Made by a program: the position numbers and the translations under genes. From a bacterium (GTDB lineage: Bacteria > Calditrichota > Calditrichia > RBG-13-44-9 > J042), in the NCBI GenBank assembly GCA_015485355.1, contig WFTQ01000031.1, forward strand, positions 1-38,762: 38,762 nt of DNA. Reading direction: 5' to 3'. Within the stretch, counting starts at the first letter, position 1. Each line of letters starts with the position of its first letter. Of this stretch, positions 1 to 38,762 are shown in pieces. Below the pieces are notes generated by a model. It ran no database searches and was not told where the DNA came from. It was given only the letters and a program-made list of their open reading frames with translations.

Positions 1-1172
1 ATTTCAAACAGGTTGCCGTATTTATCGCGAATGTAGTCGATACCGCGGCGGCGTATGGCATCGGCAAAATCCAGATAAACGGCCCGCCCGTAATCGCCTA
101 CTCCCCGCCCTTCATCGCATACCATTTTGGCGTTCCGCGAGGCAACATCCCGGGGAACCAGATTCCCGTAGGAAGGATATTTGCGTTCCAGATAATAATC
201 GCGTTCGTCTTCGGGGATCCTGTTGGGGTGGCGGGTATCGCCTTTTTTCCTGGGCACCCACACCCGGCCATCGTTGCGTAAACTTTCGCTCATTAAAGTC
301 AGCTTGGACTGGTACTCTCCGCTCTGGGGAATACAGGTGGGGTGGATTTGAGTGAAACAGGGATTGGCAAAATAGGCTCCCCGTTTATAGGCTCGCCAGA
401 TGGCCGTGGCATTGGAGTTTTTGGCGTTGGTGGACAAGAAATAGACGTTGGAGTATCCGCCGGTGGCCAGGATGACCGCATCCCCCACATAGGATTCGAC
501 GGCCCCGGTCACCAGATTGCGGACCACAATGCCCCGGGCCTTTCCATCAATCAAAATCAAATCCAGCATCTCCCGACGGGGAAAGATTTCCACCTGCCCC
601 AGATCGACCTGGCGCATGAGCGCCCCGTAGGCACCAAGCAATAACTGCTGGCCGGTCTGGCCTCGAGCATAGAAGGTTCGCGACACGAGCACGCCACCAA
701 AGGAACGATTAGCCAACAGGCCGCCGTAGTCGCGGGCAAAGGGCACACCCTGGGCCACCGCATGGTCGATGATGTCCAAACTCAACTGCGCCAGACGATA
801 AACGTTGGGTTCCCGGGCCCGAAAATCGCCGCCCTTAATGGTATCGTAAAACAAACGGAAAATGCTGTCATTGTCATTCTGATAATTTTTTGCCGCATTA
901 ATGCCCCCCTGAGCCGCGATGCTGTGCGCCCGCCGAGGGGAATCCTGAATGCAAAAGCTCTTCACATTGTAGCCCAATTCTCCCAGAGCCGCCGCCGCCG
1001 ATGCCCCCGCCAATCCGGTACCCACCACCAGAACGGTATATTTCCGCTTGTTTGCGGGACTCACTACCTTCAGTTCGTTCTTCCGGCGGTCCCATTTCTG
1101 TTCAATGGGCCCATCCGGTAAACGCCCATCCAGAGGTTGCGCTTCTTTAATTTTCTCCACACTGAATGCCAT
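1..1172 (-). CDS. sdhA: succinate dehydrogenase/fumarate reductase flavoprotein subunit, partial
   Basis: This is the FAD subunit of complex II, which oxidises succinate on the cytoplasmic face of the membrane. About 390 N-terminal residues are present, and the C-terminus runs off the left edge. A dinucleotide-binding segment [10 protein letters not shown] lies at about residues 49-58. [20 protein letters not shown] follows at 81-100, and its His83 matches the histidine that carries covalent FAD in this family. The substrate-side motif [13 protein letters not shown] and the segment [16 protein letters not shown] are also readable. The start is ATG at 1172, 63 bases after the end of sdhC, so the order is sdhC-sdhA, presumably followed by sdhB outside the window. 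The sequence style and the single five-helix SdhC partner point to a B-type enzyme, as in Bacteroidota and epsilonproteobacteria. The assignment is firm. Direction (succinate oxidation or fumarate reduction) cannot be told. Confidence 0.95.
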
Positions 1173-1235
1173 AGGTCACCTCGTTTATAAAAAATTGCCG
1201 ACGGTTTAATCCCCTTATCCGCCCCGGTCTGTCGC

Positions 1236-1913
1236 CTAAGGCAGGGAAACAAAAAAGTAAACATAAATCGGCACCATGATGTAACCCAACCCCAGCAAAA
1301 GGGCCAATACGATGCCGATTCCATAAATCACCGGGGTATAACGCGGATGCGCCAGTCCTAATGATTGAAAAGCACTCCAGAAACCATGGCGCAAATGAGA
1401 GAAAAGCAGAATCATTATACCGACATAAAACAGCACGTAAAGCGGTTGATGGAACACCTCCACGACCAGCCGATACAGATCCCGTACCTGCTCACCATTA
1501 TACTCCACGGTATATACCGGACCGTATTTAAAATTCGCCAGATGCACGATTAAAAAGATAAAGAGGAGGACACCACTATAAATCATGGTCAAAGAGGAAA
1601 TGTTTTCTTTGCTGGGGGCCCCTTTGCTGCGCAGGCGTTCATACCGCTGGGGTCGGGAGCGACGCTTGTCCCAAAAAACCGTTACGCCATACACAATATG
1701 CAACAACAAGGCCCCTGCCAGCAACCCTTCCAGCAGATATAATAGAGGACCGGTACTGATCAGTTTGTGGGAATATAGATTCAAGGTTTCGGGCCTGCCC
1801 GTCAGGATGGTCAAATTACCCAGCAGGTGAATGATCAAAAAGAGAATCCAGAATAAACCGGCAAGCGCCATGATCACCTTCTTTCCCACACTGGACCGAA
1901 TGAATTGACTCAA
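1236..1913 (-). CDS. sdhC: succinate dehydrogenase cytochrome b558 subunit, B-type
   Basis: This is the membrane anchor of complex II, expected to carry two b hemes and the quinone site. The 225-residue protein opens with SVGKKVIMALAGLFWILF and has five hydrophobic segments (about residues 12-35, 58-78, 105-125, 155-175, 195-220), the layout of the b558 family with no SdhD. Conserved histidines include the LIIHLLGN, LHIVYG, LIVHLANF and FSHLRHGFWS segments, likely heme ligands. Start choice is open. The first usual codon is TTG at 1913, but the strong AGGAGG lies 16 bases upstream of it. An in-frame ATT at 1922 sits 7 bases after that AGGAGG and would add three residues. It is the first gene of an sdhC-sdhA operon. 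Confidence 0.93.
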   Translation of the reverse strand: MSQFIRSSVGKKVIMALAGLFWILFLIIHLLGNLTILTGRPETLNLYSHKLISTGPLLYLLEGLLAGALLLHIVYGVTVFWDKRRSRPQRYERLRSKGAPSKENISSLTMIYSGVLLFIFLIVHLANFKYGPVYTVEYNGEQVRDLYRLVVEVFHQPLYVLFYVGIMILLFSHLRHGFWSAFQSLGLAHPRYTPVIYGIGIVLALLLGLGYIMVPIYVYFFVSLP

Positions 1914-1922
1914 GGTATTAAT

Positions 1923-2318
1923 GGCTCTACCTCCTTTTATTTTGAAACGTGAAATCTCTGCATGAACAGGGTAAAGAAGAGATGATGGATAGCGTGGGGT
2001 TCGGCAGAAACAACCGATGAAAGCGAAAGTTTGGCCCCATTCGCATCTCCTGCCTTATCGTATCAAGACCCCTTCACCGTCCCGTACAGCATCAAGCCTT
2101 GTAGGAAATTACATTCACACCCGAAAAAATCAAGGCTTTTTTATTTTCGTGTCCCCCGCCATCCCTCTCCCCTCCTCCATCATTTCCCCCACGGCCGCCA
2201 TCCAGGAAGGATCAACCACCCGGATCGGCTGCATCGGGCAGGAGGAGAGCTGCCGTCATGCGGAGGAGGGGGCGGGGTGTCATGCTGAGGAGCGCCGGCG
2301 ACGAAGCATCCCCGGCAC
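1923..2318. other. intergenic region upstream of sdhC
   Basis: About 400 bases separate the sdhC start from the convergent-side end of the YceI gene. No convincing gene is seen. Open frames here on the plus strand only run into the antisense of the YceI gene. It should hold the sdhCA promoter, reading leftward, but I cannot place -10/-35 boxes with confidence. The right half (about 2230-2320) is purine-rich and GC-rich and contains a repeat-like stretch listed separately. Confidence 0.5.
2256..2311 (+). repeat. probable dispersed intergenic repeat (GTCATGCTGAGGAGCG type)
   Basis: The stretch 2278-2311 reads GTCATGCTGAGGAGCG, then CCGGCGACGAAGCATCC. A shorter imperfect copy, GTCATGCGGAGGAGG, starts at 2256. 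From memory, sequences of the form GTCATGCTGAGGAGCG...GACGAAGCATC recur as dispersed intergenic repeats in several bacterial phyla. That link is recollection and not demonstrated here, because no further full copy is in this window. Confidence 0.4.
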
Positions 2319-2336
2319 GGCGGGTGGGTACCCGCC
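2319..2336 (-). terminator. hairpin at the 3' end of the yceI gene
   Basis: GGCGGGT (2319-2325) and ACCCGCC (2330-2336) form a perfect 7-bp stem with a 4-base loop, 8 bases beyond the stop codon of the YceI gene on the minus strand. No U-tract follows, so it may act as a 3' stabiliser or a factor-assisted terminator rather than a classical intrinsic terminator. Confidence 0.45.
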
Positions 2337-2343
2337 TTTGCCT

Positions 2344-2949
2344 TTATTCACCAGCCTCTTTGTCGGCCTTTATAAACTCGGCATGAATTCGCAAAGTGAC
2401 CGTGTTCCCCACAACCAACCCGCCATTATCCATGGTTTTATTCCATCGAATACCGAAATCCTGCCGATTGATCTGGGCCTCGGCTTCAACACCAAAGCGT
2501 TCGTTCCCCCAGGGGTCGGTGATCGGGCCGTTGAGGACAAACGGCAGACGGATTTCCTTGGTAATCCCTTTAATGGTTAATTTCCCCACCGCCACATAGC
2601 CATCGTCGGTTTTTTCGATTTGGGTGGTTTTAAACGTAATCTCGGGATATTTCTCGGCATCAAAGAAGTCTTTGCTGCGGAGATGATCGTCCCGTTTTTT
2701 ATGTTCCGTATTGATACTGGCAACCTGAATGCGGGCTTCGGCCCGGCTGTTGGTAATGGCCTCCCGATCCAGATAAAAAACGGCATCAAATTGATCAAAC
2801 TTACCATGCACCTTGGTAATCACCATGTGGGTGACTGTAAACCCAATATGCGTGTGCGAGGGATCGACCACGAATTTCTCCTGGGCGGAAACTCCACCCG
2901 ACAACAGCATCACCCATAGTCCTATCATTATGCGATGGCAGCGCTTCAT
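2344..2949 (-). CDS. yceI: YceI-family periplasmic protein
   Basis: This 201-residue exported protein belongs to the YceI/polyisoprenoid-binding family, whose lipocalin-like barrel binds isoprenoid chains such as quinones. A signal peptide is plain (MKRCHRIMIGLWVMLLSGG, with likely cleavage after VSA). Family marks follow: VDPSHTHIGFTVTHM, VHGKFDQFD, the region with KKRDDHLRSKDFFDAEKYPEITF, GKLTIKGITKEI and the closing RQDFGIRWN. The start is ATG at 2949 because AAGGAGG lies 5 bases upstream. A longer frame to 3021 lacks such support. It stands alone, with hairpins on both sides. The exact ligand is unknown, although a quinone-rich respiratory neighbourhood fits. Confidence 0.9.
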   Translation of the reverse strand: MKRCHRIMIGLWVMLLSGGVSAQEKFVVDPSHTHIGFTVTHMVITKVHGKFDQFDAVFYLDREAITNSRAEARIQVASINTEHKKRDDHLRSKDFFDAEKYPEITFKTTQIEKTDDGYVAVGKLTIKGITKEIRLPFVLNGPITDPWGNERFGVEAEAQINRQDFGIRWNKTMDNGGLVVGNTVTLRIHAEFIKADKEAGE

Positions 2950-3080
2950 TTCGACCTCCTTCATCATTTTGTGTACATTTATAAGCACGAAAAAGTTAAT
3001 TTCTATTCGATCCAAAAACAACGGCAGGCTGTCATTTCCGGCCGTTCACGGCCGTTTGATCGAACATCATCCCGGTTGGA

Positions 3081-3104
3081 CCGCCACCTCAGGCAGGTGG
3101 ACGG
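3081..3104 (-). terminator. hairpin downstream of the beta-hydroxyacid dehydrogenase gene
   Basis: CCG-CCACCT (3081-3089), loop CAGGC, AGGTGG-A-CGG (3095-3104) form a 9-bp stem with one bulged A, 44 bases after the stop codon of the minus-strand gene at 3148. A second GC-rich palindrome, CGGCCG-TTCA-CGGCCG, lies at 3039-3054. Neither has a U-tract, so termination is inferred from position and pairing only. Confidence 0.4.
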
Positions 3105-3147
3105 CGGTAAAGAATCGCCCCTCCAGCAAAAGCGCACCCGTACGAGT

Positions 3148-4011
3148 TCACAGACGTTCCCCACGAGCAAGAACCTGGAATATGGCGGAATAGTCCAGGT
3201 CCTGCCAACCGGCGTCGACGGCCTGTTGCAGAATGTCCTGGATGCTCTGCAAAACCTCGGTAGAGATTCCCACATGTTGCGCGGCTTTGATGATTAACCG
3301 CACATCCTTCAGCAGATGTTTGACCGGAAAATTGGGCCGTCGAAAATCCCGATTCAACATACGCTCCAACTTCTTATCGAACATTGGGGCATAGAGGGCG
3401 CTTTGCCGTAAAATCCGCATAAACAGTTCCACATCTCCTCCACCGGCCTGAACCATGCCCAGGCTGATGGAAAAGGCGGTTATCAGGGTAACAATGAGCT
3501 GGTTGAGGGCCAGTTTGGTGGTGGCGGCCTTTCCTATTTCGCCCAGGAAGAAAGGTTCTGGGCCGAACAGCCGAAGATAAGGCAGCATCTGTTGATACTG
3601 CTCCCTGGAACCGCCCACCAGAACAATCAATCGTCCGGAAGACGCCTCCGGTGTACTGCCCAGCACCGGAGCTTCCAGATATTCGCCTCCCGCGTCTTCG
3701 ATGGTTCGGGCAAACTCCAGGCTCTCTTCCGGCAAAATGGTGCCCATTTGAACGATCATTTTTCCGGAAAATTGAACCCTGGGGATGCTGGAAAGGACCT
3801 CCTTCACCGCCGGTCCATCAGTAAGCATCAGGAAGATGATGTCGCAGCGGGAAAAAACCTCGCCGGGCGTTTCGGCCAGGACGGCCCCCTCGGCCTGCAA
3901 TGGTTCGGCCTTTGCCCGTGTTCGATTATACACCATTAAGGGATAACCGGCCGACAGCAACCGCTGCGCCATGGGGAATCCCATCAATCCTGTTCCTATA
4001 AAGCCAATCAT
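3148..4011 (-). CDS. NAD(P)-dependent beta-hydroxyacid dehydrogenase (3-hydroxyisobutyrate dehydrogenase family)
   Basis: This cytosolic oxidoreductase of 287 residues has a Rossmann start, IGFIGTGLMGFPMAQRLL, and the catalytic-lysine motif EIGKAATTKLALNQ with the expected Lys at about 166. The family reduces or oxidises short beta-hydroxyacids and related semialdehydes such as 3-hydroxyisobutyrate, tartronate semialdehyde, glyoxylate or succinic semialdehyde. The substrate cannot be fixed from sequence alone. Two in-frame ATGs lie at 4017 and 4011. The second is preferred because GGGGAGG is 7 bases upstream of it and only 1 base from the first. The gene follows the M49 peptidase gene by 15 bases and is probably cotranscribed with it. 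Confidence 0.88.
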   Translation of the reverse strand: MIGFIGTGLMGFPMAQRLLSAGYPLMVYNRTRAKAEPLQAEGAVLAETPGEVFSRCDIIFLMLTDGPAVKEVLSSIPRVQFSGKMIVQMGTILPEESLEFARTIEDAGGEYLEAPVLGSTPEASSGRLIVLVGGSREQYQQMLPYLRLFGPEPFFLGEIGKAATTKLALNQLIVTLITAFSISLGMVQAGGGDVELFMRILRQSALYAPMFDKKLERMLNRDFRRPNFPVKHLLKDVRLIIKAAQHVGISTEVLQSIQDILQQAVDAGWQDLDYSAIFQVLARGERL

Positions 4012-4026
4012 GATCATGCCTCCCCA

Positions 4027-5685
4027 TTATTCCCATTTGATACCATATTCCGGAACCACATCGATGGGCAGGTCTTTCAGTTGGTTTACCCACCGCTTTA
4101 CCACTTCCGGGGTCTTTCCGTAACGCTGTTCCAGTTCCCGGGCCCGGGCATAATCGCCCTCCGCTTCAATCATCAACAGCTCGTGGGCCAGCTCCGTAAC
4201 CGCCTCATCGATTTCTTGAAATTGAATGGCGTAGCGGCCGGTATGGTCATCGTATCGGACCGCTCCTTTTTCCAGGAAAAAATTCAGCGTCACCAGAGCG
4301 GCCTTTCCATGGGCCTCCCTCGTTCCGAATCGTAGGGTGCGAAAGATACCGCCCAGAAAACTGACCAGATGCCGGGCCTCCATTTCCGGGGATAGGATCC
4401 CCTTCTCCCGGAAATAGCGCAAGCTGTGAAGCCCCACCAGATCCGCCTTGTTCTCTTCAATCCAGGAATACAACTCCCTTAAAGCAACGTTCACCGGCGT
4501 CCGGGTACCATGAACATAGCGCGGCCCCAGACCATGGGCGATTTCGTGCATGAGCACGAAATCAAAAAGCCCCTGTCCAGATAAATACGGCAATTGTTCG
4601 GGGACGATCAGCCGTTTACCAATGGGGAAGATAATGTGCTGCACTCGGGCTTCCAGAATATTCTTCCAGATGGTCTTTTTTGAACCCTTTCGAGCGTGCA
4701 CTTCGGGATCGTTGGGCAAATTGGCAGCCACCGGCTGATAACCCACCCGGATATCCCCTCCACGATAGATATCCCGTACCACGACAAAGGTAGAGGTCAA
4801 TTGTGTATTTTGGCTTTTGTAGACATCGGGATAAGGTAAATATTGTTCCAATGCGCTCAGATGTTGGGTATACACCGCCAGCTTCCGGCTTTCCTCCTGA
4901 TCCACCATTTCGACACTGGCCTCGTAGGCGGCTTTCAAGTTGTTCAGTTCATCCTCGTACACTTCGAAGGGGCCGATCACCATATCCAATCGGGAATCCT
5001 GAACATCGATCCAGGCGACATCGGCATCAAAATACCGATCGGTAAGGACAGCCTCGGCTTTGGCGAGCAGGTATTTACGAAAGTGGTCATCGTCCGTCAA
5101 TTCGGCGGCGCGACGCAATTTATCCGCCATAGGTTGAACCCATTCCCGATACACTTTATGATAGGGCACGGCAATCAACCGTTCGCCGTCCCGCTGGATT
5201 ACGGTGTAGGGACTGAGAAAGGCTTCTTTATCTTGCGGATGCCGCTGGATCCATTCTTCAAATTCTTCCCGGGTTAAATCGGGCGGATAAAAGCCCGCCG
5301 TGGGCGGCTTGGGTGGCACCCGCATAAAGGGTTCATTGTGGGCCAACCGATCGTAGGGCCCCGCTTGCATCAAAAAGAAACGTCGCACGGGATCGTCCGG
5401 GGAGCGCGATCGCACGACCTGTTCCCGCAGCCGGATATTGTCGAAATAAGTCTGACGCCAGAAAATTTCATCCGCCAGTTTCCCCACCTCGACCAGGATC
5501 TTCAGCAACTCCCGGTCCCGTTCGCTATAGCGGCTCAAGTCATATTCCATGGGCACGATAACGTATTTTTGCAGGCGGAATTCAATTTCCCGGGCTTCGG
5601 CCTCACTCCAGGTTTTTTTCTGAATACAACTCATCCATACCCCGACGCTCATTACCACCATTAAAAGATACAGCCGTTTTTGCAT
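4027..5685 (-). CDS. M49-family (dipeptidyl peptidase III-like) metallopeptidase, predicted lipoprotein
   Basis: This 552-residue zinc peptidase has the motif LMHEIAHGLGPRY (His380, Glu381, His384) followed about 25 residues later by WIEENKADLVGL, whose second Glu (about 411) matches the third zinc ligand of the M49 family. Classical DPP III enzymes have a six-residue HExxGH. The five-residue HExxH form is what I recall for the DPP III of Caldithrix abyssi. The N-terminus (MQKRLYLLMVVMSVGVWMSC) looks like a signal peptide ending at Cys20. The lipobox is imperfect, so it may be a lipoprotein or simply secreted. The start is ATG at 5685, with AGGAGG 8 bases upstream. It lies 69 bases after the TSUP gene and 15 before the dehydrogenase gene. 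The expected role is clipping dipeptides from short peptides in the envelope. Confidence 0.85.
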   Translation of the reverse strand: MQKRLYLLMVVMSVGVWMSCIQKKTWSEAEAREIEFRLQKYVIVPMEYDLSRYSERDRELLKILVEVGKLADEIFWRQTYFDNIRLREQVVRSRSPDDPVRRFFLMQAGPYDRLAHNEPFMRVPPKPPTAGFYPPDLTREEFEEWIQRHPQDKEAFLSPYTVIQRDGERLIAVPYHKVYREWVQPMADKLRRAAELTDDDHFRKYLLAKAEAVLTDRYFDADVAWIDVQDSRLDMVIGPFEVYEDELNNLKAAYEASVEMVDQEESRKLAVYTQHLSALEQYLPYPDVYKSQNTQLTSTFVVVRDIYRGGDIRVGYQPVAANLPNDPEVHARKGSKKTIWKNILEARVQHIIFPIGKRLIVPEQLPYLSGQGLFDFVLMHEIAHGLGPRYVHGTRTPVNVALRELYSWIEENKADLVGLHSLRYFREKGILSPEMEARHLVSFLGGIFRTLRFGTREAHGKAALVTLNFFLEKGAVRYDDHTGRYAIQFQEIDEAVTELAHELLMIEAEGDYARARELEQRYGKTPEVVKRWVNQLKDLPIDVVPEYGIKWE

Positions 5686-5754
5686 CGATGCGACCTCCTT
5701 ATTATCCCGGTGAGGAGAGGTTTCCGTTTTGTCCACCAGTTGGGTTACTCTACG

Positions 5755-6507
5755 TTAACCGGATACCCCTAACAGTTTTCCGGCCATGATCAACAACGCC
5801 GCGGCCAGTGCCCAGCGGATGACGGTTTCGCCGCCTTTTACCGCCATCCGCGCAGACCACCAGGCCCCGACGGCATTGCCTGCCGCCAGGCTCAATCCCA
5901 TAATCCAATCCACATTTCCGGTGCCGATAAAAATCAACAATGTGGGAATCATGTAAATAAACACAATAAATACTTTATGCATGTTTACGTACACCAGGTT
6001 CACCCTGAGGAGATGATACAGCGCCGCCATGAACAGAAACCCAACCCCGGCCTGAATAAACCCCCCATAAAAACCAATCCCGAACAGGGCCGGGTAGACC
6101 AGCCAAGATTTTTTCCGGGCTTGTTCTTCCTGTTCCTTGTCATAACGGCTTCCCGGCAGAAGCATGGATATCACCACGGCAATCATCACCATGGCTAAAA
6201 TCCGCTGAAACCAGAGGTCGCTGATGCGTACCGCCAATACGGCTCCGGAAATAGCCCCGGGCAGCGTCCAGAACGATAGTTTGAGGCTTTCGCGGAAACG
6301 ATGCACTTGCTGTCGTCGGAAAGACCAGATAGCGAAGATGTTTTGAATAAAGATGGCCAATCGGTTGGTACCGTTCGCCAGAGCGCTGTTCAGTCCCATA
6401 AAAATAAGTACCGGCAAGGTTAGGGTTGAACCCCCGCCCGCCATTACATTAATGAATCCCGCCAGGGAGCCCACAAGGAACAGAATCACCAAACGCTCGA
6501 TATCCAT
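5755..6507 (-). CDS. TSUP-family permease (TauE/SafE, DUF81)
   Basis: This 250-residue inner-membrane protein has about eight hydrophobic helices and the family start LVGSLAGFINVMAGGGSTLT followed by LPVLIFMGLNSALANGTNR. A second repeat begins near FGIGFYGGFIQAGVGF. TSUP proteins export or import small sulfur-containing anions and organic acids (sulfite, sulfoacetate, taurine-linked anions). The substrate here is not predictable. The start at 6507 has only a weak ribosome-binding site, so a nearby start cannot be excluded. It heads a probable minus-strand unit with the M49 peptidase and the beta-hydroxyacid dehydrogenase, though no shared pathway is obvious. Confidence 0.88.
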   Translation of the reverse strand: MDIERLVILFLVGSLAGFINVMAGGGSTLTLPVLIFMGLNSALANGTNRLAIFIQNIFAIWSFRRQQVHRFRESLKLSFWTLPGAISGAVLAVRISDLWFQRILAMVMIAVVISMLLPGSRYDKEQEEQARKKSWLVYPALFGIGFYGGFIQAGVGFLFMAALYHLLRVNLVYVNMHKVFIVFIYMIPTLLIFIGTGNVDWIMGLSLAAGNAVGAWWSARMAVKGGETVIRWALAAALLIMAGKLLGVSG

Positions 6508-6695
6508 AGTGCCCGCGGCTTCATTCGGTTTACCGTCTTCGAATTGAAGTTATGCGCTCCAATTCAGCTAAAATCAATAATACACGTCCGGCCCGGAAAA
6601 ACACAACCGGAAATATTTTTTACATTCAAAGAAGATTTGCATGGCCTTACCCTCTTCCCTTAAATTTGTCCGGGACTCATATCCGGAGATTCCCC

Positions 6696-7445
6696 ATGAA
6701 GGTTCGCATTGGATGTTGTGGATTTCCTGTGGCGAAATCGAATTATTATAAGGCGTTTTCTGTGGTGGAACTCCAGAGCACCTTTTACCAGCTTCCCCAA
6801 CCCGATACCGCCCGGCGCTGGCGGACCGGAGCTCCCCTCCATTTCGAATTTTGTTTGAAAGCCTGGCAGGTGATTACCCATCCTCCTTCCTCGCCAACCT
6901 ATCGGCGGATGAGCCAACGCCTGCGACAATGGGCGGGCAACAAGGCCGGTTTTTTTCAAGCCGTTCCGGTAGTGCAAGAGGCCTGGCAAAGGACGGCCCT
7001 TATCGCCCGCTCCCTTCAGGCTCGCATCATCCTCTTTCAGTGTCCCCCCATGTTTCAAGAAAACGACTCTCATCTAACAAACCTCTACCGGTTTTTTCAG
7101 GAGATGAATACGAACGAATTTCTTTGTGTGATAGAATTCCGGGCACCCTGGAACCCCGCCACCATTCAACAATTGTGCACCGATCTGCACCTGATCCACG
7201 GCGTGGATCCCTTCAAGGAAGATCCCGTTTGCGGCGATGTGGTATATTTGCGATTGCACGGTTCACCCCCCGGCAAGCAACCGTATCGTTACCAATATCG
7301 CGATGCCGATTTGCAACGGCTGCTCCACAAGATCCGTCACTACCAAACGACAGCCTCCCAAGTATACTGCCTGTTCAACAATCTCTCCATGTGGGACGAT
7401 GCCCATCGATTTCAGCAACTGTTGCGCTCTTCTTCCGGAAGGTAA
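6696..7445 (+). CDS. DUF72 domain protein
   Basis: This 249-residue protein opens with MKVRIGCCGFPVAKSNYY, then VVELQSTFYQLPQ and FEFCLKAWQVITHP, the typical order of DUF72 (YecE-like) proteins with a TIM-barrel fold. Later marks are VIEFRAPWN and VVYLRLHGSP, and the tail YCLFNNLSMWDDAHRF. Biochemical function is unknown in the family; links to nuclease or Fe-S chemistry are only suggested. The start is ATG at 6696, with GGAG 8 bases upstream. Reading further upstream gives a frame without family similarity. It is monocistronic, divergent from the TSUP gene and about 210 bases before the M28 peptidase gene. Confidence 0.87.
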   Translation: MKVRIGCCGFPVAKSNYYKAFSVVELQSTFYQLPQPDTARRWRTGAPLHFEFCLKAWQVITHPPSSPTYRRMSQRLRQWAGNKAGFFQAVPVVQEAWQRTALIARSLQARIILFQCPPMFQENDSHLTNLYRFFQEMNTNEFLCVIEFRAPWNPATIQQLCTDLHLIHGVDPFKEDPVCGDVVYLRLHGSPPGKQPYRYQYRDADLQRLLHKIRHYQTTASQVYCLFNNLSMWDDAHRFQQLLRSSSGR

Positions 7446-7655
7446 ACCCCAATCACACGGGTTCCGGGATCCATGCCCTACAGGACCTGCGGGCATTCCT
7501 ACCCATCGATGAACCGGCGGCATCCTTCCAAAATCCGGAAACATCCGAAAGACAACCATCGTCCGCCCATCAAATAAAACGGGTTCCCGAAAACGGTTTT
7601 TTAATTGGAAAAAAATGTCTTAAATTTCGCTTTTAAGCAAACAGAGGAATTCCCT

Positions 7656-9071
7656 ATGCGATACCGAGATGCAATAGCGGTACTGCTGGTCGCCTTATGT
7701 TTACCCATTCGAACGTCCTCGGTCACAGCTCAATCGTTGCCATCGCCGGAGGTTGTGGCCGATCAAATGATTCGGCGGGCGCTGATGGATCGAAAGGGTT
7801 ACGCCTGGTTAAAAGAGTTATGTGACATGGGCCCTCGTCTAAGCGGCTCTCCCCAATCTTATCGTGCCATTGAATGGGCCCGGGCAAAGATGAAGGCGCT
7901 GGGCTTTGATCGCGTATGGTTACAACCGGTGATGGTACCTCGCTGGGTTCGAGGCGAAGTCGAAGAGGCGATCGTGCATCTGCCTGGAACCTCGCGGGCG
8001 GTTCCCCTACGCGTACTGGCACTGGGCGGCAGTGTGGGGACATCGACCGAGGGAATGCAGGCTTCCGTTTTAAGGGTAAGCTCTTTCGCGGAGCTGAAAA
8101 CACACCGGGAGGAGGCTCAGGGCAAATTCGTATTTTTCGATTTCCCCATGGATGCGGGTAAAGTTCCTACTTTTGCAGGTTATGGGGAGGCGGTGCGGTA
8201 TCGTGTATACGGTGCGATAGAAGCCGCCAAGGTGGGTGCCGTTGGTGTTCTTATTCGCTCGATCACCACCCGTTATGATGATGTTCCTCACACGGGCGTG
8301 CTGTTTTACGCAGACACGCTGAAAAAAATTCCCGCGGTGGCCCTGGGATGGCAAAGTGCCGACCGGCTCGCCGAGTTGCTGCGCCGGCATCCGCAACTGG
8401 AGTTACGGCTGCAATTGTCCAGTCGAACCCTGCCGGACACCCTTTCTTACAATGTGATCGGAGAAATCCGTGGCCGGGAGAAACCGGAAGAGATTATCGT
8501 TGTCGCCGGGCACTTCGACAGCTGGGATGTGGGGGACGGCGCCCACGACGACGCCGCGGGTTGCATCCAGGCGCTGGAAGCGGCCGAACTCTTCCTGAGA
8601 TTACAACTACAGCCTCGCCGGACCATTCGTGTGGTTTTCTTCATCAACGAAGAGAACGGAATGCGGGGGGCCCGGGCGTATGCCCGTCGGGCGGCCCAAA
8701 AAGAGGAATATCACTATGCGGCCATTGAATCCGACCGTGGGGCGTTCACGCCGCGAGGTTTTTCGGTCACCGCAGACAGCGTGCTCATCGCCCGGATGCA
8801 AGCCTGGATACCCATCCTAAAAAAAGCCGGTATCGATTGGATTCGCAAGGGAGGAAGCGGCGCAGATGTATCCCGCATCCCCAACTGCCCTTTAAAATTC
8901 GGCCTGGTACCCGATAGTCAGCGCTACTTCGATGTGCACCACTCGGCCAATGATGTGTTCGAGGCGGTTCACCCCCGGGAACTGGAACTGGGCAGCGCCG
9001 CCATAGCCGTTTTAACCTTGTTGTTAAGCGAAACCGATTTACACCTTCCCAATCCCGTTTCCACCCATTGA
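7656..9071 (+). CDS. exported M28-family zinc peptidase (carboxypeptidase Q-like)
   Basis: This 471-residue secreted peptidase has a signal peptide at residues 1-26 (cleavage near VTAQ) and a protease-associated insert at about 110-260. The co-catalytic zinc core has GHFDSWDVGDGAHDDAAG (His286, Asp298), NEENGMRGA (Glu332/333), ESDRGAF (Asp360) and VHHSANDVFE (His428/429). The order and spacing match plasma glutamate carboxypeptidase/carboxypeptidase Q, which trims dipeptides and C-terminal residues. The start is ATG at 7656, with GAGG 8 bases upstream. It stands alone and is convergent with the CBS-domain gene. Together with the M49 lipoprotein it suggests peptide scavenging outside the cytoplasm. 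Confidence 0.9.
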   Translation: MRYRDAIAVLLVALCLPIRTSSVTAQSLPSPEVVADQMIRRALMDRKGYAWLKELCDMGPRLSGSPQSYRAIEWARAKMKALGFDRVWLQPVMVPRWVRGEVEEAIVHLPGTSRAVPLRVLALGGSVGTSTEGMQASVLRVSSFAELKTHREEAQGKFVFFDFPMDAGKVPTFAGYGEAVRYRVYGAIEAAKVGAVGVLIRSITTRYDDVPHTGVLFYADTLKKIPAVALGWQSADRLAELLRRHPQLELRLQLSSRTLPDTLSYNVIGEIRGREKPEEIIVVAGHFDSWDVGDGAHDDAAGCIQALEAAELFLRLQLQPRRTIRVVFFINEENGMRGARAYARRAAQKEEYHYAAIESDRGAFTPRGFSVTADSVLIARMQAWIPILKKAGIDWIRKGGSGADVSRIPNCPLKFGLVPDSQRYFDVHHSANDVFEAVHPRELELGSAAIAVLTLLLSETDLHLPNPVSTH

Positions 9072-9179
9072 TGGGTCATCGAGGATTTCCCGACGGCGGC
9101 GGGAAGAACCGCCCGCCCATGCGTTCAGGGCATCCCCCCAAACGGAATTCTTTACCGGAGCTCTCCGCATGCCATGCGT

Positions 9180-9620
9180 TTACGCCGGATACTTCCCCTC
9201 GATGTAATTCCGCAGGTGCCGGTTTTCCACCGTCAAATCCGTCAATTTATGTTTGACCACATCACCAATGGAAATGATGCCGGCTAACTTTCCATTATGA
9301 AAAATCGGGTAATGACGGATCCGATTTACCGTCATAATCTTTTCCACATATTCGACATCGTCATCGGGGGTGCCCACAATCAGGTCCCTGGTCATCACCT
9401 CCCGAATGGGGATCGCTTTCAATTTTTCCAGACTTTTATGGGTGGTTCTCAAAATATCGCGTTCGGAGATAATACCCACCACATTCTCGTGCTCATCGGT
9501 AACCACCAGGGCGCCGATATTGTGCTCCACCAGTCGACACACCGCATCGTAGACCGTGAAATCCTGACGAATGGTATGCACGTGACTGCCCTTATACCTC
9601 AAGATATCATATACTTTCAT
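9180..9620 (-). CDS. two-CBS-domain protein
   Basis: This small cytosolic protein of 146 residues is made only of a CBS pair, about residues 8-62 and 74-130. Repeating marks are HNIGALVVTDEHENVVGIISERDI and, in the second copy, VNRIRHYPIFHNGKLAGIISIGDVVKH. CBS pairs bind adenosine nucleotides such as AMP, ATP or SAM and usually regulate a partner. No partner is encoded next to it. AGGAGG stands 6 bases before the ATG. The gene is monocistronic and convergent with the M28 peptidase gene. Confidence 0.9.
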   Translation of the reverse strand: MKVYDILRYKGSHVHTIRQDFTVYDAVCRLVEHNIGALVVTDEHENVVGIISERDILRTTHKSLEKLKAIPIREVMTRDLIVGTPDDDVEYVEKIMTVNRIRHYPIFHNGKLAGIISIGDVVKHKLTDLTVENRHLRNYIEGKYPA

Positions 9621-9884
9621 AGGCCCTCCTATGGATTAAAGGACACTTGATAAATCCCCCGAATTTTTGTTTTAATATGAAAAAAATCGAGCAAATCTGC
9701 AAGCAATAAGCGGAGGGACAGGCATTTTTTTTCGTTTCCGTATCCGATCAGCCGAACGGCGCCATGGATGGAGAGCGTGCCCAGGGAAGCCGCCATTTCC
9801 GGACGGATTACCGGGGATTTAGGGTTCACGCGGTTTTCGGGGACAGGCTTAATGGAGAGAGGAAAGGGTGTTCATGCATTTATC
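9621..9884. other. intergenic region between the CBS gene and the ACIII operon end
   Basis: About 260 bases carry no gene that I recognise. Short open frames occur on both strands, but none has a good ribosome-binding site or family resemblance. It should contain the promoter of the CBS gene, reading leftward, and ends at the large hairpin after actF. Confidence 0.4.
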
Positions 9885-9920
9885 AACCCATGCCCGCCGG
9901 ATCCACGGCGGGCATGGGTT
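9885..9920 (-). terminator. perfect 15-bp hairpin after actF
   Basis: AACCCATGCCCGCCG (9885-9899), a six-base loop GATCCA, and CGGCGGGCATGGGTT (9906-9920) pair perfectly. The hairpin sits 14 bases beyond the actF stop codon, so it marks the 3' end of the ACIII operon. There is no T-run after it on the minus strand. It may stabilise the transcript end or be a mobile hairpin element. Confidence 0.6.
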
Positions 9921-9934
9921 ACGTTCGCACGGAT

Positions 9935-10978
9935 TCAGGGCCCAGCCACCGCCAAAAACTGATCCCGTTGCCGAAAAACCCAGATGAACAGGGCCCCTAC
10001 CAGGAAGAACTCGATGATCAACGGAACGGGATGGACCGTTAACACCGGGCCGATCAAGATCAGCCGCTCCAACGCAATCCCCAACCAGACAATCAGAGAG
10101 ATGATCAAAAGAAACCGCGGGTTGGCCTTTAATTTTCGGGAAATCAGCGTTACAAAAGGAATAAAAAATAGCAGCACTATCACCAGATAGGACAGCTCCC
10201 GCGTGGGAGAATGTGAAATCCGGTGAACAATGAGGGAGACCTCTTCGGGAAGATTTCCATACCAGATCACCAGATACTGGGTATAAAACTGCGATCCCCA
10301 GAACACACTGAAGGCGAACAGCAGGGTTGCCATGTCCATTTGCGCTTTGGGGAACCCTTCCATCTGTTGATATTGCTTGTAAAGCAGAAAGGTCAAAATG
10401 CCGCCCAGGGCCAGTCCGGTATAAAACGCCTCTATAAAGAAGTATCCGCCGAACAGGGTACTGTACCAGGGATAGTTCAAAGACATCACCCAGTCGAACG
10501 CCACTGAGGTTTGAGAAATGACATAAACCAACAGGTAGATCACAGCATAAAAGCGCTTTTTGGGTCCGTCCCGCAAAACTTCTCGCGCCAGCAAATGAGC
10601 CGTTCCGAAGGCCGCCAGCAAGAACACGATACAACGGATAATAAACAGATTCTTATTTAACCAGATGCCCGGTTCGTGCGCCCAGGGATAATATTCGATT
10701 CGGGGAATGAAGGCGACAAATAAAAAGGTGATTAAAAGGAGAAGGGGATACACACCCAGCAGATCTCGTTTATAGGGAAAGATCCATTTCCCATTGGTTA
10801 CCACTGCGGCGGCCACAACGGCCACGGCTCCCTCCACGATGGCCACCCAGAAGAGCAGATTAAACAGTAAAGACCCCCCTTTGCCTGAAGGGATGAAATA
10901 TTCAATCAAATAGACCAGCGCACTGACGACCGCAAAAACAACCGTAAATTGCAACAGCTTGCTATTTGTTCGGCTCAT
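9935..10978 (-). CDS. actF: alternative complex III subunit ActF
   Basis: This 347-residue polytopic membrane protein of about ten helices is the last gene of the ACIII operon. Family marks include NGKWIFPYKRDLLGVYP, YPWAHEPG, AFDWVMSLNYPWYSTLFGG and FSVFWGSQFYTQYLVIWYGNLPEEV, the stretch shared by quinol:cytochrome c oxidoreductase quinone-binding subunits related to NrfD/ActC. ActF forms part of the membrane core beside ActC and may provide a proton pathway. Its ATG at 10978 overlaps the actD stop by one base (TAATG), implying coupled translation. Confidence 0.92.
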   Translation of the reverse strand: MSRTNSKLLQFTVVFAVVSALVYLIEYFIPSGKGGSLLFNLLFWVAIVEGAVAVVAAAVVTNGKWIFPYKRDLLGVYPLLLLITFLFVAFIPRIEYYPWAHEPGIWLNKNLFIIRCIVFLLAAFGTAHLLAREVLRDGPKKRFYAVIYLLVYVISQTSVAFDWVMSLNYPWYSTLFGGYFFIEAFYTGLALGGILTFLLYKQYQQMEGFPKAQMDMATLLFAFSVFWGSQFYTQYLVIWYGNLPEEVSLIVHRISHSPTRELSYLVIVLLFFIPFVTLISRKLKANPRFLLIISLIVWLGIALERLILIGPVLTVHPVPLIIEFFLVGALFIWVFRQRDQFLAVAGP

Positions 10979-11418
10979 TACGGATCCTCTCTCTCAATTT
11001 GTAACACAAACTCGTTTCCATAATCTTCCGGATATAGAATGCGTTTGAAATTTGGTACCCGGGAGAGCAATACAAATCCGGTTAAGGAGGCCAGCGCCCC
11101 AAACAGAATGGTCATTTCGAAAGCTATCACAATAAATGCCGGGATTGAAATCAAGGGTTTGCCCCCGGTGATCATGGGCCAGTGTAATACGGTCAGGATG
11201 GTCAGGGCAAACCCACCGATGGTACCGGATAATCCCCCCAGAAGAGTAAAAAATTTCAGTTTGCTTTTGGGCACGTATTTTTCGAAAATCTCTTCAATAT
11301 GATGATCCGGGTGAGGGTAGACGGCGTTGACTTTTTCGGGTGCAACCCCACTGGCCAGGACTTCTTCTAATTTTTTGATAAATTCCTCCCGATCCTCGAA
11401 TCGAAATTCTTCCTTCAT
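10978..11418 (-). CDS. actD: alternative complex III subunit ActD (DUF3341)
   Basis: This 146-residue protein has a soluble start (FEDREEFIKKLEEVLASG), the conserved YPHPDHHIEEIF turn and two transmembrane helices (about 60-82 and 95-120), as expected for ActD. In ACIII it packs against the ActC/ActF core and lacks cofactors. The start is ATG at 11418, with GGAGG 7 bases upstream, overlapping the actC stop as ATGA. A longer in-frame reading to 11496 would run into actC and is rejected. Confidence 0.92.
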   Translation of the reverse strand: MKEEFRFEDREEFIKKLEEVLASGVAPEKVNAVYPHPDHHIEEIFEKYVPKSKLKFFTLLGGLSGTIGGFALTILTVLHWPMITGGKPLISIPAFIVIAFEMTILFGALASLTGFVLLSRVPNFKRILYPEDYGNEFVLQIEREDP

Positions 11419-12755
11419 GCCACTTCCTCCTTTAGCTCGGTGATGGAAATGATGGGCAGCGTCTTGGCGAAAATGAGAAACCAGGTAAAAAACCACCCGA
11501 AGCTACCCAGGGTAATTCCAAACTCGACCAGGCTGGGCATATAAAAACCCCAGGCATAGGGGTCAAAGTCATGGGCCAGAGACATCACAATGATATTGAA
11601 ACGTTCAAACCACATGCCGATGTTCACAAATATGGATACGATGAAGAGGTACGAAATATTGCGCCGCAACCGGTTTGAAAAGAGAGTGAGCGGGAGGATC
11701 ACATTGCAGAAAAACATCAGGTAGTAAAACCATTTGTATTCGCCCACCACCCGGTAAATAAACTGAGACTCCTCGAAGACATTGCCGCTCCAGAAGGCGA
11801 TGGTATATTCCACAATGTAGGCGTAGCCTACGATTAAGGAGGTAAACAAAAGAATTTGCGCCAGTTTATCGAAATCATCCACGGTAATAATTTTTTCCAG
11901 TTTAAACATTTTGCGCATGGGCACGACCAGAGTAATCACCATGGCACATCCGGAAAAGATGGCGCCGGCCACAAAGTAGGGAGCGAAAATGGTGGTATGC
12001 CATCCGGGAATGACGCTCATGGCGAAGTCCCAGGATACCACCGAATGCACCGAAATAACCAGCGGCGTAGCCAGGGCGGCCAGGTACTTATACAACTGGT
12101 TATAATGTTGCCATTCTTTAAAAGTCCCCGTCCAACCCAAGGACAGGACGCTGTAAATGCGTTTAGCAAAGCCTTTTTTGAAGCGCCGCACGATGGCCAG
12201 ATCGGGGATCATACCCACATAAAAGAAGATAGCGCTCACGGTCAAGTAAGTGCTCACGGCAAACACATCCCAGATCAGGGGGGAGCGGAAATTGACCCAC
12301 AACAGTCGCTGATTGGGATAGGGGAACAACCAGTAAGCAAACCAGACACGTCCCAGATGAATAAGCGGAAACAACCCGGCGGTTAAAACAGCAAACACCG
12401 TCATGGCTTCCGCCGACCGATTGAAGCGACTGCGGAACTTCGCCCGAAACAGAAAGAGAATCGCCGAAATCAATGTCCCCGAATGGGCGATTCCGACCCA
12501 GAAGACAAAGTCGGTGATATAGACCCCCCAACCTACGGGATTGTTAATCCCGGCCACGCCCATACCGATACGAATCTGGTGCGTCCAGGATATGGCACCA
12601 ATCAGTACCATCAGCAGGCTGATCCCCAAACCCACCCAGTATAAGGGCGTGGGTTTGCGCATGGCGCCGAGTACACGTTCCTCGATCTCGTTCTGATAGT
12701 CAATCTTTTCTCGAACCGTCATGGGTTTTGCTGTATCAACCTCTTTATGCTTCAT
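11415..12755 (-). CDS. actC: alternative complex III quinol-binding subunit ActC (NrfD-like)
   Basis: This 446-residue, ten-helix membrane protein of the NrfD/PsrC family delivers electrons from menaquinol to the Fe-S part of ActB. Marks are GWGVYITDFVFWVGIAHSGT, LFPLIHLGRVWFAYW, the segment VSWDFAMSVIPGWHTTIFAPYF and MWFERFNIIV near the end. The GVYITDFVFWVGIAH region corresponds to the quinone-proximal helix of the family. It overlaps actB by 11 bases and actD by 4 bases, so the operon is tightly coupled. Confidence 0.95.
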   Translation of the reverse strand: MKHKEVDTAKPMTVREKIDYQNEIEERVLGAMRKPTPLYWVGLGISLLMVLIGAISWTHQIRIGMGVAGINNPVGWGVYITDFVFWVGIAHSGTLISAILFLFRAKFRSRFNRSAEAMTVFAVLTAGLFPLIHLGRVWFAYWLFPYPNQRLLWVNFRSPLIWDVFAVSTYLTVSAIFFYVGMIPDLAIVRRFKKGFAKRIYSVLSLGWTGTFKEWQHYNQLYKYLAALATPLVISVHSVVSWDFAMSVIPGWHTTIFAPYFVAGAIFSGCAMVITLVVPMRKMFKLEKIITVDDFDKLAQILLFTSLIVGYAYIVEYTIAFWSGNVFEESQFIYRVVGEYKWFYYLMFFCNVILPLTLFSNRLRRNISYLFIVSIFVNIGMWFERFNIIVMSLAHDFDPYAWGFYMPSLVEFGITLGSFGWFFTWFLIFAKTLPIISITELKEEVA

Positions 12756-15561
12756 CCTTTATCTCCTTTTTCCGCAAATAATACACAGCTGGTTCGGTAC
12801 CAATTTCCTCAAACACCCGATAGGATCTATCTGAATGGGCCAATTGGGTGACCCGGGCCGTTTCATCCAGCAGATTGCCGAACACGATGGCTTCGGTGGG
12901 GCAGGTTTGTGCACAGGCCGGAATCACCTCGCCATCCCGGATCTTGCGGTTTTCATCTTTGGCATGATCGCGGGCCACCCGAATCCGCTGCACGCAGAAG
13001 GTACACTTTTCCATCACCCCTTTGTGCCGCACAAACACATCCGGATTCAGCATGCGATCCAGGGGCGTCTCCCAGTGGTGATCAAACCAGTTAAACCGAC
13101 GCACCTTGTACGGACAGTTGTTGTGGCAGTACCGGGTACCCACACAGCGGTTGTACACCATGGCGTTGAGTCCCTCGGGATTGTGCATGGTGGCGTACAC
13201 GGGACAAACCGTTTCGCAAGGTGCATTACAACATTGCTGGCATAACATCACCATAAAATTCATTTCCCGGTCGCGATCTTTACCATAAAAGGGTTCAATC
13301 CGAATCCAGGCCATTTCCCGGCCCTTCAGGTGTTCCTGTTCACCCACAATGGCCACATTGTTTTCCACGTAACAGGCCGCCACGCAAGCCGAACAACCAA
13401 TGCACTTTTCCAGATCGATGGTCATGGCCCAGCGATATTCTGGATGTTCGTGGGGCGGATACAGCGTTTCCCGCACTTCGGCATGATGTTTCATGCCATG
13501 GCCGTTATGATCCGGGAAAATGCCTCGTTCATAGGCCTCTTCCATGGATCCCGACAGAATGGGAACCGCAATCTTTTTACCGGTTTTCTGGAGCTGTCCC
13601 TCTGCAACCACCGCCAATAGTTCCCCACTGCGCGGGTCCATTTCCAGAAAAGCCCGATCCAATTGATCCCAGTGGATGGTGGAGACCTCTCCGTTCAAGC
13701 CTGGCTGAACCTTCACCGGCAGGGCCAGCCGGGTACCCTCCCGCAGAAAGGCCACTTCATCCCGGTCTTGCACTCCCAATCGTTCCGCCGTTTCGTCGGA
13801 TACGGTGATCCATTCTCCGTAGGATATGGTGGTCAGGGGATCGGGAATTTCGCTGGTTAATTTGAGCACTTTGCTTCGACCGTCGAACATTCTCAAGGAG
13901 GGCATGGCATACAACCAATGGCCCTGAGGAGGGGCATCCAGCCGGGCGGCCTTCAGGAACGCCGTGAGAGCCGGACGATTCAAACCCAGAGGCAGCGGCT
14001 TCGCCGGAAATTCAAAAAAGCCTTTCTTCAGGAATTCTTCGACAAACGCTTCGCCATAGGCGCGGTTCCACTCCCGCAACAGCCATTGTTGATAAGACAG
14101 CACGTTGGGCCGTCCCCGGTAGCCATCGGCAATGGCCAACAAGATATCGCCTTCAGAGAGGGTGTTGAATATGGGTTCCACGGTGGGTTGAATCAGGTTC
14201 AACAGGCCTTTTCTCGGTTCGGCATCTCCCCAGCTTTCCAGACTGTGCGAAAGGGGCAAAATCAGATCGCATTGTCGGGCGGTTTCGTCCACAAAATCGG
14301 TTAAAGCCACCCGGAAACCGGCCTTGGCCATGGCCTCCGCCAGCGCCACCGACGCCGGCAGCGTGCCCACAGGATTGGCACGGCTAACCAAGAGTACCCC
14401 AATTTCTCCCCGGGACAATCGTTCCACCAGTTTCTGGACGTCCTTTACGCTCCCCACCGAGGCATAATTTTCCGCGCGGGAAAAGTCCACCACCCGATCG
14501 GTTGCTCCCAGCGCCCACTGCAACAGGGCCGTCAGCACCGCGGTTTCCAGTCCGTTTTTCTGATGGACGCTAACCCCGCCACTCAAGACCAAAGGCGTGC
14601 GGGCCTCCGCCAGTCGGGCGGCCAGCCGGTTCAACACCTCGGCATCCAGCCCCGTTTTTTCCGCCACCAGATTCACATCCACTTTCGGTAACGCATTGGT
14701 GATCTCGGGAGGAATTCGTTTCTTGTTTAACCCGTTGGTCAAAATATAATGCAGCAAAAACCCCATCAGGTAGGCCTCGCTTCCCGGCCGTACCACAAAC
14801 CGTTGATCGGCCTGGAATCCGGTTAACGATGCATGCGGTTCGAAATGAACCCAGTGGAAATCATCCCGCGCCTTGGCCCGCCCCAACTGATGGGCATAGC
14901 TTACCGGACTCACGAACGTTTCCAGGAGATCCACACCCACAGTGAGCAAAAAATCGGCCTCTTCGATCCGAAAGAAAGGAATTTCCTTGCGTCCAAACAC
15001 CAGCCGATAGGCCTCCCGAAGGTTGACATGGGAAAACGGCTCATATTCAGGAAGGCGCTCCACCCGGGTTTCCTTGGCGAAATCGTCCAATAAACGGGAA
15101 AGGGATCCGGTGGTTCGGCCCGAAAGGTACACATTGCTCCGCCCTGCTCCGGAGGCATCCTTGAGGGCTTGCACCACCTGTTGCAACGCTTCTTCCCAGC
15201 TAACCGGTTGAAACTGACCATCGGGTCCCCGTTTTAAGGGCTGCTTTACCCGATCCGGATGATATAACCGCAAAATGGATGATTGTCCGCGCAAACAGAG
15301 AGCACCACGATTGACGGGATGGTCGGCTAAGCCTTCCAATTTGATGGGGTTGAAATCCACCACTTTAACGGATACCCCGCAATTGGCCGGACACTCCGTA
15401 CAGGTGGAGCCATAGTATGTCGCCTGGCCGGGAATGTAATCTTCATCTGGAGGGACCAGAAAGGGGATCAACTTCTCGGTGCTCTTTTCCACACCACAGG
15501 AGGAAAGGAGAGTGGCACTGGAAGCCACACCGACAACCTTCAAAAAATCACGTCTTTTCAT
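12745..15561 (-). CDS. actB: alternative complex III Fe-S protein ActB
   Basis: This 938-residue fusion comprises a molybdopterin-oxidoreductase-like domain (about 1-640) and a ferredoxin-like domain (about 710-900). A Tat-type start RRDFLK is followed by a lipobox-like LLSSC, so it is likely exported by Tat and lipid-anchored. The N-terminal CTECPANCGV...CLRG carries a cluster-type cysteine set, although ActB in characterised ACIII has no molybdenum cofactor. The C-terminal domain shows CIGCSACVAACYVEN, CQQCCNAPCETVCP, CVGTRYCHNNCP and CTFCVQ...CAQTCP, enough for three [4Fe-4S] and one [3Fe-4S] clusters. It relays electrons from ActC towards the heme subunits. It follows actA by 20 bases. 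Confidence 0.95.
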   Translation of the reverse strand: MKRRDFLKVVGVASSATLLSSCGVEKSTEKLIPFLVPPDEDYIPGQATYYGSTCTECPANCGVSVKVVDFNPIKLEGLADHPVNRGALCLRGQSSILRLYHPDRVKQPLKRGPDGQFQPVSWEEALQQVVQALKDASGAGRSNVYLSGRTTGSLSRLLDDFAKETRVERLPEYEPFSHVNLREAYRLVFGRKEIPFFRIEEADFLLTVGVDLLETFVSPVSYAHQLGRAKARDDFHWVHFEPHASLTGFQADQRFVVRPGSEAYLMGFLLHYILTNGLNKKRIPPEITNALPKVDVNLVAEKTGLDAEVLNRLAARLAEARTPLVLSGGVSVHQKNGLETAVLTALLQWALGATDRVVDFSRAENYASVGSVKDVQKLVERLSRGEIGVLLVSRANPVGTLPASVALAEAMAKAGFRVALTDFVDETARQCDLILPLSHSLESWGDAEPRKGLLNLIQPTVEPIFNTLSEGDILLAIADGYRGRPNVLSYQQWLLREWNRAYGEAFVEEFLKKGFFEFPAKPLPLGLNRPALTAFLKAARLDAPPQGHWLYAMPSLRMFDGRSKVLKLTSEIPDPLTTISYGEWITVSDETAERLGVQDRDEVAFLREGTRLALPVKVQPGLNGEVSTIHWDQLDRAFLEMDPRSGELLAVVAEGQLQKTGKKIAVPILSGSMEEAYERGIFPDHNGHGMKHHAEVRETLYPPHEHPEYRWAMTIDLEKCIGCSACVAACYVENNVAIVGEQEHLKGREMAWIRIEPFYGKDRDREMNFMVMLCQQCCNAPCETVCPVYATMHNPEGLNAMVYNRCVGTRYCHNNCPYKVRRFNWFDHHWETPLDRMLNPDVFVRHKGVMEKCTFCVQRIRVARDHAKDENRKIRDGEVIPACAQTCPTEAIVFGNLLDETARVTQLAHSDRSYRVFEEIGTEPAVYYLRKKEIKDEA

Positions 15562-15581
15562 CGAATTCCTCCGCTAAACTA

Positions 15582-16130
15582 TCATTTATGACACGTCCAA
15601 CAATCCGTAGGCGCCTTGGCTTGCCGATGGCAGGACACGCAAAACCCCATATTGATATTACGTGTTTTTCGCGCCGTAATCATCTGGTCAACCCGTCCGT
15701 GGCAGGTGGAGCAATCCACCCCGGCACGGATGTGCGGCTTGTGACTGAAATTCACGTTAGCATTTTTGCGAAAGCTATACACCTTCAACCATTCGATGGG
15801 GATCTGATCTTCCCAGTATTTCATCAGTTTCTTTACTTCCGGGCGATCAGTGGCCGCCGTTTTATGACAATCCACGCACAACTTGACGGTAGGTACGGTG
15901 GCAAACCGCGATTTGGAAGCAAATTGATGACAGAATTGGCAATCCAGTTTTAATTTGCCCACATGCACATTATGGGGAAACTCGATGGGTTGCTGGGGGG
16001 TCTTCTGAAAATTCTGCCAGTACCATCCCAACACCCCGATCAAGGCGATCATCACCAGAAAATAGCCGACAATCCCAATGGGAATCAGTTTCTCTTTCAC
16101 CACCATCTCCCGATTTTTAGTCTTTTTCAC
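15582..16130 (-). CDS. actA: alternative complex III pentaheme cytochrome ActA
   Basis: This protein of up to 182 residues has one N-terminal transmembrane anchor (about 14-33) and five heme-binding motifs (CQFCH, CVDCH, CSTCH, CVSCH, CWTCH), the pentaheme pattern of ActA. Single histidines such as FPHNVHVG and FSHKPHIRAG provide second ligands. It accepts electrons from ActB on the periplasmic side. The start is uncertain: GTG at 16130 reads MKKTKNRE, while ATG at 16106 reads MVVKEK. Neither has an ideally spaced ribosome-binding site, and the difference is 8 residues in the cytoplasmic leader. Confidence 0.93.
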   Translation of the reverse strand: MKKTKNREMVVKEKLIPIGIVGYFLVMIALIGVLGWYWQNFQKTPQQPIEFPHNVHVGKLKLDCQFCHQFASKSRFATVPTVKLCVDCHKTAATDRPEVKKLMKYWEDQIPIEWLKVYSFRKNANVNFSHKPHIRAGVDCSTCHGRVDQMITARKTRNINMGFCVSCHRQAKAPTDCWTCHK

Positions 16131-16144
16131 CTACCTACGAACCA

Positions 16145-17455
16145 TTACTGACCGGCCGCCTGTTGTTGTCGTTCAAACTCTTCCAGCAGGTATTCGGCCA
16201 CGGCTTCGGCTTCGTGCGGTTGCAATCCCAGATTGGGCATGGGGGGGTATTCGGTGTTCACCCGCACGGGATTGAGAATAAACTGTACCAGTTCTTCTTT
16301 CTTCCCCACGTATTTCGGTAACACATCGATGTGGGGAGGGCCTACGATCTTGCGATCGAATGCGTGGCAGGCGGCGCACCGGATGTTATAAATTTGCTTA
16401 CCCAGTTCGACGCCGGCGACCGCTTCCTCCGGGGCCTGCCCGGGCGGCACGATGCGCTGTTGTTCCAATTGCTGGGCCTGGGTCAATAAATAATTGGTGT
16501 GCTCCTGATAGGCTGTTTCCCGACCGGTGTGGTCGCCCACGAAGAATAACAGCGCTCCAACCACATACATGGGAAAAACCGCCCGCCCGATCCGCTCGTT
16601 CTGTTTAATAATCACATAATAGAGAAATACGCTACACAACATCAGCAGCAAAACAAAGGCAGCCGTCCAATGGTACACCGCCGCGGTCTTACCGATTTCT
16701 GGAAAGATGTATAAATCCCAAACCAGAAACAAGGGTTGCAACAGGGTGAACAGAAAGGCATTTCCGGATAAAAAATAGCGTACAAACCGTTTATATCCTT
16801 CGCTCTCGAAGTCCAGTCCCTCACCCCAAAGAAAAAAGAAAAACAACAGGGTCACCGCCGCAAAGCCCAGGGCAAAAGTTAACGCCCAGAGGAGCCGAAC
16901 AAACACAACGGCGGAAAACAGAGACGGCAGGCCGGAATTCATGTGGGCCCATTTTCCCGGATAGTACATCAGCGAGGTGGTTGCTACAAAACCATATAGG
17001 GTTAAAAACAGGAAAATAGCGGCCAGGGTTGCGGTTATGCGAAACACCTTTTCCTTGGCCTGAATTTCCAGCGCATAGGAGTGCGCAAAAAAGTGAAAAA
17101 TGATTCCCAGAGTGGTCAGCGCCAGAAGCGTACCGAAATGGAGCACCACTTTAAAATCGGAGTCGTATAAAATCTGGGCAAATGCGATCCCAATCACCAT
17201 GATGGGCAAAATCCCCAGAAAAAACCCGCGGCCCAGTCCACCTCCCAAGGTGCCCATTATATCCGCCGACAGGCGAATTTCATGAGGGTTTTGATCCGCA
17301 CGCCCCTTGATGTTTAATCCCAATGCATACAGGAGAGAACCGAACAGAAGGGATATATAAGGAAAGAAAAACAGTGAAAGGACAATCACCATATATTTTG
17401 CAACAATCAGGTGGTCAGCTCTCGGCTGCGAAATCAGTGCATCCCAAATAACCAT
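16145..17455 (-). CDS. polytopic membrane protein fused to a C-terminal monoheme cytochrome c (probable ACIII ActE-like component)
   Basis: This 436-residue protein is the first gene of the ACIII operon, 14 bases before actA. About eight hydrophobic helices span residues 20-305. A linker and a class I cytochrome c domain follow at about 345-430, with CAACH (360-364) and a likely axial Met in YPPMPNLGL (Met406). ACIII normally has a separate small monoheme ActE, and no such gene lies in this operon, so the cytochrome domain may replace it. Several membrane-placed histidines (for example LHFG, FHFFAHSY, VYHW) could ligate b hemes, which is speculative. The membrane half is a family I do not recognise with certainty. 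AGGAG stands 8 bases before the ATG. The protein would carry electrons from ActA to an oxidase or a soluble carrier. Confidence 0.8.
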   Translation of the reverse strand: MVIWDALISQPRADHLIVAKYMVIVLSLFFFPYISLLFGSLLYALGLNIKGRADQNPHEIRLSADIMGTLGGGLGRGFFLGILPIMVIGIAFAQILYDSDFKVVLHFGTLLALTTLGIIFHFFAHSYALEIQAKEKVFRITATLAAIFLFLTLYGFVATTSLMYYPGKWAHMNSGLPSLFSAVVFVRLLWALTFALGFAAVTLLFFFFLWGEGLDFESEGYKRFVRYFLSGNAFLFTLLQPLFLVWDLYIFPEIGKTAAVYHWTAAFVLLLMLCSVFLYYVIIKQNERIGRAVFPMYVVGALLFFVGDHTGRETAYQEHTNYLLTQAQQLEQQRIVPPGQAPEEAVAGVELGKQIYNIRCAACHAFDRKIVGPPHIDVLPKYVGKKEELVQFILNPVRVNTEYPPMPNLGLQPHEAEAVAEYLLEEFERQQQAAGQ

Positions 17456-17729
17456 AGAATAATCTCCTGACTTTTAATCTTTCGCATTGCCACAGACTTT
17501 TTCACACTCCCGGCCCCACCAACCCTGGTGCCCTGGAACCCATGGATTCAGAATATTACAACATCACTATATTTTTAAACAGAAATTAAAAAATAGGCAG
17601 AGAATATAATAAAACCGACGATTCAAATGCAAAGCATTCGTAAAAAAATTTCCCTCCGCGAATGCGGGACATCGATGGCAATGAATGATCGGATATACAG
17701 GTCTTTTTCTCCGATTACGGGTTCCCATG
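17456..17729. other. intergenic region with the ACIII operon promoter
   Basis: About 270 bases, AT-rich around 17560-17620, lie between the first ACIII gene and the pnt terminator, both on the minus strand. No gene is seen. A 7-bp inverted repeat GCATTCG/CGAATGC (17634-17640 and 17659-17665) flanks an A/T-rich core and could be a regulator site. No clear -35/-10 pair could be fixed. Confidence 0.4.
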
Positions 17730-17759
17730 AAAAAAGGGAGCTCTGTGGTGAGAGCCCCC
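17730..17759 (-). terminator. intrinsic terminator of the pnt operon
   Basis: On the minus strand GGGGGCTCT, loop CACCAC, and AGAGCTCCC form a 9-bp stem with one G-T pair, followed directly by six T residues (17735-17730). It lies 26 bases beyond the pntB stop codon. This is a textbook rho-independent terminator. Confidence 0.9.
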
Positions 17760-17784
17760 TTCAACCATCGTCGGGAGTGATGGG

Positions 17785-19200
17785 TTATCCTTCCTTCAAT
17801 GCATTGATGACTTCCTGGATCATTTGCTTTCCATCGCCGAAGAGCATGAGGGTGTTGTCCAGAGCAAACAGGGGATTGGGAATACCGGCGAATCCCGGGC
17901 TGAGACTTCGTTTAATCACAATCACCGTTCGGGCCTTATCGACATCGATGATGGGCATACCGGCGATGGGACTGTTGGGATCGGTGCGGGCCACCGGGTT
18001 CACCACGTCGTTTGCACCCAGAACGATGGCCACATCCACCTGTTCCATTTGGGGATTGATCTCGTCCATTTCTTTGAGCTTATCGTAAGGAATATCGGCT
18101 TCCGCCAGGAGGACATTCATGTGTCCGGGCATGCGTCCGGCCACGGGGTGGATGGCAAATTCCACGGTGACGCCTTTGGATTCCAGGAGGTTGAACAGAT
18201 CCCGCACGGCATGTTGCGCCTGCGCCACGGCCATACCATAACCGGGCACCACCACCACCCGCTGGGCCGTTTCCAGCAACATGGCCACTTCTTCCGGGGA
18301 GGTGGCTTTTATCTTCCCGGCGTAAATATCGCCCTCTTCGGCGGTTTCCGCCACTTCACCAAATCCACCGAAGAGCACATTCAGCAGGGAACGATTCATG
18401 GCTTTGCACATGATATTGGTCAGGATAATTCCCGATGCTCCCACCAGAGAGCCCGCAATGATCAGGACATTATTCGAAAGCACGAATCCGGTGGCCGCTG
18501 CGGCTAATCCGGAATAGGAATTCAACAGCGCGATGACCACCGGCATATCCGCCCCGCCGATGGGCATCACCAACAACACCCCTAACACCGAGGCCACGGC
18601 GACCATGTACCAGTAGAAGGGAATATGTTCCGGGGTCTGGATCAACAACACCCCCAGCACGATCGCACCCACCAGCAGCACGACCTTGACCACCTGCTCG
18701 CCGGAGTATCGAACCGGTTTTTCGGTCACCAATCCCTGCAGCTTACCGAACGCCACGAGGCTTCCCCAGAAGGTAACGGCTCCAATGATGCCGGAGGCGA
18801 TCGTGGCCACGCTGAACTGTTCGTTACCGAGCAACGCCATTGCCTGAGCATCACCCGCCTGGGCCATGGTCAGTGTTTCGATCCAGGCAGCTCCGGCGAC
18901 CAGTAAAGAGGCGCCGCCGCCAAATCCGTTGTAAAGGCCCACCAGCTGGGGCATGGCCGTCATCTGAATCTTTACGGCCAAAATCGCGCCGATGGCCCCG
19001 CCCACAACAAATCCGGTGAATATGAGCTTGTAATCGATAATATCTTTATGGAGCAGAGTGACCACGATGGCGATCAACATTCCCAAGGCCCCCATCAAAT
19101 TGCCTCGAACGGCCGTCCGAGGATGGGCCAGCCCCTTCAATCCCAATACAAACAAAGCCGATGCAACCAGATAGGCCAGGTTGATCAATGCTTCAGACAT
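17785..19200 (-). CDS. pntB: NAD(P) transhydrogenase subunit beta
   Basis: This 471-residue membrane subunit couples proton flow to hydride transfer between NADH and NADP+. The first about 270 residues form the multi-helix domain II (for example YNGFGGGASLLVAG and IGGADMPVVIALLNSYSG). The C-terminal domain III binds NADP(H) with VVVPGYGMAVAQAQHAV, HPVAGRMPGHMNVLLAEA, VLGANDVVNPVARTDPNSPI and KRSLSPGFAGIPNPLF, all canonical. It starts 3 bases after pntAB and ends shortly before a strong terminator. Confidence 0.97.
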   Translation of the reverse strand: MSEALINLAYLVASALFVLGLKGLAHPRTAVRGNLMGALGMLIAIVVTLLHKDIIDYKLIFTGFVVGGAIGAILAVKIQMTAMPQLVGLYNGFGGGASLLVAGAAWIETLTMAQAGDAQAMALLGNEQFSVATIASGIIGAVTFWGSLVAFGKLQGLVTEKPVRYSGEQVVKVVLLVGAIVLGVLLIQTPEHIPFYWYMVAVASVLGVLLVMPIGGADMPVVIALLNSYSGLAAAATGFVLSNNVLIIAGSLVGASGIILTNIMCKAMNRSLLNVLFGGFGEVAETAEEGDIYAGKIKATSPEEVAMLLETAQRVVVVPGYGMAVAQAQHAVRDLFNLLESKGVTVEFAIHPVAGRMPGHMNVLLAEADIPYDKLKEMDEINPQMEQVDVAIVLGANDVVNPVARTDPNSPIAGMPIIDVDKARTVIVIKRSLSPGFAGIPNPLFALDNTLMLFGDGKQMIQEVINALKEG

Positions 19201-19203
19201 GGC

Positions 19204-19485
19204 TCATTCCTTTCTTTTAAACATTTCCAACATTCGATGCGTCACCATAAACCCACCCACCACATTAATCGTGGCAAAAATCACCGCCAGTAAACCCAGC
19301 ACCGTGGTCAGGGCGGTGTGCTGGGTGCCCGCCGAGAGAATCGCACCAATAATCGTAATGCCGGAAATCGCATTGGAACCCGACATCAACGGGGTGTGCA
19401 AAATGGGGGGAACTTTGGTAATCACTTCGAAGCCGACAAAAATCGCCAGTACAAAAATGGTCAATATCATTACAAAATCCGTCAT
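19204..19485 (-). CDS. pntAB: NAD(P) transhydrogenase subunit alpha, membrane part
   Basis: This 93-residue membrane protein of three helices corresponds to the C-terminal membrane domain of PntA, here a separate gene as in many non-enteric bacteria. Marks are VGFEVITKVPPILHTPLMSG, SNAISGI and INVVGGFMVTHRMLEMF. The start is ATG at 19485, with GGAGG 9 bases upstream. A longer reading to 19521 overlaps pntAA and is not needed. It sits between pntAA and pntB. Confidence 0.95.
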   Translation of the reverse strand: MTDFVMILTIFVLAIFVGFEVITKVPPILHTPLMSGSNAISGITIIGAILSAGTQHTALTTVLGLLAVIFATINVVGGFMVTHRMLEMFKRKE

Positions 19486-19510
19486 TGTATGACCCTCCTT
19501 CAAAATGTCC

Positions 19511-20662
19511 TTACAGCCCAAAGATTTCTTTTACTCGGGCATTGACGATCCGGCCATGCTGGGTTACCAGAGTTTCTCGGAGGATTTCATCTTCCAGGTT
19601 GATCTCCAGTTTCCCTTCTTTGGCCATCAAGAGTAAAAAGTTTTGAATGTTTTTGGAATACATTTGGGAGGCGTGATACGGAATGGTCGCCGGGAGGTTG
19701 AGGGCCCCAACGATGGTTACCCCGTGTGTTTCCACCACCTCTCCCGGTCGGGTCAATTCACAATTCCCCCCGCGTTCGGCGGCCAGGTCCAGAATCACCG
19801 AACCCTGCTGCATGCCTTTTACCATTTCTTCGGTAATCAGGATGGGGGCTTTTTTGCCCGGGACCGCTGCGGTGGTAATGACCACATTGCTTTCGGCCAC
19901 CACCCGGGTCATCATCTCCCGCTGCTTCCGGTAGAATTCTTCATCCATGGCCTTTGCATACCCGCCTTTGTCTTCGGCCTCGGCGGTTTCCAGCGCCAGT
20001 TCTACAAATTTAGCCCCCAGGCTCATCACCTGCTCTTTGACCGCGGGACGCACATCGTAGGCCTGCACCACAGCCCCCAGCCGGCGCGCCGTGGCAATGG
20101 CCTGCAATCCGGCCACCCCGGCACCCACAACAAACACCCTGGCGGCAACGATGGTCCCCGCCGCCGTCATCATCATGGGAAACATCCGCGGAAGGTGATT
20201 GGCGGCCAACAACACCGCCTTATAGCCCGCAATGGTAGCCATGGACGATAATGCATCCATGCTCTGGGCACGGGTGATTCGAGGGATCAGCTCCATGGCG
20301 AAGGCCTGCACATTGCGGCGGGCCAACTCCTGCAGCGGTTCGACCGCGGTCAACGGCTCCATAAATCCAATAATAACCTGCCCCTCATGCATCCGTTGCA
20401 AATCGTCCATGCCTTGTTGTGGATTCGCCCCCAGGGTGCGGACCTGTAGGATGACATCCGCTTTCTGAAACACGTCTTCCCGGGAGGAAACGATATGGGC
20501 ACCCTTGTCTTGATATTCTGCATCCCCAAAACCCGCTTCCAATCCCGCACCTGCCTGCACCCACACCTCAAATCCAGCCTTCGTCAACGCCGGGACACTG
20601 GCAGGGATCAACGCCACCCGTCGCTCGCCCGGAAATGTCTCTTTTGGCACTCCGACAATCAT
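19511..20662 (-). CDS. pntAA: NAD(P) transhydrogenase subunit alpha, NAD-binding part
   Basis: This 383-residue soluble domain I binds NAD(H). It opens with IVGVPKETFPGERRVALIP, then SMDALSSMATIAGYKAVL, the dinucleotide motif VVGAGVAGLQAIATARRLGA, and AVPGKKAPILITEEMV. The alanine dehydrogenase-like start is normal for the family. GGGAG lies upstream of the ATG at 20662. It is the first gene of a pntAA-pntAB-pntB operon that supplies NADPH for biosynthesis and redox defence. Confidence 0.96.
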   Translation of the reverse strand: MIVGVPKETFPGERRVALIPASVPALTKAGFEVWVQAGAGLEAGFGDAEYQDKGAHIVSSREDVFQKADVILQVRTLGANPQQGMDDLQRMHEGQVIIGFMEPLTAVEPLQELARRNVQAFAMELIPRITRAQSMDALSSMATIAGYKAVLLAANHLPRMFPMMMTAAGTIVAARVFVVGAGVAGLQAIATARRLGAVVQAYDVRPAVKEQVMSLGAKFVELALETAEAEDKGGYAKAMDEEFYRKQREMMTRVVAESNVVITTAAVPGKKAPILITEEMVKGMQQGSVILDLAAERGGNCELTRPGEVVETHGVTIVGALNLPATIPYHASQMYSKNIQNFLLLMAKEGKLEINLEDEILRETLVTQHGRIVNARVKEIFGL

Positions 20663-21075
20663 AAGATTCTCTCCCTTTATTTTGATCAGTGGAATTGGGT
20701 TAACACCCTAAACTCCAGAAAAAACCAGGCCTAAATATTTAAAACTGAAGGAAAAAAATCCAGCAATAAAAAATTTTATGACCCTTTTCACAAATTCCAT
20801 TCCCCATAACCGAAAAACTAAAAATCCGTTTTAAAATGCCCCTCTCAAGTGATTATATTACCCATCCTGAACAGGACGACCAACGAGTGGTAAAGCCGGG
20901 AGCGTTGCGTTCCGATTGAATAACAACGGCGGTACAGACGGCATCGGAGACGGAAGGGAGATGGGTTCCCTGCTCCGGCGATAATAGGGAACGAAAACAC
21001 CAACCTGTTTTTATAGATTTCGTCCGGCAGCCAGCGGCATCTTCGCCAGCAAACGACAAAATGAGGTAGCGGGGC
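20663..21075. other. divergent intergenic region, pntAA and E1 dehydrogenase
   Basis: About 410 bases separate the divergent starts. The left half (20690-20870) is AT-rich and should hold promoters for both directions. I could not assign boxes convincingly. No small gene with a ribosome-binding site is seen. Confidence 0.4.
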
Positions 21076-23499
21076 ATGATCAACGCCAGACAAAACGTGG
21101 TTGAATTCAAATCCATTGCACTCACCATAGAACAAATTATTCAGGATTACCGATTGGCGGTGCGCAGTCGCCATGCCAGCATTCTGGGACGCAAGGAAGT
21201 GATGAGCGGACGGGCCAAATTCGGCATATTTGGGGATGGGAAGGAAGTGGCCCAGTTGGCCTTGGCCAAGGCCTTCCGCAAAGGGGACTTCCGTTCCGGG
21301 TATTATCGGGATCAAACCCTGATGCTGGCCCTGGGGGAATTGACCCTGCAGGAATTTTTCGCCCAATTGTATGCCCACCCGGACGAGGCGTTCGATCCCG
21401 CCAGCGCCGGCCGGCAAATGAACTGTCATTTTGCCACCCGCAGCCTGCATCCCGATGGACGATGGAAAAATTTAACCGAGATGTGCAATTCGGCGGCGGA
21501 CCTCTCCCCCACCGCCTCTCAGATGCCCCGACTGGTGGGCCTGGGCCTGGCCTCCAAACTTTACCGGGAACTGGAAGACTTGCGATCATTCTCCCAATTC
21601 TCGCTTAACGGCAACGAGGTGGCCTTCGGCACCATCGGCAATGCATCCTGCGCCGAAGGCATGTTCTGGGAAACCCTCAATGCCATCGGCGTGCTGAGGA
21701 TACCGGTGGTGATTTCCATCTGGGACGATGACTACGGTATTTCGGTCACCAACGAACATCAGGTGACCAAGGGCAACCTCAGCGAAATTGTAAAGGGATT
21801 TAAACGCAAACGGGGCGGCAAAGACGGGTTCGACATTTACACCGTGAAGGGTTGGGATTATCCGGCGCTGGTGGATACGTACCTGCGGGCGGCCGAAACG
21901 GCCCGTAACGAGCACATTCCTTCCCTGATCCATGTGGTCGAACTGACCCAACCGCAGGGGCATTCGACTTCCGGAAGCCATGAACGGTACAAATCCAGAG
22001 AACGGCTGGAATGGGAGCAGGAACACGATTGTTTAAAAAAAATGCGGGAATGGATGATCGCCGAGGGCATTGCTTCCGCCGAGGCTCTGGAATCCTGGGA
22101 GGCTGAAGACCGTCGCCTGGTAGAAACCATTCGCGACCAAGCCTGGGAGGCCTTTCAAAAACCCATTCGGGAAGAGCGGCGACGGGTCGTGGCGATCATC
22201 GACTCGCTCATTCCCTCTTCCCGTCACGGGCAGACATTGGAACATCTAAAACAGCAATTGCAACGCAAACCCATCCTCTTTCGGCGAGACATTTTCGAAA
22301 CCATTCAGCACGTGCTTATTGCGGTTCGGGACGAAGCCCTGCCCGGCGTACGGGAACTGATTCGATGGAAGGAACGGCAGCGGCGGGTTAATCGGGAACG
22401 CTACGGTTCTCACCTTTACAGTCAATCATCGGAGTCGGCGCTGGTGGTACCGGAAACCCCGGCTCAATACTCGGATCAATCCCCCCTGGTCTACGGTTTT
22501 GAGGTCTTGAACGCCTGTTTCGACGCCGCCCTGGCCCGCGATCCTCGCGTGATCGCTTTCGGCGAAGATGTGGGACGCCTGGGAGACGTGAACCAGGCCT
22601 TTCGGGGATTACAGGCCAAATACGGGGAATGGCGGGTTGCCGATACGGGCATTCGGGAAATCACCATTCTGGGACAGGCCATCGGTTTAGCCATGCGCGG
22701 ATTGCGCCCCATAGCGGAAATCCAGTACCTGGATTACATCCTGTATGCCCTTCAACTGATGTCCGACGACCTGGCCACGCTCCACTGGCGCACCAAAGGA
22801 GGACAAAAGGCCCCGGTCATCGTCCGCACCCGGGGGCATCGTCTGGAAGGCATCTGGCATTCGGGTTCCCCCATGGCGGGGATCATTCATCTGGTTCGGG
22901 GAATGCACGTGCTGGTTCCCCGGAACATGACCCAGGCCGCCGGCTTTTACAATACCCTGCTGCAAGCCGATGAACCCGCCGTGGTGGTAGAAGTGTTAAA
23001 CGGATACCGTCTGAAAGAACGTTTGCCCGATAATATCGGCGAATTTACCGTCCCCCTCGGGGTGCCCGAGGTGCTCCGGCCGGGTCAGGATGTTACTCTG
23101 GTCACCTACGGCGCCCTGTGTCGTATCGCCCTGGAGGCCGCAGAGCGACTGGCCGGTGTGGGAATCGAGGTCGAAGTGATCGATGTGCAAAGCCTTCTAC
23201 CCTTCGACCGGCGGGGCCTCATCCTGGAATCATTGAAAAAAACCAACCGCATCGTTTTCGTAGACGAAGACGTTCCCGGCGGCACCACCGCCTACATGCT
23301 CCAGGAGGTGATCGAAAAGCAAGGGGGCTATTATTGGCTGGATGCTCAACCGCGCACCCTGAGCGCCTCACCCCACCGACCCGCTTACGGCTCTGACGGC
23401 GACTACTTTTCCAAACCCAATGCCGAGGACATTTTCGAAACCGTGTACCAGATAATGCACGAATCCGACCCCCGGCGATTTCCCTTGTTCTATCGATAA
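21076..23499 (+). CDS. fused E1 alpha-beta 2-oxoacid dehydrogenase (TPP-dependent)
   Basis: This 807-residue protein joins E1 alpha (about 15-390) and E1 beta (about 474-800) of a branched-chain 2-oxoacid or pyruvate dehydrogenase complex. It decarboxylates the oxoacid with thiamine diphosphate and passes the acyl group to an E2 lipoyl protein, which is not encoded here. The TPP/Mg region reads [11 protein letters not shown], then WDDDYGIS about 25 residues on, in place of GDG...NN. The beta half has [54 protein letters not shown] and [14 protein letters not shown]. Such fusions are known from Bacteroidota-type genomes. The ATG at 21076 has GAGGT 8 bases upstream. No partner genes (E2, E3) adjoin. 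Confidence 0.9.
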
Positions 23500-23951
23500 A
23501 TCCGGCGAAAGCCCCTATGCCGCCAGGCGCCCGGCCCCACCTTCTGAACCGGCGAATCCCCTTCTTAGGGTCGATTGTGTCTCATCGAAGGAGGCCTTTC
23601 CAAACCCTTTTTACCCTATCAGTTCCCTTGACTCCCTCTCCCTTTCCGTAAGGAAATCGAATCCCGCCCGGTGAGACCACGCAATGGCATAGGGTATTGC
23701 AACGACCATGGTTCACCGGCCGTTTCGAGGCTTATCTTCCAGAATATCCCGTCCATGACCGGTGGCCCCCAAACCGCCTGGTTTCGGAAATGCTCAGGGG
23801 GTGGAAAGGCGCCATCGAAAGGGAGTGAAGGGTTAGGGCTCCGGGGAGCATTCTACGCAAATAACAGCCGTCATGGACGGATTCTGAACAACTCTATGAA
23901 ATCTGCCGGAAATTTAATATCTTTATATCGTTAAAACATGGGAGGCCTGTT
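23500..23951. other. intergenic region upstream of cfa
   Basis: About 450 bases carry no supported gene. An open frame of about 90 residues (23671-23934, plus) starts at GTG without a ribosome-binding site and resembles nothing known to me. An 11-bp inverted repeat CCGTCCATGAC/GTCATGGACGG lies at 23749-23759 and 23870-23880. The last 60 bases before cfa are AT-rich and probably hold its promoter. Confidence 0.4.
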
Positions 23952-25073
23952 ATGGGGACCAAAAAAGCCGAAACCATTGTTCGCGATCTGTTGGCCATGG
24001 CCGGTGTGGAGGTGAACGGGCCCAATCCCTGGGACATTCAGGTACATCATCCCCAATTCTACACCCGGGCGCTCAGGGATGGGGCTCTGGGACTGGGAGA
24101 ATCCTACATGGACGGTTGGTGGGATTGCCCCGCACTGGACCAATTCTTTGATAAGGTGCTGCGTGCCCGCCTGGATCGATACGTGAAAGGGAGCTGGAAG
24201 ATCAAACTCCATATTCTTCGCTCTAAATGGTTCAACCTGCAATCGCCCCGTCGGGCCTTTGAAGTGGGAGAGAAACACTACGACGTGGGAAACGATCTGT
24301 ACACCCGCATGCTGGATAAACGGCTGAACTATACCTGTGCCTACTGGAAGAACGCACAGAATCTGGACCAGGCCCAGGAGGCCAAGCTGGAACTGGTGTG
24401 TAAGAAAACTCAGCTGGAACCCGGGATGACGGTTCTGGAATTGGGTTGTGGCTGGGGCTCATTCGCCAAATACGCCGCCGAAAAATACCACGTCAGGGTG
24501 ATAGGGGTCACCGTGTCCCGACAGCAGGTGGAACTGGGACGCGAACTCTGTAAAGGATTGCCCGTGGAATTGCGGCTGCAAGACTATCGCGAGGTGGAAG
24601 GAAAATACGACCGGGTCATCTCCATCGGAATCATGGAGCACGTGGGTTATAAAAACTACCGCACCTACATGGAAGTGGTGGATCGCACTCTAAAAGACGA
24701 TGGGATTGCCTTTTTCCACACCATCGGTGGGAACGTCAGTACCACCACCGCCAACGCCTGGACGACGAAATACATTTTCCCCAATGGTATGATTCCCTCG
24801 ATTGCCCAGCTGGCCCGGGCGATGGAAGGTCTGTTCGTCATGGAGGATTGGCACAATTTCGGGCCCCATTACGATTTAACCTTGATGGCCTGGCATAAGA
24901 ACTTTGAAGCGGCCTGGCCCGAACTGAAAGCAAAATACGGAGACCGATTCTACCGCATGTGGCGGTATTATCTGTTGAGTTCCGCCGGAAGCTTTCGTTC
25001 CCGTACCCATCAGCTGTGGCAGGTGGTCATGACCAAACCCGGCCGGGAGCAGCCCGAGTGCCGGTACAGTTAA
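23952..25073 (+). CDS. cfa: cyclopropane-fatty-acyl-phospholipid synthase
   Basis: This 373-residue SAM-dependent enzyme adds a methylene group across double bonds of membrane phospholipid acyl chains. It shows EKHYDVGNDLYTRMLDKRLN, YTCAYW with the active-site-type Cys129, the SAM loop VLELGCGWGSFAKYAAEKY, IGIMEHVGYKNYRTY and the stretch TTKYIFPNGMIPSI. The C-terminus (FVMEDWHNFGPHYDLTLMAW) closely follows the Escherichia coli-type enzyme, so I read it as a true cyclopropane synthase rather than a 10-methylene or mycolic-acid relative. GGGAGG stands 6 bases before the ATG. A flavoprotein gene follows 114 bases downstream. Confidence 0.95.
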   Translation: MGTKKAETIVRDLLAMAGVEVNGPNPWDIQVHHPQFYTRALRDGALGLGESYMDGWWDCPALDQFFDKVLRARLDRYVKGSWKIKLHILRSKWFNLQSPRRAFEVGEKHYDVGNDLYTRMLDKRLNYTCAYWKNAQNLDQAQEAKLELVCKKTQLEPGMTVLELGCGWGSFAKYAAEKYHVRVIGVTVSRQQVELGRELCKGLPVELRLQDYREVEGKYDRVISIGIMEHVGYKNYRTYMEVVDRTLKDDGIAFFHTIGGNVSTTTANAWTTKYIFPNGMIPSIAQLARAMEGLFVMEDWHNFGPHYDLTLMAWHKNFEAAWPELKAKYGDRFYRMWRYYLLSSAGSFRSRTHQLWQVVMTKPGREQPECRYS

Positions 25074-25187
25074 CCCCTACCTTTCCCGGCGGGTTGGAGG
25101 GCAAAATTGGGAAAGGGCGCCCGCTTTCGGCGGCGGAACACGGCGGGTTAACCCCTGATCGCGAATCATCAAAGAACGGGGCAGGCG

Positions 25188-26150
25188 ATGACCGAATCAG
25201 ACGTGATTATAGTGGGCGGCGGTCCCGCGGGCAGCAGCTGTGCCTGGGCATTGCAACGGGCGGGTCAACAGGTACTCATCCTGGATCGCAAAGCCTTTCC
25301 CCGGATGAAATTATGTGCCGGGTGGATCACCCCCCGGGTATGGCGCATGCTGGGGGTCTCCCCGGAAGCGTATCCCCACGGCCTGATCCATCTAAAGCGG
25401 CTGATCTTCCACTTCCGGGGCAAGCGCATTCCCCTGACGACCCGGCAATATTCCATCCGCCGATATGAATTCGACCACTGGTTGTTGCAGCGTTCCGGGG
25501 CGCCGGTCATCCGGCATACCGTGCGGCACATCCGGGAAGAGGGACCCTACTTCGTCATTGACGAACAGTTCCGCTGCCGATTCTTAGTGGGCGCAGGCGG
25601 TACCAACTGTCCGGTGTACCACCACTTTTTTGAATCCCATTTTCCCCGCCGAGAAACCGATCGGATTGCCACTTTTGAGGAAGAGTTTCCCTACCCCTAC
25701 AGCGATTCCGAATGTTACCTCTGGTTTTTCGACAACGACTTGCCCGGATATTCCTGGTACGTACCCAAAGGCAACGGCTACCTCAATGTGGGAATCGGGG
25801 CTAAAATCAAGGCACTCAAACAAAGGGGGGAATCATTACGGGACCACTGGCTGGCATTGCAGGATAAACTGGCCGCCCTGGGACTGGTCGAGGGACATGC
25901 CTTCGCCCACAAGGGTCACCAGTACTTTTTACGGCATCCGGGAATGCAACCGCAGCGGGGACGGGTGTACCTGGTGGGGGATGCCGCAGGCCTGGCCACT
26001 GTGGACATGGGAGAAGGCATCGGCCCGGCCATCCACAGCGGTCTGTTGGCCGCCCGGTCGATCCTGACCCAGAGGCCCTACTCCCTGCGCTCCGTCCCCC
26101 GATATAGTTTTTGGGATCTCCTGTTCCGGTGGCGCTGGAAAACCCGATAG
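25188..26150 (+). CDS. geranylgeranyl-reductase-like FAD-dependent oxidoreductase
   Basis: This 320-residue flavoprotein has an N-terminal FAD loop VIIVGGGPAGSSCAWAL, LDRKAFPRMKLCAGWITPR, the YEFDHWLLQRSG segment and the second FAD motif VYLVGDAAGLATVDMGEGIG. This order is typical of the geranylgeranyl reductase/menaquinone-modifying family, which reduces isoprenoid or other lipid double bonds. The protein is on the short side for the family (often 370-400 residues). It is encoded just after cfa, so it may act on a lipid or quinone substrate, but the true substrate is unknown. The ATG at 25188 has a modest GGGGCAGG upstream. Confidence 0.82.
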   Translation: MTESDVIIVGGGPAGSSCAWALQRAGQQVLILDRKAFPRMKLCAGWITPRVWRMLGVSPEAYPHGLIHLKRLIFHFRGKRIPLTTRQYSIRRYEFDHWLLQRSGAPVIRHTVRHIREEGPYFVIDEQFRCRFLVGAGGTNCPVYHHFFESHFPRRETDRIATFEEEFPYPYSDSECYLWFFDNDLPGYSWYVPKGNGYLNVGIGAKIKALKQRGESLRDHWLALQDKLAALGLVEGHAFAHKGHQYFLRHPGMQPQRGRVYLVGDAAGLATVDMGEGIGPAIHSGLLAARSILTQRPYSLRSVPRYSFWDLLFRWRWKTR

Positions 26151-26600
26151 TCCTCACCCGCTTCGTCTCTGAAGGCGGTGCTACCGGGCCGGAGGCCGTT
26201 TGGTGGAACCATCAGGGTAGCCGACCCGGCCACCCCTCCAGCCACGAGAAAAGTCATCACCCGGGCGGAGACCACCTGTTCCATCCCGGTGCTAATCCAC
26301 AGAAGGCTAAACAGCATGCCGGCAACAATGGTCATCAGGACCGCCCGTCCAGGAAAGCGATTCCAGAACAGGGTCAATAGGATGACCATCGGAAAGCTCC
26401 CCCGATGCCCGCCCAGACGTATCCGACCCGGATGCAGATGAGTTGAGATGGGGACACAGGCGCGCCCAACAGGGCTATGGCGGCCAGCATTCGAGAACGG
26501 CGCAGGTCCCGCCGCTCATTCGCCTGAGAGGCACCGAAGCCGTTCCCGCTTAACTCCGTAGAAGCAAGGAAAGGCAGGGATTCATCGTCTTTAAGCGCAC
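26078..26600 (-). pseudogene. decayed C-terminal fragment of a sodium:solute symporter (SSS/PutP-like)
   Basis: Two minus-strand frames together read like the end of an SSS transporter. The upstream frame (about 26510-26400) gives SRMLAAIALLGA then VGYVWAGIGGAF, like the YAWAGLGAAFGP helix of PutP-type proteins. It is broken at about 26395. The next frame (from 26389) continues with MVILLTLFWNRFPGRA and GMEQVVSARVMTFLVAGG, matching the following helices. A small deletion between the two explains the frameshift. No N-terminal three-quarters of the gene is present, and the 3' end overlaps the flavoprotein gene on the other strand. Residues upstream of SRML cannot be matched. This is a remnant, not a working gene. 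Confidence 0.55.
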
Positions 26601-26715
26601 CGTTCGGCTGGAGGACAAGTGCATCGTCCGCGATCGCCGCCTTGCGAAAAGCGCGAAAGCCTTTCCCACCGCAGGATCGTTTTCGTCAAGAGCGGCTTTC
26701 CGATTGTTTCAATGC

Positions 26716-26744
26716 TTGCCGTTCACCTTTTTGATGATTATATT
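26716..26744 (+). promoter_or_regulatory. sigma-70-type promoter of the arsR-led operon
   Basis: TTGCCG (26716-26721) and TATATT (26739-26744) are separated by 17 bases, in an AT-rich island inside a GC-rich surround and about 40 bases before the arsR start. Just downstream, near-identical 8-base steps TACACGAT and TACACAAT (26748-26763) could form the operator for autorepression by the ArsR protein. Boxes and operator are inferred from pattern only. Confidence 0.5.
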
Positions 26745-26784
26745 ATATACACGATTACACAATTATGCAAATAAGGATGAAGCG

Positions 26785-27201
26785 ATGACCGTCAAGCAGA
26801 CAGTCAACATATTCAAAGCCCTCGGTGACGAAACCCGTCTGCGCATTCTGCACCTGTTTGTGAAAAGCGGCGAGGAGCTGTGCGTGTGCGAACTAACCGA
26901 CGCCCTGGAGGTCACCCAATACAATGTATCCCGTCACCTGAAGGTGCTGGCCGCCGCAGGATTGCTGAGCCGGGAAAAAGCCGGGCGCTGGGTATATTTT
27001 AAATTGAATCGGACCCCGGATGCGGTGCTGGAGCCTATTCTTCGCGCCATCGATCGGCTGGCCGACGCCACGACCGTCCGCGACCTGGCGGAGCTGCGGC
27101 AGCGCCTGGCTCTGCGCACCGATGGACGCTGTACCATCGGGATTCAGAAAAGGCATCTGGTAACCAAAGGACAGGGTGGTCATCGGTGGGGGAAACCATG
27201 A
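26785..27201 (+). CDS. ArsR/SmtB-family metal(loid)-responsive repressor
   Basis: This 138-residue winged-helix regulator has FKALGDETRLRILHLF followed by ELCVCELTDALEVTQ (Cys33, Cys35) and the recognition helix YNVSRHLKVLAAAGLLSREK. The ELCVC motif is the As(III)/Sb(III) site type of classical ArsR, and CadC uses the same pair with extra N-terminal cysteines that are absent here. Another Cys (about 116) lies in the C-terminal tail. It should repress its own operon until metal binds. The start is ATG at 26785, with AGGA 7 bases upstream. Its stop overlaps the next ATG (ATGA), so it is cotranscribed with the corrinoid protein gene. The effector cannot be named with certainty: arsenite, antimonite, cadmium and lead are all possible. 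Confidence 0.92.
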   Translation: MTVKQTVNIFKALGDETRLRILHLFVKSGEELCVCELTDALEVTQYNVSRHLKVLAAAGLLSREKAGRWVYFKLNRTPDAVLEPILRAIDRLADATTVRDLAELRQRLALRTDGRCTIGIQKRHLVTKGQGGHRWGKP

Positions 27202-28334
27202 AAGCGCCCCAGGCGCATCTGCTGGACTCCGTGGCGGATGGTTACCGTGAGCTCAAGGCCGGGATGCGGCTCAACAAATGCCGCCGATGCGGCTGTATGC
27301 GGGATGCCCTTCAAGAACTAATCGCCCTCCCGGAATCCGATGCTTGGGAACCTATGGCTCGGTTGAAGGAACAGGCGGCAGTGTGGTTGACCGAAATGGC
27401 CCCCATTCGCTACACCTGCCTGGGGTGCCGCCGTTGTTATCCCGCCGCGGCGATGAACCGCTTGCAAGGGGCCCTGCCTCCGGCCACCGCCCCGCCCGAT
27501 CGGGACTGCGGGCTTCCGGAGCAAGCACACCGCTGGCCGCCGGTGCCCGGAGAATACCATGTGTTGTGCCGCCACGGGGATTGTCCGGTGGCTGTTTCCA
27601 CCCTGGCCGATGCGCCTCTGGCAACCGCCCTGGCGAACGCCCATCCCCCGGGGCTGTGCATTGTGGGCAAAACGGAAACCGAAAACATCGGCATCGAAAA
27701 AATCATCAAAAACACCATTACTCATCCCGTGCTTGCGTATCTGGTGGTGACCGGTACAAGTTCCGAAGGCCATTGTAGTGGCCAGACCCTGCTGGCCCTG
27801 CATCGGAACGGCGTGGACGCCCACATGCGGGTGATCGGCTCTCCAGGCAAGCGGGCAGTGCTCCGCAACGTGACCCCGGCGGAAGTGGATACATTCCGCC
27901 GACAGGTGCAACTGGTGGATCGGATCGGCATTCGGAATGTGAAGCGGATCGTCGAAACCATCGAATCCCTTTACCGGAAGGCCAGGTCATCAACGCCCGT
28001 TTGCGCCTCCTGTTCCGGCGGAACCGCACCACCGGCAATCCCTTCGCCGCCGGTGGTGGAGGCACAGCCGTCATCGAAAATAAAACTGGACGATCGCGGC
28101 TATTTTGTCATCATTCCCCGCCCGAACCGGCGGGACATTCTGGCAGAACATTACGATTACGACCATCATCTGCTGCGCACCATTCGGGGAAACGATGCCC
28201 GAAGCATTTATTTAACGATCATCGAAAACGGCTGGATCAGCCGACTGGATCACGCCGCCTATCTGGGAAAAGAACTGGCACGAGCAGAGGGGTGCCTGAA
28301 ATCGGGCCTCCCCTATCGGCAGGACGGTGCCTGA
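27198..28334 (+). CDS. Fe-S/MtrA-like corrinoid protein with DUF4346-like C-terminus
   Basis: This 378-residue protein has three parts. Residues 20-90 hold two cysteine triads (CRRCGC, 28-33; CLGCRRC, 74-80), likely binding an Fe-S cluster or zinc. Residues 112-260 match subunit A of tetrahydromethanopterin S-methyltransferase: WPPVPGEY, GKTETENIGIEKII, EGHCSGQTLLALHRNGVD, RVIGSPG and FRRQVQLVD. His192 in EGHCSG corresponds to the MtrA histidine (His84) that ligates cobalt in archaeal enzymes. After a Pro-rich linker with CASC, residues 295-378 read like DUF4346 (GYFVII, AEHYDYD, SRLDHAAYLGKELARAE). ATG 27198 overlaps the arsR stop; GTG 27186 is possible. It lacks a membrane anchor. The role is unknown; corrinoid-linked methyl transfer or metal reduction under metal control is inferred. 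Confidence 0.8.
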   Translation: MKAPQAHLLDSVADGYRELKAGMRLNKCRRCGCMRDALQELIALPESDAWEPMARLKEQAAVWLTEMAPIRYTCLGCRRCYPAAAMNRLQGALPPATAPPDRDCGLPEQAHRWPPVPGEYHVLCRHGDCPVAVSTLADAPLATALANAHPPGLCIVGKTETENIGIEKIIKNTITHPVLAYLVVTGTSSEGHCSGQTLLALHRNGVDAHMRVIGSPGKRAVLRNVTPAEVDTFRRQVQLVDRIGIRNVKRIVETIESLYRKARSSTPVCASCSGGTAPPAIPSPPVVEAQPSSKIKLDDRGYFVIIPRPNRRDILAEHYDYDHHLLRTIRGNDARSIYLTIIENGWISRLDHAAYLGKELARAEGCLKSGLPYRQDGA

Positions 28335-28385
28335 GAGAGCGTGCTCCAGGAAGCTAATCCCCATAAAGCAAAGGAGGTCGAACCG

Positions 28386-30503
28386 GTGCCCTTACAACGA
28401 TTGAGCCTTCGAGTGGCCCATCTGGATTGCGAGAACGAGGCCAAAGCCATCGAACGCGGCCTGTCCAACGGCGACGGCATTGTGGAATTGACCGTGCTTC
28501 CCAAATCGGCCAGAGTGGAACTGGTCATCGATACCGAGAAGACCAGCGCAGATGCGGTAAAGGCTACCTTGCGGGAGCTGGGCTTTCCGCCGCTGGATGG
28601 GAGACACCTGCCTTCCCCACCGAAACCGTGGAAGAATCCCAAAGTGATCACCTCGGTGCTTTCGGGGCTGTTGCTGGCCCTGGGGTGGTTGCTGGGAACC
28701 GTCGGGATTTCCGAGACCGTTCAGTGGGGGATCTATCTGGCCGCCGTGGGGATCGGCGGCTACTATTTCGGTCGCGAAGCATTGGAGGCGTTGCTTTACG
28801 AAAGGGAGGTGGGCATTGAACTGTTAATGGCCATTGCCGCGGTGGTGGCCACCGGGATGGGCCAGGCCGCCGAGGGCGCCATGTTGGTGTTCCTGTATTC
28901 CATTTCCGAAGCGGCCGAAGGGTATACGGAAGAAAAAACCCGTTCGGCGATCAAAGCCTTAATGGATTTGGCGCCTAAATTTGCCATTATCAAGCGCGAC
29001 GGCCGGGAGATGGAGATTCCCGTGGAAGAAATTCAGGTGGGCGATATTTTCATCGTCAAACCCGGGCAGGCCCTCCCGACCGATGGAACGGTGCTGAAGG
29101 GCACTTCCAGCGTGAACGAAGCCCCCATTACCGGAGAAAGCATGCCGGTGGAAAAACGTCCCGGGGATCCGGTCTTTGCCGGCAGCATTAACGGGGAGGG
29201 GCTACTGGAAGCGCGGGCGATCAAAGCGTTTGCCGACAACACCCTATCCCGGATCATCCAGATGGTGGAAGAAGCCCAGGAACGCAAAGGCCAGAGCCAG
29301 CGTTTTATCGAGCGCTTCGGGAAACAATACAGCCCGGCGGTTTTGATTGCCGGTATTTTAATCGCGACATTGCCGCCGCTGCTGCTGGGGGCTGCATGGA
29401 ACACCTGGATTATTCGCGCCACAGTGTTCATTGTGGCGGCGGCTCCTTGTGCACTGGTGATTTCCATTCCCATTACCCTGGTAGCCACGCTGGGCACCGC
29501 CGCCCGGCATGGCGTGCTCATCAAAGGAGGAGTTCATGTGGAAGAACTGGCCCGGGTGACCGTGGTCGCGCTGGACAAAACCGGGACCCTGACCCAGGGG
29601 GAACCGCAGGTGACCGACGTGTTTGCCACCGGCGCTTCCCGGGAACAATCAGTGGAAGAATGGATCGCCCTGGCCGCCACCGTGGAAAGCGGCAGCGAAC
29701 ATCCCCTGGCACGGGCCATCGTGCATTACGCAGAAAGCCGGGGAGTGGCTTTCAAACGGCCCCAGACCTTCAAAGCCTTGCCCGGTGCGGGGGCCAGTGC
29801 GGTGATTGACGGCGAAACCTTTTATGTGGGCAGTCCCTCCTTTTTCACCGATCATCTGGGGCTGACCGCAGTCCACCTGCACACCGAGATCCAGCGTTTG
29901 CAGCAGGAAGGCAAAACGGTCGTTCTGCTGGGCACAGAAGATCGGATTCTGGCCTTGATCGCCATTCGCGACCCGTTGCGGGAGAACGCCCGCCGGGCCG
30001 TTGCCGCCCTGCATCGGGTGGGGGTGCAACAGGTGGCCATGCTCACCGGGGACAACCGACGCACGGCGGACGCCATCGCCCGGGAGCTGGGCATAGATAT
30101 GGTCTTTGCCGAACTGAAACCCGAGGACAAAGCCCGTCTTGTGCGACAACTTTCGCGGCAATACGGGCATGTGGCCATGGTGGGGGATGGGGTAAACGAT
30201 GCCCCGGCTCTGGCGGAAGCCACCGTGGGCGTGGCCATGGGCGCCGCCGGTACCGACGTGGCCATGGAAACCGCCGATGTGGTGCTGATGGCCGACGATC
30301 TGGAAAAGCTGGTCTATGCCCTGCAACTGGCGCGGCGCAACGAACGGGTGGTACGGCAAAATCTGATACTCTCCGCCGTGGTGATCGGCGGATTGGTCAT
30401 CGGGGCGGTGACCGGCGCGTTTACCCTTCCCGTGGCAGTGCTGGGCCATGAGCTGAGCGAGTTCGTCGTCATTGGGAATGGATTGCGCATGTTAAAAAGT
30501 TAA
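28386..30503 (+). CDS. P1B-type heavy-metal-transporting ATPase
   Basis: This inner-membrane pump of 705 residues exports a heavy-metal ion at the expense of ATP. Motifs in order are TGES (249-252), APC in the metal-site helix (353-355), DKTGT (Asp397 phosphorylated), SEHPLA (438-442), GDGVNDAP (600-607) and a closing helix HELSEFVVIGNGLRML (His688-Glu689). APC replaces the usual CPC/SPC, and the HE pair near the end resembles the Co/Zn/Cd or P1B-4 side, so the ion is not certain. The N-terminal 70 residues look like an HMA fold with a single cysteine (LDCENEAK). The start is GTG at 28386, with AGGAGG 8 bases upstream; an earlier frame start at 28341 has none. It follows the corrinoid protein gene by 51 bases. 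Confidence 0.93.
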   Translation: MPLQRLSLRVAHLDCENEAKAIERGLSNGDGIVELTVLPKSARVELVIDTEKTSADAVKATLRELGFPPLDGRHLPSPPKPWKNPKVITSVLSGLLLALGWLLGTVGISETVQWGIYLAAVGIGGYYFGREALEALLYEREVGIELLMAIAAVVATGMGQAAEGAMLVFLYSISEAAEGYTEEKTRSAIKALMDLAPKFAIIKRDGREMEIPVEEIQVGDIFIVKPGQALPTDGTVLKGTSSVNEAPITGESMPVEKRPGDPVFAGSINGEGLLEARAIKAFADNTLSRIIQMVEEAQERKGQSQRFIERFGKQYSPAVLIAGILIATLPPLLLGAAWNTWIIRATVFIVAAAPCALVISIPITLVATLGTAARHGVLIKGGVHVEELARVTVVALDKTGTLTQGEPQVTDVFATGASREQSVEEWIALAATVESGSEHPLARAIVHYAESRGVAFKRPQTFKALPGAGASAVIDGETFYVGSPSFFTDHLGLTAVHLHTEIQRLQQEGKTVVLLGTEDRILALIAIRDPLRENARRAVAALHRVGVQQVAMLTGDNRRTADAIARELGIDMVFAELKPEDKARLVRQLSRQYGHVAMVGDGVNDAPALAEATVGVAMGAAGTDVAMETADVVLMADDLEKLVYALQLARRNERVVRQNLILSAVVIGGLVIGAVTGAFTLPVAVLGHELSEFVVIGNGLRMLKS

Positions 30504-30553
30504 ACACCAAACCATGATGACTTTGAATCCCCTTAATCCAAGGAGGTTCCGAC

Positions 30554-31645
30554 ATGTCAATTGCATTATCCTTTCTGGCATCGCTTTTACTGGGCTATTT
30601 TCTGGAAAGCCCGGTTACGGCCCAGGAACAATCCATAACCGGTGAACAATTGTTCATTCAAAATTGTGCCGCCTGCCATGGGAAAAATCTCGAAGGCAAG
30701 CCGCCCGTGTTCCCTTCCCTAAAGAACATTCAGCAAAAAAAATCGGAAAAAGCCATTCGGGATCAGATGATTCATGGGAAAAATGCCATGCCTGCTTTCA
30801 AGCATCTCTCTGAATCGGAAATTGATGCCATTGTAGCCTTTTTGCTGGGGAAAAAAGCGGTTGCCCCGAGGGAAAAACCCCTTTCACCGGTGGAACTGGG
30901 GAAACGGTTATTCCTGAGCAACTGCGCCTCCTGTCATCAGGCCACCATTCACGACCCGGAACCGCCCGGTTTGCCCGTAGAGCATCCCATGATGAAGCCG
31001 GCTCCCTTATCCGGGGCCACCAAACGGTTCACCCAAGCCCAATTTTTGATGATCCTGAACCATGGTCCCATGTACATGCCCTCCTTTGCGCATCTGAGCC
31101 GGGAAGAAAAAGAGGCGCTGTGGGCATATGCCCAATCCCTGGAAGGCAAAGGCGAACCTTCCGGGCCCACCATGATGCAGATGCGCATGCATCGCGGCCG
31201 CGGGGGGGAGCACCCCATGGGCATGGGGGAACATCCCGGCATGATGGGACGGGGAATGCGCCGCAGGGGACAGGAACGCCCGAAACGATCCACCCGCCCC
31301 TTCACCATAACCGACGTTTCCCGGGCCGTTCGGCAACATATCGCCCTGGGGGAACGCCTGAACAACGGCTATTACGTGGTACTGGACCGGCGCACCAACA
31401 CCCCCCTACTCCTGCAGCTGGTGACGATCCATGAAGAACGTCTGGCCCGGCTGGAAGACGGTCGCTTCTTTGCCTGTGTGGACATGAAGGAACCGGAGGG
31501 CACCCTATATGACATCGACTTTATCTTACTCCCACGGAATGGGGAATTGGTCATCTCACGGGTCCGGGTGCACAAAGTGAATGGAAAGCCACGGTACCGC
31601 TGGATAGAGGACAACGGGGTCTGGAAACAGGAGCCGATCCGCTGA
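30554..31645 (+). CDS. exported diheme cytochrome c with Met/His-rich linker and novel C-terminal domain
   Basis: This 363-residue periplasmic protein has a signal peptide at residues 1-24 (cleavage near VTAQ). Two cytochrome c domains follow, with CAACH (38-42; axial Met79 in AMPAF) and CASCH (124-128; axial Met175 in YMPSF). Residues 205-240 are rich in Met, His, Gly and Arg (MMQMRMHRGRGG, HPMGMGEHPGMMGRGMRRRG), resembling soft-metal-binding linkers. The last about 110 residues form a separate domain I do not recognise (NGYYVVLDRRTNTPLLLQL, FFACVDMKEPEGTLYDIDF, HKVNGKPRYRWIEDNG). AGGAGG stands 7 bases before the ATG. Placed 50 bases after the ATPase gene, it probably takes part in periplasmic metal redox handling. 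No terminator separates the two. Confidence 0.85.
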   Translation: MSIALSFLASLLLGYFLESPVTAQEQSITGEQLFIQNCAACHGKNLEGKPPVFPSLKNIQQKKSEKAIRDQMIHGKNAMPAFKHLSESEIDAIVAFLLGKKAVAPREKPLSPVELGKRLFLSNCASCHQATIHDPEPPGLPVEHPMMKPAPLSGATKRFTQAQFLMILNHGPMYMPSFAHLSREEKEALWAYAQSLEGKGEPSGPTMMQMRMHRGRGGEHPMGMGEHPGMMGRGMRRRGQERPKRSTRPFTITDVSRAVRQHIALGERLNNGYYVVLDRRTNTPLLLQLVTIHEERLARLEDGRFFACVDMKEPEGTLYDIDFILLPRNGELVISRVRVHKVNGKPRYRWIEDNGVWKQEPIR

Positions 31646-31839
31646 TTGGGAAAAGTTTCGATCCAATGGATCAAGGGTAAAGAGGGGGGCTGTCTATCCA
31701 AAAATCGCGGTTCATCGGCCACGCGACCCGGAAGACCGCCGTAATGGGCCATGCACGGGTATGCCCCGCGGTCGGGGGGGGATCGTTTTGACCGCCACTT
31801 CCCGAAGGTTACCGGCACGATCCGGCCACCCGAACGTTT

Positions 31840-31861
31840 CCGGTAAGCCACCGCTTACCGG
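31840..31861. terminator. bidirectional hairpin between convergent genes
   Basis: CCGGTAAGC (31840-31848), loop CACC, GCTTACCGG (31853-31861) pair perfectly over 9 bp. The right arm contains the stop codon of the minus-strand response regulator. On the plus strand CTGTTTT follows, giving a short U-rich tail for the metal operon. It likely serves both convergent units. Confidence 0.65.
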
Positions 31862-33225
31862 CTGTTTTCCCGCAAACGGAATTTTTTGATCAACCGATGA
31901 ATGGTTCGGCGGTCCAGTCCACAGGCCCTGGCGGTTTGGCTGATGTTCCAACCGTGGCGCTCCAATTGATATTTCAGATACTCCTGCTCAAACGCAGCCA
32001 GCACCTGTTCCTTGGCTTCTTTATACGAGAGGTTCTCCCAATGGCGTTTCAACCGGTGATATCCGCTTTGAACCAGATAAGTGGGCAGATCCACCGCTCG
32101 AATGAGGGGCGGATTGGCCAGGTAATACGTCCGTTCCACCACGTTTTGCAACTCCCGGATGTTTCCCGGCCATTCATAGTTTTTCAGACGGTCCATGGCC
32201 TCGGGCTCGACACGGTTGATCTGCCGATTGTATTTCTGATTCAACTGATGCAGGAAATGTTGTACCAGGATGGGGATGTCCTCTTTGCGTTCCCGTAAAG
32301 GCGGAATCTGAATCTGGATGGTATTGATACGAAAGAAGAAATCCTCTCGCAACAGTCCGGCTTCCAACAACTCTTCCGGCTGGCGGTTCGTCGCCGAAAG
32401 CACCCGAATGTCGACGGGGGTTTCCCGATTTCCGCCCACGCGGCGGATTTTGCGTTCCTCCAGCATCCGCAACAACTTTACCTGCATGGACTGAGGCATT
32501 TCACACACTTCATCCAGAAACAGCGTCCCCCCGTTGGCCAGCTCGACCAGTCCGGGTTTGGACTGGAAGGCTCCCGTAAAGGCGCCTTTTTCATAGCCGA
32601 ACAATTCGCTTTCGAAAAGCGTTTCCGGCAACGCCCCGCAATTGATGGGAATCAGAGGTCGATTTCGTCGGAAAGAATTTTTATGGATGCTTCTGGCGAT
32701 CAGTTCCTTCCCCACGCCGCTCTCCCCAATGATCAGCACATTCGCATTCCCGGGCGCAATTTTACGGATCATGTCAAAGATCGCCTGCATGGCGCGGCTC
32801 TTGCCTACCATGCCATCGAATTGGCAGCCCTGTTCCCGGGCCAATAGAGTCGGGGCGGCTTCCTGCAGGGCCGCCTCAATGGCCCCGAGCAATTTCTTCG
32901 AAGGAAAGGGCTTTTCGATAAAATCGTAGGCGCCATGTTTCACCGCTTCTACACCCAATTCCAGGGTACCATAACCGGTCACCATAATCACCGGCAGCTG
33001 GGGATGAGCTTGTTTGACTCGATTTAAAAATTGCATCCCATCCATACCGGGCATCTTCAGGTCGCATACCACCAGGGCAATGTCGTTGGGACGGGATAAG
33101 CGCTCCAGGCCTTCTCGAGCACTGGTTACGGCCATCACCCGGTAACCGGCCCGTTCCAGGATCTTGGCATAGCTTTCCAACATTTCCCGTTCATCGTCAA
33201 TGATCAATAATTCAATGGGCTTCAT
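31855..33225 (-). CDS. sigma-54-dependent NtrC-family response regulator
   Basis: This 456-residue activator has three parts. A receiver lies at about 5-118 (phospho-acceptor Asp55 in CDLKMPGMDG, Lys105 in EKPF). The AAA+ domain has IGESGVGKELIARSIH (Walker A), EKGAFTGA (the sigma-54 contact loop) and GGTLFLDEV (Walker B). The Fis-type helix-turn-helix is near the end (WNISQTARACGLDRRTIHRL). It activates sigma-54 promoters when phosphorylated. Its ATG at 33225 overlaps the kinase stop by 14 bases, and GGAGG precedes it, so kinase and regulator form a coupled pair. The likely target is the receiver-octaheme operon just upstream, which carries a sigma-54-like promoter. Confidence 0.95.
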   Translation of the reverse strand: MKPIELLIIDDEREMLESYAKILERAGYRVMAVTSAREGLERLSRPNDIALVVCDLKMPGMDGMQFLNRVKQAHPQLPVIMVTGYGTLELGVEAVKHGAYDFIEKPFPSKKLLGAIEAALQEAAPTLLAREQGCQFDGMVGKSRAMQAIFDMIRKIAPGNANVLIIGESGVGKELIARSIHKNSFRRNRPLIPINCGALPETLFESELFGYEKGAFTGAFQSKPGLVELANGGTLFLDEVCEMPQSMQVKLLRMLEERKIRRVGGNRETPVDIRVLSATNRQPEELLEAGLLREDFFFRINTIQIQIPPLRERKEDIPILVQHFLHQLNQKYNRQINRVEPEAMDRLKNYEWPGNIRELQNVVERTYYLANPPLIRAVDLPTYLVQSGYHRLKRHWENLSYKEAKEQVLAAFEQEYLKYQLERHGWNISQTARACGLDRRTIHRLIKKFRLRENSR

Positions 33226-34729
33226 CGGCGGCCTCCAATTCCACAATAAAGGTTGCGCCGGTGGGCGCGTTTTTCAGATAAATTCGTCCTTTATGATGTT
33301 CCACAATATTTTTTGCAATAAACAACCCCAGCCCCGTTCCTTGTCCATCGGGACGGGTAGTAAAAAACGGGGAAAATATCCGTTCGCCCAGTTCTTCCGG
33401 AACCCCAGGACCGTTATCCCTGACCTCCACCCGGTAGCCCGGTTGAGAAGCCTGAGGCAGCGGTTCCAGCACCACATCAACCGCCCCTTGTTCCGGTGCC
33501 ACCGCATGCAACGCATTGGTCAGGAGATTACAAAAAACCTGCTCCAGCTGAGAGGCATTGCCCAAAATGGTGGCCTGCGGGACCCGCGAATCCAACCGAA
33601 CGGGAACTTTCTTTTGGTGGAACAAGGGTTCCAGCACTTTAATCGATTGCCGAAGAATATGGTTGAGCTCACAACGTTCAAAAGGTCGGGGCAACTTTCG
33701 GGCATAGTGGAGGATGGAACGGGTGGTTTCGGCAATCTTTTGCGTCTGATCGATAATGATGTCCAGGTCCTCCCTGAACCGGGCATAGGCGGGCCGGGGT
33801 TCCAGTTCGCTCTTCAAATATTCGGCACGAGTCAAAATGACGCTGGCGGGATTGTTGACTTCGTGAGCAATTTCGGTAGCGATTTCGCCCAGGGTAACCA
33901 GCCGATCGGCCCGTTCAATCTTTTCCCGCATTAACGTGGCTTCGCGTTCCCGGGCGGATTTGAGCCGTTGCACCATACTATTGAACTTCCGAGCCAACAA
34001 GGCCAGCTCGTGGCGTCCGGGCATCTGCACGCTCACCCGAAAATCTCCCTCCGCCAGCCGATCGAACCCCTGAATGATGCGCTTCAACCGCGTTTCGATC
34101 TGCCCGTGATACATGAAATTTAACACCAGCCATAATATCACCACGCTGATGCCCGTACTGAAAATGGTCAATCGCTTGGCCGTCAGGTACATCTGCTCCG
34201 ACTGGGACAACACGACGTGTAAATCCATAATGGCGATCAATTCGCCTTGATTTTTATGACAGGGGGTACACTCTTCCTGTATGTAAATCCCATGATGATG
34301 GGAGTAGGTATGCCCCCGGGTGTAATAAGCTTCCTTCACATCGATTTCGTCCTTCGATACCAGGACATCCGCGGAGAGATCCTGGATTTTACGCGAAATC
34401 TCGGAAGAATCGGAGGAAAATAAGATCGTGCCATCCATGCGATAGATGCGCACCGACCGAATCGTCGGTTCCAGAGAAATCAATTCCAGATTCTTTTGTA
34501 TGGCGCGGCGATCGTTTTGCAACATTCCGGCATAAATCGCCTGATATACCACCTGGCTGGTCGTCTCTAACATATTGATGGTGAATTCCTTATAATTTTC
34601 ATCCAGAATGCGGATCAATAGAATCATGGGTCCGCCGACGACGATCAGCAGCGCCAACGTGATCAACACCATCAGGCGGAATTTCAACGTGTGCACAAAC
34701 GACCAGAGGTGTGAGACCTTGAAGCTCAT
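33212..34729 (-). CDS. membrane histidine kinase with c-type heme sensor
   Basis: This 505-residue sensor has transmembrane helices at about 18-42 and 187-206, a periplasmic domain of about 145 residues between them, HAMP (207-260), a phospho-acceptor helix with EIATEIAHEVNNP (His289) and an ATPase domain with the motifs RDNGPGVP and GTGLGLFIAKNIVEHH. The periplasmic domain contains CTPCH (154-158), so a covalent heme is expected, and a His-rich GHTYSHHHGIY just before it could supply a distal ligand. It probably senses redox state, oxygen, NO or another heme ligand. The start is ATG at 34729, with only a GGGG-type site upstream, part of a small hairpin. The longer frame to 34825 runs through the intergenic region and is not favoured. 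Confidence 0.92.
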   Translation of the reverse strand: MSFKVSHLWSFVHTLKFRLMVLITLALLIVVGGPMILLIRILDENYKEFTINMLETTSQVVYQAIYAGMLQNDRRAIQKNLELISLEPTIRSVRIYRMDGTILFSSDSSEISRKIQDLSADVLVSKDEIDVKEAYYTRGHTYSHHHGIYIQEECTPCHKNQGELIAIMDLHVVLSQSEQMYLTAKRLTIFSTGISVVILWLVLNFMYHGQIETRLKRIIQGFDRLAEGDFRVSVQMPGRHELALLARKFNSMVQRLKSAREREATLMREKIERADRLVTLGEIATEIAHEVNNPASVILTRAEYLKSELEPRPAYARFREDLDIIIDQTQKIAETTRSILHYARKLPRPFERCELNHILRQSIKVLEPLFHQKKVPVRLDSRVPQATILGNASQLEQVFCNLLTNALHAVAPEQGAVDVVLEPLPQASQPGYRVEVRDNGPGVPEELGERIFSPFFTTRPDGQGTGLGLFIAKNIVEHHKGRIYLKNAPTGATFIVELEAADEAH

Positions 34730-34737
34730 TGTGATAA

Positions 34738-34753
34738 CCCCGATGTTTATCGG
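34738..34753 (-). promoter_or_regulatory. leader hairpin covering the kinase ribosome-binding site
   Basis: CCCGAT (34738-34743), loop GTTT, ATCGGG (34748-34753) form a 6-bp hairpin in the kinase leader. On the minus strand the GGG of the 3' arm is the only Shine-Dalgarno-like sequence, 9 bases before the ATG. The hairpin could therefore restrain translation. Short and unproven. Confidence 0.35.
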
Positions 34754-34830
34754 GTATTTTTCCGTCTGGTGGAATTTATAAAATGGGCGGGATAAAAAGA
34801 AAGCACCATTTGAGAAAATTGGCACAATAC

Positions 34831-34856
34831 CCGGGATCCCCTTAGAGGGATCCCGG
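34831..34856 (-). terminator. hairpin after the octaheme cytochrome gene
   Basis: CCGGGATCCC (34831-34840), loop CTTAGA and GGGATCCCGG (34847-34856) form a perfect 10-bp stem, 52 bases past the octaheme cytochrome stop and 102 before the kinase start. A T-run (AATTTT) follows only about 10 bases later on the minus strand. It probably separates the cytochrome operon from the kinase operon. Confidence 0.6.
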
Positions 34857-34907
34857 TGGCATCGAAGACAGCGATCATCCTGCAGAACGTTTGCCGGCCT
34901 TGCGGCC

Positions 34908-36371
34908 TTACTTCATCAGCACCATTTTTCGGGAGAAGACCTGATCGGCGGTTTCCAGGCGATAGAAATAGATTCCGCTGGGCAAATCGGCTGCCTGGAA
35001 AGAGACCCGATGTTTACCGGGTGCCATCATCCCGTCGGCCAGCACGGCGATCTCTTGCCCCACAGTGTTGTAAACGGCCAGTCGAACCCGGGTGGTACGG
35101 GGGAGATGAAATTCGATGGTCGTGACCGGATTAAACGGATTGGGGTAGTTTTGGAACAGGGCGAAATCCGTGGGAATCTCTTCGGGGAGATCGGCGATAC
35201 TCACCAGGCCGTTGGTATGGATATTGGTGGCAAATCCGGCGGCCCATTCCACGGTCTTATCCTGATGGCAGGATAAGCAGACATAGTCGAGGGTAACGGC
35301 CCCGTACCCGTTTTCGTCCAGGCGCACATATTTGCCATCCGGAGTGAACATGGAGTCTCGTCCCACCGGCCGGGTGTCGATTTTCCATAAGTGGGTGGCC
35401 ACATCGCCTTTCCAGCCATTGCCCATCTGAGCACCCAGAGCCGATTTCCCCGCATGGGGCATGTGGCAATCCACGCATTCGGCTGCATGGGGCGTGCCGT
35501 CCTGAAAGGTAATCTGCTTGTTGGGATGGCAATTTTCGCACTGCAATGCGATTCCCGAAAGGGGATTGCCGCTGTTATCGGTACCCGCCGCCTCGGGATA
35601 CAACAGGGCCACGTGGGTATTGTGGCAAGTGGCACAGGTCAATCCCATGGAACGATGTTTGGAGGCCTGCATTTCGTTGTACTGCTCATGATGTCGGATA
35701 AAACCGCCTTTCGCGGGGATCATATTGGTTTTGCCTCCCCGGGAATGACAATCGCCGCAACGCGAATAGCGCAGGCTATCGGCCTGAATGGGCGGATGCG
35801 TGGCGGCGCTGGCCATGTGATCGCCGGCCGGCCCATGGCAGCTTTCGCAACGAATCCCCGGTTCGGCAAAGGTGCCCAGGTCGGGTGTCCGATCGTTCCA
35901 GGAACCGCTGGGATCGGGGCCGGTGGTATGGCACTTGAAACAGTTGTAATTATAGGCCTTCTGTTCTCCGTAATGATAGGCCGCCCATTGCGTTTCACCA
36001 CTTCCCCAGAGGTTGTATTGGGCCGAATCGTTTGCCGTAAAAATGTAACCATCCAGCTTGACGAAACGGGCCTTCCAGCCGAAACCGCCGATCACATAGG
36101 CGATGGAATCCCAGGTCATGGTAAAGGGAGGCTCGGGAACCCCGGGACTGGTATTGGCCGGATACTCTGGAGGGGCACCGGAAACCGGATTCAGTTTGAA
36201 GGGATGCCCGGTCTTCATGTACTCCTCATAAATATTGTAACCGGCCTGGGTCACGTCCGCCGCTCCATGACAGGAAGCACAGGCATTGGAGCCCACAAAG
36301 TCCTGAGCCGGCAAGGTAAGAGGCCATAAAAACATCAGGAGCAAAACAGGTAGAACATCGAAGCGCTTCAT
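34908..36371 (-). CDS. octaheme cytochrome c with C-terminal T9SS/FlgD-type sorting domain
   Basis: This exported protein of 487 residues has a signal peptide at 1-22 (cleavage near LPAQ). Eight heme motifs follow at about residues 31, 144, 175, 205, 246, 278, 299 and 365 (CASCH, CFKCH, CESCH, CGDCH, CATCH, CENCH, CVDCH, CLSCH), arranged as in cytochrome c554-like multiheme proteins. Residues 400-487 form a sorting-type domain: FALFQNYPNPFNPVTTI, a GQEIAVLADG turn and SGIYFYRLE. This domain is typical of surface or secreted proteins in FCB phyla. The protein therefore may carry electrons at the cell surface. It could equally be a nitrogen- or sulfur-oxyanion reductase, since the heme set alone does not tell. 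The start overlaps the receiver gene stop (ATGATGA), with AGGAGG 7 bases upstream. Confidence 0.92.
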   Translation of the reverse strand: MKRFDVLPVLLLMFLWPLTLPAQDFVGSNACASCHGAADVTQAGYNIYEEYMKTGHPFKLNPVSGAPPEYPANTSPGVPEPPFTMTWDSIAYVIGGFGWKARFVKLDGYIFTANDSAQYNLWGSGETQWAAYHYGEQKAYNYNCFKCHTTGPDPSGSWNDRTPDLGTFAEPGIRCESCHGPAGDHMASAATHPPIQADSLRYSRCGDCHSRGGKTNMIPAKGGFIRHHEQYNEMQASKHRSMGLTCATCHNTHVALLYPEAAGTDNSGNPLSGIALQCENCHPNKQITFQDGTPHAAECVDCHMPHAGKSALGAQMGNGWKGDVATHLWKIDTRPVGRDSMFTPDGKYVRLDENGYGAVTLDYVCLSCHQDKTVEWAAGFATNIHTNGLVSIADLPEEIPTDFALFQNYPNPFNPVTTIEFHLPRTTRVRLAVYNTVGQEIAVLADGMMAPGKHRVSFQAADLPSGIYFYRLETADQVFSRKMVLMK

Positions 36372-36748
36372 CATAACTCCTCCTTTTTTGATTGAAGAAA
36401 CGACTGAACAATCTGCACCAGATTTTTCATGGAAACGGGTTTGATAAAATAATTCACTCCACCCATGGAGATCACCTCGGAACAATATTTAAGATTGTTT
36501 GGGGACAATACCAGCAGGAGTTTCACTTCGCGGTTCAGGGAACGTAAAATGCGCACCAGTTGGCCCAGCCTTTCCCCCAGCAAATCCACATCCAAAACCA
36601 CCAGCTGGGCATAGGAGCGCGCAAATTTTTCCAGAAAATCCATGCTGTGCTCACCTTTGTCGATGGTCAAACGCATCTTCTCTAACTCCGCTTCCAGATA
36701 ATCCATTTCCCAATCATCCTGCCTGGCTAAAATCATTACCCGTTTCAT
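36371..36748 (-). CDS. stand-alone receiver-domain protein
   Basis: This 125-residue protein reads as a single response-regulator receiver. It has an acidic pair (Asp11/Asp12), a phospho-acceptor strand LVVLDVDLLG (likely Asp53), LLLVLSPN with Ser82, and GVNYFIKPVSMKNL with Lys103. No output domain is present. The divergent spacing of the acidic residues makes phosphorylation likely but not certain. The ATG at 36748 has AGGA just upstream. It is the first gene of the octaheme cytochrome operon and overlaps it by a few bases, so it could act as a phosphate sink or partner for the nearby heme kinase. Confidence 0.8.
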   Translation of the reverse strand: MKRVMILARQDDWEMDYLEAELEKMRLTIDKGEHSMDFLEKFARSYAQLVVLDVDLLGERLGQLVRILRSLNREVKLLLVLSPNNLKYCSEVISMGGVNYFIKPVSMKNLVQIVQSFLQSKKEEL

Positions 36749-36777
36749 TTTCCTGTATCGCCTTTATTGAAATGGTG

Positions 36778-36794
36778 AGCAAGAGGGATGCCGG
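36778..36794 (-). promoter_or_regulatory. sigma-54-like promoter of the receiver-octaheme operon
   Basis: On the minus strand the sequence CCGGCATCCCTCTTGCT gives GG-N10-GC spacing, with GGCA at the -24 and a perfect TTGCT at the -12 element. Transcription would start near 36767, about 19 bases before the receiver ATG at 36748. A small palindrome, CCGGTTCCGG (36856-36865), about 70-90 bases upstream could be an activator site. A sigma-54 activator gene lies 3.5 kb downstream on the same strand. Confidence 0.55.
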
Positions 36795-36979
36795 AAAATT
36801 TGAATAGGGGTAATCAGTTATTATTTTTGGAGTTATAGCATTTCTGGAGGGGTGGCCGGTTCCGGGGAGGCTGGGGCAGAAACGTCCCAAACAACCATAA
36901 CCCATTGATTATTTGAAAAATACCCGCGAGGCTTCCCTGTCCCACCCGTGACATTTATGCCGCATGCGGAAGCCTTCGG

Positions 36980-38137
36980 CTACCGACGGCGGCCTCCCCA
37001 GCGGTACTTCTGAAATTGACCCAGGAACCCAAAATACACCACGTAAGGGATGTGCAGCAAGAATGCCGGCAAGAAAAATCTCATTATGGAGCCGTTTCGA
37101 AAAACCCGGGCGGCGGTGTGGAGGAAATAGCCTTCCCCCAATCCCTTCGCCCCCAGTGCCAGCGTCAGCGCCCAGACGGACTGGCCGTTCAGCAGGGCCA
37201 AAGGAATTCCCAGAAAAAGCAGGAGGTTGAACAGATAGTAAAGAGCCAGCGGCAGGGTCACCTTGATGGGGTAGTAAAATCCTTTGGAGGCATACCGCAA
37301 CCGCTGATGATAAAATGCAGTAAACGAGGTTGGGGGGGCGTTCCAGACAAAGGTTTTGGGATGAGTGGCATAGCGAATTTGCCAGGAGGTTTCTTCTCGA
37401 ACCCGCTGTAAAAACAGGTCGTCGTCCCCGGTATGGATATGTTGGTATCGCCCAAATCCACCGAGCTGCAGGAATACTTCTCTTCGATAGGCCAGATTGG
37501 TTCCCACGCAGGTGACGGGAAATCCTAAACCTGTGGTGGCGGCGGCCACCGCGGCATGCGAAAAATATTCCAGCGCCAGCATGCCGTGAAGCCATCCGTG
37601 ATAAGGCGGCCGGGTGATATACGGCGCGTAACCCAGCACCATGCCGGTTTCCCGGGAAAAATTTTCCACCATGCCTCGCACCCATTGATCGCCGGGACGG
37701 CCGTCGGCATCGGTCAGTAAAATGATCTCCCCTCGCGCCTTCCGGATGGCCTCCCCGATGGCCCGCTTCTTCGGGGCCACATCTTCCCGCAGGGTGGAAA
37801 TATGAAGCACCCGCAGGCCGCTCCATTTTTCCGCCAGGGCTTCTAATATCTCTCCCGTGCCATCGGTAGAACGATCGTTCACCGCAATAATCTCCAGACG
37901 ATCCCGGGGATAGTCCTGACCGATTATCCGTTCCAGACAGGGTACCACATTTTCCCTCTCGTTATGAAAACTAACCACCACACTGACCGATGGCCATGTG
38001 GAAGAAGCCGGATATGTCAACCGAAAAAAGCCTCGCCGCAATCTCAAGAGTCCCAACGCATAACCGACGGCCAGCAGAATAATGAGGGCATGGTACGCAT
38101 GCAGTCCCATCCCATTTCCCGGAGCACAGGTTTCCAT
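36980..38137 (-). CDS. membrane-bound family 2 glycosyltransferase
   Basis: This 385-residue inner-membrane enzyme has a helix near the N-terminus (HALIILLAVGYALGLL), a GT-A domain and about three C-terminal helices (from ALYYLFNLLLFLGIPLALL onwards). Catalytic marks are VSVVVSFHNERENV, VNDRSTDGTGEI, the nucleotide-sugar motif LLTDADGRPGD, TGDDDLFLQRV and QRLRYASKG, which correspond to the D, DxD, (E/D)D and RxxRW-like elements of processive or lipid-linked GT2 enzymes. The sugar and acceptor are unknown. ATG 38137 overlaps the stop of the upstream radical SAM gene by one base (TGATG), so the two are translationally coupled. A longer frame start at 38275 would run inside the other gene. Confidence 0.88.
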   Translation of the reverse strand: METCAPGNGMGLHAYHALIILLAVGYALGLLRLRRGFFRLTYPASSTWPSVSVVVSFHNERENVVPCLERIIGQDYPRDRLEIIAVNDRSTDGTGEILEALAEKWSGLRVLHISTLREDVAPKKRAIGEAIRKARGEIILLTDADGRPGDQWVRGMVENFSRETGMVLGYAPYITRPPYHGWLHGMLALEYFSHAAVAAATTGLGFPVTCVGTNLAYRREVFLQLGGFGRYQHIHTGDDDLFLQRVREETSWQIRYATHPKTFVWNAPPTSFTAFYHQRLRYASKGFYYPIKVTLPLALYYLFNLLLFLGIPLALLNGQSVWALTLALGAKGLGEGYFLHTAARVFRNGSIMRFFLPAFLLHIPYVVYFGFLGQFQKYRWGGRRR

Positions 38138-38762
38138 CACTCCTCGTCCGAAATCATTTGAGCCAGGGGTCGTGAAACCCGATCCCGGCGGGAGGGGGGC
38201 GGATTCCCCTGCATCCAGCGTTGCCACAGATGCGTCGGCAGGAAGTTTCCGAAACCCTGGTTGCAGTTCCGACAAATATCAATGCTTTGACGATGGTGCA
38301 GGTGTTGCCGACGAAAGGCCTGCAAGGCCTCCCCCTTCCAGATGGCCCGGAAATCCTCCACCCGATGAATGCGTCCCACCCGGTACCGGCCGTTCTTGTC
38401 AAAACAACAGGGAACAATGGATCCATCCCAGTTCATGAGGGTCGACAACCATAGTCGAGGGCAATTCTGTTTTTTCGATACCCCCTTGACCACAAAGGCA
38501 TCGCCCCGCACCTCGTAGCGGCGAAAGGCCTCCCGATCGGGCAACCAGGTGCGGGCTTCGGCCAGTGTGCGCACTTCGATCGTTTTTACCAGAAACCGAT
38601 CGACCCCCAATTCCCGGGCCAGTTGTTTCATTCGGGGAATCTCCTCCTCATTATGCCTCATCACCAAAAATTGCAGGGCCACAAGGGGAGTTCGGGAACC
38701 GCTGCGTCGGCGCGCCTGCAGCAGCCGCCGGGTCCCTTCGATCACCCGCCCAAGCTCCCCTC
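38137..38762 (-). CDS. radical SAM/SPASM-domain protein, partial
   Basis: The C-terminal about 208 residues of a radical SAM enzyme are present. The N-terminal CxxxCxxC cluster lies outside the window, so the radical SAM call rests on the tail. Residues here show LQFLVMRHNEEEIPRMKQLA and ELGVDRFLVKTIEV, the end of the barrel. The SPASM-like auxiliary-cluster region follows: NCPRLWLSTLMNWDGSIVPC and CFDKNGRYRVGRIHRVEDFR, closing with the CRNCNQGFGNF segment. The frame stays open to the edge. It overlaps the glycosyltransferase gene by one base. The substrate is unknown: SPASM enzymes modify peptides, proteins or carbohydrates. Confidence 0.85.
   Translation of the reverse strand, partial: GELGRVIEGTRRLLQARRRSGSRTPLVALQFLVMRHNEEEIPRMKQLARELGVDRFLVKTIEVRTLAEARTWLPDREAFRRYEVRGDAFVVKGVSKKQNCPRLWLSTLMNWDGSIVPCCFDKNGRYRVGRIHRVEDFRAIWKGEALQAFRRQHLHHRQSIDICRNCNQGFGNFLPTHLWQRWMQGNPPPSRRDRVSRPLAQMISDEE

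Follow-up and report, generated by a model that had tools for sequence, protein, structure and literature searches.

Multiheme cytochromes presumably transfer electrons to the cell exterior, and BccR and cbcBA represent a sigma-54 regulator of cytochromes in Geobacter. Among the described systems closest to the locus considered here, NtrC/NtrB, ZraR/ZraS and AtoC/AtoS combine a -24/-12 promoter element and paired dyads approximately 100-200 bp upstream with a membrane kinase and an activator composed of a receiver, an AAA+ domain carrying GAFTGA and a Fis-type helix-turn-helix (HTH). As described in parts of PMC2725144, the RpoN regulon of Geobacter sulfurreducens comprises sigma-54-dependent genes that include cytochromes for extracellular electron transfer, with the consensus TTGGCACGGTTTTTGCT. 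Heme-Cache domains (DUF3365/Tll0287, sCache_heme; e.g., GSU0582 and GSU0935) have a single-Cache fold with a CXXCH loop placed ahead of the last strand. In the passages of PMC12889525 on these sensors, a signalling-fused member is NO-sensor-like in one tested case and a stand-alone member is redox-like, and neither sigma factors nor NtrC are mentioned. In addition, stand-alone or receiver-like proteins that feed back on the kinase are described for kinase circuits in parts of PMC9430884 and PMC5964349.

The module described here was recognized in a contig of 38,762 nucleotides (hereafter the window; contig C31 of a 3.44-Mb draft genome of 114 contigs) from a bacterium of the Calditrichota (GCA_015485355.1). 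Genes for a receiver, an eight-heme cytochrome, a CXXCH kinase and an NtrC-type activator follow one another there, all on the minus strand (Table 1), just as an earlier note based on the sequence alone had described when it proposed a circuit leading from a heme signal through kinase and activator to the cytochrome. Based on sequence comparison, we assign a probability of about 0.86 to the reading in which a heme-Cache kinase acts through the NtrC-type regulator and an upstream dyad on the sigma-54 promoter of the receiver-cytochrome operon. In the kinase, a periplasmic single-Cache domain would hold a single covalently attached c-type heme, and a redox or gas signal at this heme would cause the kinase to phosphorylate the regulator. 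The latter would bind the dyad at 36872-36889, and perhaps also that at 36927-36944, about 100-120 bp upstream of the transcription start, oligomerise, and use its GAFTGA loop to drive open-complex formation by sigma-54 polymerase at 36794-36778. The operon would then yield a receiver that stays in the cytoplasm and an eight-heme cytochrome exported by the T9SS. Phosphorylation, binding, the transcription start, heme attachment and export are all steps that we infer, while the nature of the signal and any feedback of the receiver on the kinase are speculative.

The module is a variant of the known sigma-54/two-component kind and not a separate category. In contrast to the NtrC-type systems above, however, its first target gene itself encodes a receiver, and its operator, TGRGRCA-N4-TGYCYCA, is presumably unlike the NtrC site. 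It shares sigma-54 control of cytochrome genes with the G. sulfurreducens RpoN regulon as far as the latter is described in those parts of PMC2725144, whereas in the module the same heme sensor pair, operator and layout recur throughout a class, often with TTGT at -12. Unlike the feedback receivers in the cited parts of PMC9430884 and PMC5964349, the module's receiver is encoded at the head of the very operon that the activator would control.

Table 1. Features of the module in the window, with their positions and the basis of each assignment.
Feature	Position	Strand	Basis
NtrC-type response regulator: receiver, AAA+ with GAFTGA, Fis-type HTH	31855..33225	minus	PF00072, PF00158, PF02954
Membrane histidine kinase: periplasmic CXXCH sensor, HAMP, HisKA, HATPase	33212..34729	minus	domain search
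Strong hairpin with a stem of 11 pairs, separating the cytochrome gene from the kinase gene	34831..34856	minus	fold z -3.9
Eight-heme c-type cytochrome with T9SS C-terminal sorting domain	34908..36374	minus	8 CXXCH, PF18962, PF14522
Single-domain receiver (REC), first gene of the operon	36371..36748	minus	PF00072, E 1.3e-7
Possible ribosome-binding site AGGA ahead of the receiver gene	36751..36754	minus	sequence
Predicted transcription start (+1)	36767	minus	inferred, 12 bases downstream of the -12 C (36779)
Sigma-54 (-24/-12) promoter CCGGCATCCCTCTTGCT	36778..36794	minus	sequence, sister species G001, module promoters
Predicted proximal activator site, dyad TGGGACGTTTCTGCCCCA	36872..36889	minus	conservation, leave-out model
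Possible weaker distal activator site, two mismatches	36927..36944	minus	dyad scan

The cytochrome was sought in 98 genomes, including the host, and full-length or nearly full-length relatives with 43-86% identity were found in the same genus, order and class. Of the 40 nearest genomes, 25 contain the kinase (E<=1e-40), and in the 25 loci mapped, kinase and regulator are adjacent wherever the contig permits, the exception being G005, in which the regulator frame is short or absent. Beside the pair, most of these loci encode a receiver, a multiheme protein or both; neither was seen there in G015 or G038, nor on the kinase contigs of G030 or G007, where the contig ends. The gene maps of G008 and G015 show no receiver gene beside the pair, and in G008 a cytochrome gene near the pair follows a different activator. 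Pair and target operon are divergently oriented in G012, G018, G022, G024 and others.

Several variants of the target operon were also observed. In G007 (locus L054:1-2388), a frame with 16 CXXCH motifs represents a tandem fusion of the octaheme cytochrome behind the same promoter layout, and G018 (L118) likewise has more than one copy of this cytochrome. In G015 (L238:43-3963) and G008 (L239:2056-8766), dyads and a sigma-54 site precede a gene for a 420-aa protein followed by multiheme cytochromes, those of G015 with 11 and 12 hemes. No Pfam family was matched by the 420-aa protein that precedes the 11-heme cytochrome of G015; perhaps, and this is a guess, it is an outer-membrane barrel and the operon an outer-membrane conduit under the same regulator. 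Moreover, a record labelled 'Bacteroidetes bacterium' (L122, 3331-8830) contains kinase, regulator, receiver, 9-heme and 7-heme genes with TTGGCACTAACATTGCT before the receiver. No dyad within two mismatches was found there despite a good sigma-54 site, and the locus reflects either a wider spread of the module or a mislabelled bin.

The conserved predicted operator is the 18-bp dyad TGGGACGTTTCTGCCCCA, which has one mismatch to TGRGRCA-N4-TGYCYCA and is located 97 bp 5' of the -24 GG; this consensus was read by eye in the upstream regions of cytochrome relatives (7 of the 21 module loci). The activator site had previously been sought in a palindrome at 36856-36865. That sequence, an imperfect CCGG-TT-CCGG, is not kept in the sister species G001, whereas the dyad, which adjoins it and lies just beyond the region covered by the earlier note (36749-36870), is conserved. 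G001 has two perfect dyads, both before the receiver gene and the only two in its genome, with a proximal-distal spacing of 75 bp as against 55 bp in the window. Within the window itself, the two dyads with at most two mismatches equal the number expected by chance (2.01). Six places in the host genome have at most one mismatch, and only that of the window lies outside a reading frame; four other one-mismatch dyads viewed with their flanks, plus one on C47, were set aside as lying within reading frames. Across 40 genomes, 14 perfect dyads were detected versus 3 for the control pattern. Twelve of the 14 precede receiver or multiheme operons, several of them in the gap to a divergent kinase gene, and the other two (G017; G011:C405) fall within reading frames.

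The spacing of dyad and promoter was compared across the class using thirty tabulated promoters, about a dozen of which have hand-set gene starts and five of which (G004, G005b, G008b, G012b and G015b) were located via dyad or model searches. GGCA-N7-TG is present in 29 of the 30 (exception, G014b), and a dyad with at most two mismatches likewise in 29 (exception, G018). For 15 of 17 promoters from the window's order, the proximal dyad lies 94-97 bp 5' of the GG, the exceptions being G004 (163 bp) and G014b (no promoter match), and 12 of these 15 have a second dyad at 181-185 bp. Promoters from other families mostly have the dyad at 112-129 bp, with G016 and G025 at 162-163 bp and G028 at 190 bp, each with two mismatches. 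A joint test, requiring that a dyad with no more than one mismatch lie 90-130 bp 5' of GGCA-N7-TG, was applied to 21 module loci located through the kinase or the cytochrome. The arrangement was present in 17 of them (all but G016, G018, G025 and G028), including 11 of the 14 loci not used for reading the dyad, and was absent from eight related cytochrome genes without the kinase-regulator pair; it arose in none of 200 shuffle rounds, a control that makes no correction for common descent. Mere descent is disfavoured because the spacer sequence is divergent and the layout is reused within these genomes ahead of further cytochrome genes.

Sequence models of the upstream region gave a similar picture. 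A leave-out model built from seven promoters, with the host (G000) and G001 excluded, was searched against 119 kb and matched G001 with an E-value of 2.5e-5 and the window site with a modest 0.0089 (13.4 bits), the dyad-promoter site being the only match in the window at E<=10. Among 32 further loci, this model gave 14 matches at E<=0.1, and the putative barrel-cytochrome operons in G008 and G015 were among those matched; the eight control loci gave no match. When a second model, R1, was run on the whole host genome, the window site alone included the dyad part, and the next match (E 8e-4) covered only model positions 58-111; E-values of R1 are circular for its nine training sequences. In the 40 genomes, R1 also returned many weak promoter-only matches, which were left out of the target count. 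The circuit proposed earlier is well supported by comparative anatomy, as the pair, promoter and dyad appear to travel together across the class and are missing in the eight cytochrome relatives that lack the pair; what falls away is the palindrome as its operator.

The CXXCH motif of the kinase sensor is invariant in 21 aligned kinases, and the sensor region, modelled by AlphaFold2 from five sequences (pLDDT 78), adopts a Cache fold, for which Foldseek retrieved the WalK Cache domain (E 1.1e-5), GSU0935 (2.1e-3) and GSU0582 (1.2e-2). A second structural comparison by VIA-align gave Z-scores of 13.3-13.6 to WalK, with GSU0935 and GSU0582 absent from the 50 rows listed. In the model, C130, C133 and H134 lie in a loop between strands 117-125 and 140-149, before the last strand, which is the position described for heme-Cache domains in the relevant passages of PMC12889525. 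Pfam PF11845 matches only 6 of the 21 module kinases at E<=1 (best 0.024) and is not among the families listed for the window kinase; PF21563 is found in 13 of the 21 (best E 2.7e-7). The 'heme signal' of the earlier note is better described as a c-type heme that is probably built into the sensor domain and would respond to the redox state or to a gas, for instance NO.

With regard to the target, the start codon of the cytochrome gene overlaps the receiver stop, and the eight CXXCH motifs together with a C-terminal tail above the cut-off of TIGR04183 (T9SS sorting domain) predict a T9SS-exported multiheme cytochrome. By sequence comparison, the proteins of solved structure closest to the cytochrome are 6i5b (E 4.7e-10, residues 23-220) and 6qvm (E 1.8e-7). 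We take these to be OcwA and OmhA, reductases found at the surface of Gram-positive metal reducers; nitrite reductases also match, at E 0.01-0.2. The strongest alternative accepts the circuit and supposes that the heme senses NO, the operon then being a response to NO or nitrosative stress and not to an electron acceptor. The sensor fits the heme-Cache description, and the NO-sensor-like behaviour of signalling-fused members in the single case reported in those passages of PMC12889525 speaks for it. However, both best solved relatives are multiheme proteins, although nitrite reductases are among the weaker matches, and the targets in relatives are multiheme cytochromes and, in two genomes, a putative outer-membrane barrel together with cytochromes of 11 and 12 hemes; such targets are more in keeping with electron export. 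Redox sensing is favoured because of these targets, and NO sensing appears rather unlikely.

The regulator gene overlaps the end of the kinase gene. Among 22 orthologues, D56 is invariant, GAFTGA is kept in 21 (GSFTGA in G019), and the HTH sequence NIS-TA--CG[LI]DRR[TS]IHR is nearly invariant. Compared with NtrC proper (TIGR01818), the regulator scores 395.7 bits, under the cut-off of 558.6, and it also falls under the NCBIfam cut-offs of the other named members shown. The host genome encodes 19 strong sigma-54 activator domains, that of the window included, and a further one broken by a stop codon or frameshift (G000:C103:20595-21004). Nineteen other activator regions were fetched, of which 17 full-length proteins and one fragment were compared together, and that of C37 separately; the recognition helix CGLDRRTIHR occurs in none of the 18 other full-length host activators compared. 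On C37 (G000:C37, locus L257), a second pair of heme kinase (CYDCH) and sigma-54 activator is present, with the loop GAFTDA and a helix region 30% identical to that of the window regulator. The existence of 18 other full-length activators, one of them adjacent to a CXXCH kinase, would allow the sigma-54 promoter to be driven by a different protein, for example that of C37. We regard this as highly improbable, given that dyad and promoter accompany the window's pair and not the others and that the helix kept in orthologues of the window regulator is absent from the other activators, including the divergent one on C37.

The promoter itself, CCGGCATCCCTCTTGCT, was found on the minus strand as the earlier note had read it, with GG at 36792-36791, ten intervening bases, GC at 36780-36779 and a terminal TTGCT, the GG-GC spacing being that of the consensus YTGGCACG-N4-TTGCW given in PMC2725144. 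Its distance to the receiver ATG at 36748, given previously as about 30 bases, is 29 bases, the predicted start at 36767 agrees with the earlier note, and rpoN, whose absence had been named as an argument against the proposal, is present in the host genome (contig C76; PF04552, E 1.1e-60). In a genome scan for sigma-54 sites, as suggested in the same note, YGGCAYN5TTGCW has 19 exact matches in the host genome versus 9 for the reversed control pattern, and many of the 19 lie inside reading frames of at least 80 aa (that of the window being counted inside a spurious opposite-strand frame). In the window there is one exact match, and 10 matches with one mismatch were found versus 5.87 expected. 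By an approximate sigma-54 matrix, four other positions of the window score higher. Taken alone, the promoter motif is ordinary and does not go beyond chance; position, conservation and the dyad together place the site beyond chance. The least probable explanation, a chance match with the operon read from a sigma-70-type or other promoter, draws on the expectation that about half of the 19 genomic matches are accidental and on the fifth rank of the site in the window, but hardly accords with a promoter kept at the same offset (-46) in G001, with GGCA-N7-TG at a fixed dyad spacing in nearly all tabulated promoters, or with a simple scan, blind to other promoter types, that found no sigma-70-like site on the minus strand between 34600 and 37100. 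A second GG-N10-GC site, before the kinase gene (34897, score 11.1), was rejected, as it has no counterpart in the sister species (best score there, 4.2).

At -12, the class differs from other lineages. In 40 genomes of the class, TTGGCAYN5TTGTW has 346 matches (control, 134) and TTGGCAYN5TTGCW has 122 (control, 47), whereas in 16 author-chosen genomes of other lineages, whose rpoN presence was unchecked, 112 of the 150 matches listed (of 168) have TTGC and 38 have TTGT. Given this excess of TTGT in the class and the reverse elsewhere, the class appears to favour GT over GC at the sigma-54 -12 element; the window promoter keeps GC. Standard sigma-54 scans with GC at -12 may therefore miss most promoters in the class.

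Eighteen aligned receivers, which otherwise share 14-77% identity with that of the window, all retain D53, K103 and P104, and the receiver of the window is therefore likely to be phosphorylated. By analogy with the feedback receivers mentioned above, a guess would be that it brakes the kinase. A broader reading, which we offer tentatively, is that the module might be a fixed plug-in cassette for electron export, in which one kinase, activator, operator and layout are retained while the cytochrome is swapped (6-16 hemes or a barrel conduit), and in which the receiver would brake its own kinase by draining phosphoryl groups, making the output self-limiting. A sensor, an activator, a predicted DNA site and candidate targets can now be named together for many Calditrichota genomes, and no expression study of the module's regulon was found in the open-access library searched; the regulon would be testable with one protein and one 18-bp DNA.

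Two further observations concern the window. The hairpin between the cytochrome and kinase genes was equalled in stability by none of 200 shuffles and has no clear U tract; it may lower, or stabilise, transcript reading into the kinase gene. Elsewhere, at 9935-17455, genes for a molybdopterin/FeS protein, an NrfD-type membrane protein and cytochrome c stand in a row that, as we presume, resembles an alternative complex III cluster.
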